A stretch of 64,000 bases of DNA, taken from assembly GCA_019309115.1 (NCBI GenBank), contig JAFDGW010000001.1:1-64000 (forward strand), read 5' to 3'. Numbering within the stretch: the stretch's first letter is position 1; the number at the start of each line of letters is the position of its first letter. The notes beneath the pieces were generated by a model, which worked only from the letters and a program-made list of their open reading frames with translations, was not told the origin of the DNA and searched no databases. The DNA comes from Deltaproteobacteria bacterium (GTDB lineage: Bacteria; Desulfobacterota; Syntrophobacteria; Syntrophobacterales; Thermodesulforhabdaceae). Shown here piece after piece: positions 1 through 64,000 of this stretch. Both the position numbers and the translations under genes were made by a program.

Positions 1-40
1 GTCAAGTTGTTTAATTCCAAGACTATTGCTCTTTTTGTTT

Positions 41-787
41 TCATCTCTGCGGTTGTAGCTTATATTTACGGTTGTTTAGTTTCAAGGTGCTAACGCACCT
101 GCGGGCTTTCATCCCCTCCCTTACGGAAGGGGTCTTCCCGCCCGCAAAAGATAAACATCTCTGACTTTGTTGCTTACCCAGGCCAGCTTTCAAGCTAGGG
201 TTTAACTCGTATAATGGACCTTTCCCAAGACTCGCTTGGACAAAATTACTTAGTTTAGGACTGATTATACCTAGACTCTTAAAGGTGCTAATTATGAAAT
301 CGGCTGAACATTTTATGGAACACATTTTCAACGCATGTATAACATCCCTCGCAGAGACAAAACTATCATGCGTGGCAAGGTTTACCACAAGTTTCACAAG
401 TGCATTGGGGTCCTCAGGAATATGGTGAGCTCTAAAACAGAGAATCAATGCCGGTTCTACATTCCATGTTCCGTTCCTAGCAGCAAGTTGTACTGACCAG
501 CGAACCGCTTCTGGCATTTCATAAGAGGAAGCATCTAAACCTGAAAAGAGCCTGTCTTCCCAGGCAGAAGTTTTAGAAGGTGTAAGTGGAAGGATAAGTT
601 TCCACTCACAAGCTAGAAGAAGGACATCCATGAGGCAATTTTCAGCTACTGTAATCAGTTGGTCCCGAGAGACTACGTTTGTGTTCCAAAACAATGAAAG
701 AACCGAAGCCAACGGCATGACGAGATCTTCCTCGGAAATAAACTCAGACAAAGCCTGCACAAGATTACTACGTTGGTTCAACCGCAT
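41..787 (-). CDS. hypothetical protein, about 248 aa
   Basis: I do not recognise this protein. The longest open frame begins at 904, but I prefer the ATG at 787 (protein begins MRLNQRSNLV). The stretch 787-923 is better explained by a separate small gene in another frame that has a good ribosome binding site and whose stop at 768-770 overlaps this start, so the two look translationally coupled. The middle of the protein is mixed helical with hydrophobic patches. The C-terminal 50 residues are strongly basic (many Arg and Lys). I see no signal peptide, membrane segment or catalytic motif. The gene is certain only as an open frame with sensible composition, and its function is unknown. Confidence 0.5.
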   Translation of the reverse strand: MRLNQRSNLVQALSEFISEEDLVMPLASVLSLFWNTNVVSRDQLITVAENCLMDVLLLACEWKLILPLTPSKTSAWEDRLFSGLDASSYEMPEAVRWSVQLAARNGTWNVEPALILCFRAHHIPEDPNALVKLVVNLATHDSFVSARDVIHALKMCSIKCSADFIISTFKSLGIISPKLSNFVQASLGKGPLYELNPSLKAGLGKQQSQRCLSFAGGKTPSVREGMKARRCVSTLKLNNRKYKLQPQR

Positions 788-923
788 TTTGGATACTCTC
801 TGAAATTTTGCCAATCTCCTTAAGTGCTTCTGCTTGAAAGACTGGCCCACGAGCGTGGACCGTCTTGTTGCCAGGGAGCTTATAAACGAATTTATACCGA
901 ACATCCGGCTTTAAATTGATCAT
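768..923 (-). CDS. small hypothetical protein, 51 aa, overlapping the next gene
   Basis: The ATG at 923 follows an AAGGAG ribosome binding site by about six bases and opens a 51-residue frame that ends at TAG 768-770. The product begins MINLKPDVRYKFVYKLPGNK and has a balanced, protein-like composition. The competing frame through the same bases begins at 904 and is rich in Arg, Ser and Lys without a ribosome binding site. The stop overlaps the proposed start (787) of the downstream gene by 20 bases, suggesting coupled translation. I know no family for it. A frameshift joining the two genes into one product cannot be excluded from sequence alone. Confidence 0.45.
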   Translation of the reverse strand: MINLKPDVRYKFVYKLPGNKTVHARGPVFQAEALKEIGKISESIQNAVEPT

Positions 924-1173
924 CGTATCTCCTTTTTCTTGGCAATTATATTCGTACTTTTGGTTGCTGTAAAATTAGTTATTACCTAACGAAAGAAAAA
1001 TAAACTCACCTTATGGAAAATATTGTGAATTGAGTCTAAGCTGAGCAACACTGAGTGAGTCTTATAAAGGCAGGGGCTAAGTTGAAATACCCACCTCGGT
1101 TTGCCTGTTTCCGATCTTGCTTGTACGTGGGCACTGTTGGGGAGGGAAGGGAAAGTCCCCCCCTTCTGCGAAT

Positions 1174-2751
1174 TTAGCTATCAATTATGGCCAGAGCTTC
1201 TTCTCTATATGCATCCATAATGTAGGGAATGCCGGTAACTTTGGCGGCTTCCTCTGTGAGCGCGGCAAGGTCGTTTCTCGAAATAAAGTCCACCCGCCAT
1301 TTTCTGGCTCCCGCCATAAGCTGCTGCAATCCCACGCGAATTTTCTCGGTAACGCTGTACACACCAATGGCGCCAAGAGGCATTTTGTCGACTTCATTTC
1401 CGTATTTTGCCTTGAGTTCTTCGTAGCAAACAAAAATCTCTTCCTTGGTGCTTCCGTATTTGGCAACGGTGCTCGGGAGCTTACCTTCTTCTAGCCACTT
1501 CTGAATATTCTTGCCCACCATGCCCGGAATCATGAGCGCACGTCCCATGCACACTGCCTTACAGTAAGGAGCGCCAAGAGCAATCGCTTTGAAGACGTGG
1601 TCTTCTGAGGAGAATCCGCCGGCGAAGGCCAGATCAGGTACATAGGCGCCTTTTGCGGCAAGTCGTCGGCAGAGCTCATACGCCATGGAGTGAAGATAGA
1701 TAGAAGGAACTCCCCACTCACACATCATACGCCAAGGGCTCATCCCAGTTCCGCCGGGGGCACCGTCGATTGTAAGAAGGTCAATGCGTGCCTCTGATGC
1801 CCATTTTATGGCCATGGCCAGTTCCCTCATGGGGTAGGCTCCCGTTTTGAGGGTCACTCTCTTGGCACCGAGCCTTCTCAGCCGCTCTACCTCTTTCATA
1901 AAGCTTTCCTGATCTACAAACCCAAGTCTTGAATGACGTTCGAACTGCTTGATCGCTCCCTCTTTGAAAGCCGCTTCTACCGCGGGATCATCGGGATCAG
2001 GCGTTACAATGTACCCTCTCCTCTTGAGTTCCTGTGCTCGTTCTATAGAATCCACCTTGATTTCGCCGCCAATGGACTTTGCGCCCTGTCCCCATTTGAG
2101 CTCAATTGTTTCTACTCCAAGCTTTTCCACGACATACTCAGCAACACCAAAACGGGTGTCTTCCACGTTAAGCTGAACAAAAATGTCGCCATAGCCTTCA
2201 TAATAGCGCCGGTAAGTTTCGACTCGTCGGCGCATTTCGGGGGATTCCTTTACCTTACCGTTAGAATCCAGCTCAAGCTGGGGATCGATACCGCAGACAT
2301 TTTCCCCACAAACAATGGTGATTCCACTGATGGCGGCTCCTATTGCAAAATGTTCCCAATTCTTCCGCGCAATATCGGTACTTCCCAAAGCACCAGTAAA
2401 AATGGGCACTTTCATGGTGACCTTGTTTTTAAATCCGAAGGACGTTTCGGTATTCACTGCAGGGAAGGTGGCAACATTCGGATCAGGATCCACTCCAAAA
2501 GCTCCGATAGCATAGCCCATGATGTTCAAATGAGAATAATCCACCGGGTAATCCTTATCGCTTCCAGCAGTGATTTCCCCAAAGGGACCAGGATACAACA
2601 ACTCGCGGCTTCTAAAGGTTGCATTAAAAAGGTCACAATTTCCCGCGCATCCATCAATACACCTGCTGCAGATGCCCGACTGAGGGGCAACATTGCGGGA
2701 ACGGTTTTTTGTACCAAGTGCTTCATTGGCATTGGGTCTGTGTAGGTTCAT
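1174..2751 (-). CDS. FMN-binding glutamate synthase-like protein (GltB central/FMN domain family)
   Basis: This matches the stand-alone glutamate synthase large-subunit domain (archaeal-type GltS) that makes glutamate from 2-oxoglutarate with FMN and iron-sulfur electrons. The N-terminus has a compact cysteine set, SGICSRCIDGCAGNC, near residues 26-40, typical of a [4Fe-4S] site. The barrel carries the substrate/FMN stretches LTIDGAPGGTGMSP and DLAFAGGFSSEDHVFKAIALGA. I chose the ATG at 2751 rather than the upstream ATG at 2817. A GAGGGGGG ribosome binding site precedes 2751, while 2817 sits between the -10 element and the presumed transcription start, on top of repressor sites. Length is then 525 aa. 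The gene is divergent from nrpR, which points to nitrogen control. No separate glutaminase domain is seen here, so ammonia or a partner amidotransferase must supply nitrogen. Confidence 0.85.
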   Translation of the reverse strand: MNLHRPNANEALGTKNRSRNVAPQSGICSRCIDGCAGNCDLFNATFRSRELLYPGPFGEITAGSDKDYPVDYSHLNIMGYAIGAFGVDPDPNVATFPAVNTETSFGFKNKVTMKVPIFTGALGSTDIARKNWEHFAIGAAISGITIVCGENVCGIDPQLELDSNGKVKESPEMRRRVETYRRYYEGYGDIFVQLNVEDTRFGVAEYVVEKLGVETIELKWGQGAKSIGGEIKVDSIERAQELKRRGYIVTPDPDDPAVEAAFKEGAIKQFERHSRLGFVDQESFMKEVERLRRLGAKRVTLKTGAYPMRELAMAIKWASEARIDLLTIDGAPGGTGMSPWRMMCEWGVPSIYLHSMAYELCRRLAAKGAYVPDLAFAGGFSSEDHVFKAIALGAPYCKAVCMGRALMIPGMVGKNIQKWLEEGKLPSTVAKYGSTKEEIFVCYEELKAKYGNEVDKMPLGAIGVYSVTEKIRVGLQQLMAGARKWRVDFISRNDLAALTEEAAKVTGIPYIMDAYREEALAIIDS

Positions 2752-2784
2752 TGTTTCCCCCCTCACTTTTGGCATTAATTTTCC

Positions 2785-2815
2785 GGCATTTACTTGCCAC
2801 TGGCATTTGAGTGCC
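2785..2815. promoter_or_regulatory. two tandem palindromes GGCA-N6-TGCC, likely NrpR operators
   Basis: Perfect inverted repeats GGCA-TTTACT-TGCC (2785-2798) and GGCA-TTTGAG-TGCC (2802-2815) lie 17 bp apart, centre to centre. Archaeal NrpR binds short tetranucleotide palindromes separated by six bases, for example GGAA-N6-TTCC in Methanococcus. The same architecture with a different half-site, next to an nrpR gene, makes these the natural operators. They begin three bases after the -10 hexamer of the glutamate synthase-like promoter, so binding would block initiation. The half-site identity is seen, the regulator assignment is inferred. Confidence 0.6.
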
Positions 2816-2817
2816 AA

Positions 2818-2845
2818 TATCTACATCCACTATCGACAAAGTCAA
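2818..2845 (-). promoter_or_regulatory. promoter of the glutamate synthase-like gene
   Basis: On the minus strand TTGACT (2845-2840) and TAGATA (2823-2818) are separated by 16 bases. This is a good sigma-70 match that points at the glutamate synthase-like gene. Transcription would start near 2811, inside the first of the two GGCA-N6-TGCC palindromes. That placement is what one expects of a repressor-controlled promoter. Confidence 0.55.
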
Positions 2846-2911
2846 GCGGAAAATGCCAACAACCCCGCAATCTAGAATCGGCAATTTTTGGCATTTTAGT
2901 AGGGCATCTTG

Positions 2912-3029
2912 GGCATTTATGCCAATTGTACTACTATTATAAATGTAACAATGAGGTTTGTTAGGTTGCAATTTACACGAGTTTTTGGTAATGGTGCCAG
3001 AGTGAGCAAGAAAATTGGGCATTGTTGCC
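2912..3029. promoter_or_regulatory. nrpR upstream region with three GGYA-N4-TGCC palindromes
   Basis: Upstream of nrpR the half-sites recur with a four-base spacer: GGCA-TTTA-TGCC (2912-2923), GGTA-ATGG-TGCC (2987-2998) and GGCA-TTGT-TGCC (3018-3029). A TATAAA at 2938-2943 could be the nrpR -10 element. The first palindrome then lies across the -35 position, where only a poor match exists. The last lies just ahead of the ribosome binding site. Autoregulation is the simple reading. The shorter spacer compared with the glutamate synthase side is unexplained. Confidence 0.4.
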
Positions 3030-3050
3030 AGTTTCTGTCGGGAGGAGTAA

Positions 3051-4046
3051 ATGAGAGAAGACATCAAGGTGAATTATTTGAGAATTTTAAGAATTTTATC
3101 TCAGGCCAATGGACCTCTTTCCAGCCGAGAGATCACCCGTCGTTTGAGTATGCGCGGATATAACATGAGTGAACGAACGGTACGACTTTATCTGGCACGA
3201 ATGGATAAAGCCGGATTTACCGAAAACCTCGGCAAAAAGGGACGGATAATAACGGAGCTGGGGAAAAAAGAAGTCGAAGAGAATACCATTTTCGAGAAAG
3301 TTAGCCTCTTGTCTTCCAAAATCGATCGCCTGACATATTTGATGACTTTTGACGCTCGCACCAAAACCGGTACGGTGGTCATTAACATAAGCGTGATGCC
3401 TCACGAAATACTCATGGAAAATCTCTCTTACATCGAAGCGGTTTTTGAACACGGCTATGGCATGGGCAAGCTAGTTACGGTCTTTAAGCCGGGTGAAACC
3501 ATTGGAGGGATTACAATTCCAACGAATCACGTTGGCATTGGAACCGTTTGTTCGGTCACTTTGAATGGCGTGCTTCTCCACCACGGAATTCCGGTAACAT
3601 CTTTGTTTGGAGGACTGCTTGAGCTTAGAAATCATAAACCTCATCGTTTTGCCGAAGTTGTGTACTATCAGGGAACTAGCATAGATCCGCTGGAGGTTTT
3701 TATTCGCAGCAGGATGACCGACTATACTGGGGCTATCACTTCGGGAAGCGGAAGGATTGGAGCAGGTTTCAGGGAGATGCCTGCAGAGAGCAGAAATCAG
3801 GTTATAGAGATAGCTCAATATCTCGAAGAAGTTGGCCTTGGTGGATTCATGATCATCGGATGGCCTGACGAACCAGTCCTCGACATTCCCGTACCTGCAG
3901 GACAAATCGGATCGGTAGTCATAGGAGGACTAAATCCCGTAGCCATCATAGAAGAAAAGGGAAATAGTATCTCATCTAGGGCTCTTGCAGCCCTTATTGA
4001 CTATGGAAAGCTATTTCCTTACTACGAATTGAGAAAGCATATCTAG
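3051..4046 (+). CDS. nrpR: NrpR-type transcriptional repressor of nitrogen assimilation
   Basis: The first 75 residues form a winged helix-turn-helix (LSSREITRRLSMRGYNMSERTVRLYLARMDKAG). Residues 85-331 form one NrpR regulatory domain (DUF128), with glycine-rich hallmarks such as GIGTVCSVTLNGVLLHHGIP, FGGLLE and GGFMIIGWPDEP. In methanogens NrpR represses glnA, nif and related genes and is released by 2-oxoglutarate. Some methanogen proteins carry two such domains, this one has one, giving 331 aa. A GGAGGAG ribosome binding site precedes the ATG. The gene is divergent from a glutamate synthase-like gene, and the shared region is full of GGCA/TGCC palindromes. Family assignment is firm; effector and targets are inferred from archaeal work. 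Confidence 0.88.
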   Translation: MREDIKVNYLRILRILSQANGPLSSREITRRLSMRGYNMSERTVRLYLARMDKAGFTENLGKKGRIITELGKKEVEENTIFEKVSLLSSKIDRLTYLMTFDARTKTGTVVINISVMPHEILMENLSYIEAVFEHGYGMGKLVTVFKPGETIGGITIPTNHVGIGTVCSVTLNGVLLHHGIPVTSLFGGLLELRNHKPHRFAEVVYYQGTSIDPLEVFIRSRMTDYTGAITSGSGRIGAGFREMPAESRNQVIEIAQYLEEVGLGGFMIIGWPDEPVLDIPVPAGQIGSVVIGGLNPVAIIEEKGNSISSRALAALIDYGKLFPYYELRKHI

Positions 4047-4114
4047 GAGAATTCGGTACTTCCAAGACGAGTCATTTTTCAGTAGCCGTTTACATAGACC
4101 TCCGTTAATCTATT

Positions 4115-4154
4115 CTAAAAACAAAAACCGCCGGAAAATTGCTTCCCGGCGGTT
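4115..4154 (-). terminator. rho-independent terminator after the ferredoxin gene
   Basis: A 9-bp stem (AACCGCCGG 4126-4134 with CCGGCGGTT 4146-4154) is followed on the minus strand by a T-rich run (4127 down to 4115). This orientation serves the ferredoxin gene that ends at 4185. On the plus strand no T-tract follows, so it is weak for nrpR. Confidence 0.75.
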
Positions 4155-4184
4155 CGCTCTCCAGTATTCCGGATGGAAGAAAAC

Positions 4185-4370
4185 CTAAACCTCTTCTACT
4201 GTGATAGATCCGGTTTCGCAAACTTCCACACAGCTTTCACAGCCCAAACATTCCTCAGCATTAACAGGTTCAGCTTTACCGTCTACCAGCTCATAAACAT
4301 CAACGGGGCACACTTCCACACACTCACCACACCCTTCACACGTATCCTTATTAACGGTAACTTTCCACAT
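4185..4370 (-). CDS. 2[4Fe-4S] ferredoxin, about 61 aa
   Basis: The protein carries two cysteine motifs, CEGCGECVEVCP and CLGCESCVEVCE, the signature of small clostridial-type ferredoxins that shuttle low-potential electrons in the cytoplasm. Three ATGs are available (4400, 4376, 4370). I chose 4370 (MWKVTVNKDT) because AGGAGG lies eight bases upstream of it. It is only two bases from the 4376 ATG and overlaps the coding sequence of the 4400 ATG. The gene follows dsrC on the same strand, but a 224-bp repeat and a further 100 bases lie between, so co-transcription with the dsr operon is possible but not shown. A link to electron delivery for sulfite reduction is inference. Confidence 0.9.
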   Translation of the reverse strand: MWKVTVNKDTCEGCGECVEVCPVDVYELVDGKAEPVNAEECLGCESCVEVCETGSITVEEV

Positions 4371-4423
4371 CTTCATTTCCTCCTTCAGATCATCAGCCAA
4401 GCAACTCTATCGCTGCCTTGTCT

Positions 4424-4451
4424 AGCGGCTTTCCATCCAGCAAAAGGCAGC
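4424..4451 (-). promoter_or_regulatory. possible structured leader ahead of the ferredoxin gene
   Basis: CTGCCTT and AAGGCAG bracket a 14-base insert about 55-80 bases upstream of the ferredoxin start. On the minus strand the insert contains a small GC-rich element of its own. It does not match a riboswitch class I can recall. It could also be incidental. Confidence 0.2.
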
Positions 4452-4471
4452 CTAACAGCTAGCTGTCTCTT

Positions 4472-4695
4472 ACCGTTACCTTTTTCCTACTCACAGCTTC
4501 CTATTTCTGCTCAAATGAACATCCACTTCAATGAGCTGTGGAGCCAGACGTAACGGCTTACGTTGCCTGACACCGTCGGAGACAAGCCCCTCAGGTTGCC
4601 CACAGCTCATAAATCTATGACACCATAACTCGCTTGTGTACATGCATACAAATAAGCAAATAAAATCAAAAAATCAAGTAACTGTTAATAACCCT
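4472..4695 (+). repeat. 224-bp repeat, copy 1 (inverted relative to copy 2 at 11296-11519)
   Basis: Reading 4472-4695 against the reverse complement of 11296-11519 gives an ungapped match over 224 bp with about 11 mismatches by eye. The central 80 bp (4531-4610) is bounded by an 11-bp inverted repeat, ATGAGCTGTGG and CCACAGCTCAT. It also holds a second stem ACGTAA-CGGC-TTACGT (4548-4563). No open frame of note lies inside. It fills most of the space between dsrC and the ferredoxin gene. It could be a small non-autonomous mobile element (MITE-like) or a repeated structured RNA. I see no clear target duplication. Confidence 0.9.
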
Positions 4696-4701
4696 GGTAA
4701 A

Positions 4702-5022
4702 TTACACGCACCCGGTTGGCTTAGGCAATCCAGCCATCTTACAAGCACCCTTACCCGGTCCAGAAGGAAACAGTTCATAGATTTCTTTCAACTTGTAGCC
4801 AGTTACCTTTGTCAGAATTCTTACCATTGGAGCAATGCCATGCTTCTGGTAGTAATCTTGAAGCATATGGATGACCTTCCAGTGACCTTCAGTCAGCTCC
4901 TCGATTCCCTCAGACTGCTTAACAAACTCAACCCATTCAGGACACCACTGATCAAAGCTTTGAATGAAACCGTCTTCGTCGACCTCAAACACCTTTCCTT
5001 TGAACTCTACCTTTTGTGCCAT
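4702..5022 (-). CDS. dsrC: DsrC, sulfur-carrier partner of dissimilatory sulfite reductase
   Basis: The 106-aa protein has the DsrC/TusE fold sequence and both conserved C-terminal cysteines, Cys94 and Cys105, eleven positions apart, with Cys105 next to last. The second cysteine separates DsrC proper from TusE-type tRNA thiolation proteins. In sulfate reducers DsrC takes up sulfur from DsrAB as a trisulfide between these cysteines, and the trisulfide is then reduced by the membrane complex DsrMKJOP, which is not in this window. The gene starts eight bases after the cbiA stop with an AGGAGG-like site, so it is the last gene of the dsr operon. dsrC often lies apart from dsrAB in sulfate reducers, so its place here is notable. 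Confidence 0.97.
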   Translation of the reverse strand: MAQKVEFKGKVFEVDEDGFIQSFDQWCPEWVEFVKQSEGIEELTEGHWKVIHMLQDYYQKHGIAPMVRILTKVTGYKLKEIYELFPSGPGKGACKMAGLPKPTGCV

Positions 5023-5029
5023 CTTACTT

Positions 5030-6484
5030 TTACCTCCTTTGTCCTGAAGTTACTGCCCATTCTGGTCTTTTCAAAATCACGGGGTTTAACATCGAATATT
5101 TTCCCCCTTTTGTCCTATCCCTGTAAAAGTGCGCTGCTTCTACGAACCGTAAAGCCCATTCTCTGTTGCTCAAAGCATGAATGTGAGCGTAAGAAGCAGC
5201 ACAATTTTTATAAACCATACCATCAAAATGTTCAACAATTCCGTAGCCTTTTTTTAGTTTCACGCTCAATTCCACAGAAGGCTCAAAATTACTTACACGG
5301 GAGTAATGAAACTCGTGACCCTTGAGCCACGATCCTCTACTAAAAAAGGGATTGGAACCAACTACCTTTCCAACCACATACCCATGGCCCTGAGGCTTAC
5401 GGGACATAACAAGATCAACAGGAAAAACACCGACCATGGGATAAGACCGTTCCATGTAAGACACCGACCTGCACAGAAACATCAGTCCACCACACTCAGC
5501 ATACACGGGCATCCCCGAATCAACGGCGCGCCAAATTTCTCGTTTGAGCGTTTCGTTAGAAGCCAACTGCTCAAGATGAGTCTCAGGAAATCCACCGCCT
5601 ATATAGAGGCCATCAATGTTGGGAGGTAAATGAGCATCTTTAGAAGGGAAAAAGCAAAGATCCGCCCCCGCTCTTTTCAAGGCCTCCAGGTTCTCCGGGT
5701 AGTAAAACTGAAATGCCTCATCCCTCATCACCCCCAGCTTTATCTGACCCGTTTCGTAACCTTGAATCGACTTAGATTCACGAGCAAAGCCACCTCCATC
5801 AATCACCGACGCTGCCACTTCCAGCAATTGCTCAACATCGACATAGCGATCCACTATATCTGCCGCGAATCCAATAGCTTCATCAACCTCACCATGTTCA
5901 GGAGCCGGCAATAATCCCAGATGCCTTTCAGGGAAAAAATTCTTCCCCTGACGCGGAATAGCTCCAACCACAGGGATACCGCAGTCCCTTTCAATTGCCT
6001 CTCGAACAATTCTTTCGTGACGCAGTGTTCCCACCCTATTAAGGATAACCGCCTTTACGACGACATCAGGATCAAGGGTTACACATCCCTTAACAACAGC
6101 TGAAGCTGTGCGCGTCATTTTTGTAATATCTAGAACCATGACAGCAGGAACACCAAGAAGCTTAAACAATTCCGCCGTTGAACAAGTTCCATCTGCATCG
6201 ACCCCATCGTAGAGTCCACGATTACCCTCAATAACAGCAACACCACCAGCTACGGCACCGGCAAAAAAAGAATCCACCACATCCTCCGGCCTCATCAGAA
6301 ACAGATCCAGATTTCGACAAGGAACACCTGCTGCTGCCGATAGCCAGCCCGCATCTATGTAATCAGGCCCTTTCTTGAAGGGAATTACCGCATACCCCCT
6401 TCTTTTCAGCAGCGCAACCAGCCCGATGGAAAGAATGGTTTTACCCGTTCCTCCTCTCAGGGCCGTTATCCCGAAGGCTTTCAT
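5030..6484 (-). CDS. cbiA: cobyrinate a,c-diamide synthase family amidase (CbiA/DsrN)
   Basis: The 484-aa protein has an N-terminal P-loop, RGGTGKT near residues 10-16, followed by the dethiobiotin-synthetase-like ATPase region. A C-terminal class I glutamine amidotransferase domain has the nucleophile in YAECGGLMFL. Such enzymes amidate cobyrinate in B12 synthesis. The copy linked to dsrAB, called DsrN in sulfur oxidisers, is held to amidate siroheme to the siroamide form used by sulfite reductase. The position between dsrB (69 bp) and dsrC (7 bp) on one strand supports the siroheme role. No other cobalamin genes are nearby. Confidence 0.92.
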   Translation of the reverse strand: MKAFGITALRGGTGKTILSIGLVALLKRRGYAVIPFKKGPDYIDAGWLSAAAGVPCRNLDLFLMRPEDVVDSFFAGAVAGGVAVIEGNRGLYDGVDADGTCSTAELFKLLGVPAVMVLDITKMTRTASAVVKGCVTLDPDVVVKAVILNRVGTLRHERIVREAIERDCGIPVVGAIPRQGKNFFPERHLGLLPAPEHGEVDEAIGFAADIVDRYVDVEQLLEVAASVIDGGGFARESKSIQGYETGQIKLGVMRDEAFQFYYPENLEALKRAGADLCFFPSKDAHLPPNIDGLYIGGGFPETHLEQLASNETLKREIWRAVDSGMPVYAECGGLMFLCRSVSYMERSYPMVGVFPVDLVMSRKPQGHGYVVGKVVGSNPFFSRGSWLKGHEFHYSRVSNFEPSVELSVKLKKGYGIVEHFDGMVYKNCAASYAHIHALSNREWALRFVEAAHFYRDRTKGGKYSMLNPVILKRPEWAVTSGQRR

Positions 6485-6553
6485 TTAAAAATTCCCATTT
6501 AAAAAGGGGATCTCCCCCCTGGGAAGACCCCCTTTACCCGTTCAGATTAACCA

Positions 6554-7666
6554 CTACCACTTGAACTGTGTTGTGGTCCGCCAAGTTGTCATAGCCAGAC
6601 GGTAATCGTCGATATGCTCGTGGCGGAACTCCAATCCTGTTTTTTCGAAGAAACGCTCCCAGCCAATCCGGTCAATCCATTCGCCTATTCTCTCGTACCT
6701 GCGGGCATCGGAAGCATAGGTCTCAACAATCTTCTTGATGGTTTGAACAATAGTTGGCCATCTGGGTGGTTCGTTAGGAATGTAGGGAACTGCGAGTTTG
6801 GAGAACTTGGGTGGAACTCTCGAGTTTGACACCTTTCCACCGACCCAGATCGCCGCTCCGTCACCTTGACCGTCTGCAATCGGGAGAGCCGGACACATGG
6901 TGTAACAGTTTCCACAGAACATGCATCGAGCATTGTTGATTTCTACACTTTTGTATTCTTTACCATCAATTTCCACCTTTTTGGGCTTAATGGCCGCGGT
7001 AGGACATGCAGCGATTACCAACGGAATTTCACATACATTCTGCACACGGTCATGCTCGATAAAAGGCGGCTTCCTGTGGACGCCCAGGATAGCAATATCG
7101 GAGCAGTGAACAGCACCGCACATGTTCAAACAGCAGGCAAGAGAGATTCGAACTTGAGCAGGAAGTTTGTGTGAACAAAAGTACTCGTAGAGTTCATCCA
7201 TTACGGACTTCACAATACCGGAAGCATCAATAGCCGGAGTGTGGCAATGTACCCAGCCCTGAGTGTGAACGATGTTGGTAATGCACGCGCCGGTTCCTCC
7301 GATTGGAAAGCGGTTATCCCTGCTTTTGAGGTCATCGATCAGAGGTTGCAGCTTGGATTTGTCGCTTACGAGAAACTCAATATTATTGCGTGTCGTCCAG
7401 CGTACATAACCGTCACAGTACTTGTCTGCAATCTCGCACACCTCGCGGATGAAGTCAACACTCACCAGTCTGGGCGTTCCAACACGCACCGAGTATAATT
7501 CATCACCTGTTTCAGACACATGAACCAGCACTCCGGGCTGAATAATTTCATGATATTTCCACTTCCCGTAGTTCTTCTTGACTATAGGCGGAAAGAACTT
7601 ATCGAATTTAGGGGGACCAATGTCTGTGAGACGATCTTTCATTATGTCGTTAGGATCGAAAGGCAT
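6554..7666 (-). CDS. dsrB: dissimilatory sulfite reductase beta subunit
   Basis: The 370-aa protein matches DsrB along its length. It has a siroheme/[4Fe-4S] ligand region with [15 protein letters not shown] and the HCHTPA element. Its inserted ferredoxin domain shows [12 protein letters not shown]. DsrAB forms an alpha2beta2 enzyme in the cytoplasm that reduces sulfite with siroheme and hands the sulfur to DsrC. The gene lies 21 bases after dsrA with an AGGAGG-type site and is followed by the siroheme amidase. Length and motifs are intact, so the enzyme is expected to be functional in the reductive direction. Confidence 0.98.
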
Positions 7667-7687
7667 ATCTTCACCTCCTCACTGCTA

Positions 7688-8962
7688 CTACGGTTGATGT
7701 CTTTCACGAAATGCTTTGGTATCACGTTCCCAACCACCTGGTACGTCGGCTGGGTCAAAGAAAATGTAAGGATTATACCTCGGCGTATTGACCATACGTG
7801 GATCAGGCTTCAATCCGGTAACCTTCAGAAATTCTCTCATACCAAGACGCTGAATCAACTCACCCAAACGCTCACGGTTCTTACCATGCTCCATCCACCA
7901 ATCCCACATCTTTTCAACAAATTCATGGAATTCCTCGTAGGGCGGTTCCATCTTCATGAAGGGAATTACTACACTGGATAGCTGAGCACCTTCAAGAATT
8001 GGAGCCTTAGCACCGACAAGGATGGTAGCACCAACATCTTCACCCGGCCTCAAAGCTCGAGGCATAACGTTGATGCAGTGCATGCAACGAACACATTCTT
8101 CATCCCAGATCTTCAGATTTTTGCCGTCCCATTCCATACACTTGGTCGGGCACTTGTCTATAACCTCGGCCTGAATGTCGAGGGGCCTCTTTTCGAAGCC
8201 ATGGGCTCCACCATTGGGAACAAGCTCACCGCCTACATAAGCACGCACCGCTTCCTGATCGATCCTTATGTTATCCCTCCAGGTTCCGATAATAGAACAG
8301 TCAGCTCGAGCGATAGCGGCAACGCAGTCGTTTGGACATCCGGAAACCTTGAATTTGAATTTATAGGGAAACATAGGACGGTGAAGCTCATCCTGATACC
8401 GCATGGTGAGGTCATAAGTTAGATCCTGAGTATCCAGGCATGACCATTCACAGCGTGCTCTACCCACACAGCAGGATGGGGTTCTCAGGTTCGATCCGGA
8501 CCCACCCAGATCCATGCCCAGCTCATGGGTCAGATCGTAGAAAACAGGCTCAAGCTGATCGGTGGTCGTTCCAAGCAGGATTATATCACCTGTGGAACCA
8601 TGAAAATTGAAAAGACCGCTACCCTTTTCTTCCCAAATATCACAAAGCTTTCTTAAAACATCTGTGGTGTAAAACTTACTGGCAGGTTGATTGACACGCA
8701 GGGTGTGAAAATGTGCTACATTGGGAAACAAGTCAGGACGGTCACAATAACGACCGATGACGCCACCGCCGTAACCAAACACGCCAACGATTCCGCCGTG
8801 CTTCCAGTGACCCTCTTTGTCCCTGTAGGAAAGTTCGAGAAGACCCAGCAAGTCGTCACATTGCGGCTTTCTTTCAGCCAACCGCTTTATGTCCGCGACG
8901 AAGCTTGGCCACGGACCAGACATCAGTTCATCAACCATAGGAGTCTTGTGCTTTAACGCCAT
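7688..8962 (-). CDS. dsrA: dissimilatory sulfite reductase alpha subunit
   Basis: The 424-aa protein is a full-length DsrA. Siroheme and cluster ligands are seen as CVGRARC (C-x5-C) and CPNDC (C-x3-C), and the ferredoxin insert shows CPTKC and CVRCMHC. An AGGTG ribosome binding site precedes the ATG. It is 17 bp downstream of dsrD and 21 bp upstream of dsrB on the same strand. With DsrB it carries out sulfite reduction, the terminal step of sulfate respiration. The presence of dsrD and the absence of dsrEFH or dsrL in the window favour the reductive, sulfate-reducing type over the oxidative type. Confidence 0.98.
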
Positions 8963-8979
8963 TCGTTCACCTCCCCAAC

Positions 8980-9216
8980 TTAAGTCATCTTGTCTTCTTC
9001 ATCTTTTACATCATCAGCACCGGGAAGCATGTACATAGTAGTACTTCCGCTTGACCAATAACGAAGCTTCCCCTCGCTGACCAGCTCGTTAATCAACTTC
9101 TTCGCCTGGCGCATACTCAGTTCGGGCACAGCCTTGCACAGGTCGTTGAAATAGTGCTTGGTCTTCTTTTGAGATTTCATCCACTCCAAAATTTTTTGTT
9201 TCGCCTCTTCACTCAT
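8980..9216 (-). CDS. dsrD: DsrD, small winged-helix activator of sulfite reductase
   Basis: Starting at the ATG at 9216 gives a 78-aa protein beginning [14 protein letters not shown], the usual DsrD length and N-terminus. GGAGG lies about eight bases upstream. The frame stays open to 9279, but that 21-residue extension contains this ribosome binding site. DsrD folds as a winged helix and has been reported to stimulate DsrAB activity rather than bind DNA. Here it is the first gene of the operon, before dsrA. In the sulfate reducers I know the order is dsrA-dsrB-dsrD. Confidence 0.93.
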
Positions 9217-9331
9217 TTCGCCGCCTCCTTCCAGAAGCCTTTCGGCTTCATGCAAACCCATTAGAACGATATATAACAATCTGCAACCTACACCGGTTGC
9301 TGCCTCGGCTATTTCCTTGTTAATCCATCAT

Positions 9332-9349
9332 TTCACTCCTACTAGTGAA
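9332..9349. promoter_or_regulatory. inverted repeat in the dsr 5' leader, TTCACT-N6-AGTGAA
   Basis: A perfect 6-bp inverted repeat spans 9332-9349, about 14-31 bases after the predicted transcription start of dsrD. It overlaps another palindrome, GTGA-N6-TCAC at 9345-9358. It could be an operator or an RNA hairpin in the leader. Confidence 0.35.
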
Positions 9350-9369
9350 TATCTTCACCACCCACAATC

Positions 9370-9399
9370 TCTATACTCTTCTGGTGGGAATGTTGTCAA
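9370..9399 (-). promoter_or_regulatory. promoter of the dsr operon
   Basis: On the minus strand a perfect TTGACA (9399-9394) and TATAGA (9375-9370) are separated by 18 bases. Transcription would start near 9363, leaving a leader of about 147 bases before the dsrD ATG at 9216. Confidence 0.6.
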
Positions 9400-9450
9400 C
9401 TAAAAACCTGTAACATACAAGATTTAAGGGAAATTAATGGAATAGAACAT

Positions 9451-9470
9451 ATTGTGATAATATTCACAAT
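9451..9470. promoter_or_regulatory. CRP/FNR-family site TTGTGA-N6-TCACAA upstream of dsrD
   Basis: TTGTGA-TAATAT-TCACAA (9452-9469) is a perfect palindrome of the CRP/FNR type. In sulfate reducers the regulator HcpR has been proposed by comparative genomics to bind a motif of this kind ahead of hcp and sulfate-reduction genes. The centre lies about 97 bases upstream of the predicted dsr transcription start, an upstream-activator distance. It also faces the divergent TPR gene at 9603. The palindrome is seen, the regulator is inferred. Confidence 0.55.
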
Positions 9471-9602
9471 AACGCAAATCCCCTGATCTTTCAAATACAT
9501 CTTTTTTGTTACCTTGACTCCGGTTCTACACTGTTGCTAAGGTTACGCTACCAAACATCGTGTAATGATAAAGTCGCTCAGCCGAAAAAAGGAGAATGTT
9601 TC

Positions 9603-10223
9603 ATGAGAGATGCAGAAGACCAAAAGGATATGCTAAAGGACCTTGAACAATATATTCGCTTTCTGAAGGAAAGGCTTTTTTTCGAGCCAGAGTCAGCCGT
9701 TCTCCATTACAATCTAGGAGTTGCTTATCTTCGAAAAGGACTGAGGGAAGAAGCCCGCTCAGAATTCCAGCAAGCCGTCCAGTGTGATCCAAACCTTGCA
9801 GAAGCATATGTCAACATCGGTGGAATCTATCTCCAAGAAGGAAACCTGGAAAAATGCGTAGAATACAACCAAAAAGCCCTGGATAAAAATCCAAACCTAG
9901 CGATGGCTTACAATAATCTGGCTTTTGTATATCTGAGGCAAGAAAAATTCCCGGAAGCCATTGAAGCTTGTGAGAAGGCAATAGCGCTTGTACCGAATTT
10001 GTTGCAGGCTCACCATAACCTTGGACTGGCTTACTTTTACACCGGAAACTATGAAAAAGCAGCCGGTGCTTTTAAAAAAGCCCTAGAAACAAATCCTCAG
10101 TTTGCTGCCGCTTGTTACCACCTTGCTTTGACCTATCATAAACTCAATAAGAAAGACAAAGCACGTGATTACTTGGAAAGGGCGAAATCGCTGGGCTACC
10201 CCGTAGAAAACCTGGAGCTGTAA
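9603..10223 (+). CDS. TPR-repeat protein, 206 aa
   Basis: Four to five tetratricopeptide repeats follow one another from about residue 30 to the end. Typical cores are AVLHYNLGVAYLRKG, AEAYVNIGGIYLQEG, AMAYNNLAFVYLRQE and LQAHHNLGLAYFYTG. I chose the ATG at 9603, preceded by AAGGAGA, instead of the frame opening at 9534. There is no signal peptide, so it is a cytoplasmic protein-protein adaptor of unknown partner. It is divergent from the dsr operon and is followed after three bases by an FKBP-type isomerase, with which it is probably co-transcribed. A TTGACT at 9514 with a weak -10 near 9538 may be its promoter. Confidence 0.88.
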   Translation: MRDAEDQKDMLKDLEQYIRFLKERLFFEPESAVLHYNLGVAYLRKGLREEARSEFQQAVQCDPNLAEAYVNIGGIYLQEGNLEKCVEYNQKALDKNPNLAMAYNNLAFVYLRQEKFPEAIEACEKAIALVPNLLQAHHNLGLAYFYTGNYEKAAGAFKKALETNPQFAAACYHLALTYHKLNKKDKARDYLERAKSLGYPVENLEL

Positions 10224-10226
10224 AAT

Positions 10227-10721
10227 ATGGAGATTCGCAAAAATTGCTTTGTGGTCATCGAGTATATGGTAAAGCTCGAGGACGGAACCGTAGTAAAAGG
10301 AGAAAACGAACTTGCTTCCATGAATTTCATCGCCGGATATAATCAAATCTTACCGGCCCTTGAGTACCGATTGTTGGGAGCAAAAGAGGGAGATGCTCTA
10401 GAGTTTACAATCCCTGCTGTCGAAGCCTTTGGTCCTTACAGAAAAGAACTGGTAAAATTCAAAAACTTTGAAGAATTTCCGGAAGGCAAAAGCTTGTCGG
10501 TAGGTAAATGGGTTGTTGCCACAAATCCAAAAACCAGAGCACAGTATAGCTATTTCGTGAAGGAAAAAACGTCAGAGGGCGTCTGGCTTGATTTTAATCA
10601 CCCTTTGGCGGGTAAAGACTTGCATTATTTTGTCAAAATCATAAAAGTTCGACCGGCATCACTAGAAGAGCTTGAATACCTACGTCCTTGCGAATTTGGC
10701 AGGGAACAATTCGATGACTAA
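10227..10721 (+). CDS. FKBP-type peptidyl-prolyl isomerase, SlyD/SlpA-like
   Basis: The 164-aa protein has the split FKBP layout of SlyD: an N-terminal half (VVIEYMVKLEDGTVV), the inserted chaperone flap domain in the middle, and the closing strand LDFNHPLAGKDLHYFVKI that is very characteristic of this family. Such proteins speed proline isomerisation and hold unfolded chains in the cytoplasm. The histidine- and cysteine-rich metal-binding tail of E. coli SlyD is missing, the tail here being short and acidic. It follows the TPR gene by three bases. Confidence 0.85.
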   Translation: MEIRKNCFVVIEYMVKLEDGTVVKGENELASMNFIAGYNQILPALEYRLLGAKEGDALEFTIPAVEAFGPYRKELVKFKNFEEFPEGKSLSVGKWVVATNPKTRAQYSYFVKEKTSEGVWLDFNHPLAGKDLHYFVKIIKVRPASLEELEYLRPCEFGREQFDD

Positions 10722-10767
10722 TTTTGTCGCAATCAATCCCCAGTCTGCCAGCGCATTACAAGGTCGC

Positions 10768-10797
10768 TTGACAGAGCGCTAGCGGAGTTTATATATG
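10768..10797 (+). promoter_or_regulatory. promoter of the FmdB-family gene
   Basis: TTGACA (10768-10773) and TATATG (10792-10797) are 18 bases apart, about 65 bases before the fmdB-like start. The element lies after the end of the FKBP gene, so the zinc-ribbon gene can be transcribed on its own. Confidence 0.45.
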
Positions 10798-10860
10798 AAG
10801 TGAACTCAAGGCCAGGGAGTAAGCAAAGATTCTCGGATATAATTTCAGGAGGTTGTTGAA

Positions 10861-11124
10861 ATGCCTATTTATGAGTACGAATGTACGAAGTGTGGCAGAG
10901 TTGTCGAAGTAATGCAAAAATTTTCAGATCCCCCATTGACGGAATGTGAACACTGCCATGGAAAGTTGAGGAAGCTTATTTCCATGAGTACTTTCCATTT
11001 GAAGGGAACCGGTTGGTATGTAACTGATTATGCGGGAAGGAAGCAGACCGAAGCCCAGTACAGCGGCAAAAAAGAAGGAGAATCCAAAAAATCCGACAAA
11101 TCAGCTTCTTCGTCAGAAGATTAA
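10861..11124 (+). CDS. FmdB-family zinc-ribbon protein, 87 aa
   Basis: The N-terminus MPIYEYECTKCGRVVEVMQK and the second knuckle CEHCHGKLRKLIS form the CxxC-CxxC zinc ribbon of the FmdB regulatory-protein family. The tail from residue 55 is Lys/Ser-rich and low in complexity. AGGAGG precedes the ATG. FmdB was named from methylotroph amidase and formamidase operons, and its molecular role is not settled. A second family member lies at 48827-49045. Confidence 0.85.
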   Translation: MPIYEYECTKCGRVVEVMQKFSDPPLTECEHCHGKLRKLISMSTFHLKGTGWYVTDYAGRKQTEAQYSGKKEGESKKSDKSASSSED

Positions 11125-11154
11125 ATTTCATTTGGAAGTTTCTATGAAAGCGTG

Positions 11155-11182
11155 AAGGCGTCCAGAGGACGCCTTATTATTT
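11155..11182 (+). terminator. rho-independent terminator after the FmdB-family gene
   Basis: AAGGCGTCC and GGACGCCTT pair around a three-base loop (11155-11175) and are followed by ATTATTT. It lies 30 bases after the stop codon on the plus strand. Confidence 0.75.
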
Positions 11183-11295
11183 CCAGAACGGATTTCTTTA
11201 CTCTGGATTTGTCAAGATTTCTTGTAATGTGTTAATTCCTTTTCGTCATCATAGGTTTTGATATTTGTATTCTCGCTAATTCACCAAGATTGCTA

Positions 11296-11519
11296 AGGGT
11301 TATTAACAGTTACTTGATTTTTTGATTCTATTTGCTTATTTGTATGCATGCACACGAACGAGTTATAGTGTTATAGATTTATGAGCTGTGGGCAACCCGA
11401 GGGGCTTGTCTCCGACGGTGTCAGGCAACATAAGCCGTTACGTCTGACTCCACAGCTCATTGAAGTGGATGTTCATCTGAGCAGAAATAGGAAGCTGTTA
11501 GTAGGAAAAAGGTAACGGT
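11296..11519 (-). repeat. 224-bp repeat, copy 2 (inverted relative to copy 1 at 4472-4695)
   Basis: This is the inverted partner of the repeat at 4472-4695, with the same 80-bp core bounded by ATGAGCTGTGG and CCACAGCTCAT (11381-11460). One of the differences, in the inner ACGTAA/TTACGT stem, turns a G-C into a G-U pair, so an RNA fold would survive. It sits between the convergent ends of the FmdB-family gene and lptG. In both copies the end that begins AGGGTTATTAACAG faces the 3' end of the upstream gene. Confidence 0.9.
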
Positions 11520-11540
11520 GGAACGATTGAAACCAGCCAG

Positions 11541-12617
11541 TCAATCCATGCTGCGGTATAACCATGCAAGGAAGGTGGCTGAAAAAATTAAGGGGAATGT
11601 TGTGCCAGTTACAGGTGAGATATACCCTGCGGTTGCCAGTGTAAAACCGACTTGAAGCATACCGAAGGTAACAGCGTATAAGAAAGTTCCTCCCAAGGCA
11701 ATTTTGATGACATTGCTTGCAAAAAACCGGTTATTGGCGCAAATCGTAGCCGTAGCCAGAGCAATCAACGCCATCAAGCATTCCGCCATCCTCATAAATA
11801 ATTCCAGAACGTAGGGTCTTGGATTTACTTTTTCCTGTTTCATAAGCCGAATTAGATGCACCAGTTGATTAATTGTAACCGTCTCAGGTAAGGAGCGAAT
11901 TGCTGCGAAATCCTCTGGCCTTTCATTTATCGAAAGATTTTCCATATCCTCCGAGTAAACCCGAATCCTACCACCGGAAAGTTCGAGCTTTCTAACATTG
12001 TAGAGGTACCATTTTCCTCCCGCCCACTGCATAATGTCTGCCTCTATCTGGTACTGAAGCCCGAAGTTTTCGTCTAGAAAAAATATGGACACTCCGTGGA
12101 ATGCCTGTTTCTGAGGATCGTAATATTTCATATGCATTACCATCTTGTTCGTGGCGTACCAGAGTCCGCCATCTTTGAGACGTGCAGAGCCGTGCCTGAG
12201 AGAGGCTTTCTTTGATAGCCACAAATTTTCAGCACTTTGGAATAACGGTCGCTCAACGTATTCCCGAAAAAAGAAAAAACAAACCGTCAGGATGAAGCCT
12301 ACCACTATTGTCGGAATGGTATAAGTAACTGGCGAAATGCCGGCTGCTTTCATGGCCGTGCTTTCTCTGTGGCGGTGCAGTTGGATGTACAGTAACATTG
12401 CAGCGATCAGAAGGGATGGAGCAAAGATTTGGCTTATCATGTATGGGATTCTGAAGGCAAAGTAATGAATTCCAGTGCCGACGGAGACCTTCATTTCAAT
12501 GAGATCGTCTATTTTTTCAAAAAAGTCGGCACTTAAAAACAGGGAAAGGCTGGCAAATAAAGCAACGATCCAAATGCGCAGAAAAGAAATTATGACAAAT
12601 CGATGGAGTATTTTCAT
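11541..12617 (-). CDS. lptG: LptG, permease of the LPS export ABC transporter
   Basis: The 358-aa protein has the YjgP/YjgQ layout: membrane segments near the N-terminus (ISFLRIWIVALFASLSLFLS), around residues 50-75 and 95-115, a large periplasmic domain, and three more membrane segments at the C-terminus. With LptF and the ATPase LptB (not in the window) it extracts lipopolysaccharide from the inner membrane and feeds it to LptC-A-DE. It overlaps the end of lptF by four bases, indicating coupled translation. Which of the two permeases is F or G rests on gene order and length, so the symbols could be swapped. Confidence 0.85.
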   Translation of the reverse strand: MKILHRFVIISFLRIWIVALFASLSLFLSADFFEKIDDLIEMKVSVGTGIHYFAFRIPYMISQIFAPSLLIAAMLLYIQLHRHRESTAMKAAGISPVTYTIPTIVVGFILTVCFFFFREYVERPLFQSAENLWLSKKASLRHGSARLKDGGLWYATNKMVMHMKYYDPQKQAFHGVSIFFLDENFGLQYQIEADIMQWAGGKWYLYNVRKLELSGGRIRVYSEDMENLSINERPEDFAAIRSLPETVTINQLVHLIRLMKQEKVNPRPYVLELFMRMAECLMALIALATATICANNRFFASNVIKIALGGTFLYAVTFGMLQVGFTLATAGYISPVTGTTFPLIFSATFLAWLYRSMD

Positions 12618-13714
12618 GTTTCAGTGCTCCGTTGCCGGAACCAGAAAATAATAGTTATAGTAGCTATCAGACAGAGTGGAAACCAGACAGCTACTGTTGG
12701 CGGTAATAGGCCATTTTCAGCCAGTCCTTTTCCCATAGAAATCAAGAAGTAATAGCTCAGGTATATGGCTGCAGACAGAGACATGCCCCAAAGTACAGAT
12801 CCGAGTTTTCCAATGTAAGTTACTATCTGAGTCAGGAATCCCAAACATATGCAACTCAAAGGCAGTGCAATGCGGAGATTATATTCTATTAAAAATCGTC
12901 TGGCTTCTTTCGGGCCGGACGTTTTGGCTGCTTTTTTCAGTTCTTCCATAGTCATTTCGTTTTTACCGCCTCCAGCATGGCTCCGATCTATCAATTTGCC
13001 CAGAGGTATTCTGATTTCATACTTTTTGAAAAACACCACTCGCCCCCTAGAGTTCCTGTTGGAAGTCAGCCGGGTAATTGTTCCATTGGTAACGGAAAAA
13101 GTAATACCTCTGTGTTTTTTGTCGTAAAAAAGGCGCGCCTTTTCTGCTATTATGCGAACGTTCAGTTTCGGGTTTCTAGCGTCTTCTATAAAAACCCCCA
13201 TGGCTGTGAGTTTTGCCGTATCGACCTTTTGGAAGTAAAAAATAAATCCTGGAATTATGTCTATGAAAATCCCTTCTCGCAGAAGGGTGCTTGCACTTGC
13301 TGCACCTAGGGAATTTAGTTTTTTTCTAAAAAGGGCGTTAGAATGAGGTAATAGGATAATCGAAGATGTAGCAGCAAGGGCCATATTGACAAAAGCGAAT
13401 GCCAGTACCGGTTTGTACAGATTCAGAGCGCTGATGCCATTTGCTTCCAATGCCGTCAATTCCCTGTCCGCCTTCATTCGGCTGAATACCAGAGATATTG
13501 ATAGCACTGTAGCAAGGGGAAGAGCGTAAAGGCTTAGTTTTGGTACTGCAAATAACACTAGAAGGAGAATATCCGACGGAGATATGAAGCTCTGGAAAAA
13601 ATATCTTGCCAGTTGGAGTAATCGTCCCGTTATCAAAAGCGCAAAGGTGGCGGCTATTGCAAGGAGGTATGTTTTAAATATTTCACGGAGTATGTAACGT
13701 TCAATTATGAGCAT
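12614..13714 (-). CDS. lptF: LptF, permease of the LPS export ABC transporter
   Basis: The 366-aa protein starts MLIIERYILREIFKTYLLA, the typical LptF opening. It shows paired membrane segments at about residues 10-35 and 55-80 and 100-120, a periplasmic jelly-roll region in the middle, and three C-terminal membrane segments. It forms the inner-membrane core of the LPS exporter with the adjacent LptG. The next gene upstream is divergent, so the two-gene lptFG operon probably starts here. Confidence 0.87.
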   Translation of the reverse strand: MLIIERYILREIFKTYLLAIAATFALLITGRLLQLARYFFQSFISPSDILLLVLFAVPKLSLYALPLATVLSISLVFSRMKADRELTALEANGISALNLYKPVLAFAFVNMALAATSSIILLPHSNALFRKKLNSLGAASASTLLREGIFIDIIPGFIFYFQKVDTAKLTAMGVFIEDARNPKLNVRIIAEKARLFYDKKHRGITFSVTNGTITRLTSNRNSRGRVVFFKKYEIRIPLGKLIDRSHAGGGKNEMTMEELKKAAKTSGPKEARRFLIEYNLRIALPLSCICLGFLTQIVTYIGKLGSVLWGMSLSAAIYLSYYFLISMGKGLAENGLLPPTVAVWFPLCLIATITIIFWFRQRSTET

Positions 13715-13767
13715 TGTTATGTTGATGATTCCTTCTTGAGTTATTATAAGACGATGAAAAACTACAC

Positions 13768-14832
13768 ATGGGTGACGTGGTGAGACAAGATTTATTTATC
13801 AGAGACGAGTTAGAAAAGCGCGAATATTCCATTTTGCATCGGAAGGCGCAAAAGGCTGATCAATCCAGGGGCAGGCTTTATCCCGAAGAAGAATGCCCCT
13901 TGAGAACATGCTATCAACGGGACAGAGACAGGATTGTGCACAGCAAGGCATTCAGACGCCTGAAGCATAAAACTCAGGTCTTTCTGGCGCCAATGGGAGA
14001 TCATTACCGAACACGCCTTACCCATACACTTGAGGTTTCACAGATTGCACGAGCGATCGGCAGAGCCTTAGCGCTTAACGAGGACCTAATTGAAGCCATC
14101 GCTCTGGGACATGATCTTGGTCATACGCCTTTTGGACACGGTGGCGAGAAGGTTCTAAATGAGCTTATGCCTGGGGGCTTTCGTCATTATGAACAAAGTC
14201 TACGGGTCGTGGACGTGCTTGAAAAAAACGGCAGGGGGCTGAACCTGACCTATGAGGTTCGGGACGGAATAGTGAAGCATTCAAAGGGAAGGTGGGGGTC
14301 GATCCCCGGTGAGGGTGAAAATCGGCCTGTAACACTAGAGGGTCAAGTGGTGCGGGTGGCCGATATTATTGCCTACCTCAGTCATGACCTTGATGATGCC
14401 ATGAGGGCAGGAGTGTTGAAGGAGCAAGACATACCTCGGGAGATTGTCAAATGGCTTGGCGACAGACACAGCATACGCATACATAGCTTGGTGCTCGATG
14501 TGGTTAGGAATAGTCTTGATAGAGACCTCGAATTCATAGGTTTCGGTGATGAAATGCTACAATGTGTGAACCAGCTGAGATCGTTCTTGTTTGAGCAAGT
14601 TTATGATTCAGAAATTCTCGTTGCCGAAATAGAAAAGGCAGGTAGGGTCATCAAGGAGCTATTTTACATTTTCATGGAGGATGATCGACTTTTTGAGCAG
14701 GAAATAGGCGCCATCAGACAGAATATGCCTCGGGAGCAGCAGGTTTGTGATTACATTGCTGGCATGACAGATAGGTACGCCCTCGATCTTTACAAAAAGC
14801 TATTTCTGCCCCGACCCTGGATGAAGGTTTAA
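13768..14832 (+). CDS. dGTPase-like deoxynucleotide triphosphohydrolase (HD domain)
   Basis: The 354-aa protein contains the HD metal-binding set of the dGTPase family: RDRIVHSKAFRRLKHKTQVF, then THTLEVSQIARAIGRAL, then GHDLGHTPFGHGGE near residue 110. It hydrolyses deoxynucleoside triphosphates to the nucleoside and tripolyphosphate in the cytoplasm. It is divergent from lptFG and convergent with the sigma-54 activator. The ribosome binding site is not obvious and the start could lie a few codons downstream. Substrate preference cannot be read from the sequence. Confidence 0.85.
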   Translation: MGDVVRQDLFIRDELEKREYSILHRKAQKADQSRGRLYPEEECPLRTCYQRDRDRIVHSKAFRRLKHKTQVFLAPMGDHYRTRLTHTLEVSQIARAIGRALALNEDLIEAIALGHDLGHTPFGHGGEKVLNELMPGGFRHYEQSLRVVDVLEKNGRGLNLTYEVRDGIVKHSKGRWGSIPGEGENRPVTLEGQVVRVADIIAYLSHDLDDAMRAGVLKEQDIPREIVKWLGDRHSIRIHSLVLDVVRNSLDRDLEFIGFGDEMLQCVNQLRSFLFEQVYDSEILVAEIEKAGRVIKELFYIFMEDDRLFEQEIGAIRQNMPREQQVCDYIAGMTDRYALDLYKKLFLPRPWMKV

Positions 14833-14850
14833 CAGAGAAGATGTAGCTTC

Positions 14851-17088
14851 TTATCGAACGGCTCTATATAACTCTCGCGGTTTCTCATTCTTCCTTAGAT
14901 TGTAGCGTTTTATCTTACTGTAAAGGGTGCTTCTGCTTATATTCAATCGTCGAGCTGCCTCGTGTTTGTTCCAATTGCAATCTTTCAGGACCTTTTCTAT
15001 CAGGCGCCGCTCGTGCTCTTCCAGTGTGGTCGGTTGACCATTTTCGCCAACAGACTCTTTTAAAAATCTAGGCAAGTGTTCCGGGGTAATTTCATCGTCA
15101 GGGCATAGGATAACCGCGTGACTCAGAGTATTTTCCAGTTGCCTTACATTACCGGGCCAGTCATATTCCATCAGAATGCTCAATGCATTCTGGGATATTG
15201 ATTTAACCTTTTTATTTTCTCTGATGTTGTACTTTTTGATGAAGTGATTGCAGAGTAATGGAATATCTTCCTTTCGTTCCCGAAGGGGTGGAAGATGTAT
15301 GCGTATTACATTCAGACGATAAAAAAGATCTTCACGGAAACGCCCGGTTCTGACCTCTTCCTCTAGGTTTTTATTTGTTGCCGCCAGAATTCGCACGTCT
15401 GCTTCAAGAGTTTTTTCTCCACCCACCCGTTCAAACTTTCTGTCCTGTAAGAATCTCAGGAGCAACACCTGTGTTGCCGGTGCTATGTCTCCTATCTCAT
15501 CGAGAAAAAGCGTTCCCCCCTGAGCTCTTTCTATTCGTCCCTTCTTTTGTTTTATGGCGCCAGTAAATGCCCCTCGCTCGTGTCCGAACAGTTCGCTTTC
15601 CAGAAGTGTCGGTGAATATGCAGAACAGTGAGCGACCACAAAGGGCCCCCGACTCCTTGGGCTCCTCTGATGAATTTCAAGAGCCACAAGCTCCTTGCCC
15701 GTTCCGTTTTCTCCGGTGATTAACACGGTTGCTTCCGATGCAGCCACAAGTTCGATCAGTTCATACACTTCCCTCATTTTTTCGCTTCTGCCGATTAACC
15801 GACCGAACCTCGCTACCACCCCAAAGTCCCAGGATACAGACCTACTCTCAAGCTCCCTGAGAACAAGCTGCCTTACATGTCCTGCCACCTGTGTCATAAA
15901 GGCATGCAACATGTACATAGATTCTCGATATTGGGGCAGCCCATCCGAAATGCCCAAGAAAAAATAGCCTAGGATTCGCTTATGGGTTGCTATGGGAAAA
16001 CCGAACCACTTTGGATAGTTAGCGGCAAAGGGTACTAGGGGTTTTGGGAGGTGCGTTGGATTGTTAGGGGTGGCAATGGAATCGGTCGCCGGGATGCCCG
16101 ACAACGTGGCATGGAATAGTGCAAAGGTGTCAGGTCGCATGCTTTTACGGAAGTCGAGTTGTAATGGCCACTTTTCGTCTTGTTCTGGAATCCACACAAA
16201 GCTTCGGCTTTCTTCGTCGAACAACACGAGCAATGGATCTGTATCTTCCGAGAAATGTTTTACAAGCAGGGTATCAAGATATTCGAGGAACTCGGCTAGG
16301 TTTTCTTTGTGGGAAGCTTCGCGAGATATTTCAAAGAGATATTCCATTTCGTAGTGAGGAAAGGATTTCGAAAATCCAGATGTAGCGCGTCTAAAGGCAA
16401 ATCCGACCATGCCGATCCGTCTTCCGTTGAGGGTTATGGGGAGCATCTTGATATCGCATTCCACTTCAGGATGACGTTTGACCGAAGAGCGGATGAAAAC
16501 GGTTACATTGTTTTCGTTGATGTTACCTGGCTGGCTATGAATAGAAATAATGTCGTCAAGAGAGCGCCCAAGAAGATGAGAAAAGGGAAGACGCACAAGT
16601 TGTTCAAAAGGGCGGTTCATTCCGGTTATCCTGAGGTGTTCGTCCGTTGTAAACATGGGAATGTCAAATAGGTTGAATAGACCCTTGAGAAAGAGATCTT
16701 TTGTACGGTTTTCAATAGTCAGTCCGCGTTCTTGCGAAAGATCCTTCCATAACTCAAGAAGGATTGGGCCGCTGGTGTCGTTGAAGATAGATACATGCCT
16801 TTCGAAGTAACTCTTATGTCCGTCAGGTAACACTATTTCGCCCGATACGTGCAAAGGCTTGTTTTCCGATCGAACTCTGTAAAAGATACAATCTTCACAT
16901 TTTCCTGGTTTTGCCACGAGCGATGAAAATAGCTCACATGCCCTCAGGTAACTGAGGTCATTGTACGTTTTTAAAATTTCCTTTTTGCCTTTTTCATTAC
17001 TTCCCACAATGTGGCAGGCGCTATCATAATAAACGACCGGATCTGGCAGGGATTCCATGAGCGACCGAAACCAGTTCGGTATGCTCAT
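14851..17088 (-). CDS. sigma-54-dependent transcriptional activator with PAS and GAF-like sensor regions
   Basis: The 745-aa protein begins with a PAS-like region (residues 1-60) followed by a cysteine cluster (RACELF, KCEDC, residues about 55-72). A second PAS-like region lies near 140-230 and a GAF-like region near 250-410. The AAA+ domain has Walker A GENGTGKE near residue 455, the sigma-54 contact loop GAFTGA, and Walker B FLDEIGD. A Fis-type helix-turn-helix (HEAARRLNISRSTLYSKIKRYN) closes the protein. It activates RNA polymerase holding sigma-54. AAGGAGG precedes the ATG. No receiver domain is present, so it senses a small ligand or redox state directly. Targets are unknown. Confidence 0.9.
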   Translation of the reverse strand: MSIPNWFRSLMESLPDPVVYYDSACHIVGSNEKGKKEILKTYNDLSYLRACELFSSLVAKPGKCEDCIFYRVRSENKPLHVSGEIVLPDGHKSYFERHVSIFNDTSGPILLELWKDLSQERGLTIENRTKDLFLKGLFNLFDIPMFTTDEHLRITGMNRPFEQLVRLPFSHLLGRSLDDIISIHSQPGNINENNVTVFIRSSVKRHPEVECDIKMLPITLNGRRIGMVGFAFRRATSGFSKSFPHYEMEYLFEISREASHKENLAEFLEYLDTLLVKHFSEDTDPLLVLFDEESRSFVWIPEQDEKWPLQLDFRKSMRPDTFALFHATLSGIPATDSIATPNNPTHLPKPLVPFAANYPKWFGFPIATHKRILGYFFLGISDGLPQYRESMYMLHAFMTQVAGHVRQLVLRELESRSVSWDFGVVARFGRLIGRSEKMREVYELIELVAASEATVLITGENGTGKELVALEIHQRSPRSRGPFVVAHCSAYSPTLLESELFGHERGAFTGAIKQKKGRIERAQGGTLFLDEIGDIAPATQVLLLRFLQDRKFERVGGEKTLEADVRILAATNKNLEEEVRTGRFREDLFYRLNVIRIHLPPLRERKEDIPLLCNHFIKKYNIRENKKVKSISQNALSILMEYDWPGNVRQLENTLSHAVILCPDDEITPEHLPRFLKESVGENGQPTTLEEHERRLIEKVLKDCNWNKHEAARRLNISRSTLYSKIKRYNLRKNEKPRELYRAVR

Positions 17089-17316
17089 GTTGTCCTCCTT
17101 ATCTTATTTTGCTGAGCAGTGATTGTTACTATTGAACTTCAGCCGGAAACCTCAGGACTTTGAATTCGGATTGATACTCAAGGAATTTCCGACTCAGAAC
17201 CTGCTTGATGAAAACTCATCTTCGCATAATATAATGAACAAAAGAACGCTTTTATGTCAAGATTTTAAAAATGGGATGTCAGTGACAAACAATCTGTTGC
17301 CAAATCTTGGATTTTA

Positions 17317-17343
17317 CCAGGGGCAACTCCAAGTTGCCCCTGG
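17317..17343. terminator. strong stem-loop between the TPR gene and the sigma-54 activator
   Basis: CCAGGGGCAACT pairs perfectly with AGTTGCCCCTGG across a three-base loop. It lies about 40 bases downstream of the stop of the TPR gene at 17384 on the minus strand. No clear T-tract follows, so it may be a weak terminator or an mRNA end stabiliser. Apart from this stem I see nothing in 17089-17383. Confidence 0.45.
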
Positions 17344-17383
17344 GAGATATTCCATGTGTGTCCTGTTGCCTACTATGTCGAAG

Positions 17384-18589
17384 TCATTGAGAATTTCCGA
17401 GGGATTCGATTCGCTTCAACATTTCTTCCGCCTTTTTACCTTTGTTATTTTTAAGAAACTTAGATAGTATCTCTTGCGCTTCATCATTACGATTCTGATT
17501 GCAGAGGAATTGAGCAAACCTCACCACGATCTTTTCACTATCGGGTTTTATTTCAAGTGCTGCCCTGTAAAAATTTTCTGCCTCTTCCGGGTGTCCAAGA
17601 TCTTCGTGAACACCGGCCAAAAGCTTTAAGGCATCCAGGTGATCGGGCTGTATCCTTAAGGCTCTGTGCAGCGCTTCCGCAGCTCCGTATGTATCCCCTT
17701 TTTTTAGCAGCTTCCTTGCCGTTTCGGCGTAAATTTCGGCTACTTCAGGGGACAAATTGGATGGATCCCAATGGATCATTTCGTCAATGGAGCTTAACTG
17801 ATCATACATTTTCCAGGCTTCCTCATTAAAAGGATTTTGCTGGATGTGTAGCTTTATAAGGTCCTTGGCTACATCGACGAGGTTTGCTTGAACAAGAGCA
17901 TGGAAACTATTGAAGACAATGTCTGGATCTTCTGGACTTTGGTGAAAGGCTATTTGAAAGTGTTCGAGGGCCTCGTCCAGCTTGTTATCCTGCCATAGCA
18001 AAACACCGAGGTTGTTGTGTGCCTTAGCGTGGTCAGGGTCGTGCTCAAGGGCCATCTCAAAGCATACCCTGGCCCTGTCCGATTTCCCTTTCTGAATCTG
18101 TTCTTCGCCTTCTCGTGTCAAAATATCGGCAACGCTGGGCTCCGCCGCCTTCTGAGCTGTGCTATCTTGAGATACCTGAGGTATCGGTAGAGCCTTTGCA
18201 TCGGTGGACTGAGCTTCCAATCTTTTTGCAAATTCTTCAATTTCAACATCCCAAGGGTTTCGCTCCATGTAGGCTTTGAGTATTTCCAGAGCGTCAGTTT
18301 TTTGTCCTACGGCGGAAAAGATATTGGCGCACTGCATGATCACATCTGGATCGTTGGGATCAAATTCAAGAGCCTTAACTACCTTTTCCGCGGCTTCCCT
18401 TAACTTTCCCTGTTGCCAAAGGACCTTACTTATGCCACACAGTGGCTGAGGGTAAAAAGGATCCAATTCCAGCGCCTTTTCAAAAGCCTTCAACGCTCCT
18501 TCCAAATCCCCGCGGTTTAAACATTCCTGTCCCTCTTCGTACCATTCATGTGGTAACTTAAATTCGTTGTCGACTGAAATGTGATCCAT
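17384..18589 (-). CDS. TPR-repeat protein, 401 aa
   Basis: Several tetratricopeptide repeats are visible in two blocks, residues about 10-120 (WYEEGQECLNRGDLEGALKA, PQPLCGISKVLWQQG) and about 165-240 (ARVCFEMALEHDPDHAKAHN). A third block lies near 290-395. A low-complexity linker separates the first two. No signal peptide is seen, so it is likely cytoplasmic. GGAGG lies eight bases ahead of the ATG. It stands alone upstream of the sigma-54 activator on the same strand. The partner is unknown. Confidence 0.85.
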   Translation of the reverse strand: MDHISVDNEFKLPHEWYEEGQECLNRGDLEGALKAFEKALELDPFYPQPLCGISKVLWQQGKLREAAEKVVKALEFDPNDPDVIMQCANIFSAVGQKTDALEILKAYMERNPWDVEIEEFAKRLEAQSTDAKALPIPQVSQDSTAQKAAEPSVADILTREGEEQIQKGKSDRARVCFEMALEHDPDHAKAHNNLGVLLWQDNKLDEALEHFQIAFHQSPEDPDIVFNSFHALVQANLVDVAKDLIKLHIQQNPFNEEAWKMYDQLSSIDEMIHWDPSNLSPEVAEIYAETARKLLKKGDTYGAAEALHRALRIQPDHLDALKLLAGVHEDLGHPEEAENFYRAALEIKPDSEKIVVRFAQFLCNQNRNDEAQEILSKFLKNNKGKKAEEMLKRIESLGNSQ

Positions 18590-18906
18590 CGGTTATTCCT
18601 CCGATAGTCTCGATAGTCCAAGTTTCTTTTGCTATATTCAAGTCTTTAAAAAGCAAAAGAAATACCATTCTTTTGTGAGCATTTCCCATGTTGTTTCGAG
18701 TTTTCCGTGGAGACGTTCGAAAAAATCGCACACATTGTTTTGGTTTTTGGCAGATTTTCCGAACACCCCAGTTTCCTGTTGAAAAAGACGGCGGTTAACT
18801 TTATAGTAACCAAGACCATATTCATACCACACCGAATTATTCACTCAAGGATTTTGAGAGGGAATTTTTGGATTGTTGACAGTTAATGCTGAAAAGGGAG
18901 GATTTT
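18590..18906. other. intergenic stretch without recognised features
   Basis: This divergent region between the TPR gene and the thioesterase holds no convincing gene. A 68-codon frame on the minus strand (18638-18844) starts with GTG, lacks a ribosome binding site and has no protein-like signature. Promoters for the two flanking genes are expected here, but I could not pick clear hexamers. Confidence 0.5.
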
Positions 18907-19317
18907 ATGCCGAGGAATACCCTGCAAGCGGGTATCAAGCATGAACTTTCGCTAACGACGGGGCCGGAGCATTCAGCCAGACGTTTTTTTGAGAATCTTC
19001 CTGATGTTTTTGCTACACCTTTTCTTAGCGGTCTTATGGAACAAACCTGTGCCGAGTTGGTGCAGAAACATCTGGAGCCGGGAGAGCAATCGGTTGGCAC
19101 CGCGATGGATTTAAAACATCTTGCTCCTACTCCTCTCGGTATGAAGGTAACAGTTAAGGCTCAATTAACCAAGGTAAGCGGAAGGCAGTTGATTTTTCAC
19201 CTCGAAGCCTACGACGAGGTGGAAAAGATAGGTGAAGCCACTCACTACCGTTTCATCATCAATGCGGAAAAATTCAATCAACGTGTTGCTGAAAAAGCCC
19301 AGAAGCTTTCCGATTGA
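18907..19317 (+). CDS. thioesterase, FlK-like hotdog family, 136 aa
   Basis: The sequence fits the single hotdog domain of the fluoroacetyl-CoA thioesterase (FlK) family. Its conserved catalytic region is visible as ATPFLSGLMEQTC, and the later histidine as KHLAPTPLGMKV. Such enzymes hydrolyse short acyl-CoA thioesters in the cytoplasm. I chose the ATG at 18907 since AGGGAGG lies six bases upstream of it, rather than the earlier frame opening at 18886. An acyl-CoA synthetase follows after 117 bp on the same strand, so both may act on the same acyl-CoA pool. The substrate is not predictable, and detoxification of fluoroacetate should not be assumed. Confidence 0.8.
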   Translation: MPRNTLQAGIKHELSLTTGPEHSARRFFENLPDVFATPFLSGLMEQTCAELVQKHLEPGEQSVGTAMDLKHLAPTPLGMKVTVKAQLTKVSGRQLIFHLEAYDEVEKIGEATHYRFIINAEKFNQRVAEKAQKLSD

Positions 19318-19434
19318 CCTTCGAATCATTTCATTTGGCCAGTTTGATTTTGTTAAGTAGTGTCCTTGAGTAGGTCGAAAGGAGGCACATTTTCAAAATG
19401 TTTTCAAAAAGATAACACATGGAGGGTGCCTGTC

Positions 19435-21477
19435 ATGGCTCAGGAAGCTTTGAGGGCGTTGTTTCAACCGGGGAGTGTGGCAGTTATCGGTGCGTCCGAT
19501 AACCCGTCGAAGTTGGGACATGAAATACTTAAAAATATTATTGATAGCGGTTTTCAGGGAGCCATTTATCCAATCAACCCGAAGAGTGAGAGAATTCTCG
19601 GGTTGGCCTGTTTTAAGAATGTAATGGATGTACCGGACCGTGTGGATCTTGCCGTAGTTGTGGTGCCTGCCCGCTTTGTTCCGGATGTTATCGAGGCCTG
19701 TGGGAAGAAAGGGGTACGGGCTGCGGTGGTCATCACGGGAGGGTTTGCTGAAGCCGGTCCGGAAGGCGAGGAACTTCAAAACCGGGTTGTTGCCATAGCC
19801 AAGGAATACAACATCAGGCTTTTAGGACCTAACTGTCAGGGGATAAATGTTCCTTACCATCCCCTTTGTGCATCCTGGCCTTTGCTTAAGCAAAAGGGTA
19901 GAGTAGCTATCATCAGTCAGAGTGGCACCGTTGCGGCGGCTATGATGGACTGGTTTTCTTCTGAAGGGCTCGGCGTTTCTGCTTTCGTGAGTATGGGAAA
20001 TCGGTGTGATATCGACGAGGTTGACCTTGTTGAGTATTTCAATAACGATGACAAAACTTGTGCAATTGCTTTATACATTGAGGGCCTCAAAGATCCTTCG
20101 CTTTTCAGAAAGACTCTCGAAAATGTGGAAAAGCCGATTATTATCCTCAAATCTGGAAGAACACCTAAAGGCATCAAGGCTGCAGAATCTCATACGCGGT
20201 CACTGGCGGGAGATGATGCGCTTTATGATGCTTTATGTAGGCATTATAACCTGTGTCGGGCGGAAACAATTGAAGAATTCTACGATTTTGCCAAGGCTTT
20301 TGCTTATTTGCCCAGGCCGGCGGGAAATAGAATTTTATTTGTAACCACTTCAGGGGGGGCTGGTATACTGGCTACTGATCAAGCGGAAAGGGAAGGGTTA
20401 GATGTAATGCCTCTTCCTGATTCTCTTGCCCAAGATCTCCGCAAGGTTATTCCACCCCATGCCATTTGTGCTAATCCTCTTGATCTGACCGGTGATGCTA
20501 CGGCTGAGATGTTTGGGGAAGTCGTAAGACTTGCGAGGAACCATTACGATATCATTGGAGTTATATTTGGAGATCCCGTTGAGGGGGCTTCGAGTGTAGT
20601 GTCGCCCGGCAGTAACGAGCTGGTGATTTTCCTCGGCGGTGCTGATGTGGAACGAATTGAAAAGGCTAAGATGCACGAGAAGGGTATCCCCGTTTTTCCG
20701 ACACCGGAGCGGGGTGTTAGGGCAATGGCTCAGTTGGTCGTTCCATCGATGAGAAAGCGCAGAGCAGGGTTTTCCCGAGTTCCAAAGATGGCGGGACATT
20801 CTGACTCGGTGTTGATGTTGTCACCTTATGAAGCACTGGAATTTCTACGTTCCCATGGATTGCCTTGTCTCAGCTTTGAGCAAGTCCCAAACGAAGGAGC
20901 AGCAGTTCACTGGGCGCACATGATGGGGTTTCCGGTAGTGCTCAAGATCAATTCTTCCAAAATACCTCACAAAACGGATGTAGGCGGTGTTTATCTTCAA
21001 CTCGGATCTGCTCAGGAAATACGGCTGGCTTTCAATGAAATTCGGAGGCGATACTTGGAAATGTTTCATGATGATCCATTTCCAGGGGCTTTGATTATGC
21101 CTATGGCTGAAAAAGGTCAGGAAATCATCATGGGTGCTCATCGAGACAGAGACTTTGGAGTAGTTATCCTTTTTGGGTTAGGCGGAATTTATACGGAATT
21201 GTTCCAGGATGTTTCTATTCGTTTGCTTCCCGTCGATAGAAAGAGTGTTGAGGAGATGCTGGATGAAATTCAGGGATCGGTGATTTTTGAAGGTTTTCGT
21301 GGAAACCCAGCACTGAACCGTGATGTTATCATAGACGGATTGTTGAAACTTGCCGAGATTATGGAAGCGGATGACTCGATTGAAACGATTGATATTAACC
21401 CGGCGATTATGTATCCAGAAGAGTATGTCATAGTTGATGCGCGTGTGATCAAGAGAGCTGAGGAGAGCGCAAAGTAA
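19435..21477 (+). CDS. ADP-forming acetate/acyl-CoA synthetase (fused alpha and beta parts)
   Basis: The 680-aa protein starts with a CoA-binding Rossmann domain (SVAVIGASDNPSKLGHEIL, residues about 15-130). A succinyl-CoA-ligase-like region follows, with IISQSGTVAAAMMDW and the phosphohistidine-type loop KSGRTPKGIKAAESHTRSLAG. The C-terminus is an ATP-grasp domain (GFPVVLKINSSKIPHKTDVGG, residues about 460-675). This family interconverts acyl-CoA with ADP and phosphate to acid, CoA and ATP. GGAGG precedes the ATG at 19435, so I did not use the frame opening at 19360. The direction in this organism (ATP gain from acyl-CoA, or activation of acids) cannot be told. Confidence 0.9.
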   Translation: MAQEALRALFQPGSVAVIGASDNPSKLGHEILKNIIDSGFQGAIYPINPKSERILGLACFKNVMDVPDRVDLAVVVVPARFVPDVIEACGKKGVRAAVVITGGFAEAGPEGEELQNRVVAIAKEYNIRLLGPNCQGINVPYHPLCASWPLLKQKGRVAIISQSGTVAAAMMDWFSSEGLGVSAFVSMGNRCDIDEVDLVEYFNNDDKTCAIALYIEGLKDPSLFRKTLENVEKPIIILKSGRTPKGIKAAESHTRSLAGDDALYDALCRHYNLCRAETIEEFYDFAKAFAYLPRPAGNRILFVTTSGGAGILATDQAEREGLDVMPLPDSLAQDLRKVIPPHAICANPLDLTGDATAEMFGEVVRLARNHYDIIGVIFGDPVEGASSVVSPGSNELVIFLGGADVERIEKAKMHEKGIPVFPTPERGVRAMAQLVVPSMRKRRAGFSRVPKMAGHSDSVLMLSPYEALEFLRSHGLPCLSFEQVPNEGAAVHWAHMMGFPVVLKINSSKIPHKTDVGGVYLQLGSAQEIRLAFNEIRRRYLEMFHDDPFPGALIMPMAEKGQEIIMGAHRDRDFGVVILFGLGGIYTELFQDVSIRLLPVDRKSVEEMLDEIQGSVIFEGFRGNPALNRDVIIDGLLKLAEIMEADDSIETIDINPAIMYPEEYVIVDARVIKRAEESAK

Positions 21478-21499
21478 TATTTAAGGAGAAATCGCTGTG

Positions 21500-22141
21500 T
21501 TAGGTTGTCTTTCCGAATGCTACGTTGAGTTTCTTCAATTGCTCCTTCGTTAATCCGGGTGGAGTTTCTCCTCTGATGATGGTTGCCAGCATGATTACAT
21601 AGGCGGCATGTTCGAGTTTTTCCAGAGCAAAATAAGCTTTTTCTAGGGTGCTGGAGTACGTTAATGATCCGTGACGTTCCAGCAATATTGCATTGTGATC
21701 TTTGACAAAAGGCTCAATAGCTTGTGGCACTTCTTGTGTGGACGGGGTCGCATAGGGTGCCGTGGGCACCGGCCCTATGGTTACCCAAACTTCAGGGAGC
21801 CATGTGGCATCAAAAGGAATACCGGCAAGTGTCAGTGCCGTAAGTATTGGAGGATGAGCGTGGATTACAGCTTTCACGTCTTTCCTCATGGCGTAAACAG
21901 TCAAATGCATTCGAATTTCGCTGGATGGTTTTCCTGTTCCATCAAGCACCTTTCCGTCAAGCCCGACAATTACGAAATCTTCTGGGGATAATTTGCCTTT
22001 ATTTACTCCCGACCTGGTTACAACAATCCTGTCGTCTATCCTCACGCTCAGGTTTCCATCCGTGGCCGACACCAGGCCCTTTGAATATAGCCATTTTCCC
22101 GCTTCTATGAGTTCCATTTTGACCCGCATGATGTCTTCCAT
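21500..22141 (-). CDS. class II aldolase/adducin-family protein (FucA-like)
   Basis: The 213-aa protein has the zinc-binding histidines of class II aldolases in VIHAHPPILTAL (near residue 95) and LERHGSLTYSS (near residue 155). The N-terminal SATDGNLSVRIDDRIVVTRSGVNKG is the usual substrate loop. Members cleave sugar phosphates such as fuculose 1-phosphate or ribulose 5-phosphate derivatives, or act in methionine salvage. GGGAGG precedes the ATG. It converges on the acyl-CoA synthetase with only 22 bp between stops. No sugar operon is nearby, so the substrate stays open. Confidence 0.85.
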   Translation of the reverse strand: MEDIMRVKMELIEAGKWLYSKGLVSATDGNLSVRIDDRIVVTRSGVNKGKLSPEDFVIVGLDGKVLDGTGKPSSEIRMHLTVYAMRKDVKAVIHAHPPILTALTLAGIPFDATWLPEVWVTIGPVPTAPYATPSTQEVPQAIEPFVKDHNAILLERHGSLTYSSTLEKAYFALEKLEHAAYVIMLATIIRGETPPGLTKEQLKKLNVAFGKTT

Positions 22142-22211
22142 GAGTTCCTCCCTTGTGATAAGAAACCTTCGATCACCATAATAAAATAGTTTCTTGTGTA
22201 GGAGAAGTTAT

Positions 22212-23180
22212 ATGATCAGGTTCTTTAAACGACAGGATAAGGCTGTTGAGACCAATAATGGAGGATTACTAAAGAAGCTCGGTAGCGGTTTGCAGAAAAC
22301 TCGGGACCATTTTACATCTCGCATCACCAGGCTTTTTAGCACTGATGGGAAACTGGACGAAGATTTTTTCGAAGAACTTGAAGAAATCCTTATCACGAGC
22401 GATGTTGGAGTGGCGGCTACCAAGCATCTTGTGGATAGATTATCTGATGAAGCCCGTCGTCAGGGAATTTCCGATGCCGAGGCCCTTATGAACATTCTTC
22501 AGAGGGAGATAATTGATATTTTAGAAGTCCCGGCGGAAGATCTGGATATTGCCCGCCATAAGCCCTTCGTTATCCTGGTAATCGGCATAAACGGTGTTGG
22601 TAAGACCACAAACATAGCCAAAATGGCATACATGTGGAAACAAGAAGGTCGTAATCCTTTGATCGTTGCGGCGGATACGTTCAGGGCAGCGGCTATCGAA
22701 CAGCTGACCATGTGGGGGGAGCGGATCAATGTTCCGGTCATCAGGCAAAAGGCTGGTGCGGATCCGTCGGCTGTGGTTTTTGACGCCCTTGATGCGGCCA
22801 TGGCCAGGGAACATGATGTGGTGTTAATTGACACGGCCGGAAGAATGCACACCAGGACGAACCTCATGGAAGAATTGAAGAAAGTGAATCGTGTAATTTC
22901 CAGAAAAATTCCCGGAGCACCTCACGAAACCTTTTTGGTTCTGGATGCAACAACCGGGCAAAATGCTATTTCACAAGTACGTCTTTTTCGTGAAGGCGTT
23001 GACATAACCGGCCTGGTACTGGCGAAGATGGACGGAACAGCTAAAGGAGGCATTATTATAGGTATCTGTCATGAGTTTCAAATCCCAGTGCGATTTATAG
23101 GTGTTGGTGAGGGTCTTGAAGACCTGAGACCCTTCGATGCCGGGGAATTTGCAAAGGCTCTATTTGAGGATTTTGCATAA
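22212..23180 (+). CDS. ftsY: FtsY, signal recognition particle receptor
   Basis: The 322-aa protein has the N domain (four-helix bundle, residues about 40-105) and the SRP-type GTPase G domain. G motifs are visible: GINGVGKTTNIAKMAY (G1), DTFRAAAIEQL, DTAGRMHT (G3), and AKMDGTAKGG (G4 and box). It docks ribosome-SRP complexes at the membrane for co-translational insertion. I chose the ATG at 22212, where GTAGGAGAAG gives the ribosome binding site. The long acidic A domain of E. coli FtsY is reduced to a short basic N-terminus, as in many bacteria. Confidence 0.95.
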   Translation: MIRFFKRQDKAVETNNGGLLKKLGSGLQKTRDHFTSRITRLFSTDGKLDEDFFEELEEILITSDVGVAATKHLVDRLSDEARRQGISDAEALMNILQREIIDILEVPAEDLDIARHKPFVILVIGINGVGKTTNIAKMAYMWKQEGRNPLIVAADTFRAAAIEQLTMWGERINVPVIRQKAGADPSAVVFDALDAAMAREHDVVLIDTAGRMHTRTNLMEELKKVNRVISRKIPGAPHETFLVLDATTGQNAISQVRLFREGVDITGLVLAKMDGTAKGGIIIGICHEFQIPVRFIGVGEGLEDLRPFDAGEFAKALFEDFA

Positions 23181-23186
23181 TAAAAA

Positions 23187-23210
23187 GCCCGGAGCGATAA
23201 TGCTCCGGGC
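23187..23210. terminator. bidirectional terminator between ftsY and the cold-shock gene
   Basis: GCCCGGAGC and GCTCCGGGC pair perfectly around a six-base loop. On the minus strand the stem is followed by TTTTTATT, which suits the cold-shock gene. On the plus strand CTTAATT follows, which is weaker, for ftsY. Confidence 0.8.
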
Positions 23211-23244
23211 CTTAATTACCGGTTCTCAGTTATGGGCGTTCCGT

Positions 23245-23445
23245 TTAAAGCTTTTTCACTCTAACGGCTTGCGGTCCCTTGGGGCTTTGCTCTACCTCAA
23301 AGGAGACCCTTTCGCCATCTCTAAGGGTTCTGAATCCCTTGCCTTCGATGGCTGTGTAGTGAACGAACACATCACCCTGGGTCTCGGTTTCAATGAAACC
23401 ATAGCCCTTCTTCTCGTTGAACCATTTCACACGACCTTCAACCAT
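23245..23445 (-). CDS. cold-shock domain protein, CspA family, 66 aa
   Basis: This is a single cold-shock domain with RNP1 (KGYGFIE) and RNP2 (VFVHYTAI), starting [19 protein letters not shown]. It binds single-stranded nucleic acid and melts RNA structure. AAGGAGG precedes the ATG. The 5' leader is long (about 230 bases from the predicted promoter) and contains a terminator-like hairpin, which fits the long regulated leaders known for csp mRNAs. Csp proteins of this kind may also be made at normal temperature, so cold induction is not proven. Confidence 0.95.
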
Positions 23446-23580
23446 TGAACCTCTAACCTCCTTGATACTTAATGAACACTATACGCTGGCAGGAACATCA
23501 CGGAAAGCATCCAATCCCATAACCGGACCCAGGTTTTTGCTTTTCCGCCGTAGTTCCTCCCAACAAACCACACAACAAAA

Positions 23581-23615
23581 AAGAGCGATACCACCTTCCC
23601 GATGGTGCCGCTCTT
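23581..23615 (-). terminator. terminator-like hairpin inside the cold-shock gene leader
   Basis: On the minus strand AAGAGCG (23615-23609) and CGCTCTT (23587-23581) bracket a second short stem (CACC with GGTG), followed by TTTTTTGTTG. It lies about 70-100 bases after the predicted promoter and 135 bases before the cspA-like start. It could attenuate the cold-shock mRNA or end a separate small RNA. A 59-codon frame with AAGGA before its ATG (23648 to 23469) runs through it and may be chance. Confidence 0.5.
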
Positions 23616-23685
23616 AATTCCAAAACTTAAAAACTTAGAAACAAACATATAATTCCTTTACAACATATCTAACCTAACGGTTTGA

Positions 23686-23713
23686 ACTATACATCATCTC
23701 AAAAAGGGGTCAA
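23686..23713 (-). promoter_or_regulatory. promoter for the cold-shock leader transcript
   Basis: On the minus strand TTGACC (23713-23708) and TATAGT (23691-23686) are 16 bases apart. Transcription would begin near 23679. No other minus-strand gene lies between it and the cold-shock gene. Confidence 0.5.
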
Positions 23714-23757
23714 GCAATTTTTCTTCAGGAGGGAAGATTTTTTTTCAAAAGAAGTGT

Positions 23758-24627
23758 ATGGAATTAAGCCGAAAACTGGTACAGATCGATAATGCGAGGG
23801 ACGTTAACTCTATGTGGTGGATTCACAGGGTTCGTAGAGGAGTAAATCTTTATTCCGCACTTTTAAAAACCTACTGGCAGGTTGTCATGGAATATCGCGG
23901 AAGCATGATCATGTGGATGCTCAGTAACATTATGCCTCTGGTTATGCTCTTGGTTTGGGTATCTCTGGCAAAATCTGGCCCCATCGGCCATTACGATTCC
24001 CGCGAGTTCGTGAGATACTATTTAGCCTTGTTGCTGGTGCGCCAACTCATAACCGTGTGGGTAGTGTGGGATCTGGATAGGGAAATAAGGCTTGGAGAAC
24101 TATCTTACAAGCTATTAAAACCGCTTAATCCTATCCACTACCATGTGGCCTTTAACCTGGCTGACAAAATATTCCGACTTTTTACCCTGGCTCCCGCCGT
24201 ATTTTGCGTTTCTTTTGTTATTCCAGGTTTGCGTTTCGATATGTCTCCGTTACACATTTTCTGTTTCACCCTTTCGCTCATTTTTGCATGGGGTATTAGA
24301 TTTCTGTCCCAGTATTGCATTGGCCTTTTAAGCTTCTGGATAACTCAATCTTTGGCCATAAACGAAGCGTTTTATGCTGGACTGCTTATGTTAGGCGGCG
24401 TGATCGCTCCTTTGGACCTATTTCCTCATAAACTGGCTCTGATCGTCAGATATACGCCGTTTCGCTATATGCTATCACTACCGGTGGAAATACTTCTTGG
24501 TAACGTTCCTGCGAACAAATTATTGTTTCAGCTTCTTACTCAATTTTTATGGCTTGTTGTGTTCTTCTTTTCTTACCGACTGTTGTGGAAAAGAGGACTG
24601 GTTCGATACAGCGCAGTAGGAGCGTAG
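23758..24627 (+). CDS. ABC-2 type permease (DUF990-like), first of two
   Basis: The 289-aa protein has six predicted membrane segments, including MIMWMLSNIMPLVMLLVWVS, HIFCFTLSLIFAWGIRFLS and LLTQFLWLVVFFFSYRLLW. Its overall pattern matches the ABC-2 permeases that come as adjacent pairs with an ATPase and export unknown substrates. A GGAGG lies 30 bases upstream of the ATG at 23758, and a weaker AAGAAG lies closer, so the start may be further downstream (an ATG at 23812). The second permease follows after nine bases. No ATP-binding subunit is encoded next to the pair. Confidence 0.75.
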   Translation: MELSRKLVQIDNARDVNSMWWIHRVRRGVNLYSALLKTYWQVVMEYRGSMIMWMLSNIMPLVMLLVWVSLAKSGPIGHYDSREFVRYYLALLLVRQLITVWVVWDLDREIRLGELSYKLLKPLNPIHYHVAFNLADKIFRLFTLAPAVFCVSFVIPGLRFDMSPLHIFCFTLSLIFAWGIRFLSQYCIGLLSFWITQSLAINEAFYAGLLMLGGVIAPLDLFPHKLALIVRYTPFRYMLSLPVEILLGNVPANKLLFQLLTQFLWLVVFFFSYRLLWKRGLVRYSAVGA

Positions 24628-24636
24628 TCTAGACCC

Positions 24637-25434
24637 ATGAAACGGTTGATGAAAGACATTAAATTGGTAGGTCTTTTCATGAAGAATGCCGTGCTCATAG
24701 ATATGGAATACAGGGCGCACTTCTTGGTAAACACTTTGCTGAGCATATTCTGGTTGTGTTTTTCCATTTTGACCCTCAAACTCTTCTTCTATCATCGCAC
24801 TTCCCTGGGGGGGTGGGCATACGAAGAATCGTTGCTCGTTTTGGGGCTTTTTTCTTTTTTTGGCTCCTTCATAGAGGGAGTGTTAGAACCCAACGTGGCA
24901 AAGCTTGTGGAAGACATACGCTTTGGGAACTTTGATTTTATACTTCTCAAGCCTGTAAACGTTCAACTTATCGGGACGCTCCGCTCCTTTTCAATGAAGA
25001 AACTACCCGCCATGTTTGGTTCAGTAATTATTTGTGTTTATGCCCTCTATCAGCTGCATTATATGCCTTCTATACCGGACATTGCCCTTTTTTTAATGTT
25101 TTTCACCTCCGGCTTCCTTATACTTTACGGGTTGTGGGTGGCCTTAATTGCCACAGCCTTCTGGTTTATCCAAATAGATAGCATCATGGAATTCGTGTTT
25201 GCCGTGTTTGAAACAGGTCGTTTTCCAATAACTGTGTATCCTACCCCCTTGAGACTTGTGCTTACCTATATTGTGCCTATAGCCTTCATAACCACCTTTC
25301 CTGCTGCTGCTATAATTGGAAAGGTTACATTTCATCACGCTTGTATGGCTTTAGGACTTGCGGGAATAATACTTTTTGTGGGATCATGTTTCTGGAAATA
25401 TGCCCTGACAAGATACAGCAGCGCGAGTAGTTGA
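24637..25434 (+). CDS. ABC-2 type permease (DUF990-like), second of two
   Basis: The 265-aa protein shows six membrane segments, for example FLVNTLLSIFWLCFSILTLK near residue 35 and LGLAGIILFVGSCFWKYALT at the end. It also has the conserved family stretch FGNFDFILLKPVN, parallel to LGELSYKLLKPLN in the upstream partner. The two are homologous halves of one transporter channel. It converges on the GreA-like gene with only four bases between stops. The substrate is unknown and the ATPase must be encoded elsewhere. Confidence 0.78.
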   Translation: MKRLMKDIKLVGLFMKNAVLIDMEYRAHFLVNTLLSIFWLCFSILTLKLFFYHRTSLGGWAYEESLLVLGLFSFFGSFIEGVLEPNVAKLVEDIRFGNFDFILLKPVNVQLIGTLRSFSMKKLPAMFGSVIICVYALYQLHYMPSIPDIALFLMFFTSGFLILYGLWVALIATAFWFIQIDSIMEFVFAVFETGRFPITVYPTPLRLVLTYIVPIAFITTFPAAAIIGKVTFHHACMALGLAGIILFVGSCFWKYALTRYSSASS

Positions 25435-25438
25435 TAAT

Positions 25439-25921
25439 CTATGGATCTAAATTTTCAATGGCCACGATCCGATAGATTCTTGTTCCAGAAGGGGTTTTCA
25501 CCTTTACGACATCACCTTCGAATTTTCCGAGGATAGCACTGCCTACTGGCGAGTTTGATGCAAGCTTGCCATTGGAAACGTCCGACTCTAGTGGTCCAAC
25601 TATCGTGTAACGGTTTACCTCGCCCGTATCCACGTTTTCGAGGTCAACCACCGTACCGATAAAGACTCGTCTAACGTAAAACCTGCACCCAACAAGAATC
25701 TCGCTGTGGCTTATTTTTTCCTCGAGTTCCTGTATTTTGCGCTCCAGTAACCTGTGCTTTTCTCTCGCCAGCATGTACTGGCTGTTATATATGTTAACCC
25801 CAAAGGCTCGCGCTTCCTGTAGTTCTTCTATCACTCCGGGACGAACGACGTGCTTCAAATAATGAAGCTTATCCACCAGACGCAGGAAACCACTTCTTGT
25901 TACCAAGGGTTTTTCTTTCAT
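25439..25921 (-). CDS. GreA/GreB-family protein, 160 aa
   Basis: An N-terminal coiled-coil-like region (residues about 15-75, EARAFGVNIYNSQYMLAREKHRLLERKIQELEEKI) is followed by the GreA/GreB C-terminal FKBP-like domain (TIVGPLESDVSNGKLASNSPVGSAILGK). GreA and GreB rescue backtracked RNA polymerase by inserting the coiled coil into the secondary channel. I chose the ATG at 25921, which overlaps the TGA of the NUDIX gene, so the two are translationally coupled. A longer frame opens at 25948 but lies inside the NUDIX coding sequence. It may be a Gre-like paralogue rather than the main GreA. Confidence 0.82.
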   Translation of the reverse strand: MKEKPLVTRSGFLRLVDKLHYLKHVVRPGVIEELQEARAFGVNIYNSQYMLAREKHRLLERKIQELEEKISHSEILVGCRFYVRRVFIGTVVDLENVDTGEVNRYTIVGPLESDVSNGKLASNSPVGSAILGKFEGDVVKVKTPSGTRIYRIVAIENLDP

Positions 25922-26466
25922 GGCCGTAATTTCCCAGATTGGAACCACTTCTCGATGATGAGCAGAGAAATAATGGTCTTGCCATCTACTATTTCACCGC
26001 TAGAAATCATGTCAATTAATTCACTCAGAGGTTTAATTTCAACGGATGATATTTCATCAATATCAAGGGGCTGTCCCGCTTTCTCGAGGTTGGTGACAGC
26101 GAAAATTTCAATAACTTCGTTGGAATAAGCAATAGCCGGGCAATAGGACAGTAGCCTGGTCAGCTTCCCGGCTTGATAGCCCGTTTCTTCCATAAGCTCA
26201 CGCCTCACAGCCGATTCCACACTCTCCCCTTTATCCACCTTGCCTGCGGGAACTTCAAGGGTTTCCTTGCCGACGGCGTAGCGGAATTGACGTACCATAA
26301 CGATCTGTCGGTCTTCCATGACAGGAACAATCGCAACAGCCTTTGGATGATCAATTCGCAAACGCCTCGATACCTTGCCCGTCTTAAGCCTTACTTCATC
26401 TAGGGAGACGCTAAAGTGAGGAACCATCAACATTCCCAGTGTAGCAATTTTTTCTTCCATTGGCAT
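25918..26466 (-). CDS. NUDIX hydrolase, ADP-ribose pyrophosphatase type
   Basis: The Nudix box is clear in GKVDKGESVESAVRRELMEE followed by TGYQAGKL. An upstream proline/glycine pattern fits ADP-ribose pyrophosphatases that cleave ADP-ribose to AMP and ribose 5-phosphate. I chose the ATG at 26466 (182 aa) over 26532, which would lie inside the upstream kinase/ATPase gene. The gene is eleven bases downstream of that gene and overlaps the GreA-like gene by an ATGA. The substrate is a family-level guess. Confidence 0.85.
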   Translation of the reverse strand: MPMEEKIATLGMLMVPHFSVSLDEVRLKTGKVSRRLRIDHPKAVAIVPVMEDRQIVMVRQFRYAVGKETLEVPAGKVDKGESVESAVRRELMEETGYQAGKLTRLLSYCPAIAYSNEVIEIFAVTNLEKAGQPLDIDEISSVEIKPLSELIDMISSGEIVDGKTIISLLIIEKWFQSGKLRP

Positions 26467-26476
26467 CAATCCTGAT

Positions 26477-28108
26477 TCACCTGTTTTCACTGACAAATCT
26501 GTTCCACATCTGATCGGCCATCTGCCCGGCAAGTTTAAGCCTCAATTCGTACAACCTGCGCATGAGCTTCATATTTGTCCTTCGCTTTCCTGCCTCTGTA
26601 GATAGGCGGATCACCTGCCTTTCCGGCAACTCATCCGGAGGTTCGTAGGTTTTTAGAAAGGCTTGAAGATGTTCTATCCTGGCATCGCTGGCTTCACCGG
26701 TTCTGAGACTTCTCTTTTCTAGACGATTCTTTAGCGCGTCTAACGGGGCTTGAGTTTCAATCCACAGCACTGTGCAGGGCAGGTCCTTCAGACGGTCGCT
26801 AAAAATCTGCCTCCATTTTCTCAATGAAAAAGTGGCATCTACCACCACAGACCTGCCTCTTTTAACACCTTCCCTACACCGAGCGGCAAGTAATTGATAT
26901 ATCATTGCTTTCTTATCATCGGAATATGCTCCCTGTCCAAATGGGCTGACCGTCGCATCTGGCATAACCTCTTTACGTATAACATCTGATGAGATGTGGT
27001 CTATATGGAAATAGGAAGCCACCAAAGAGGCATGAGCACTTTTACCCGAGGCTGGAAGGCCCATGAAGGTAATGACCACGGGAGTATCAAAAGCCGCAGT
27101 GTGGCTCAACGCCATCTTCATAAAGTTCCGGGCCGTTCCAAAGAGGGATTCCTTTCTTGAAGCTTCTTCTTTCGATAAACCAAGAGTCTCCAGGCAGGCG
27201 ACCTTAGACCTTACCAGCGCTCTGTAAGCAGTGTAGAAATCAAGAAGTGCCCAGATCTGTACATCCCCAGAATGATTAACATATTCGTCAATTATCTGAA
27301 GAGCAGCATCTCTATAGCCTAGTCTTGTAAGGTCCATAAACAGAAAAGCCATATCAACTGCCACGTCACCGTAGCGGAGCCGATCATTGAATTCAATGCA
27401 GTCAAGCACCTGCACTCCATTGTAAAAATAAATGTGCTCGGCCCTTAGATCTCCGTGCCCGTTTTTTACGAACCCCCCGGCAACTCGGTTCCTAAAAAGA
27501 GATCTGTTCTGAAGGGTGAATCTGTGAACGGCTTTTTTGAACCATAGCAACAGATCTTCGGAACCGACATTACCGACAAATGGCCGTAATTGCTGGAAAT
27601 TCTCGTAAGCATTGAAACGGATGTATTCAAGGTCGCCATATTTTGTGAGATGAGGTGATGTAACGGTAGATTTTTCGTAAAAGCCGGCGAGATGTTTTGC
27701 TATTTTGCTGTACGACTCAGGCCCTGTAGATCCACTTTCCAGAATTTTTTGAAAGCAAGCCTTGTCTGGAAGCTGTTTCATTACAACAACACATTCAACA
27801 GGATCTTCACATTCTCCGAGATAGAACGTTTTTCTGCCGTTTCTACAAACCGATGTGGTGCCGAGATAGATGCCCGTTGTGAGCCTCTGGTTTAACCTGA
27901 CCTCTTGTTGGCAATAGAAACGGCGCAACTCTGGTGTTTCGTAATTCAAGAAGCCGAAATTCACTGGTTTTTTCAACTTGTAAACCCTTTCACCTGTCAG
28001 GAATACTATGGATATGTGAGTTTCCCTACGTTCTATTTCCGATACGTGGTGATCGTAAAATGCTGGATGTTCAAAGGCTTTGGCAATAGATTCAATATCA
28101 GAATGCAA
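26477..28108 (-). CDS. fusion of aminoglycoside-phosphotransferase-like kinase and AAA ATPase/kinase domain
   Basis: The 543-aa protein joins two parts. Residues about 1-320 are an APH-like kinase with a catalytic loop HGDLRAEHI and a downstream DCIEFNDRLRYGDVAVDMAF. Residues about 345-520 are a P-loop NTPase with FMGLPASGKSAHASLVA (Walker A) similar to zeta-toxin or polynucleotide-kinase-like proteins. The pairing is a known but uncharacterised architecture in proteobacteria. Translation seems to start at TTG 28108, with GGAAGGG just upstream, overlapping the end of folE2 by 11 bases. No antibiotic resistance role should be inferred from the APH label. Confidence 0.85.
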   Translation of the reverse strand: MHSDIESIAKAFEHPAFYDHHVSEIERRETHISIVFLTGERVYKLKKPVNFGFLNYETPELRRFYCQQEVRLNQRLTTGIYLGTTSVCRNGRKTFYLGECEDPVECVVVMKQLPDKACFQKILESGSTGPESYSKIAKHLAGFYEKSTVTSPHLTKYGDLEYIRFNAYENFQQLRPFVGNVGSEDLLLWFKKAVHRFTLQNRSLFRNRVAGGFVKNGHGDLRAEHIYFYNGVQVLDCIEFNDRLRYGDVAVDMAFLFMDLTRLGYRDAALQIIDEYVNHSGDVQIWALLDFYTAYRALVRSKVACLETLGLSKEEASRKESLFGTARNFMKMALSHTAAFDTPVVITFMGLPASGKSAHASLVASYFHIDHISSDVIRKEVMPDATVSPFGQGAYSDDKKAMIYQLLAARCREGVKRGRSVVVDATFSLRKWRQIFSDRLKDLPCTVLWIETQAPLDALKNRLEKRSLRTGEASDARIEHLQAFLKTYEPPDELPERQVIRLSTEAGKRRTNMKLMRRLYELRLKLAGQMADQMWNRFVSENR

Positions 28109-28916
28109 CCCTTCCAGTCCCCCTTTCTATAAATGCATAAGCGCTATGGTTGTGTATTGATTCGAAATTTTCAACGTCAACGGCAAACCAGGTGATGTTT
28201 TCATCATTTTTGAGCTTAAGGGCAATGTCTCTTACCACGTCCTCGACAAACTTTGCGTTTTCATAAGCCTTTTCCGTAACAAACTTCTCGTCGGGACGTT
28301 TCAAAACCGAATATACATCGCAGGAAGCTGAATTTTCCACCAACTCAATAAGGTCCTCTATCCACACGAACTTTTCAAACCGTACAGCCAGGCGAACAAG
28401 CCCTCTCTGATTATGTGCCCCGAAGTCACTGATTTCTTTGGAACAGGGACAGACCGTTGTTATGGGAACTATTACTTCAACAATGAGGTCATAACCGTTC
28501 GTTCGATCAATTGAGCCAATGATCCTGCAACCGTATTCCATCAGGCCTCGCGCCTGAGTGACAGGTGCTTTTTTTTCAATAAAGTAGGGAAAAGATATTT
28601 CCATGTGGGCCGATTCTGCGTCCAGTTTTTCCCTTATTGTTTCCAAAATCCTGTGTATGTTTCTCAGGTCGAAGTTGCCATAAAATTCGTTAAGTATTTC
28701 GATAAAGCGACTCATGTGGGTCCCTTTGAATTTTCGCGGCAGGTTGACGTACATGTTGATGGAGCCCACCGTATGCTGAAAGCCGTGTGATTTGTCGAGC
28801 ACAGTAAGGGGATATCGTATGTCTTTTACCCCGACCTTGTCTATGGCAATGTTTCGGTAATCTCTCCTGTTTTGAACATCAACAATCGATGGTTTCAGAT
28901 AACATACAGAATTCAT
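28098..28916 (-). CDS. folE2: GTP cyclohydrolase FolE2 (type IB)
   Basis: The 272-aa protein carries the FolE2 hallmark CPCSKEISDFGAHNQRG near residue 155. An SHGFQHTVGSINMYVNLP-like region lies near residue 40. FolE2 makes dihydroneopterin triphosphate from GTP, the first step of folate and queuosine-type pathways, and can use metals other than zinc. I chose the ATG at 28916. A TTG at 28931 would overlap the cooC stop. The gene lies between the CooC-like ATPase and the kinase/ATPase fusion on the same strand. Confidence 0.93.
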   Translation of the reverse strand: MNSVCYLKPSIVDVQNRRDYRNIAIDKVGVKDIRYPLTVLDKSHGFQHTVGSINMYVNLPRKFKGTHMSRFIEILNEFYGNFDLRNIHRILETIREKLDAESAHMEISFPYFIEKKAPVTQARGLMEYGCRIIGSIDRTNGYDLIVEVIVPITTVCPCSKEISDFGAHNQRGLVRLAVRFEKFVWIEDLIELVENSASCDVYSVLKRPDEKFVTEKAYENAKFVEDVVRDIALKLKNDENITWFAVDVENFESIHNHSAYAFIERGTGRVAF

Positions 28917-28927
28917 AGCAGACTCTC

Positions 28928-29704
28928 TCAAGGGTTGTTCATTTTCATAATTGCCTGACCCACGTTTTCCAGTGCCAATCGCGTTGCGGTGGCCATATTT
29001 TCGGGAAATTTTCCCTGGATGTCTGCTTCTATAATTGCTTCATCGTAGGGGATGAAACCCAACATGGTGAAATTGGATAGCTGGCTTTTCAAAAAATCTT
29101 CGTCCTTTTCGGAACGCACCTTGTTGGCGACCACGCAAACCTGCTCCAGACCAATGTCTGCTGCAAGAGTTCTGATCCTTCCGGCCGTTTCTATGCTTCG
29201 CTTTCCCGGCTCAACCACCACAACGAAGGCGTTAACCCCCCGGGCAGTACCCCTTCCCAGATGTTCTATGCCCGCTTCCATGTCCATAATAACCACTTCA
29301 TCCCGCCTGAGCACGAGATGATGAACAAGGTTTTTTAAAAGAACACTTTCCGGACAGACACAACCCATGCCCCCCTTTTTAACTCCGCCCATAACCATAA
29401 GACGCACGTTATCACCGCAGGGTATAGCAATTTTTTCTGGCAAATCGTCCACTCGCGGATTCATTTTGAATAAGCCTCCAAAAGTGCCGGGAGTTGATTC
29501 CGTCCGTTCCGCGATCAGATCTTTCATTTCCGCAATTGGTGTTATCTCCTCGGCATTGGGAACACCTAAGGCATGGGCAAGGTTTGAATCGGGATCGGCA
29601 TCGATCGCCAGAACAGAATGTCCTCTTGTACCAAACCAGCGTGCCAGATAAGCCGCAAGAGTGGTCTTCCCAACTCCACCTTTTCCCGTAATGGCTATCT
29701 TCAT
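28928..29704 (-). CDS. CooC-like P-loop ATPase, nickel-insertion family
   Basis: The 258-aa MinD/ParA-family protein starts MKIAITGKGGVGKTT, the deviant Walker A of CooC. It has the DADPDSNLAHALG segment and the CxC-type region GMGCVCPES near residue 120, the nickel-linked cysteine pair of CooC dimers. CooC ATPases mature carbon monoxide dehydrogenase or acetyl-CoA synthase. No CODH gene is in this window. GAGG precedes the ATG, and a DUF3786 gene lies just upstream on the same strand. Confidence 0.88.
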   Translation of the reverse strand: MKIAITGKGGVGKTTLAAYLARWFGTRGHSVLAIDADPDSNLAHALGVPNAEEITPIAEMKDLIAERTESTPGTFGGLFKMNPRVDDLPEKIAIPCGDNVRLMVMGGVKKGGMGCVCPESVLLKNLVHHLVLRRDEVVIMDMEAGIEHLGRGTARGVNAFVVVVEPGKRSIETAGRIRTLAADIGLEQVCVVANKVRSEKDEDFLKSQLSNFTMLGFIPYDEAIIEADIQGKFPENMATATRLALENVGQAIMKMNNP

Positions 29705-29722
29705 TTTTCCGTTTTCCTCCCC

Positions 29723-30376
29723 TTAGCGTTGCTTTAATGAGCGAGCAATTCCCATCATCCGGTACACTATACCACCACTCATATACGCTATATCTTCAGC
29801 AGGCAGGTATGTGTCAATGTTTCGGTCAAACAGTACAGTGGCTTCCGGGGGAAATTCGTCGTCGCCACGCCACAGAACAATTTTAACTGCGATTCTGGGA
29901 AATACTTGGAAGACAAAGGTAATATCGCCTATGTCGTCGGCGAGGGATCCGCCTATCATGGGAGCAACCTTTGCAAAAAGCTCCGGCTCTTCGCCGAATG
30001 CCTTTAAGAAGGGATCTCTGGCACGCCTTTGAAAAGCATCATAATAAAAATGCCCGTCCGGAATATCCCTGAAGGTTATCCATTCACCTGTAGCAGGCTC
30101 TCCAGATGCATTGAGAACATAATGGGCAATTAAAATTTGGTCTGTCAGAGATATTTCATCCTCAGGACTTTTGCCCCAGATGGAAACTTCCTGAGTAGTC
30201 GGATTGACCCGTATAGTACAGGGCTGGTTCAGGAAGGTAAGCCGAATGTCAATAGATCCATCCTCATTCAGCTCGGTACTTCCTCCAGAAAGTTTTGCCA
30301 GATGGTGTACGTTAGCAACAGCAAGCTTCTCTTTCGCAATTCTAAGTGCTTCCTTGTAGTCGTCTATCCTTGGCAC
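29723..30376 (-). CDS. DUF3786 domain protein, 217 aa
   Basis: The protein matches the DUF3786 family of anaerobes, with FLNQPCTIRVN, WITFRDIPDGHFYYDAF and DITFVFQVFPRIAVKIVLWRGDDEFPPEATVLFD visible in parts. Members often sit by corrinoid or CODH genes in acetyl-CoA-pathway organisms. The function is unknown. GGAGG precedes a GTG start at 30376. It is followed 18 bases later by the CooC-like ATPase, which supports a link to one-carbon metalloenzyme maturation. Confidence 0.75.
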   Translation of the reverse strand: MPRIDDYKEALRIAKEKLAVANVHHLAKLSGGSTELNEDGSIDIRLTFLNQPCTIRVNPTTQEVSIWGKSPEDEISLTDQILIAHYVLNASGEPATGEWITFRDIPDGHFYYDAFQRRARDPFLKAFGEEPELFAKVAPMIGGSLADDIGDITFVFQVFPRIAVKIVLWRGDDEFPPEATVLFDRNIDTYLPAEDIAYMSGGIVYRMMGIARSLKQR

Positions 30377-30547
30377 GATTTATATATCCTCCATTCTTAA
30401 AAGTTATGCACAGGATCATTTCACCTAATATTTTCAGCATCGGATCGTATAATAAGATTTCACTATAGACCATTTCCGAAGCCAAGGAAAGACAGATTGA
30501 TGGGGTAGCCGATAAGAAGCTTTTTGAAAGGAAATTCCGTTTGCATG

Positions 30548-30576
30548 TTGCAATTTTACCGTGTTTGAGTTATAGG
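30548..30576 (+). promoter_or_regulatory. promoter of tRNA-Val
   Basis: TTGCAA (30548-30553) and TATAGG (30571-30576) are 17 bases apart. Predicted transcription starts about 12 bases before the mature tRNA. Confidence 0.45.
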
Positions 30577-30594
30577 ACCAAATCAACAGTTGTC

Positions 30595-30670
30595 GGGCGG
30601 GTAACTCAGTGGTGAGAGTGCCATCCTCACACGGTGGAAGTCGCGAGTTCGAATCTCGCCCCGCCCACCA
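30595..30670 (+). tRNA. tRNA-Val (anticodon CAC)
   Basis: The 76-base gene folds as a cloverleaf: acceptor GGGCGGG with CCCGCCC, D stem ACTC/GAGT, anticodon stem CCATC/GGTGG around loop CTCACAC, T stem GCGAG/CTCGC around TTCGAAT. The anticodon at positions 34-36 is CAC, reading GUG valine codons. CCA is encoded. Confidence 0.95.
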
Positions 30671-31077
30671 CCAGTTTGGCACTGGCCTTAAGGGAAAAGT
30701 AAGCGGGAACTTTTCTGATTCGCAACAGTGCAGGCCCTGTAAGCTTTATTATCCAGCTTGGTTTCAGTAAAGAATTCTTAACCAAATTTAAGAATCCACT
30801 TCTGAGATAGGCAAGATGTCTGAAATATTGAGTTAAATTTTCGGAACTCTGTCTGAGCTTCTTGTAGATTTGCTGCAATAAAGCGACCGGCTATTAGAAA
30901 GATAACAGTTTAATGAACCAAAATTGGTTCAATTATCTTAACTATAACCGTGACATTCATCTTGTTTTTTGAGTTGCTATCCCCCTTGACTACATAGCTT
31001 CTGAGAATTACCAATTATAAATAATATATAGTACTTTTAAAAACCGCATTGTTCACCAGTAAAATTGGAGGGAAGTC
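30671..31077 (+). other. intergenic region upstream of the chemotaxis receptor
   Basis: This 407-bp AT-rich stretch has no convincing gene. It contains a perfect inverted repeat GAACCAA-AA-TTGGTTC (30915-30930) that could be an operator. A GGAGGG ribosome binding site ends just before the receptor start. Minus-strand frames here are translations through the tRNA and are not genes. Confidence 0.45.
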
Positions 31078-32988
31078 ATGCTGAAAAATGCAGGGCTTAC
31101 GGTCAAAATCTTTAGTGGTTTTGGCGTTGTACTAGCCATTATGTTAGGGTTGGGATGTTTGGTTGTATTAAAAAGTATGAGAGGAGTGGCTTCATCTCGA
31201 GCTGTTGCGGATTTTTACACTCCTCAGTCTAAGGTCTTCAGCGAGTTGCAGAACAGCTTTTTGCGTGCCATGGCTCATTACCGCCTGTTTATTGCTACAG
31301 CTGATCCCGAAGAAGAGAAGATGGCCAAAAATAACATTGCCGAAGCGGAGGCGTGGCTTGAGAAAGGTTACAAGCTGGCAAATCGTCAGAGTCAACTCGG
31401 CACTGATGATCTAAGCAACGCATTAAGTCGTGTCTCTGCGGCTCTTAAGAATTACAAAAGCGAAGCGGCCAGAGCTGTGGTGGCCAACAGGGAGATGGTT
31501 GAAGCGAGGAATGCCATGGGAAAGGCTAGTGATTCGTTCGTTGATCTGTGTAACGAAATTCTGGCGTATCTTGGTAACTCGCTAAGTGAGCTAATGGCAA
31601 AGTTGGGAAATGAAGATCTGATAAAATTGAGAGCTAACATGGAGATAATAAGAAATGTACTGGTCCAGGCGAACCGTTTGCAAGCACTGACATTGCTCAG
31701 TCAAATTGAACGAAATCCTGCGCTGCTATCCAAGGCCTCTCAAAATTTTGAAGAAATCAGGAAGTTGCTTAACGAAGCCCTGACTGCACCACCGGACGCA
31801 AAGGTCGCAGCCATGCTAGACAAAGTAAAAGATGCTGCAGATACGTATGGGAAGGCTATGGAATTGCTTCAGCAAAGCTGGGAAAAGGCGCAAGGTTCTG
31901 AGAACAAGCAAATTGAGATAGGGGAAGACATCTTAAAGCTGTCAAAGTCAAATGCAGCTCATGGTCTGAAAATGGCTCAAAATCGTGTGTCTGCATCGGC
32001 TGACGATCTTCGAAAATTACAGTTATTATCGATAGGCGGAACGGGGGTTGCGCTGATCGCAGGTATAATCCTGGCAATATTGCTTGGTGCGAGTATAAGC
32101 CGTCCCGTAAAGCGAAGTGTGTCCGGAATTGGGGAAGCCTCGGATGAGGTAAGTTCTGCAGCGGAACAGGTATCGGAGTTGAGTCAATCTTTGGCTGAGG
32201 TGGCTTCGGAGCAGGCAGCAGGCCTTGAGGAAATCTCATCATCCCTTGAAGAGTTATCTTCAATGACAAGGCAAAACGCCAATAGCGCATCTCAGGCAAA
32301 CGCACTGATTGAGGAAGCTAGTGGATTTATCAAAAGAGCTAATGAACTCATGGATCGCCTGAACGTTGCAATGAACGAAGTTTCTAAAGCCAGCGAGGAA
32401 ACATTCAATATTATAAAAACCATAGATGAAATTGCTTTTCAAACAAATCTGCTAGCACTGAATGCTGCAGTGGAAGCGGCGAGAGCAGGTGAGGCTGGAG
32501 CGGGGTTTGCTGTGGTGGCGGATGAAGTCAGGGCACTTGCCCTGAGGTCTGCTGAATCGGCTAAGAGTACTGCCGCTCTTATCGAAAAGACAGTAACTGA
32601 AATCAAGAAGGGTGCTGGGTTAACAGAAGAAACGCATAATGCTTTTTCGAAGGTTGTCAACTCTATAGCCAAGGTATCGGAACTGATTAGTGAAATCAAC
32701 GTGGCTTCCAATGAGCAGGCTCAGGGGATTGAACAGATAACCAAGGCTATTTCCGAGATGGATAAGGCCATACAACAAACAGCAGCCAGTGCCGAAGAAA
32801 GCGCAGCATCAAGCGAACAACTAAATGCCCAGGCAGAGCATATGAAATCCATGGTAGATGAGCTGGCAACCCTGGTTGGCGGTCAACTTGATCATGGAGG
32901 CCAAGCCAGACTTGCTTTACCAAAATCTGGAGCCAAAACCGAGGGTTCCGAGGAAATTCACGCTCTACCATCCCCTTCCGATAGATAA
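31078..32988 (+). CDS. methyl-accepting chemotaxis protein
   Basis: The 636-aa protein has an N-terminal membrane segment (residues about 8-30), a large helical periplasmic domain (about 35-310) and a second membrane segment [20 protein letters not shown] (about 315-335). A HAMP-like linker follows, then the signalling domain, whose hairpin tip reads [20 protein letters not shown] near residue 445. It relays ligand binding to CheA/CheW. GGAGGG precedes the ATG. It lies eleven bases upstream of the hybrid kinase region, but chemotaxis genes are absent, so the ligand and the partner are open. Confidence 0.95.
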
Positions 32989-33000
32989 CAATCGGTAAAT

Positions 33001-33011
33001 GGGGGGGGGGG
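33001..33011 (+). repeat. run of 11 G residues ahead of the hybrid kinase
   Basis: Eleven G bases in a row lie just before the GAG that may serve as ribosome binding site for the kinase ATG at 33020. If translation instead began at 32999, the run would fall in codons 1-5. Homopolymers of this size are prone to slippage. Confidence 0.95.
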
Positions 33012-33019
33012 AGCGTTTT

Positions 33020-35896
33020 ATGGGATTGGTGCTGAGGTACATCGTTGCTGTTCTGTGTGCGCTTGCCTTTACGGAAGGCTTCACAGCCTCTGGTATGGAA
33101 GTTCCTAAAAAGATTACCGTTGTAATGGACGATAATTATCCTCCTTACGTATTCAGAAACGATAGAGGTCGCCTCGTCGGTATACTTCCCGAACTGTGGC
33201 ATCTCTGGGAAAAACAAATGGGCACTCACGTTGTAATAACAGCCATGGATTGGTCAGAGGCCCTGGAAATAATGAAATCCGGTGAGGCTGACGTCATTGA
33301 TACTATATTTAAAACGCCTGAGCGGGAAAAGGTCTTTGATTTCTCCAAACCTTATGCAGACATACCGGTAAGCATATTCTATCACAGGTCAATATCAATC
33401 CACGACGTATCGGATTTGAAAAACTTTGTCGTTGCCGTAAAGCAAGGAGATGCATGTGTTAACTGGCTACAGCGAACCGGAGTGCATTACCTAAACTTAC
33501 AGCCCAGTTATGCAGTCATAATGGATAAAGCTAGAGAAGGGGAAATCAAGGTGTTTTGCATGGACGATCCCCCGGCTTTTTACTACCTTACGCGTCTTGG
33601 AATTGCCGACCAATTCATGAAGGGACCAACCCTTTATGTAGGGCAATTTCATAGGGCCGTTCGCAAGGGCCATAAGCAGTTGTTGACATTCATAAGATAC
33701 GGTTTTAGCACGATCCCGGAAGCCAAAGCGAAGGCGATCTACGCAAGATGGCTCAGCACTTCTTCACCCTACTCGGTTTTCGTAAGGTACGCATTTTGGG
33801 TCATCCCATGTATTGCAGTAGTGTCGCTGATAGTCGGATTGTGGATCTTTGCTTTAAGAAGGGCGGTGGCGCAGAAAACGTCTGCTCTTCGTAAATTATT
33901 AAAAGAGGGCGCTATGAGGGAGCAGCTTTTGAGAACTACTCTCTACAGCATAGGGGAGGGAATTATAACCACCGATATAAACGGACTTGTGGACAGGATG
34001 AACAATGTTGCTGAGAATCTCACCGGCTGGAAAGAAAAGGAAGCTCGATCCAAACCGCTGGCGTCGATACTCAAGTTAGTTGATGAAAATGGAAGGGAGT
34101 TGACGGAATCTTTAATATCAAGTGCAATGAAGCAGGGAATAGTGTACAATTTTTCAGAGGCGACCTTTCTGGTTTCGGAAAAGGGAGATAAATGCGCTGT
34201 TGCGGGGAGTTTTTCTCCGGTTAGAGATGAAGAAAAAAACATTTTAGGAGTCGTTGTGGTATTTAGAGACATCACCGCGGAGTTGGAAGATCGGCAAAAA
34301 CTGGAATTTGCTTACAAACTGCTCGACCTTGCAATGGAAGGAGCTGGCTTCGCTGTGGAGAACATCAATGTACCTGAGGGTTTATGTTACAGGGATAGAA
34401 GATGGGCAGAGATGGTAGGGTTGGAGTCAGGCGGAGTTGTGCAATCTCTGAATTCGTGCATGGAGTTTGTCCATCCTGATGATAGGGAAAGGGTTTGTGC
34501 AGCTATTAAGGCCAATCTAAGAGGTGACACAGAAACGTACGATGAGGAATATCGTTTAGAGCATAAGGATGGACACTGGATTTGGGTAAAAAGTAAGGGA
34601 AGGGTGATAGAACGTGATTCCAAGGGAGATCCCAAGTGGTTTGCAAGTGTTGTCATGGATATAACAGAGCAAAAACAATCCCAGGAAAAGGTAATATCCC
34701 TAGAAAGGCAACTTAATCGTGTGGCGAAGCTGGAAGCAGTGGGCAGGTTGGCAGGGGGTATTGCCCATGACTTTAATAATATACTCCAGGTTATATTCGG
34801 ACACGCCGAACTTGCTCTTGCGGAGCTGGAACCAGACTCGCCGGCAAAATCCAGAATAACTCAGATTCTAGAAGTGGGAAGGCGAACCAGCAATACGGTT
34901 CGTCAACTTTTGGCGTTTGCGCGTAAGGAAGCAATAGAGCCGGTTAGGCTCAACATTAATGGGGTTATAGAGCAGTCCGTGAGAATCATCCACAAACTAT
35001 TAGGCGAAGACATTTCTTTGAAACTGGAACTTTGTGAAGATCTGTGGGATGTTTACATGGATCCGGGTCAGCTGGATCAAATTCTGATGAATTTACTTAT
35101 AAACGCCAGGGATGCAATCAGTGGAGTTGGTACAGTAAGCATACAGACAAGCAATGTTATAATTTCGGGTGGTTGTAACATACTTGCCGGGCATGCTCTT
35201 GTCTCACCGGGTGAATACGTGAGGCTTTCAGTGGCGGATACGGGCTGTGGCATTCCCCCTAGCGTTCTTGAACGCATTTTTGAACCATTCTTTACAACCA
35301 AGGAGCCAGGAAAAGGAACCGGACTGGGCCTCAGTGTAGTTTATGGCGTGGTTAGGCAAAATGGGGGCTGGATTGACATAAAGAGTGAGGTTGGAAAGGG
35401 CACGGAGGTGATAATCTATATTCCCAGATACACTGGAGAGGCGACAAAAAAGGATTTAGCCGCTTTCGAAAGTATTGGCGAAATTCAGGCGAATGGAAGA
35501 ATGTCAAAAACAATCATAGTTGTGGAAGACGAGGAATCTATTCTATCGGCTATGGTGGAGTTTTTAAAAAGATATGGGTACAGAGCTTATGGTTTCGGGT
35601 CGCCTAAGGACGCCATTCAATGGGTTACGGCTCATCAGAGCGAAAGGGTAGATTTGTTGATAATCGACGTTGTGTTGCCGTCTATGAGTGGGGTAAAGTT
35701 GTGGGAGGAGATCAGAACCATCATGCCAGAAGCACAATGTTTGTTTGTTACCGGATATGGTGGTGAAATTTTGGAGAAGTACGGTCTGACCGGGGAAAAT
35801 GTTAATCTACTCCGGAAGCCCTTTTCAATGAAAGATCTGGTGAATAAAATGAATTCGCTGTTGAGCATTGAACAGGGCAAAGGAAAAGCAAGATGA
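33020..35896 (+). CDS. hybrid sensor histidine kinase with periplasmic solute-binding sensor
   Basis: The 958-aa protein starts with a signal peptide ([20 protein letters not shown]), then a SBP_bac_3-type periplasmic sensor (about 35-245). A membrane segment near residue 257 ([19 protein letters not shown]) follows, then two PAS domains (about 290-420 and 430-560). The HisKA H-box [13 protein letters not shown] is near residue 580. The ATPase domain has [10 protein letters not shown] and [13 protein letters not shown]-terminal receiver domain has phospho-acceptor Asp in LIIDVVLP near residue 880. The ATG at 33020 uses GGGGGAG as ribosome binding site, making the open frame from 32999 less likely. 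Ligand unknown, perhaps an amino acid. Confidence 0.92.
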
Positions 35897-35914
35897 AACT
35901 AAAGCCTGAAATGT

Positions 35915-36538
35915 TTAAAACAAGTTCGTAGCTCCTTTTAATGACCTGATACCGTCAATGAAAAGGATTATCCCAAGTATGCACAGAACACAGCCGAGGA
36001 GCCTGACCACAATGGAATATAGGTTTCGCCTCATGAATAGCCCTCGTGTTTTGTAAACAGACAGCGCAAGGAGAACCTTGGATCCTACCAGACAAGTATA
36101 AAAAACAACGAAGAATCCAACTACCACCGCTTTCCCCGACTTTGAAGCTTCCACAACCAGGGGACCTCCTACAGTGAACCAGAACAGGTAAGGATGTGGA
36201 TTGAGTAGGTTTACCACCGACCCCTTTACGATGGGCAATCCTGGATTTGCTTTGTTAACTTCTTCGGGGGTTGGTTTGCGAACAGTCTGAAGGCCTATTG
36301 AAAAAACCACAATCGCACCACATAAGGACAATATACCCAGGATTCCCGGAGAAGAAGCAAACCTTGTCAGAACAAAAAGGCTAAGCAAAATAATAGGAAG
36401 GTCTGTTATCAAGGGAGCTAGAGCTGTTTTAATTCCCGCTCCTAGACCATAGCGCAAGGTTTCCGTCACAACAAGGGTCAGAAGTGGTCCGGGTGATAAT
36501 CCGGCGCTGAGTCCCAGAATCAGGGCTATCAAAATCAT
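35915..36538 (-). CDS. LysE-family translocator
   Basis: The 207-aa protein is almost all membrane, with about six segments and the family opening IALILGLSAGLSPGPLLTLVV and the conserved NPHPYLFW motif near residue 110. LysE/RhtB proteins export amino acids or derivatives. It lies 26 bases after the selD stop on the same strand and may share its transcript. The substrate is unknown. Confidence 0.85.
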   Translation of the reverse strand: MILIALILGLSAGLSPGPLLTLVVTETLRYGLGAGIKTALAPLITDLPIILLSLFVLTRFASSPGILGILSLCGAIVVFSIGLQTVRKPTPEEVNKANPGLPIVKGSVVNLLNPHPYLFWFTVGGPLVVEASKSGKAVVVGFFVVFYTCLVGSKVLLALSVYKTRGLFMRRNLYSIVVRLLGCVLCILGIILFIDGIRSLKGATNLF

Positions 36539-36564
36539 AAAATGACCCCGGTTATTTTACCACG

Positions 36565-37617
36565 TCATGGGGCTATAATTACCTGAGGTTCATCGGATTT
36601 CAAAACTGTTCCGATTTCCGCAGCAAGGCTGAGCCCGAGGCCGCGGAGTTCTTCAACCATTTTAGCCGCATCTGCCGCATCTAATGCCACGAGCAGGCCA
36701 CCCGATGTTTGGGCATCGGCCAGAAGATCGACCAAGACGGGGTCCACCGACTCAGAAATTTCGACCTTACTGGAGCAAAAATCCCTGTTTGCATACGTAC
36801 CTGCAGGTACCATACCAATCGAAGCCATATCGTAAGCTCCGGGAAGCAGCGGTACCTTGCCGGCCTGAATTTCTATTTTGACCCTGCTTGCAGTTGCCAT
36901 TTCAAGTGCGTGGCCAATAAGGCCAAAGCCTGTTACGTCGGTGCAAGCGCTTACACGGTACTTTTTCATAACTTCCGCGGCTGTTTTGTTCAATGTGGCC
37001 ATCCATTCCACGGCTTCGGTGAAGTCGTCTTCGCCTATCAGTCCCCCCTTTAGTGCCGTTGCAAGTATCCCCGTTCCTATCGGTTTGGTCAGCACTAGGG
37101 CATCTCCGGGGCGCGCACTGCTATTGGTTTTTACCTCCTCCGGTCTGGCTATACCTGTTACGGCCATGCCGTATTTTATTTCCCGGTCCTCCACACTGTG
37201 CCCACCCAGCAACAAGGCTCCCGCTTCGTGCAATTTATCCAGTCCACCTTTTAATATTTCCCTCAGGTACGCCAGATCCATGGTTTTGGTGGGAAAACAA
37301 ACGATATTTAAAGCAGTTACCGGTTCTGCGCCCATGGCATATATATCGCTCAGGGCATTTGCAACTGCTATCCTCCCAAAATCGTAAGGGTCGTTTACGA
37401 TAGGGGTAAAGAAATCCACCGTTTGCACCAAAGCTATCTCATCCGTGAGTAAAAACACCCCTGCATCGTCAGAGTTTTCACGGCCGACCAAAAGCCTTGG
37501 GTCTTTTTCTAAGGAAAGCTGGCTAAGCAGGTCTTGCAGGACACCCGGTCCTATCTTTGCCGCTCAGCCCGACGCCGTCACAGTGGTTATGAGCTTGCCT
37601 CTTTGTCGGTTTTGCAT
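36565..37617 (-). CDS. selD: selenophosphate synthase, likely a selenoprotein (UGA at 37564-37566)
   Basis: The open frame from 37491 matches SelD but lacks its conserved N-terminus. Reading upstream through an in-frame TGA at 37566-37564 restores it: the protein starts at ATG 37617 with MQNRQRGKLITTVTASG, then Sec18, then AAKIGPGVLQDLL. The ASG-Sec/Cys-AAKI motif is the catalytic signature of SelD, and many anaerobes use selenocysteine at that position. Total length is 350 residues, the normal size. SelD makes selenophosphate from selenide and ATP. A stem of AGGAC/GTCCT lies 11 bases after the UGA, as in bacterial SECIS elements. YedF lies 16 bases upstream. Calling the frame from 37491 alone would miss 42 residues. 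Confidence 0.92.
37538..37552 (-). promoter_or_regulatory. putative SECIS hairpin in selD
   Basis: On the minus strand AGGAC-CGGGT-GTCCT begins 11 bases after the UGA, with GGGU in the loop. Spacing and loop resemble the bacterial SECIS element read by SelB. Confidence 0.6.
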
Positions 37618-37633
37618 AATCTTTTGGTGTCCT

Positions 37634-38245
37634 TCAGGTGATTGGTATGACTTTGTCCGCAAGCTGCAACGTTGTTACTATATCTAACATGTTCGTAGTT
37701 TCACCAATCTTCTTTTTGTCCAGAAGATTGAAAAAATCAAGACAGGTTCCGCACACCAGTATATCTACACCGGATTGTTCCAGCTTTTTCAGGGTATTGA
37801 GCACAGGTGAATCCTCGATGGTCAGTTTGACACCGCCGTTAAGAAAAACGAGCCGCCACAGCTGAGGCACCATTTCGTCCAGGGTTTTTAAAAAGTTAAG
37901 CATAAGTTTTTCGCCCAGGGCTTTGTCACCTCTGCCTAATCGGTCGGTGCCCACCAGGACAACAGTTTTGCAGGAATCTCTTTCTTCGTCGGTTATAATC
38001 TGGCAACTGTACTCGTTCACATCCTCTGAAGCATCTTTAAGAGCTGTTATAAAAATCTCATTATTCCCTTCTTTTGATGAAAATTGATAACCTGACTTTT
38101 TGAGAAAGCGACCGACATTTTCCCTGGCAGCAGGGTTATCTACGATTATAATAATTTTTTCAGGGTTCTCCTTTTCAATGACTTCCTTGGTTTTTAAAAC
38201 CGGTGCAGGGCACGCCAGCCCACGACAATCTAACTTCCTTTCCAT
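37634..38245 (-). CDS. yedF: sulfurtransferase-like selenium metabolism protein YedF
   Basis: The 203-aa protein has an N-terminal SirA/TusA domain with LDCRGLACPAP (CPxP-type cysteine near residue 12) and a C-terminal DsrE-like domain (about 100-203) with VLVCGTCLDFFNLLDKK. The fusion is typical of selenium-using bacteria and is usually next to selD, as here. I chose the ATG at 38245, since AGGGAGG precedes it and the MERKLDCRG start is the family norm. The frame opens earlier at 38341. It probably handles or delivers selenium or sulfur. Function in detail is not established. Confidence 0.88.
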   Translation of the reverse strand: MERKLDCRGLACPAPVLKTKEVIEKENPEKIIIIVDNPAARENVGRFLKKSGYQFSSKEGNNEIFITALKDASEDVNEYSCQIITDEERDSCKTVVLVGTDRLGRGDKALGEKLMLNFLKTLDEMVPQLWRLVFLNGGVKLTIEDSPVLNTLKKLEQSGVDILVCGTCLDFFNLLDKKKIGETTNMLDIVTTLQLADKVIPIT

Positions 38246-38448
38246 TTTGACCTCCCTGATGGTGTAACCACAACTGGACGATTTCATTACACGATTTGGG
38301 GATACTTTTTGAAATAGGTAATTTTTATTGGTTCTTAACATGTCTATTCATTATTTCGATTGATCAGCTTGATTGACAGCATTCTGGGTTTCCTTTAGCA
38401 TTCCAATTCGGGTTTTACGGTGTTTAATTATCTTCATGGGGAAGGACG

Positions 38449-40128
38449 ATGATAATAGGACTTGACGTGGGTGGAACCCATACCGATGTTGTCCTTGTAG
38501 ATTCTCAGGGATTGGTTAGGCAAGTCAAAGTGCCCACTGATATTGATAATCTCTTCGACAGTGTACTCGGGGGGCTAGACGAAGTTTCGAAGAATATTGA
38601 TGTTTCTAGGGTTTCCAGGGTAGTTTTAAGTACCACGCTTACGACGAACGCCATAGCTTCAGGGCACCTCGATCCCGTGGGTATGATTGTGTCGTCGGGG
38701 CCAGGACTGAATCCTGAAATTTTCCGAACGGGGAAGCATTATTATTGTGTGCAGGGTTCAATAGATCATAGGGGGCGCGAAGTCCAACCGATAGAACCCA
38801 CTGAAATTGAAGCTATTGCTTCTCACCTTAGGGCCGATGGCATCGAAGCTGTTGGTGTGGTCGGAAAGTTTTCGGTGCGAAACCCCTGTCATGAAAATAA
38901 AATTGTTAAAATTCTCGGTAAGAGTTTCAATTACATACTGGCAGGACACAGGGTGTCGGGTAATCTGAATTTTCCCCGGAGAATTGCAACTGTCTATCTC
39001 AATGCTGCTGTTTATTCAATTTACAAAAATTTTTTCGACGCCGTTTCAAATGCCTTGAGGGCAAAAGGATTTGTTGCTCCGATCTTGATTCTCAAAGCCG
39101 ACGGTGGAACGGTGTCTCTTGATGCGTCCCTCCAGTACCCGGGGCAAACAATACTTTCCGGCCCCGCTGCCAGCATTATGGGGGCTGTTCCTTATGCGTC
39201 CGAAAATGGCGAAAGCATCGTTATGGATATTGGTGGAACCACCACGGACATAGCGGTTCTGGTGAAGCAGGTTCCGCTTTTGGAACCGCTGGGAATCGAA
39301 ATAGGCCAGTACAAAACTCTCATAAGAGCTTTGAAAACCATTTCAATTCCCCTGGGAGGGGATAGCGTAATTAAAGTCAAGGATGGAGTTCTCGACATCG
39401 GTCCTGAGCGAGTGGGCCCTGCCATGGCCTTTGGGGGTTCGGAGCCAACTCCTACCGACGCTTTGGTGTTTTTGAAAAAGATGGAAAGTGGGAATTTTCA
39501 GAAAGCCAAGATGGCCATGGAAAAGGTAGGCGGCTTGCTTGGGTGTTCACCTGCCGATGCGGCTGAGCGAATTTTTTCTGAGTTTTGCCATCGCTTGACA
39601 GTGGTTGCAAAGGATATGGTGACTTCGATCAATCAGAAGCCCGTTTATACGGTTCATGAGTTTTTGGAAAGTTACCAGGTTAGCCCAACGGAGTTGCTTG
39701 TACTGGGAGGCCCTGCTTCCTGTTTTGCCAGCAAGCTTTCGGAAGTTTCGTCTCTTCCAGTGCGGGTAGTTCCCAATGCCAGGGTGGCAAACGCATTAGG
39801 TGCTGCACTTGCCCGGACAACCTGTGAAATAACTCTCTTTGTGGACACCGAGCGCAGGGTGGCCTCAGCGCCTGAAGAAAGTTTTTACAAACCCGTTGAT
39901 GATAGGTTTTCCGTCAAAGATGCAAGGGAACTGGCCTTTTCCCTGCTCAGGACCAAAGCGCTTCAGTCCGGTGCCAAGATGGAAGACATTGATATGGAGG
40001 TTACTGAAGAGCTTCAATTTAACATGGTAAGAGGGTTTTATACTACCGGTCGAAATATTCGCGTAAAAGTTCAGGTAAAACCCGGCTTGATTTCCGAATA
40101 CAAGCAAATTACCAGTACCGAAGCATAG
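38449..40128 (+). CDS. hydantoinase/oxoprolinase family protein (HyuA-like)
   Basis: The 559-aa protein has two actin-like ATPase phosphate loops, GLDVGGTHTDVVLVD at the N-terminus and MDIGGTTTDIAVL near residue 260. This is as in N-methylhydantoinase A and 5-oxoprolinase, which hydrolyse cyclic amides with ATP. GGGGAAGG precedes the ATG. It is shorter than typical HyuA (about 680 aa) and lacks most of the C-terminal domain. No HyuB partner follows. Instead a histone-deacetylase-like gene starts nine bases later, a pairing that suggests a common substrate. Confidence 0.82.
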   Translation: MIIGLDVGGTHTDVVLVDSQGLVRQVKVPTDIDNLFDSVLGGLDEVSKNIDVSRVSRVVLSTTLTTNAIASGHLDPVGMIVSSGPGLNPEIFRTGKHYYCVQGSIDHRGREVQPIEPTEIEAIASHLRADGIEAVGVVGKFSVRNPCHENKIVKILGKSFNYILAGHRVSGNLNFPRRIATVYLNAAVYSIYKNFFDAVSNALRAKGFVAPILILKADGGTVSLDASLQYPGQTILSGPAASIMGAVPYASENGESIVMDIGGTTTDIAVLVKQVPLLEPLGIEIGQYKTLIRALKTISIPLGGDSVIKVKDGVLDIGPERVGPAMAFGGSEPTPTDALVFLKKMESGNFQKAKMAMEKVGGLLGCSPADAAERIFSEFCHRLTVVAKDMVTSINQKPVYTVHEFLESYQVSPTELLVLGGPASCFASKLSEVSSLPVRVVPNARVANALGAALARTTCEITLFVDTERRVASAPEESFYKPVDDRFSVKDARELAFSLLRTKALQSGAKMEDIDMEVTEELQFNMVRGFYTTGRNIRVKVQVKPGLISEYKQITSTEA

Positions 40129-40137
40129 GGGGGTTGA

Positions 40138-41457
40138 ATGATTAAAGCTGCAAATAAAACAGGACTCGTGTTTTTCCCGGCTTTTGATTGGGCCATATCC
40201 CCCACGCATCCCGAGCGTGAAGAACGACTGCTTTACACGCAGGATCAGGTTTTTGAAGAGGGTCTTCTTGACGTGGACGGGATAGTGGAATTCAAGCCTG
40301 ATATGATAAATCGAGACGATATAAGGCGTGTTCATTTTTGCGTACCCGATGAATGGGCCGTGACCACTGAATCCCATCTCCTGAGTGCCGGTGGAGCAAA
40401 GGCTGTAGGATCTGCCGTTCTCGAAAAAAAGGTGCAAAAGGGATTTGCGCTTGTTCGTCCACCTGGTCATCATGCAATGAGGGTTGTGCACGGAGCGAGA
40501 GGGTTTTGTAACATAAACATAGAAGCCATTATGATCGAATATTTACGAGATGCCTACGGGGTGGACAGGGTGGCTATAGTTGATACAGATTGCCACCATG
40601 GAGATGGAACTCAGGACATATACTGGAACGACCCAGATACACTTTTCTTATCCCTTCACCAGGATGGTAGGACACTATATCCTGGTTCCGGGTTTCCTCA
40701 TGAATTGGGAGGACCAACCGCCTTCGGAACAACCATAAACGTCCCATTGCCACCGCAGACATCTGAAGAGGGATTTCTGTATGTACTTGAAAATGTGATT
40801 ATTCCAGTGCTTGAAGATTTCAAGCCGGAACTGGTAATAAACTCGGCCGGTCAGGATAATCACTATACCGACCCGATTACCAATATGAGATTTTCTGCTC
40901 AGGGCTACGCAAAACTAACAGAGAAATTATCTCCTGACATAGCGGTTCTGGAAGGGGGCTATTCCATCGAAGGAGCATTGCCTTATGTGAATGTGGGTAT
41001 TATTTTGGCGCTGGCAGGAATGGATTACTCGACGGTAAGAGAACCGGACTATGATTTTGAGAAGCTCCGCCAGTCGTCGGCGATAACCGATCACATTCGC
41101 AAGGTTTGTGACCGAGTTATGGATTACTGGCAGGAGGCTCCTTCGCTTCGCGAACAGATGCTTGATAGTGGTGGTATAACGGAGCGAGAAAGAACAATTT
41201 ATTATGATACAGACAACATTCTTGAAAATCAAAAAGAAAAAATCGTCGTGTGTAGAGATTGTCCAGGGGTGTGGAGCGTAGAATCCTGGACGGACAGGGG
41301 AAAGCGGATTTATGCTGTTCATATTCCGAGAAAAGCTTGTGAAAAGTGCGTTGACATCGGCATGGAATGGTATGAAAAGACCCCATTCCGCCACTTTGAT
41401 ATAATTTTCCTTCAGGATAGAAAAAATAAAGTGTTTAAGTCACGCAGGCCTTCCTGA
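40138..41457 (+). CDS. histone-deacetylase-like amidohydrolase with cysteine-rich tail
   Basis: The 439-aa protein has the zinc-hydrolase core of the arginase/deacetylase fold: RPPGHHAM (near residue 115), ARGFCNINIEAI, DTDCHHGDGTQDIY and SAGQDNHYTDP. Bacterial members deacetylate acetylpolyamines or act on acetoin-linked and other amide substrates. A C-terminal extension from about residue 365 contains two CxxC pairs (Cys372/375 and Cys401/404), perhaps a structural zinc site. That is unusual for the family as I know it. It lies nine bases after the HyuA-like gene and three bases before rlmN on the same strand. Confidence 0.88.
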   Translation: MIKAANKTGLVFFPAFDWAISPTHPEREERLLYTQDQVFEEGLLDVDGIVEFKPDMINRDDIRRVHFCVPDEWAVTTESHLLSAGGAKAVGSAVLEKKVQKGFALVRPPGHHAMRVVHGARGFCNINIEAIMIEYLRDAYGVDRVAIVDTDCHHGDGTQDIYWNDPDTLFLSLHQDGRTLYPGSGFPHELGGPTAFGTTINVPLPPQTSEEGFLYVLENVIIPVLEDFKPELVINSAGQDNHYTDPITNMRFSAQGYAKLTEKLSPDIAVLEGGYSIEGALPYVNVGIILALAGMDYSTVREPDYDFEKLRQSSAITDHIRKVCDRVMDYWQEAPSLREQMLDSGGITERERTIYYDTDNILENQKEKIVVCRDCPGVWSVESWTDRGKRIYAVHIPRKACEKCVDIGMEWYEKTPFRHFDIIFLQDRKNKVFKSRRPS

Positions 41458-41460
41458 AGT

Positions 41461-42519
41461 ATGAGAGATGGACGGTATCACATACGGAATTTCACTTTGC
41501 CTGAGCTGGAAGAGTGGGTGCAAAGGCTCGGAGAGAAGCGCTATCGAGCTAGGCAGATTTTCCAGCATCTTTATGTGCGAAATGTGTCATCCTGGGATGC
41601 TTGCACCGATTTGAGTAAATCTTTTCGTGCCAAACTGGAAGCTATTACTATCTTTGACGCTTTGGTTTTAAAGAAAGAATTTTGCTCTTCCGATGGCACT
41701 CGCAGGTTTGTTTTTGAGTTAAGAGATGGCTATCAAATAGAATCGGTTTTCATCCCTGATCCCCCCAGGTATACTCTCTGTGTGTCTTCACAAGTTGGTT
41801 GTCCCCTGGGTTGTGCCTTTTGCTATACCGGATCGCTAGGCTATCGCAGAAATCTTACAGCGGGCGAAATCATAGAACAGTACAGCCAGGTACGGCGGGC
41901 CTTGGGCAGCAAGCCGAGGATAACAAACATAGTTTTTATGGGAATGGGGGAACCCTTACTTAATGAGAAGGAACTCTACAGGTCGCTTGCCATTTTCCTT
42001 GATTCTCGGGGCGTTTCTTTTTCTCATCGGCGAATTACCGTCTCCACCGTTGGAATAATTCCTGCCATGCGCCGACTGGGGGAGAGTTATCCCGTCAATC
42101 TGGCGGTAAGTCTTCATGCACCAACGGACGAGCTGAGAAACGAGCTCGTGCCGATTAACAAAAGGTATCCCCTCTCTGAGTTGATACGGGCATGTCGGGA
42201 ATATCCGCTACCTCGCAGAAAGCGGATAACCTTTGAATACGTTTTGCTGAAAGGAGTGAATGATAGTGAATTTCACGCCCGAAAGCTGGTTTCACTTCTC
42301 GCTCCAATTCGCTGTAAGGTAAACCTGATACCGTTCAATCCCTTTCCGGGAAGTTCCTTCGAGCGACCGTCTGAGGAAAGGATCCTGGCATTTCAGAGGG
42401 TGCTCTTGGATTGCAACATCACGACTACCATACGAACAAGCAGAGGGCTTGACATCCTGGCTGCTTGTGGCCAATTAGCGGGGAATCTTGATGCTAGGGA
42501 GGATTTGAGACAATGGTAG
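41461..42519 (+). CDS. rlmN: 23S rRNA/tRNA adenine C2-methyltransferase RlmN
   Basis: The 352-aa radical SAM protein has the CPLGCAFC motif (Cys-x3-Cys-x2-Cys) near residue 120. It also has the RlmN signatures GMGEPLLN and ISTVGIIP-like ([28 protein letters not shown]). It methylates A2503 of 23S rRNA and A37 of some tRNAs, using a methylated cysteine, probably the one in [10 protein letters not shown] near the C-terminus. It overlaps hisI by seven bases. Confidence 0.95.
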
Positions 42520-42893
42520 AACCCAATTTTGAGAAGGGTAGGGGACTTTTACCCGTTATCGTTCAAGATGCCGAGACCAATAGGGTGTTGATGCTTGCTT
42601 ATATGAACAGGGAAGCATGGCAAAAAACGGTTGAAACCAGGAAGGCTCACTTCTGGAGCAGGAGCAGGGGAAAAATCTGGCTTAAAGGGGAAACTTCAGG
42701 TAATGTTCAGGAAGTGCGTGATATTTATGTAGATTGTGATATGGACACTATTCTAATCAAGGTTTATCAACATGGCGGTGCTGCGTGTCACGAAGGCTAC
42801 GAAAGCTGTTTTTACCGACGTTTAGGCGATTCCGGTGATTGGGTAGTGGAGGAAAACAGGAAATTTGATCCTAGGGAGGTTTACCAAAAGTGA
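42513..42893 (+). CDS. hisI: phosphoribosyl-AMP cyclohydrolase
   Basis: The 126-aa protein has the HisI core, with [37 protein letters not shown] and the zinc cysteines in [13 protein letters not shown]. It opens the ring of phosphoribosyl-AMP in histidine synthesis. It is the monofunctional form, without the HisE pyrophosphohydrolase domain. It overlaps rlmN at its 5' end and hisG at its 3' end (GTGA), so the three genes are coupled. Confidence 0.95.
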
Positions 42894-43762
42894 AGCAGCT
42901 GGTTTTGGGTATACCTAAAGGGAGTCTTCAGGATGCTACGGTTCGCCTATTCCAGAGGTCAGGCTGGAACATTACCATTTCGCACCGCAGCTATTTCCCT
43001 GAAATAAACGATGCCGAGATAAGCTGTGCTATTTGTCGTGCTCAGGAAATGTCCAGATATGTGGAAAACGGAACTTTTGACGCGGGTATAACCGGAAAAG
43101 ACTGGATACTGGAAAACGATTCCGACGTGGTGGTCGTGGCAGATCTCGTCTATTCGAAGGTCTCTAATCGCCCAACTCGATGGGTTCTGGCCGTTCCTTT
43201 TGACTCGCCGATCAGGGACGTCAAAGACCTTGAGGGCAAGAAAGTGGCCACTGAGTTGGTTGGGTTCGCGAAGAGGTACTTCGAAAAAGAGGGAATTCAT
43301 GTTGACGTGGAATTTTCGTGGGGCGCTACAGAAGCAAAGGTTATTGCGGGGTTGTGTGATGCAATAGTTGAGGTTACCGAGACGGGATCAACAATGAGGG
43401 CAAATGGCTTGAGAATTGTTAAAGAGCTTATGACTTCCTATCCTCAGCTTATTGCCAACAAACATGCCTGGCAGGACTCCTGGAAGCGCGAAAAGATCGA
43501 GCAGATTTCGCTTTTGCTCCAGGGTGCGTTGCGGGCTGAAGACCTGGTTGGTTTGAAAATGAACGTTCCCGAGGATAGGATAAACGACGTGATGGAGATA
43601 CTTCCCAGTTTGAATTCCCCCACGATAGCACACCTTTATCAGAGTTCGTGGCTTTCCGTGGAAGTTGTGGTTTCCAAAAAGGTGGTGCGTGAGTTAGTTC
43701 CCCAGCTGATTAAACGGGGAGCAGAAGGAATTATTGAATATTCCCTGAACAAGGTGATTTAA
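42890..43762 (+). CDS. hisG: ATP phosphoribosyltransferase, long form
   Basis: The 290-aa protein has the HisG catalytic domain ([50 protein letters not shown]) and the C-terminal regulatory HisG_C domain that binds histidine, so it needs no HisZ. It begins histidine synthesis by joining ATP and PRPP. Translation starts at GTG 42890 behind an AGGGAGG site and overlaps the hisI stop. Only two his genes lie here, the rest must be elsewhere. Confidence 0.95.
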
Positions 43763-43766
43763 GTTT

Positions 43767-44591
43767 ATGGGGTTTCGGTACCATAGATTGTCGTGCAGGC
43801 GAGTTCTTATGGTTTTATACCTGACGGTGCTTTTGTTTGGCCCTGTGTCATGCGCTACGACGCGATCTGGTATGCCGTCAGGTGATACGGGACGGTTGAT
43901 GTCTATTGGGGAAAATTATCTGGCTGCGGGTGAATACGGAGCTGCACTTCGATATCTCAAGGCTGCGGAAAGAAAAGGTGAGAAGAGCCCTAACCTCTAC
44001 TATGATATTGCGCTTGCCTACAAGGGGAGGGGCTTTACAGATCGGGCTTACGAATATCTGCTCAAGGCTCTGGACAGAAAGAAAGATTATCCTGAAGCTC
44101 ACAATGCGCTTGGAGCTCTGCTGGCAGAACAAGGGCGGTTGAGTGAAGCAGAAGCAGAATTTAGAAAAGCTCTGGAGGATCCGTTCTATCAGACCCCTCA
44201 CTTTGCTGCCTTCAATTTGGGGCATCTTTATTACCGTCAGGGAAAGTACAAAGAGGCCAAGAAATATTTTCAGGAGGCCATTGACCTAGCACCAAACTAT
44301 CCTCAAGCGCACTTTGAACTGGGACGGACGCTTGAGATGCTTGGGGATAAGAAAAAAGCCTGGCTGGAGTATAAAGAAGCCGTACAATACGCACCTCGCT
44401 GGGCTGAAGCACACTTCCATTATGGCAGGCTTTCTTATCAGTTCGGTAAGATGGTCACAGCCCGCTATTCCTTTGAGCAAGTTATTAAGCTTGCTCCTGA
44501 TACTGAAATTGCGAAGGCTGCTTCGGCTTACCTGAAAGAGATAGAGGCTTCTTCTTTGAAAGACTCATTGAAAGGACTGTCGGGGAAATGA
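43767..44591 (+). CDS. TPR-repeat lipoprotein, PilF/PilW-like
   Basis: The 274-aa protein starts with a basic region and a hydrophobic segment VLMVLYLTVLLFGPVSC, where the Cys near residue 29 suits a lipoprotein signal. Six tetratricopeptide repeats follow, such as PNLYYDIALAYKGRGFTDRA, PEAHNALGALLAEQGR and PQAHFELGRTLEMLGDKKKA. The architecture resembles PilF/PilW pilotins that help assemble type IV pilus secretins. No pilus genes are near, so this is one option among outer-membrane TPR lipoproteins. It starts five bases after hisG and overlaps the aminotransferase by four bases. Confidence 0.8.
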   Translation: MGFRYHRLSCRRVLMVLYLTVLLFGPVSCATTRSGMPSGDTGRLMSIGENYLAAGEYGAALRYLKAAERKGEKSPNLYYDIALAYKGRGFTDRAYEYLLKALDRKKDYPEAHNALGALLAEQGRLSEAEAEFRKALEDPFYQTPHFAAFNLGHLYYRQGKYKEAKKYFQEAIDLAPNYPQAHFELGRTLEMLGDKKKAWLEYKEAVQYAPRWAEAHFHYGRLSYQFGKMVTARYSFEQVIKLAPDTEIAKAASAYLKEIEASSLKDSLKGLSGK

Positions 44592-45745
44592 TTTGTCGAA
44601 GAGCTGCGACAATTAAGTCTTTCATAGTGATGGATGTGCTTGAGCGAGCTCAAGAGCTGGAAAGGGAAGGGCATGATGTAGTGCACTTGGAGGTTGGTGA
44701 GCCGGATTTTGACACGCCAGAACCCATAGTTGAAGCAGGAATTGAAGCTTTACGAAGGGGGGAAACCCATTACACACATAGCCTTGGAATTCAGGAGCTT
44801 CGGGAGGCTATATGTCGTTACTACGAGGAAGAGTACGGTGTGAAGGGTATAGATCCCGACCAGGTTGTTGTAACGTCAGGGTCGAGCCCTGCATTTCTGA
44901 TGATATTTGGAGCCGTGCTGGAAATTGGGGACGAAATAATCATGTCTGATCCTACCTATCCGTGTTACCCGAATTTTGCCCGCTTCGTTCACGCTGAACC
45001 TGTTTTCGTTAAGATATACGAGGAGGACGGGTTCCAGTTTAGGCCTGAAGATGTCAGAAAAAATATATCCAGGCGTACTAAGGCGGTGATGATAAATTCA
45101 CCGGCAAATCCAACGGGGCACTTGCTTGATGTTGAAAGGATTGAAGCCCTGGTTGATACAGGGCTTTGGCTTTTCAGTGATGAAATCTACCACGGCCTCG
45201 TCTATGGTGGGCAAAAAGCCCATTCGGTGCTTGAATTTACCGACCGCTGCTTCGTGTGGAACGGTTTTTCAAAACTCTATGCTATGACCGGCTGGAGGCT
45301 CGGTTATGTGATAGTTCCGAAAGAATTCATACGACCCATTCAATCTATGGCTCAGAACTTTTTTATTTCGGCCAATTCGGCTGCCCAACACGCAGCTCTT
45401 GTGGCCTTAACTGATTCCAGGGTGCAGAAGGCTGTGGACAGAATGGTCGGTCTTTACGATGAGCGAAGGCGTTTCATGGTATCAAGGCTGAGAGAAATTG
45501 GATTCGGAATTGCCCATGAACCTCAAGGGGCCTTTTACATTTTTGCCAACTGTCGGAGATTTTCCCATGATTCGTATAAGCTTGCCTTTGACATTTTGGA
45601 AAATGCTCACGTCGGGGTAACGCCGGGAATAGACTTTGGTGCCAACGGAGAAGGGTTTATTCGTTTCAGCTATGCCAATTCGATTAATCGAATTGCCGAA
45701 GGGCTTAACCGGATAGAGCGATACCTGCTGGCTTCACGGTTTTGA
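44588..45745 (+). CDS. PLP-dependent aminotransferase, class I/II
   Basis: The 385-aa protein has the fold-type I aminotransferase pattern: EVGEPDFDTPEPIVEA (near residue 36), NSPANPTGHLL, DEIYHGLVYG, and the PLP-lysine motif NGFSKLYAMTGWRLGYV near residue 225. It transfers amino groups between amino acids and 2-oxo acids. Aspartate, aromatic and alanine substrates are all possible. Its start overlaps the TPR lipoprotein (ATGA) and its end meets engB, so it belongs to the same transcript. Confidence 0.9.
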   Translation: MICRRAATIKSFIVMDVLERAQELEREGHDVVHLEVGEPDFDTPEPIVEAGIEALRRGETHYTHSLGIQELREAICRYYEEEYGVKGIDPDQVVVTSGSSPAFLMIFGAVLEIGDEIIMSDPTYPCYPNFARFVHAEPVFVKIYEEDGFQFRPEDVRKNISRRTKAVMINSPANPTGHLLDVERIEALVDTGLWLFSDEIYHGLVYGGQKAHSVLEFTDRCFVWNGFSKLYAMTGWRLGYVIVPKEFIRPIQSMAQNFFISANSAAQHAALVALTDSRVQKAVDRMVGLYDERRRFMVSRLREIGFGIAHEPQGAFYIFANCRRFSHDSYKLAFDILENAHVGVTPGIDFGANGEGFIRFSYANSINRIAEGLNRIERYLLASRF

Positions 45746-45747
45746 TA

Positions 45748-46365
45748 ATGAGAGGAAAAGTGAGTGAAAATAACCGGCCGATTGTCATCAAAGATGCGCG
45801 TTTTGTACACTCTGCTTATTCACCGAAGGATTTGCCGAAACCTGAACTCCCTGAGATTGCCTTCGCCGGGAGATCCAACGTAGGCAAGTCTTCGCTTATA
45901 AATTGTTTGCTCTTGAGAAAAAAGCTCGTCAAAACCAGTAGCACACCTGGCAGAACGCAGAGTATAAATTTTTTTCTCATCAATAATTCCTTTTACTTTG
46001 TGGACCTGCCCGGGTACGGCTATGCAAAGGTTTCAAAGGCTGTCCAGGCCAGATGGCGCCCTTTGGTTGAGAGTTATCTTAAAAATCGGGGAACACTAAG
46101 GGCAGTAGTCCACATAATTGACAGTCGTCATCCACCTACTCCGGAGGACATTCAGCTTCAGGACTGGTTGCGTATTCATTCGATTCCGGTAATTACGGTT
46201 CTCACGAAAATTGATAAATTGAGTCGAAACGCCTGGCAGAAGAATAGGGTTCAGGCGTCGAGAGCTATCGGGGTGAATCCGGAAGGTGTTTTTCTTTTTT
46301 CGGCTACCAAGAAAATCGGTCGTGAGGAATTGCTGGCGGAAGTAGTGAGACGTCTGGCCGAATAA
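45748..46365 (+). CDS. engB: EngB (YsxC), ribosome-assembly GTPase
   Basis: The 205-aa protein has GRSNVGKSSLIN (G1), TPGRTQSINFF (G2), DLPGYGYAKVSK (G3) and TKIDKL (G4), the EngB/YsxC pattern. It helps assemble the large ribosomal subunit. I chose the ATG at 45748, just past the end of the aminotransferase gene. The frame opens with a TTG at 45742. It is followed 18 bases later by the TIM-barrel gene. Confidence 0.94.
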   Translation: MRGKVSENNRPIVIKDARFVHSAYSPKDLPKPELPEIAFAGRSNVGKSSLINCLLLRKKLVKTSSTPGRTQSINFFLINNSFYFVDLPGYGYAKVSKAVQARWRPLVESYLKNRGTLRAVVHIIDSRHPPTPEDIQLQDWLRIHSIPVITVLTKIDKLSRNAWQKNRVQASRAIGVNPEGVFLFSATKKIGREELLAEVVRRLAE

Positions 46366-46383
46366 TAAGGAGGGGAATTTTCA

Positions 46384-47322
46384 GTGTTAGTGGGGCTTTC
46401 CACTTCGTGGTTGGGCGACAAGGAGAGAAGTTGGCGGGAAATAGTTTCCGCGATGGCCGATGTGGACATTGACGGTGTGGAAATAAATTACCGAATTACG
46501 CGCGAAGCCTTTTTCGGGCTTGTCAGGGAATTAAAAACCCGAAGTGTCAAGGTTTTCAGTCTTCACAACTTCACGCCAATTCCGGAAGGTATTCCCTTTC
46601 ACAGAGCCAGTGGGGATGTGTTCAACATGGCAAGCCTCGACCAAGATGAAAGAAGGCTTGCGATACGATGGACTTCCAAAACTATCGAACTGGCAAACGA
46701 TCTTGAAGGTCCTGCCGTGGTTGTGCATTGCGGAAAAGTGGATGTTGATCCTGAGTGGGATACAATACGAGCTCTGTACAGAAAAGAAAAAGGCGTTTCT
46801 GAATCGATTAAGACACTCCTTGATAGAAAAATTAGCGAATGCCGTCAGGTTCACTCAAAGCATTTGGATGCCCTTTTGAAAAGCCTTGATGAAATATTGA
46901 ATTATGCCAGTCACCTTGAAATTACGGTTTCTCTTGAGAACAGGTTTTCCTTTCATGAACTTCCTTTTTATGAGGATTTTGACTTTATTTTCGACGAATT
47001 CGAAGGTGCACCGGTTACTTATTGGCATGATATTGGTCACGAAGCTGTCAATGTGGAACTCGGATTGATTGAGCCGGGATTTTGTCTGCAAAGGTTCAGG
47101 CACAAGCTTTCAGGTTTTCATGTCCACGATGTGGAGGGAGTGGACGATCACCTGCCGTTGGGACGTGGTAATCTATTTGCGGACAATGGAGTTTTGGAGT
47201 CTTTTGATGTTCCATATATTTTAGAACTCAAGGCAGGTACCGATTGCAAACATGTGGTTGAGTCTGTCGGGAAACTCAGGCAGTTTCTGGAGCACATAGG
47301 AAATGAAGAAAAGGGGAGTTAG
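46384..47322 (+). CDS. sugar phosphate isomerase/epimerase-like TIM-barrel protein
   Basis: The 312-aa protein fits the xylose-isomerase-like TIM-barrel family, with metal-ligand-like residues in SLHNFTPIPEG, VVVHCGKVD, SLENRFSFHELPF, YWHDIGH and GFHVHDVEG. Members isomerise or epimerise sugars and polyols or act as endonuclease IV relatives. Translation starts at GTG 46384 behind AAGGAGGGG. The end overlaps the carboxypeptidase gene by 20 bases. The substrate is not predictable. Confidence 0.82.
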   Translation: MLVGLSTSWLGDKERSWREIVSAMADVDIDGVEINYRITREAFFGLVRELKTRSVKVFSLHNFTPIPEGIPFHRASGDVFNMASLDQDERRLAIRWTSKTIELANDLEGPAVVVHCGKVDVDPEWDTIRALYRKEKGVSESIKTLLDRKISECRQVHSKHLDALLKSLDEILNYASHLEITVSLENRFSFHELPFYEDFDFIFDEFEGAPVTYWHDIGHEAVNVELGLIEPGFCLQRFRHKLSGFHVHDVEGVDDHLPLGRGNLFADNGVLESFDVPYILELKAGTDCKHVVESVGKLRQFLEHIGNEEKGS

Positions 47323-48595
47323 CCTTTTTTTGACGTTGATCGTTTTTTGGGCGATCACGGGGCTGTGCTGTAATGTGGAAGGTAGGACAGTCGAAGCAGA
47401 TGACGAATTTCGGCTACAGTCCAAGGCTGCCGTTCTTATAGAGCCAATCACTGAAACGATGTTGCTTGAGCGTAATGCCGATGAGCGGTTTCCTCCAGCA
47501 TCGCTTACGAAGATAATGACGCTTTATTTGACCTTCGAAGCGTTGCGGAAAGGCACGGTCCGTTTGAATGATTATGTGTGGATAAGTAAACGTGCCTGGA
47601 AAACGGGCGGTTCGAAAATGTTTGTTGAAGTAGGCGACCGCGTGCTTCTTGAAGATTTAATCAAAGGAATCGCCGTTGACTCCGGGAACGATGCATGCGT
47701 TGCTGTAGCAGAATATGTGGGCGGGAGCGTAGAGGCTTTCGTGAGGATGATGAACGAAAAGGCAAAGGAACTTGGTCTTTCTAATACCCATTATGTTAAT
47801 CCCCATGGATTGGATGACCTTGATCAATACACCACAGCCAGAGACGTAGCCAGGCTAGCCAGTTTGTACATAACGAGGTTCCCCGAGGCTCTTAAATATC
47901 ACTCCATGACAGAATTTACGTACAACGGCATACGTCAATATAATCGCAATAGGTTGCTTCTTAGAGATCCGACGGTGGACGGGCTTAAAACCGGGTATGT
48001 TTCCCGTGGAGGTTATCACCTTGTAGCCACAGCAAAAAGGGACGGTATACGTTTGATAGCTGTTGTCCTAGGAGCGAAAAAACCTCGAATTCGGGAGCAG
48101 GATGCTTACTCACTTCTTACCTATGGCTTTCGTCACTACACCCTTGTTCGGCCGTTGAACAGTGAGCGACCGGTAGGGGTTGTGAAGGTGTGGAAAGCCA
48201 ACATTGAAAGTATTGAGGTCTTTCCGGAAAAATCTGTTTCTGTTGTATTAGGGAAAGAAGAAGCTAATAATGTGGTTAAGAAAGTAAACTTACCAGAAGA
48301 AATAACGGCTCCAGTTAAAAAAGGAAGCCGCGTTGGTTCCGTTAGCATAGTCTTGGGCAATAAAGTGGTTGCCGAAGTACCACTGGTTGTGCGTTCGGAA
48401 ATTGAACTTGCTCCTTTTTACAAACGAATATTGCAGTCTTTTGCAAAGCGATTGCGCATATTTCAAATTTTATTGTCCAACAGAGGGATACGATTGGCGG
48501 TTGTTTTCCCTGTTGTGGCTTTGGTTGTTTTGTGGGTTGTTCGAAAGAGACGCAAGCGACGACGCCGTAATTTTACGAAAATTCGTTACTTTTAA
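47303..48595 (+). CDS. D-alanyl-D-alanine carboxypeptidase (DacA/DacC family)
   Basis: The 430-aa protein has a signal peptide (MKKRGVSLFLTLIVFWAITG). The penicillin-binding motifs are PPASLTKIMT (SxxK), a VDSGND region (SxN) and DGLKTGYVSRGGYH (KTG). A C-terminal PBP5-like beta domain follows, and it ends in a membrane segment (AVVFPVVALVVLWVV) plus a very basic tail. It trims the terminal D-Ala of peptidoglycan stem peptides in the periplasm. A real membrane anchor replaces the usual amphipathic helix. A terminator follows its stop. Confidence 0.93.
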   Translation: MKKRGVSLFLTLIVFWAITGLCCNVEGRTVEADDEFRLQSKAAVLIEPITETMLLERNADERFPPASLTKIMTLYLTFEALRKGTVRLNDYVWISKRAWKTGGSKMFVEVGDRVLLEDLIKGIAVDSGNDACVAVAEYVGGSVEAFVRMMNEKAKELGLSNTHYVNPHGLDDLDQYTTARDVARLASLYITRFPEALKYHSMTEFTYNGIRQYNRNRLLLRDPTVDGLKTGYVSRGGYHLVATAKRDGIRLIAVVLGAKKPRIREQDAYSLLTYGFRHYTLVRPLNSERPVGVVKVWKANIESIEVFPEKSVSVVLGKEEANNVVKKVNLPEEITAPVKKGSRVGSVSIVLGNKVVAEVPLVVRSEIELAPFYKRILQSFAKRLRIFQILLSNRGIRLAVVFPVVALVVLWVVRKRRKRRRRNFTKIRYF

Positions 48596-48598
48596 CGT

Positions 48599-48626
48599 AA
48601 AGGGCGCACCAAGCGCCCTTTTTTAA
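48599..48626 (+). terminator. terminator after the carboxypeptidase gene
   Basis: GGGCGC and GCGCCC pair around a five-base loop (48602-48618), followed by TTTTTT. It ends the long plus-strand run that begins at 38449. Confidence 0.85.
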
Positions 48627-48826
48627 TTTCTCGATTTGTTCCTTTTCTTTCGATTTCGATCACCGATCGAACACTGGCTCGTGGCTCATGTAGGTATTCC
48701 GAGTTTCGGAAATACCCATCGAGCTAAAACAAACCACGCCACCACTATTCCCACAAATGTAAGCCATTCCACTGAAAGCTCCTTTCAAAAGCATATCCGG
48801 CAACCTGCCGACAAGGAATATTAGGC

Positions 48827-49045
48827 TCAGGAGAAACCTGTTGAACCACAACTAGCAGTACCCCTACCTACGCCTGTTCCAGAATCACTTTTCGCTTTCC
48901 CAAAGGAAAAGCATGTGGACACAAGGCGATGAAATTCACCTGATCCACATTGTGGACATTTCAAATTATTTTCATCCCCTGCTGAAAAAATCAAAGCCTC
49001 AAATTTTTTGCTACACTTATCGCATTGATATTCATAGATAGGCAT
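48827..49045 (-). CDS. FmdB-family zinc-ribbon protein, 72 aa
   Basis: The protein begins MPIYEYQCDKCSKKFEALIF with a second knuckle KCPQCGSGEFHRLVS, the FmdB zinc ribbon. The tail is Gly/Ser-rich. GAGGAGGTCGAGG precedes the ATG. It is the second FmdB protein of the window and stands alone. The function is not known. Confidence 0.82.
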   Translation of the reverse strand: MPIYEYQCDKCSKKFEALIFSAGDENNLKCPQCGSGEFHRLVSTCFSFGKAKSDSGTGVGRGTASCGSTGFS

Positions 49046-49325
49046 AACCTCGACCTCCTCTCTTTTTTCATTTGGTTTTTCTATTAATCCTTTCTTGCGA
49101 AAAACACAACCTTATTACATAATTACATAGCGTTGAAAAATTCGTGATCGAAGCTTCTTGCAAAAACTGGCATGATTGACCTCGTGGGACACCTGGGAAT
49201 GGTTATCTTTCAAGGAGTTCCGACAGATTCTTTTAAAGCTGGCGATCTGTAACGTAATCCGCAATTGTCGAAAGATTTTTTTTGAATTTTGGTTTTGGGA
49301 AGTTATTATCTAGAAAAAGTGGGGC
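49046..49325. other. intergenic stretch without recognised features
   Basis: No convincing gene is found in this AT-rich region upstream of the acyl-CoA-dehydrogenase-like fragment and tRNA-Glu. It may hold the promoter of the FmdB-family gene on the minus strand, but no clear hexamers stand out. Confidence 0.4.
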
Positions 49326-49439
49326 ATGAACTTCGATTTACCGGAGGAACTCAGGATTCTGAAAGAAGAAGTTTACAATGAGGGGAGCCGAAAAATTGAC
49401 GATAGTAAAATGGTATTGAATGATTACGCGAAAGCTTAA
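49326..49439 (+). pseudogene. possible remnant of an acyl-CoA dehydrogenase start, 37 codons
   Basis: An ATG at 49326 opens a short frame beginning MNFDLPEELRILKEEV. That resembles, from memory, the N-terminus of acyl-CoA dehydrogenases. The next 20 residues do not continue the family and the frame stops at 49437-49439. No ribosome binding site is clear. It could be a leftover of a lost gene or chance. Confidence 0.25.
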
Positions 49440-49606
49440 AATTATTAGTGAGGATGTTCCTTTTCGTAGGTTTGGTCGTCGGCGTCAACCGAAGAAAACC
49501 GTTGGGATCTTAAGCGAGGGTTGCATTGACTTTTTAAGGGCTTTGATGGTGAATTCGCTTGACTTTGACTTGGTTCGTGTAGTAGAAGGCTCTCAACTTT
49601 TTGGTG

Positions 49607-49684
49607 GTCCCCATCGTCTAGCCAGGTCCAGGACACCGGCCTTTCACGCCGGCAACAGGGGTTCAAATCCCCTTGGGGACGCCA
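49607..49684 (+). tRNA. tRNA-Glu (anticodon TTC)
   Basis: The 78-base gene has acceptor GTCCCCA with TGGGGAC, anticodon stem CCGGC/GCCGG with loop CTTTCAC giving TTC, T stem CAGGGG-type with loop TTCAAAT, and encoded CCA at 49682-49684. TTGACT repeats at 49559-49570 may be its -35 region. The gene is embedded in frame in the long open frame of the next kinase, which therefore cannot start before it. Confidence 0.95.
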
Positions 49685-49692
49685 CTTTATTC

Positions 49693-52653
49693 ATGTTTTT
49701 ATGCCTGATTTTAAGATATCTTTTTCGTTCATGTCGAACCAACTACTGGGGAGAACACCAGACGTGGGGGAAAAGGTTTATTCTCACTTCTTTATTGTTG
49801 ATTATTCTTGCAATGAAGTTAGCATTTTTATCGGCTATTTGTTATGGCGCAGAAAAAAAGCTTCTTAATGTGGGGGTTTACGAGGATCCACCTCTCTCAT
49901 TCATGGACGAACAAGCTCGGCCTCAAGGGGTTTTTATCGACATTTTGCGCGAAATTGCCAGAAAAGAAGGCTGGCAATTAAAATTTGAACCCTGCGTCTT
50001 TAAAGGATGTCTGGATCGTGTCAAGGTCGGTTCTTTGGATCTTCTTGGTCCTGTAGCTTATTCGGACGAACGGGCGAAAATCTTTTCATTTAACAGAGAA
50101 CCTGTCTTCACCAATTGGGGTGAGCTATATCGAAGAAAAGATATTGGATTTACAACTGCTGAGGATATTAAGGGGAAAACCATTGCTATGGCTTCCAGAG
50201 ATATATATGGGCAACGCTTTTTGAGACTTGTCGATAATTTCGGCTTTAATTGCAAAGTTCTATATGTTAGCGATTATCCTCATATTTTCCGGGTGATGGA
50301 CGAAGGCAAGGCACAATTTGGAGTGGTAGCTCATCTTTTTGGTATGATGCATTCCGCCGAACACAACGTGGCAGCGACCACCTTTATTTTTTCTCCCGTT
50401 AGGCTGCATTATATAGGTACGCCGGGCCGCATGGACGATGTTCTCAGCTCTATTGATCATTACTTGCTCAACTTTAAAAGCAAAGAAAATTCTGTGTATT
50501 ATCAGACAATTCGTAAATGGCTGGGACTCAAGGGAAAAGCCTATTTCCCACGATGGATTATTTACGCTCTGGTGACCATCGGGGCACTAGCATTACTTTT
50601 CGGGCTTGGGGTTTTGCTTTTAGGGATAGTGGTCAGGAAGCGAACTGCTATGTTGAGACAAGAAATTGCTGCCCGTGAGGCTAGTGAAGCCAAGGCCAGA
50701 GAAAGTGAATCTATTTATAGAGCTCTTTTTGAAAACCTACCAAGCCCCGTTGCGATTCTGGATGATGAAGGGAAGATCATTCGATGGAACAGAAGTTTTG
50801 GCACTTTCTGGCAAGTTTCGGGTTGGGATGCAGGCAGCAAGTATTTGTGGGAAATGTTCAGCGATTTGGAAAACTTTCGCGCACAGCTAATTAATCAGGC
50901 CATTGACTGTGCTTTGCTGGGTTTTCCTCGCGAGTTCACAATAGAATGCACAAGAAACGATGGAAGCTTTCTAGCTATGAATATCATGCTTCGTGGAATA
51001 TTTATCGGCGGTGATGTTTGTGCTCTCTGCATAATGCATGACATAACCCAACGAATGCGCCTTCAGCAATTCTATAAGCAGCAGTGGGATGTGTTACGTC
51101 ACGTTATTGACGGTATGCCGATTGCCACGATACTCATAGATCCGGAAAGCAATGTTGTAGTGTGGAATAGGGCAACTGAAATCCTTACGAACATTAAAAG
51201 AGAACACGTTTTTGGACGTAAGCTGGATTTAAGACCGCTTTTTACTGGTCGGGACCTTCCTGTGCCAGCACGTCTATTACTAGAGAAAAGCCCGGGAGAG
51301 ATAGAGAAAGAGTTTCGAAGACGAATTCGTGTTTATAAGTATCACAAAGAAGCAGTTGAAACCTACGGATTGATTATCGTTCGCGGGGAAAAAAGAAGGG
51401 TACATGTGGTAGCAGCAAAGCTGCGCGATGATGACGGAAAGTTGATTGGTGTGGTTCAATGTGCCCGGGATATTACGGAGCGATACCAGTTAAGAGAAAG
51501 CCTGGCACATGCACAAAAGATGGAAGCCATTGCCAGACTTGCAGGTGGATTTGCTCATGATCTTAATAATGTACTTACCTGCATTCTTGGCTGTTGCGAT
51601 TTGATATCTTTATCGGCTCAGGGCAATTCTGAAATTACCAGGTATCTTGAACTAATTCGGTCCACAGTTAAGAGAACCGGTAAGCTGAATGAGCGGCTTC
51701 TCGGTTTGGGTAAAAAGCAGTTTCTTGTGTCCCGCATAGTTGATGTTAACGAGGTTGTTCAAAAAATTGCTATGGATTTCAAAACATTAGCCGATGAAGG
51801 GGTGGTATTGCAGGTTGATACTCCCGATGAACCACTTACCGTTAAGGTTGATCCGGAACAGCTAGAGAGTAGTCTCATAAACCTTTTGATGAACGCTCGT
51901 GATGCTATGCCCGAAGGTGGAACCATCCGTTTAAAAACAGGCAGGGTGTTTTATGACCAACCGATTATTGTGAATCGCTTCGAAGTCCCCGCCGGTGAAT
52001 ATGTTGCTATTTCCGTTGCAGACGAAGGAGTTGGAGTAAGCGAGGAAATATTGAAACACATGTTTGAACCCTATTTTACCACAAAGGAAGGCGGTTCTGG
52101 TATGGGACTTGCCGTAGTACATGGGTTTGTTAAGCAAAGTGGCGGTGCGGTAGCGGTTAATTCTGAAATGGGCAAGGGAACTGAGGTTATTATTTACCTA
52201 CCACTGGTTGCCTCCCCCTACTGTTATAATGTAAAAGAATCGACGGTTTCTCCGTCCGGCTCGAACTTCAGAAGCAGTGATAAAAGAAATGTTCTGGTTG
52301 TGGAAGATGATGAATCGCTGGCGACTTTGATAGAACATACGCTGACTTCGATTGGATACAAGGTCTTTAAAGCCTCCAATGCCGGTGATGCCCTAAAAGT
52401 TCTTCGGGAAAACCGGGAAATTGAAATTGTAATTCTTGACATTGTTCTGCCAGATATGAATGGGATAGACCTTGTTAAAGCAGTTCGAGCCACGGCAGAA
52501 GATGTGATGCTTATAGGAATGTCTGGTTACAGCGAGAGTGAGCTGGTGAAACAGGGCATAACAAAGGAAGTTTTACCGGTTTTTATTTCTAAACCCTTCA
52601 CGGGGGCAGAGTTAATCCACGTGGTGCGAACGGTAGCTTCGAGAAAGTTGTAA
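49693..52653 (+). CDS. hybrid sensor histidine kinase with periplasmic solute-binding sensor
   Basis: An open frame runs from 49420, but tRNA-Glu fills 49607-49684. The first usable ATG is 49693 and the true start may be later, since the signal segment FILTSLLLIILAMKLAFLSA ends near 49845. Domains then follow: SBP_bac_3 sensor (KLLNVGVYEDPPLSFMDEQ), membrane segment IIYALVTIGALALLFGLGVLL, two PAS domains, HisKA box ARLAGGFAHDLNN, ATPase domain with DEGVGVSEEI and GSGMGLAVVHG, and a receiver domain with Asp in EIVILDIVLPDMNG. It parallels the kinase at 33020. An exported small protein follows after eight bases. Confidence 0.88.
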   Translation: MFLCLILRYLFRSCRTNYWGEHQTWGKRFILTSLLLIILAMKLAFLSAICYGAEKKLLNVGVYEDPPLSFMDEQARPQGVFIDILREIARKEGWQLKFEPCVFKGCLDRVKVGSLDLLGPVAYSDERAKIFSFNREPVFTNWGELYRRKDIGFTTAEDIKGKTIAMASRDIYGQRFLRLVDNFGFNCKVLYVSDYPHIFRVMDEGKAQFGVVAHLFGMMHSAEHNVAATTFIFSPVRLHYIGTPGRMDDVLSSIDHYLLNFKSKENSVYYQTIRKWLGLKGKAYFPRWIIYALVTIGALALLFGLGVLLLGIVVRKRTAMLRQEIAAREASEAKARESESIYRALFENLPSPVAILDDEGKIIRWNRSFGTFWQVSGWDAGSKYLWEMFSDLENFRAQLINQAIDCALLGFPREFTIECTRNDGSFLAMNIMLRGIFIGGDVCALCIMHDITQRMRLQQFYKQQWDVLRHVIDGMPIATILIDPESNVVVWNRATEILTNIKREHVFGRKLDLRPLFTGRDLPVPARLLLEKSPGEIEKEFRRRIRVYKYHKEAVETYGLIIVRGEKRRVHVVAAKLRDDDGKLIGVVQCARDITERYQLRESLAHAQKMEAIARLAGGFAHDLNNVLTCILGCCDLISLSAQGNSEITRYLELIRSTVKRTGKLNERLLGLGKKQFLVSRIVDVNEVVQKIAMDFKTLADEGVVLQVDTPDEPLTVKVDPEQLESSLINLLMNARDAMPEGGTIRLKTGRVFYDQPIIVNRFEVPAGEYVAISVADEGVGVSEEILKHMFEPYFTTKEGGSGMGLAVVHGFVKQSGGAVAVNSEMGKGTEVIIYLPLVASPYCYNVKESTVSPSGSNFRSSDKRNVLVVEDDESLATLIEHTLTSIGYKVFKASNAGDALKVLRENREIEIVILDIVLPDMNGIDLVKAVRATAEDVMLIGMSGYSESELVKQGITKEVLPVFISKPFTGAELIHVVRTVASRKL

Positions 52654-52661
52654 GGACAGGT

Positions 52662-53288
52662 ATGAAAAAGATTTTGTTAAAGATTCTGGTGTTAAATTTT
52701 TGTGTTCTTTGTACCTTTAATGTATCTGCGCGGAAACAGCTACCTGCTGGGATACCTTCGATACCTTCCGGTATTGCAGGGTTTGAGCTTGGAGAACCAG
52801 TGGGTAAGTTTGCTTCTCGTCTTGAGATGAACCAGTATTTTGTTGGTATTGAACATCCGTATCTAAAGGCTTACAGGGTATTACCCTTTGCGGGGTTCCG
52901 GGGCGGTTATGTTCTTGTTGGAGCCTGCACTGGAAAAGAGGCAGTAGTGAGGATTAAGCTAAAGTACAAGCGGTACGATAAGGAATTTTTCAAAAAATTG
53001 AAACGAGCAATAGAAAAACGATTTGGTAAACCATCTGAGTACAGAGGTGATCCTTTTCACGTTTACGTTGCATGGAAATGGCGATTTAAGAAAAGTGATG
53101 GCAAGATTATTAGTATGCTGCTTGAACGTTATGAGGGGGATGACGAGGAATATTCGTCGGGCACCTCGATAAAACTAACGCTGGTGTCTGAATTGAAAAG
53201 AGAGATGGAATGTTACAGGAAGAAAACAAAAGAAAGTGCAAGCGCTACTGGAGAACCTAGCAACTTCAAACAGTACCTCCCTTATTAG
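52662..53288 (+). CDS. exported hypothetical protein, 208 aa
   Basis: A signal peptide is clear (MKKILLKILVLNFCVLCTFNVSA). The mature part has a GIAGFELGEPVGKFASRLE region and a basic Lys-rich middle (KYKRYDKEFFKKLKRAIEKRFGKPSEYRGD), with no family I can name. It starts eight bases after the hybrid kinase, so it may be a periplasmic partner or sensor accessory. That is inference from position. Confidence 0.7.
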   Translation: MKKILLKILVLNFCVLCTFNVSARKQLPAGIPSIPSGIAGFELGEPVGKFASRLEMNQYFVGIEHPYLKAYRVLPFAGFRGGYVLVGACTGKEAVVRIKLKYKRYDKEFFKKLKRAIEKRFGKPSEYRGDPFHVYVAWKWRFKKSDGKIISMLLERYEGDDEEYSSGTSIKLTLVSELKREMECYRKKTKESASATGEPSNFKQYLPY

Positions 53289-53353
53289 AAAGGAAGCTTG
53301 AGGAGTAACCTATCGTTCCCTTTTGGTGTAGTCGAAGAATCAAAACCAAGACC

Positions 53354-54109
53354 TCAGGTCTTTAATATCCTGATTCGGCTCAATTTCCGCTTTAGATCAT
53401 GCTTTTCTATTTTCTTTTTTTTAAAATCCAATGCGCGGAGGAACCACCGTCTTCGAATTAAGGGCACATGCTGTGCGTAGGTTTCAACAAAAATCTCCTT
53501 AAATTTACTGAATGATGAATTGTTGAGGAAAAACGAGGCTGAGAACATGATCTGTGCCAGATCTTTAAGGATATAATATGTCGTTTGAACAGGATTATTA
53601 GCTTTTCTTACCCTTTGAAAGTCAATGAGAAAAATTTCTCTGGAAGAAGGTTCCCAGAAAAAGTGTGAAAAGTAGAAATCTTGATGAGCATATCCCAAAA
53701 GGTGGAAACGACCTGCATAAGTAGCGAGGCTGCTCACAACCTGTTCAAAATCGGTGCATTCATGTTTCAGAACCCAGTCTTCCAGTGAGTAACCCGGCAT
53801 GCGCAGAGTTATGACAAAAGCACGGTTTTTTGAATATCCGAAAGCAACAGGACAGACGGTATTGAGCCCTCTGTTTCTCACCTCGCGAATTCTTTCCCAT
53901 TCGTTAGAAGCTCCATAGGTTTCTCCATGCCTGTAAGTTGTGAATTTCTTGATAAAATAAGCTTGACCTCCCACTTCCCATAAGAGGATTTTTCTGCCTT
54001 GCGCCGATTTGCTGAAGACTTCAACGGAACCGGGGCTTTCCCATAGATATTCCCAGCTGAATTTACGAAGAGGTCCGCCAAACCTTTCGTCGAATTCCAG
54101 GTAATACAT
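53354..54109 (-). CDS. lipopolysaccharide kinase InaA-family protein
   Basis: The 251-aa protein fits the WaaP/InaA (Kdo kinase-like) family. It has a catalytic loop LGYAHQDFYFSHFFW near residue 140 and an IDFQRVRKANNP metal loop near residue 165, a eukaryotic-like kinase pattern. Such kinases phosphorylate the inner core of LPS. Its start overlaps the end of waaC by 47 bases, and it lies last in the waaF-waaC-inaA cluster. Confidence 0.8.
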   Translation of the reverse strand: MYYLEFDERFGGPLRKFSWEYLWESPGSVEVFSKSAQGRKILLWEVGGQAYFIKKFTTYRHGETYGASNEWERIREVRNRGLNTVCPVAFGYSKNRAFVITLRMPGYSLEDWVLKHECTDFEQVVSSLATYAGRFHLLGYAHQDFYFSHFFWEPSSREIFLIDFQRVRKANNPVQTTYYILKDLAQIMFSASFFLNNSSFSKFKEIFVETYAQHVPLIRRRWFLRALDFKKKKIEKHDLKRKLSRIRILKT

Positions 54110-55169
54110 TTTCGCTCACCAGCTTGAAAACATTTCCGACCGTTATGGATCTAACGCATTTGTCATTATCCACGCATTTTTTCTTCAAGCAAGGACTGCA
54201 AGGAAGGGGAGATTGTAGAGAGCGGTGCAAAGGCCCGTCAGGGCTGTTTCTAAACGCGCTTGTTGCACGATAAAGAGATACGGTGGGCGTACCAACAAGG
54301 CCCGCTATGTGAAGAGGGCCAGTATCGGGTGCCACGAAAAGATCAAGGAGGGTCAATGCTGCCACAAGAGATCTCAGCGATCCCCCTCGCCACAAGAAAA
54401 CATTATCAGGCCTGACCGCCCTGATACAAGAAGCTTCCTTTCTTTCTGGTTCATTTCCCCAGAATAAAATTACCGAGCCTAGGTTGGAATCCACAATGCG
54501 TCGGGCAAGTTCCGCCCAGTAGAACGTTGACCATCGCTTTGTCTGCCATGTGGTTCCAGCATGTATACCTATGAGCCTATGTTCAGGCGGGACACCAAGA
54601 CTTTCAATCCACATTGCTTCACGCATTACGCTGGCAGAAGGGGCACGAAACCCATTTTTTGATGGGCAATCGTTTCGTTTGAGCTCAGGATAGCCGACAG
54701 TTCTGAGGGCATAGAGGGTTAGCATTTTCAGTTGTTTCCTGATGGGCAATTTCTTGGAAAGCTCACGAGGCCTTAGATTGGTGGCAAGAACATTCAATTT
54801 TTCTTTTGCCAGGTGGGTTGGAAAACCGGCCCTTGCATGAGCCATTGTAGCCGCGGTGAAAATCCCGCTTTTTACATTTCCTTGGAGATCGATAACCAGA
54901 TCGTAGTGTTGACGCTTTAGCTTTCCGAACGAGTGGATAATTTCCGAGATGTTTTCGACAAACCCATGACGGCCGACTTCCCGCCATTTTCGGGTGTTGA
55001 CCGTTATCGTAACGTCCACGTGCTGGTGAAGTTTTACAAGTGGGGCAAAGCGAGATTCCACCAACCAGTGAATTTCAGCGTTGGGTGCGGTCTCATTTAT
55101 TAGATCTACCGTTGGGAGCGCATGGGCAATGTCACCAAGAGCACTTAACTTAACTATCAGTATTCGCAT
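54063..55169 (-). CDS. waaC: LPS heptosyltransferase I (glycosyltransferase family 9)
   Basis: The 368-aa protein has the GT9 opening MRILIVKLSALGDIAHALPT and the C-terminal acceptor-binding part GIHAGTTWQTKRWST, then APDTGPLHIAGLVGTPTVSLY. A cysteine-rich segment PCSPCLKKKCVDNDKC lies near the end. It adds the first heptose to Kdo in the LPS inner core at the inner membrane. It overlaps waaF by 20 bases. WaaC versus another GT9 enzyme rests on the gene neighbourhood. Confidence 0.85.
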   Translation of the reverse strand: MRILIVKLSALGDIAHALPTVDLINETAPNAEIHWLVESRFAPLVKLHQHVDVTITVNTRKWREVGRHGFVENISEIIHSFGKLKRQHYDLVIDLQGNVKSGIFTAATMAHARAGFPTHLAKEKLNVLATNLRPRELSKKLPIRKQLKMLTLYALRTVGYPELKRNDCPSKNGFRAPSASVMREAMWIESLGVPPEHRLIGIHAGTTWQTKRWSTFYWAELARRIVDSNLGSVILFWGNEPERKEASCIRAVRPDNVFLWRGGSLRSLVAALTLLDLFVAPDTGPLHIAGLVGTPTVSLYRATSAFRNSPDGPLHRSLQSPLPCSPCLKKKCVDNDKCVRSITVGNVFKLVSENVLPGIRRKVWRTSS

Positions 55170-56220
55170 TGACCAACTCGGACTCTACGAAAAATTTTTC
55201 CGCCGCTTTTATTACATCTCCAGTCGTGATGGACGTCATGCAGACGTGATCTCCAGGACAATGCCTGTACTTGCAAGGAGAACAGCTTACCTTTCGATGG
55301 ATCACCTTGCAATGTTTCACCTTGGGAGCAACCTTTAGGGGGTCGGTGGGGCCAAAAATGGCCACCGTCCTGGTGTTCACACCACAGGCCGTGTGCATTG
55401 GTCCGGAATCATTTGTGATTACCAATTTAGCAGCGGATTGCAACGCCAGCAACTCGCGTACGGATGTCTTCCCGCAAAGGTTTACGACCCGCCGTGAACT
55501 TACAAATCCAGAGACATCATTGCAAATACTGCATTCCCCATCAGATCCGGCAACAATCACCATCAACCCATAGCGTTCGGCGAAATAAGCGGCTACTTCG
55601 CCAAAGTTGCTGGTGGGCCACATTTTGGCCGTGCCGTATGCAGCCCCTGGATGTAACATTATGTAAGGTTCGGTTATTAAGAATTTTCTCAGGGTTTTCC
55701 GAACTTCAGAGTCTGCAACGAAAAGTCTCAAATTCGGTGGCGAGGAGATTGTGGAATTCCTGCCTATAAGGACTGCTACATAACGGGCTATATGAAAGAA
55801 TTTATCTGCTTCATGGCAAAAGGACCTGCACGAAACCCTGTGGGAAAGAAGAATACTTCGGCAGTCTGCCGGTCTTCCAATACGTACAGGGATGCCGGCA
55901 AGCTTCACTGCAAAGGCGGCACTAATTGCGTTTTGAAACAGAATGGCTATGTCAAAATTATACCGCTTTAGCAACCTTGCTGTTTTTAAAAGGGTTTTTA
56001 AGTTATTGATCCTTGCAAGCGGTATCAGATTGACCTGAGGCCTGTGATGTCTGAAGAGTTCGCACACCTTCGAAGGCCCCCCCACAAAGACTTCTGCATC
56101 AGGAAATAACGAGACCACAAAAGACACAGCAGGGGACGCCATAACGGCATCCCCTATCCAGTTGGGTAGGCGAATCAATATCTTTTTAGGACTTGGAACT
56201 AGTACTCCAGAAGCTTCCAT
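55150..56220 (-). CDS. waaF: LPS heptosyltransferase II (glycosyltransferase family 9)
   Basis: The 356-aa protein has ILIRLPNWIGDAVMASPAV near the N-terminus, AILFQNAISAAFAVKLAGIPVRIG, HPGAAYGTAKMWPTSNF, and TNDSGPMHTACGVNTRTVAIFGPTDP, the WaaF pattern. It adds the second heptose. The start at 56220 overlaps the end of the upstream binding-protein gene by 22 bases. I see no strong ribosome binding site, so a later start is possible. Confidence 0.87.
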   Translation of the reverse strand: MEASGVLVPSPKKILIRLPNWIGDAVMASPAVSFVVSLFPDAEVFVGGPSKVCELFRHHRPQVNLIPLARINNLKTLLKTARLLKRYNFDIAILFQNAISAAFAVKLAGIPVRIGRPADCRSILLSHRVSCRSFCHEADKFFHIARYVAVLIGRNSTISSPPNLRLFVADSEVRKTLRKFLITEPYIMLHPGAAYGTAKMWPTSNFGEVAAYFAERYGLMVIVAGSDGECSICNDVSGFVSSRRVVNLCGKTSVRELLALQSAAKLVITNDSGPMHTACGVNTRTVAIFGPTDPLKVAPKVKHCKVIHRKVSCSPCKYRHCPGDHVCMTSITTGDVIKAAEKFFVESELVNANTDS

Positions 56221-57380
56221 TTGCCGTCCACGATCTTCACAAGTACCAGCGAGTCGGTTCCCAATCCATTGTGATCTTCTGGCGTGAGGTTGTAAATTCC
56301 GCTTACTCCAATGTATCCCTTGATTTTCTCAAGTTCGTCTCTGATGGCCGCCCGATCTGTTCCTGCCTTCTTCATAGCAATGGTAAGAAGCATAATAGCG
56401 TCCCAGGCGTATCCAGAATGAGTGTTTATAGGATATTTTTTATCGTAGTGATAGACTTCCTTGTAAAGACGTATAAACTCCTGGACGACCGGTTTCTGAG
56501 GGTCATCGTCTCGCAGTTGGTCTGCCACCATCAATCGCGTCGATGGCATGATAGTACCATTAGCTGCATCGCCTGCCAATTCTATATACTTTGGATCTGG
56601 AAGACCATGACACTGAAAAAGGGGCATCTTTATATCTAGCTGTCGATAATTTTTCGCCACCTTTGCTCCTGCCGGTCCAATTGTCCAGCAGATAACGACA
56701 TCGGCTCCAGTGTTTTTCAACTTTACGAGCTGTGTGGTCATATCCGGATCGTTCACTCCAAAGGATTCCACACCCACCACTTTCAGTCCGAATTCAGGTG
56801 CAAGGCGCGTTAGCCATCTCAGCCCATCTCTGCCGAAACCGTCATTTGCATGAAGAATTGCCACCTTCTTCATGTTTTGCTCTTGAAGGTATCCATAGAT
56901 TTTTTTTACGGCTACGAATGTTCTCTGAGGGGCTTTGAATGTCCATTTGTAAGGTCCGAACTTGCCGCCTGCTATTACCGGATCCCCACCAACAGTCATA
57001 ACTGTAGGAATGCCCTTTTTCTCAATGTAAGGTTTTACAGCCATGCCGGTGTCCGTCCTCGTGGGTCCTATCAGCGCCACTACCTTCTCGCGCTCAACCA
57101 GCCTCTTCGCGACCATCAACGCTTTGGTCGGATCACTTTCAGTGTCACCGATTACAAGCTCAAGAGGCCTTCCGTTAATGCCACCTTCTTTGTTGATTTT
57201 GTCCACGACCATCTGGGCTACCAATTTTGTGGGCGTTCCGATGGACGAAGCCGGCCCCGATAGGGCAAAAAACGCCCCGATTTTGATAGGTTGCTCAGTA
57301 TTTCTCTCCGTTGCCTGTATGACTCCGGTGGCAATTAAGCCGATCGTAAGAGTTACAATGATTAACAACCATTTTTTCAT
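56199..57380 (-). CDS. branched-chain amino-acid ABC transporter substrate-binding protein (LivK-like)
   Basis: A signal peptide begins at the ATG 57380 (MKKWLLIIVTLTIGLIATGV), which AAAGGAGG precedes. The frame opens earlier at 57416, but without reason. The mature protein is a type I periplasmic binding protein: IKIGAFFALSGPASSIGTPT, ELVIGDTESDPTKAL, VVALIGPTRTDTG. It captures branched-chain, aromatic or related ligands for LivHM. It is the last gene of the liv-ior transcript and lies 62 bases after paaK. Confidence 0.92.
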   Translation of the reverse strand: MKKWLLIIVTLTIGLIATGVIQATERNTEQPIKIGAFFALSGPASSIGTPTKLVAQMVVDKINKEGGINGRPLELVIGDTESDPTKALMVAKRLVEREKVVALIGPTRTDTGMAVKPYIEKKGIPTVMTVGGDPVIAGGKFGPYKWTFKAPQRTFVAVKKIYGYLQEQNMKKVAILHANDGFGRDGLRWLTRLAPEFGLKVVGVESFGVNDPDMTTQLVKLKNTGADVVICWTIGPAGAKVAKNYRQLDIKMPLFQCHGLPDPKYIELAGDAANGTIMPSTRLMVADQLRDDDPQKPVVQEFIRLYKEVYHYDKKYPINTHSGYAWDAIMLLTIAMKKAGTDRAAIRDELEKIKGYIGVSGIYNLTPEDHNGLGTDSLVLVKIVDGKWKLLEY

Positions 57381-57442
57381 GGTGCATCCTCCTTTTATTG
57401 AACTCTGTTTGTGCAATAAGAGCTTACCTTACGCCCCCATCC

Positions 57443-58747
57443 TTAATTTCCGTTATCCAAGTTTCTATGATCAAAAACTCTCTTGCTTTTTCTATCCGTT
57501 CTTGGAAGACTTCCGTAATCTACGATTTCTACGTTCGCTCTCACCAGGATATTACGACGGATTGCCTGAGCTATCATCTCCGCCAGCTCTCCATCGCCTT
57601 CAACTCTACGATTCGGCGCCCGTTCGACCTTAATGACCATGACATCACGCCCATCTTCACGATGATACAGATGAATCTGGTACTCACTTCCGACTCCCTC
57701 AATCCTGGAAAGAACATGTTCTATCTGGCCTGGATAGATGTTGACTGCGCGAAAGGTGAACATATCGTCGGATCTTCCAAGAATATGGTCATGACGAGGG
57801 AACGGGTTTCCACATTTACACGGTTCGGGGATTAGGCGTGTGAGGTCCCTGGTTCGGTAGCGGATAAGGGGAGCGGCTTCCTTTCTAAGTGTCGTCACAA
57901 CCATTTCGCCGATTTCCCCCGGCGGCACCGGCTCTAGGGTATTCGGATCCAGTATTTCCAGAATGTAAAAATCTGCCCAGTAGTGGATACCCTCGTGAGC
58001 CATGCACTCAAGTCCCGTGCCAGGTCCGTACAGCTCGGTCATGCCCGGGATATCGAAAAGATGTTCTGCCCCCGTAAGTTCCTGAACGCGCTGCCTCATC
58101 CGCCGGCTATGCCTTTCCGCTCCGAATATTATTTTTTTCAGAGCGATCTTTTCACGCAGTCCTCGCCTTTCTATCTCTTCAGCCATAAGCAGAGCCATTG
58201 ATGCGGTGGAACAGAAAACCGTGGTTTGAAGATCAACAAGCATCTGACAGTGAATTTCCGAACTAGAGGGCCCGACCGGAACGGCCATTGCGCCGAATCT
58301 TTCGCAGCCCAGCTGAAATCCAACGCCGGCAGTCCACAGCCCGTAACCGACGGCGATCTGAACTCGATCGGTTTTCGTCAGGCCGGCCATTTCAAAACAC
58401 CGTGCGAACATAATGGCCCAGTCGTCTATGTCCTTTTGAGTGTAGGCCAGTATTTTCCGCTTTCCTGTAGTTCCAGATGATGCGTGAATTCGCACGATTT
58501 TCTCAAAAGGCACGGCCCTCAAAGGAAACGGATAGTTCTTTTGTAAGTCATCGGCCGTGGTAAAGGGAAGCCTACGAATGTCGTCGAGGGATTTGATCTG
58601 TTCCGGTTTTACCCCGTGTTCTTCCATGCGCTTGCGATAAAAAGAGGAATTTTGATAGGCATGATTTACGGTCCATTGAAGCCCGCGGAGTTGAATATGA
58701 ACGAGCTCCTGAGGTGAAAAGGTGGGCATGAATGTGGCAACAGTCAT
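57443..58747 (-). CDS. paaK: phenylacetate-CoA ligase
   Basis: The 434-aa protein belongs to the adenylate-forming family: it has the P-loop RIHASSGTTGKRKILAYTQKD near residue 90, GMTELYGPG, and a C-terminal LPRTDRKSKRV segment with the lysine of this family. PaaK activates phenylacetate or arylacetates with ATP and CoA. It overlaps livF by ATGA. Beside iorAB, whose products are arylacetyl-CoAs, it could run backwards to gain ATP or activate imported acids. Confidence 0.92.
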   Translation of the reverse strand: MTVATFMPTFSPQELVHIQLRGLQWTVNHAYQNSSFYRKRMEEHGVKPEQIKSLDDIRRLPFTTADDLQKNYPFPLRAVPFEKIVRIHASSGTTGKRKILAYTQKDIDDWAIMFARCFEMAGLTKTDRVQIAVGYGLWTAGVGFQLGCERFGAMAVPVGPSSSEIHCQMLVDLQTTVFCSTASMALLMAEEIERRGLREKIALKKIIFGAERHSRRMRQRVQELTGAEHLFDIPGMTELYGPGTGLECMAHEGIHYWADFYILEILDPNTLEPVPPGEIGEMVVTTLRKEAAPLIRYRTRDLTRLIPEPCKCGNPFPRHDHILGRSDDMFTFRAVNIYPGQIEHVLSRIEGVGSEYQIHLYHREDGRDVMVIKVERAPNRRVEGDGELAEMIAQAIRRNILVRANVEIVDYGSLPRTDRKSKRVFDHRNLDNGN

Positions 58748-59469
58748 GGTTGTTCTCCTTTCTTCTTTCCAAGATATGCCTTTCTAAGTATTTCTTCCTT
58801 TTGAATGAGTTGTTCTGGAGCACCGTGAAAGACAACTTGCCCTGTTTCAAAAAGGTAAACTCTTTGGGCAATGTTGAATATGCGTGAAGAGTCCTGTTCT
58901 ACTATGAAAAGGGTCAGGTCATTGTTTTTACTGAGTTCAACAAGAGTCTGATAGATTTCATCCACCACCAGTGGAGCAAGTCCCAGGGATGGTTCATCCA
59001 GCATCAAAAACGACGGGTTGGTCATGAGAGCTCTGGCTATGGATAGCATCTGCTGTTCCCCTCCGCTCAGAGTTCCGGCTGGCTGATTTAATCGGTCGCG
59101 GAGCGGGGGAAAGAGATCAAGGGTTTGTTCCATTAAGGAAACTGCAAGATGGTGCCCTGTTCTGTAACCACCCAGTTCCAGGTTTTCTCGTACCGTCATA
59201 GGAAGAAAAAGCTGTCGATTTTCGGGCACCAGTACTAGCCCTCGTTCAACCCTTTTATGGGTCGGAAGATTCAGCACTGATTCATTGTTAAAGATTACGT
59301 CTCCCTTGTCCGGTTTATGGAGGCCGGCCACGGCTCGAAGCATCGTGCTCTTTCCAGCTCCGTTGCTACCAAGCACGCCGACTATTTCGCCACGATGAAC
59401 TTCCAAGTCGATGCCATGGAGAACCTCGATTCCGTCGTAACTACAAACAAGGCCCTTTACCTTCAACAT
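58744..59469 (-). CDS. livF: branched-chain amino-acid ABC transporter ATP-binding protein LivF
   Basis: The 241-aa protein has Walker A GSNGAGKS, the signature SGGEQQMLSIARALM and Walker B LMLDEPSLGLAPL. As in LivF proteins, the D-loop and H-loop complete the set. It powers uptake of branched-chain or aromatic amino acids. It overlaps the fused LivM/LivG gene by seven bases and paaK by four. Confidence 0.93.
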   Translation of the reverse strand: MLKVKGLVCSYDGIEVLHGIDLEVHRGEIVGVLGSNGAGKSTMLRAVAGLHKPDKGDVIFNNESVLNLPTHKRVERGLVLVPENRQLFLPMTVRENLELGGYRTGHHLAVSLMEQTLDLFPPLRDRLNQPAGTLSGGEQQMLSIARALMTNPSFLMLDEPSLGLAPLVVDEIYQTLVELSKNNDLTLFIVEQDSSRIFNIAQRVYLFETGQVVFHGAPEQLIQKEEILRKAYLGKKKGEQP

Positions 59470-61220
59470 TGAAGATCTTTCCCCCTTAATGTTTCTTGTC
59501 CCAGGTAAGCCTTGACAACATCAGGGTGATTCCTCACCTCGTGAGGAGAGCCTTCACATAAGATCCGGCCTTGGTGCAAAACCACCGTACGGTCAACCAC
59601 GTTCATCACCACGTCCATGTGATGATCAACAAGCACAACCGTTACACCGTGGCGATGAAGCTGTCTGATGCATGATATAATTTTGTTCTTCTCAGCTTCG
59701 TTCAATCCGGCACATGGTTCGTCCAGCAGGAGATAGCGTGGACGTCCGGAGACGGCCCTAGCAATTTCCAAAAGTTTTCTTTCAAAGAAGCTAATCTCAC
59801 CGGCGGGCGTGTTCCTTACGTGAGCAAGTTCAAAAAAATAGAGTAACATATCCTGGAAACTATTATTACCTTCTCCGGCGGCAATTAGTAGATGTTCGAA
59901 AACGGTAAGTTCCGGAAAGATTTGAACAGTCTGAAAAGTCCTTGCTATTCCAAGCCTTGCCCTTTTATAAGGGGGCAATTTCGTTATGTCGTGCCCACCC
60001 AGCAGGACCTTCCCTTCTGCCGGCCTAACGAAGCCGGTTATAATGTTGAACAGCGAGGTTTTCCCGGCGCCGTTAGGTCCGATAAGCCCGTAAATCGTGC
60101 CTGGTTCAAAAGTCAGCGATATGCAGGAAAGTATCTGCAATCCTCCGAAATTCAGGCTAACCCTTTCCAGCCTGAGAGGCAGGTCATCTTTATCGGCATG
60201 GCCGACCACTCCAGGAAGAAGAGTTATCTGTCCGATATTTTCCTGACCGCCAACCTTCTTCAGAGTAGGGGGCCTGACACCTTTGGAGCAGTGCCATTTC
60301 TTTATGACCGAACTGACCGTCGGAGCTAACCCTTTCGGGAAAAAGACCAAGCATATTATGAGCAAGAACCCGTAGAAGAAGACGTGCCACTCGTCGAATT
60401 TATGTAAAAATTCCGGAAGAGCGGTCAGCACTGCCGTGCCGATTAATCCTCCTGTTATATGACCCATTCCTCCAACGACTGCCATGGTAACCCACTGAAG
60501 AGAACGGAATATGTTGAAAGTCTTCGGGCTGATAAAGCTCATATAATGGGCATACAAAAAGCCGGCAAAACCTGCATAAAGACTGCTCAGGACGAAAGCA
60601 AAAATTTTGTACATCTCAACGTTAATACCACTTGCTGCAATGGCCGACTCGTTTTGCCTTATGGCCTTGAATATCTTACCAGTTTTGCTCTGCATCAAAA
60701 TGAGTGTCATCGTGACAAAGATTGCCAATGTGCTGGTGCTGATAAGAAAGAAGTTTCTGTCTCCGGATGCAATTTGAGGAATTCCTGGAAACCCGGAAGG
60801 TCCGCCCGTCAGAGATTCCCACTGATTAAGAACGATGCTTACGATTATGTTAAAGCCGAGCGTTGCCATGACCAGATAGTGTCCGTGCAGGCGCAGAGTT
60901 GGAACGGCGAGAATGATGGACATAAGGAAAACCAGACATAGCGAGGCAAGACAACCTGCCCAAATAGGCCATCCGAGGTGGACCGTAACAAGAGCACTAG
61001 TGTAAGCGCCGATTCCGTAAAAAGCAGCGTGCCCAATGGATATCTGACCTGTGGCATCTATCAAAATGTTCAGTCCGGTTACGGCAATCGCCTGAAGTGC
61101 AATAATGTTTAATACAAGAAATATGTAGTCGTTTTGCAGAAAAAAGTAGCAAACAGCGAGGGATACTGTCATCAATGCAAGAAGAAAAGCATTTAACCGT
61201 GAAATCTTTAATTTCCTCAT
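59463..61220 (-). CDS. fused ABC transporter permease LivM and ATP-binding protein LivG
   Basis: The 585-aa protein joins a LivM permease (residues about 1-320, with many membrane segments and ATGQISIGHAAFYGIGAYTS) to a LivG ATPase (residues about 345-585). The ATPase has Walker A GPNGAGKTSLFNIITG, signature-like ISFFERKLLEIARAVS, and Walker B LLLDEPCAGLNEAEK. The signature SGGQ is degenerate here. I chose the ATG at 61220 (overlapping the LivH stop), not 61265. The fusion ensures one copy of each per complex. Confidence 0.9.
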   Translation of the reverse strand: MRKLKISRLNAFLLALMTVSLAVCYFFLQNDYIFLVLNIIALQAIAVTGLNILIDATGQISIGHAAFYGIGAYTSALVTVHLGWPIWAGCLASLCLVFLMSIILAVPTLRLHGHYLVMATLGFNIIVSIVLNQWESLTGGPSGFPGIPQIASGDRNFFLISTSTLAIFVTMTLILMQSKTGKIFKAIRQNESAIAASGINVEMYKIFAFVLSSLYAGFAGFLYAHYMSFISPKTFNIFRSLQWVTMAVVGGMGHITGGLIGTAVLTALPEFLHKFDEWHVFFYGFLLIICLVFFPKGLAPTVSSVIKKWHCSKGVRPPTLKKVGGQENIGQITLLPGVVGHADKDDLPLRLERVSLNFGGLQILSCISLTFEPGTIYGLIGPNGAGKTSLFNIITGFVRPAEGKVLLGGHDITKLPPYKRARLGIARTFQTVQIFPELTVFEHLLIAAGEGNNSFQDMLLYFFELAHVRNTPAGEISFFERKLLEIARAVSGRPRYLLLDEPCAGLNEAEKNKIISCIRQLHRHGVTVVLVDHHMDVVMNVVDRTVVLHQGRILCEGSPHEVRNHPDVVKAYLGQETLRGKDLQC

Positions 61221-62098
61221 ACCCGCCTTACCTGAACCTTGCCGAATAATCCTTGAGGTCTGCAAAAAAGGATTGCCAGCAACACTAGAAAAGCAACGGC
61301 GTCCTTGTAAGTTGAAGAAACAAAACCAGCACCAAAAGACTCCATAAGGCCGAGCAGAAACCCGCCGAATACTGCACCAGGAAACGAACCAAACCCGCCG
61401 AGAATTGCTGCTGCAAAGCCTTTAAGGCCCAGCATGAGACCGCTTTGGTAACTCATGGTGGTTAGAGGAGTTACAAGGATGCCCGCAATAGCCCCAATGG
61501 CTCCGCTTAAACCAAATGATGCAGTCACAAGTGCCCTCACAGGAATGCCTATTAGCGCGGCACCTTCAGAGTTTTCCGATACAGCCCTTATTGCTTTTCC
61601 AACCATTGTCCTATGAAAGAAAAAGTAAAGCAGCAAAAGGAGCACAGTAACCACGGCAACGATGACAATGGTTTGAGGTATTACCGAAGCATTAAGGACT
61701 CTTATGTAGTGATAACCACCAATTGGTGGGAGAGTATGGGCATCCTTGCCCCATATCACCATGCCGCTTCCTTGAATAGCAATTGAAGCGCCCACCGTTA
61801 TCATAACAAGCGTCAAGGGTGACGCATCCTTAGAATGCCTTATGGGGCCTTTTTCAAGAAGTAATCCCACGGCGGTTACTATAAAAACGGACAAGATTGC
61901 GCCAAGCCATATTGGAAAACCAAGGTCGGACACGAAAGATATGGTTGTAAGGGCACCTAGCATTACAAATTCGCCTTGGGCAAAGTTAACAATTCTTGTG
62001 GCGTTGTGGATAAGACAGAAACCCAGGGCTATAAGGGCATAAATACTACCTGCCGTTATACCAGACACAAAATATTGTGGTAATTGTTCTGCTATCAT
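61217..62098 (-). CDS. livH: branched-chain amino-acid ABC transporter permease LivH
   Basis: The 293-aa protein has eight or so membrane segments, the LivH start YFVSGITAGSIYALIALGFCLI, and the EAA-like GFAAAILGGFGSFPGAVFGG near residue 225. With LivM it forms the channel. ATGA overlaps join it to iorB upstream and to the LivM-LivG fusion downstream. Confidence 0.93.
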   Translation of the reverse strand: MIAEQLPQYFVSGITAGSIYALIALGFCLIHNATRIVNFAQGEFVMLGALTTISFVSDLGFPIWLGAILSVFIVTAVGLLLEKGPIRHSKDASPLTLVMITVGASIAIQGSGMVIWGKDAHTLPPIGGYHYIRVLNASVIPQTIVIVAVVTVLLLLLYFFFHRTMVGKAIRAVSENSEGAALIGIPVRALVTASFGLSGAIGAIAGILVTPLTTMSYQSGLMLGLKGFAAAILGGFGSFPGAVFGGFLLGLMESFGAGFVSSTYKDAVAFLVLLAILFCRPQGLFGKVQVRRV

Positions 62099-62604
62099 GA
62101 TGTAACCTCCATAAAACCCGCTTCAAAAGCTCGAAGATTTTCTTCTGCCCTCGGCCCGCTGGCATTTTGCAAGGCTTTCCTGAGCGAATCCGCCTCACAA
62201 AAAAGGCATTTTCTTGCAGCCGCATATCCCAAAAGCACGATGTTTGTCAGAAGGCCGTTTCCAAGCTTCAAGGCTATACCAGTAGCATCAATCATTTTCG
62301 TGTCGTTGCAGATGAGAACTCCGCCTTTTTTCAAGAAATGCCCATGCAGTTTTGCTCCTTCGGGATGGAAAGCTAGCAAGACATCGGCCATTCCAGGCCT
62401 GATCATGGGACTGGTAAATACCCCTTCTCCGTTGCCTCCGAAAACCTTAAGGTGGCAAACTACGTTTCCACCTCTTTGAGCCATCCCATGCGTTTCGGAA
62501 GAGAGAACATGCAGATTCATATCCAGCGCTGTTGCTGCAATAATTCTGGTAGCAAAAAGAACTCCCTGTCCGCCTAATCCGCTCAGTATTATCTGCTGCC
62601 TCAT
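62095..62604 (-). CDS. iorB: indolepyruvate ferredoxin oxidoreductase beta subunit
   Basis: The 169-aa protein has the 2-oxoacid:acceptor oxidoreductase gamma-type domain with SGLGGQGVLFATRIIAATALD and SETHGMAQRGGNVVCHLKV. It pairs with IorA to oxidise indolepyruvate and other aryl-pyruvates to aryl-acetyl-CoA, CO2 and reduced ferredoxin. ATGA overlaps connect it to iorA and livH. Confidence 0.94.
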   Translation of the reverse strand: MRQQIILSGLGGQGVLFATRIIAATALDMNLHVLSSETHGMAQRGGNVVCHLKVFGGNGEGVFTSPMIRPGMADVLLAFHPEGAKLHGHFLKKGGVLICNDTKMIDATGIALKLGNGLLTNIVLLGYAAARKCLFCEADSLRKALQNASGPRAEENLRAFEAGFMEVTS

Positions 62605-64000
62605 TTTTTCACTCCTATTGCTTCAAAAGGACAAACATCTACGCAAACCCCACACCGGACACACAAAACAGGATCAATCACGGCGGGTTCTTTCTTTTTC
62701 GGCAAAGAAATGGCGGGGCATTCAAACCGTTCCACGCAGTACCCGCAACCGTTGCATTCGTCCGTTATGAATACCTCGATTTCCGGGAAACGGTGCTGTG
62801 CTCGCCTATCCATCCTGCAAGGCTTTCTGGCTATTACCACGGCGATGCCTTTTTTATCTTCAAAGGCGTATTTGCCTGCTTCTTTAAGTATTTCTTCCAA
62901 GCTCTTCAGATCATAGGGGTCAGCAACCCTTACAAATTCGACCCCGCATGCTCTGACCATGTTTTCTATGGAAATGGGGGGTATGGGCTGGTGCCCGGTC
63001 ATAGCAGTGGTTCTATTATCGAGGATTACCAGAACGAATCGTGCTCCCTGAACCACGCCGTTTATGAGTGGCGGAATACCTGCATGAAAAAAGGTTGAAT
63101 CACCAATAGTTGCCACAATTGGTGGCATCTTATCGTTGCCGTTGAATGAATGAAAGAAACCGGCCGCCTGAGCTATAGACGCTCCCATGCAGAGTACCGT
63201 ATCTACGGCTCCTATGTTAATCCCCAAAGTATAACAGCCAATATCCCCAGGATAGATGCCTTTAGGAAACACCTTGCGTATTGCGTAAAAAACAGGACGG
63301 TGGCCACAACCGGGACAAAGTGTGGGACGTCGGGTTGGAAGGTCTTCAGGTACGGGACGCTTTGCCTGTTCAATCCCAAGCCATGACCGAATTATGTCTT
63401 CAATCTTTTCAGGCAACAACTCACCTTGGGAAGGAACGGTCCCGTCAAGGCGTCCGCTAACTTTTTGTCTATCACGGAATTGATATTCAATAACCGGATA
63501 AGTTTCTTCCAGCACGAGGACTTTTTGATGTGCGTTCAGGACGGTTTTAAGAAAGGAATCCGGGAGGGGATAAGGCATGTTAACCTTGATGAGATGTACG
63601 CGATCGTGAAGATTAAGCTCATCCATTACCTCTTTTGCATTGGCCCATGCGACCCCTGAGGCCAGTATGCAGGTTGTTGAACCATTGCCGGGAATAGAAA
63701 TTTCGTTGGCCGACGCAATTTCTCTAAGCTTTTCGTTAAGTTGCTTGTGGAGTAGAAACCTAAATTTCGGCGTCGCTGCCCATCGAGACGGGTTCTTCTC
63801 GAAAGTCGGACTTTTAGTTTCAACGTGCTGATAGCCTTTTACGATTACATCCTGGCGGGCGTGGCATACTCTAGTGGTGGGACGGATCATGACCGGGATT
63901 TCATATTTCTCCGATGTGGCAAAAGCGGTGGATACCATGTTTTTAGCTTCTTCGGGTGACGAAGGATCGAGGACAGGGATTTTGGCAAGCATTGCGTAAA
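62601..64000 (-). CDS. iorA: indolepyruvate ferredoxin oxidoreductase alpha subunit, partial
   Basis: About 465 residues of the C-terminal part are present and the frame stays open to the window edge. The family is about 600 residues, so about 140 N-terminal residues lie beyond 64000. The ATG at 63992 is not the start. The thiamine diphosphate domain is seen in CPGCGHRPVFYAIRKVFPKG and GDIGCYTLGI, then MGASIAQAAGFFHSF. Two C-terminal [4Fe-4S] sites are CNGCGYCVERFECPA and CVRCGVCVDVCPFEAIG. It catalyses ferredoxin-linked oxidation of aryl-pyruvates. Confidence 0.93.
   Translation of the reverse strand, partial: YAMLAKIPVLDPSSPEEAKNMVSTAFATSEKYEIPVMIRPTTRVCHARQDVIVKGYQHVETKSPTFEKNPSRWAATPKFRFLLHKQLNEKLREIASANEISIPGNGSTTCILASGVAWANAKEVMDELNLHDRVHLIKVNMPYPLPDSFLKTVLNAHQKVLVLEETYPVIEYQFRDRQKVSGRLDGTVPSQGELLPEKIEDIIRSWLGIEQAKRPVPEDLPTRRPTLCPGCGHRPVFYAIRKVFPKGIYPGDIGCYTLGINIGAVDTVLCMGASIAQAAGFFHSFNGNDKMPPIVATIGDSTFFHAGIPPLINGVVQGARFVLVILDNRTTAMTGHQPIPPISIENMVRACGVEFVRVADPYDLKSLEEILKEAGKYAFEDKKGIAVVIARKPCRMDRRAQHRFPEIEVFITDECNGCGYCVERFECPAISLPKKKEPAVIDPVLCVRCGVCVDVCPFEAIGVKK

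Follow-up and report, generated by a model that had tools for sequence, protein, structure and literature searches.

Near the 5′ end of the selD gene in the 64,000-nucleotide stretch of DNA analysed here (the window) lies an in-frame TGA codon, at the position of the catalytic cysteine or selenocysteine of selenide, water dikinase (SelD). The question raised by this locus is whether the codon is read as selenocysteine (Sec) in an otherwise ordinary enzyme, or whether it reflects a sequencing error, a shorter gene or a pseudogene. Based on the reading frame, on related sequences and on the gene content of the genome, the window gene almost certainly encodes a normal selenophosphate synthetase of the Sec-containing type (probability about 0.97). 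The three other readings are each rejected on comparison with relatives.

Reading frame of selD and conservation of its UGA

The mechanical list of open reading frames gives SelD as 36565-37491 alone, a 308-aa product with a TTG start; the preliminary description of this DNA likewise has standard gene calling begin SelD at 37491. The coordinates proposed there for the full gene, the position of the TGA and the length of 350 residues plus stop were all confirmed (Table 1). Read through, the protein carries the motif MQNRQRGKLITTVTASG-U-AAKIGPG around codon 18 and matches the selD model TIGR00476 with 391.6 bits (cut-off 125) over model positions 2-309 of 311. Members of the SelD family are recognised by a catalytic Cys or Sec with a Lys at +3. 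This pair is present as U18 and K21, which align with the Cys and Lys of the solved chains 2yye and 3u0o. Two chains with the title selenide water dikinase 1, 9hjt and 3fd5, have T aligned with residue 18.

Table 1 Features of the window discussed in the text
Feature	Position	Strand	Description
selD, selenide water dikinase	36565..37617	-	350 residues, Sec at position 18; family match and homologue alignment
In-frame TGA, read as selenocysteine	37564..37566	-	Codon 18, catalytic Cys/Sec position; conserved in relatives
Bacterial SECIS apical hairpin	37537..37553	-	Stem UAGGAC/GUCCUG; loop CGGGU at 37547-37543
yedF, sulfurtransferase-like selenium metabolism protein	37634..38341	-	TIGR03527 224.4 bits, cut-off 110
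DUF3786 protein	29723..30376	-	173.8 bits; about 200 bases from tRNA-Val
Histone-deacetylase-type domain protein	40138..41457	+	439 aa; PF00850, 217.3 bits
Hybrid histidine kinase	49420..52653	+	Frame of 1077 aa
tRNA-Glu gene	49607..49684		Within the first part of the histidine kinase frame

A gene that begins at TTG 37491, as in the mechanical list, would yield a SelD without its N-terminal loop. We regard this as extremely improbable, since the segment that would be lost is conserved and aligns with relatives and with the solved SelDs, and since the ATG at 37617 sits 16 nt past the end of yedF, a gene that precedes selD in 22 of the other 30 loci. With the window's own locus, in which yedF is directly upstream, the same-strand arrangement is found in 23 of 31. 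In one locus (L022) yedF was matched in pieces only; the eight loci without yedF include one (L031) with about 50 bases of upstream sequence. The family match of the window's YedF begins at residue 37, so translation may in fact start downstream of the ATG given in the list. A section of PMC9312934 names YedF among predicted selenium-related proteins.

A search for SelD in 59 genomes, the window's own included, gave matches with an E-value of at most 0.001 in 57. In three of these (G028, G032 and G058) the match is only weak (E 1e-11 to 1e-6), and G043 holds a C-terminal piece of SelD and a weak match, no more. For 51 SelD sequences, spread over 44 genomes, we inspected the homologous codon; the set comprises 31 loci, the window's among them, and 20 hand-picked sequences. 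It is TGA in 48 of the 51 (window included) and TGC or TGT in three, a count in which three of the hand-picked sequences had been taken because the search reported no stop in them. Beyond this set, 18 further matches span residue 18, each with one TGA somewhere inside. In a scan of genome contigs, the sole relative with a name was a bin of Phycisphaerae, at 47% identity. The window gene thus has an in-frame UGA where its homologues hold Cys or Sec, the mark by which bacterial selenoproteins are recognised.

A TGA that is truly TGC or TGT, misread in sequencing, was the objection that the preliminary description raised against its own reading. Cys forms of SelD do occur, as in three of the relatives; however, because TGA stands in 48 of 51 homologous sequences, including the ones from G012 and G031, genomes of one contig each, and the Sec machinery is found in the same genome, a sequencing error is ruled out in practice. 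That selD is a pseudogene, or that its UGA is read as an amino acid other than Sec, is scarcely credible in view of those machinery genes and of the intact frame 3′ of codon 18, in which the TGA is the sole internal stop.

A hairpin downstream of the UGA

The stem-loop with GGGU in its loop that had been noticed 3′ of the UGA is present (Table 1), with 10 bases between the UGA and the stem and 16 between the UGA and the loop. Bacterial SECIS elements, as described in a part of PMC13188914, have a loop of 3-9 nt, a stem of 4-16 bp, a G at loop position 1 or 2, a distance of 16-37 nt from the UGA and a folding energy of at most -7.5 kcal/mol. The selD hairpin satisfies this description in loop (5 nt), stem (6 bp, one of them G-U), G (loop position 2) and spacing (16 nt). 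Its energy is -10.8 kcal/mol over the 39 bases after the UGA, although the stretch used in PMC13188914 itself may differ. The commonest loop pattern given in that part of the paper has paired outer loop bases, whereas those of the window's hairpin are C and U.

Taken alone, the hairpin is weak evidence, and its stability is unexceptional by either shuffle. Of 200 dinucleotide shuffles of the 68-base segment that contains it, 16 fold at least as well (z -1.57), and the z-score against synonymous-codon shuffles is -0.57. Across the 47 Sec sequences compared with synonymous-codon shuffles (the inspected set without L068), the mean z is -0.78, with 38 of 47 below zero. Two members of the window's family (L016 and L017) have one pair broken, other than the covarying pair described below, and are less stable than their synonymous shuffles, with z-scores of +1.55 and +1.60.

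We compared the four core pairs of the hairpin across the 48 Sec sequences with a control in which one side of the stem was slid by 1-3 bases (six registers). In register, 159 of 192 cells are paired, versus 37-117 of 192 in the slid registers, and all four pairs form in 25 of 48 sequences versus 0-3 of 48. The three Cys genes have core pairs in 4 of 12 cells, which is within the range of the slid registers (1-6 of 12). One core pair is altered on both sides, being A-U in the window and U-A in 31 of the 48 Sec sequences. The codon across the loop is Asp in 38 of them, 31 of which keep the pair, and Val in nine. Five of the Val sequences belong to the window's family, and in each of them the pair is retained (A-U or G-U) via the last base of the facing codon; in the four outside the family (L041, L066, L068 and L069) it is broken, as T-T. 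The covariation is real, yet few independent events lie behind it.

Two Sec-type copies of selD occur in some relatives, and three of these loci, L066 (G033), L068 (G020) and L069 (G036), are such second copies. The motif after their Sec is AAKIGPTVLSDAL, and their T-T corresponds to core hairpin pair 17-25.

When the window was scanned for frames that run through a TGA, 30 candidates came up, among which selD has the lowest folding energy over the 45 nt downstream (-12.6; the next is -10.6). No selenoprotein was recognised among the other 29 when the listing was checked by eye. At the gathering score, Rfam reports two tRNAs in the 64-kb window and nothing else. The tRNA-Glu gene overlaps the frame of the hybrid histidine kinase, the true start of which is probably after the tRNA; the first Pfam domain begins at residue 149. 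Elsewhere in the window, the gene for the PF00850 protein is in frame with rlmN and ends three bases ahead of it.

Selenocysteine machinery and selenoproteins of the genome

The genome to which the window belongs is a draft of 2,512,959 bases in 72 contigs (96.43% complete). SelA, SelB and tRNA-Sec, which together characterise genomes with Sec-containing proteins, had been predicted to occur in it, and the lack of selB and tRNA-Sec had been named as evidence against Sec. All three were found, on three further contigs: SelA with 606.1 bits (cut-off 267.9), SelB with 363.5 bits (cut-off 242.25) and tRNA-Sec with 77.3 bits (gathering score 47) and the anticodon TCA according to ARAGORN.

The search for tRNA-Sec returned 18 matches, two of them above the gathering score. 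ARAGORN typed the second (51.2 bits, contig 36) as tRNA-Ser; the next four, which complete the six top matches typed of the 18, are tRNA-Ser or tRNA-Leu. In control genomes the Rfam tRNA-Sec model gave matches in 14 of 14 at a loose E-value and above the cut-off in 5 of 14, and the anticodon therefore weighs more than the score.

The expectation of other selenoproteins in this organism was borne out once. The gene for the alpha subunit of formate dehydrogenase (FdhA) on contig 56 contains one in-frame TGA, in the context CARL-U-HSSTVAGL; no in-frame stop occurs in the two other FdhA matches above cut-off in this genome. For three further families the expectation did not hold within the matched stretches, which are free of in-frame stops in all five PF02662 matches, in the single PF00578 match and in the single PF00374 match (weak, below cut-off). 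The draft genome gave no match to selenouridine synthase (TIGR03167), and YqeB (TIGR03309) was not found in it beyond one partial match of 20.6 bits against a cut-off of 220.

During translation, SelB carrying Sec-tRNA-Sec would bind the hairpin just 3′ of the UGA, and selenocysteine would enter the N-terminal loop of SelD as residue 18. By known SelD biochemistry, Sec18 and the nearby Lys21 would handle selenide, with ATP being split to give selenophosphate. The selenophosphate would then be used by SelA to form Sec-tRNA-Sec, serving SelD itself as well as other selenoproteins such as FdhA.

Apart from the window gene, the genome has a single match to SelD, a stretch with 29% identity (37.4 bits) on contig 70, probably a related kinase. 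If it is, the cell needs a selenoprotein to make any selenoprotein, a dependence that would fail if a second SelD sits in the missing part of the draft. Such a loop was already implicit in earlier work on Sec-containing SelD and is no peculiarity of the window. It seems unlikely that the system restarts after selenium starvation from a little SelD with, for example, Cys at the UGA, or from the frame that begins at TTG 37491 together with a second protein such as YedF.

Comparison with known SelD systems

A single selD gene model is corrected by this analysis, which also shows that the organism has the genes for Sec decoding and at least one other selenoprotein gene besides selD, that for FdhA. 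A Sec-containing SelD with an in-frame UGA has long been known and is widespread in bacteria, and no new principle is involved here. Such proteins have appeared in the literature since 2006 at the latest and count among the most common prokaryotic selenoproteins (PMC1794560, PMC13188914). FdhA and SelD are the most widespread selenoproteins in the set of the former, and SelD ranks second among prokaryotic selenoprotein families in the latter.

Chains 2yye and 3u0o carry the title selenide, water dikinase. They belong to the same family as the window's SelD and share the Lys at +3; they differ in having Cys at the catalytic residue in place of Sec. Three genomes, G022 (locus L064), G008 (L065) and G014 (L070), carry a Cys-type SelD in addition to a Sec-type one. 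These Cys-type proteins resemble that of the window in their SelD domain (47-49% identity), but they have a Cys codon and are encoded in frames of 743-746 aa. PMC4561486 describes SelD fused to an NADH dehydrogenase-like domain, nearly always in the Cys form.

The likeness is closer in a relative (G031, locus L024) that is very probably Syntrophobacter fumaroxidans, of the same order as the window's genome, which therefore very probably falls within Syntrophobacterales, although the two taxonomies may delimit that order differently; SelD is among the 31 selenoproteins listed for that species in Table 3 of PMC1794560. Its Sec-containing SelD is 62% identical to that of the window, with the UGA at the same position, yedF upstream and six of six hairpin pairs. 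After the start of the loop the window encodes Gly-Val-Leu (GGT GTC CTG), whereas the relative encodes Glu-Asp-Leu (GAG GAC CTG), and the Gly codon on the paired side is GGA in the window and GGT in the relative, a matching change of the third base.
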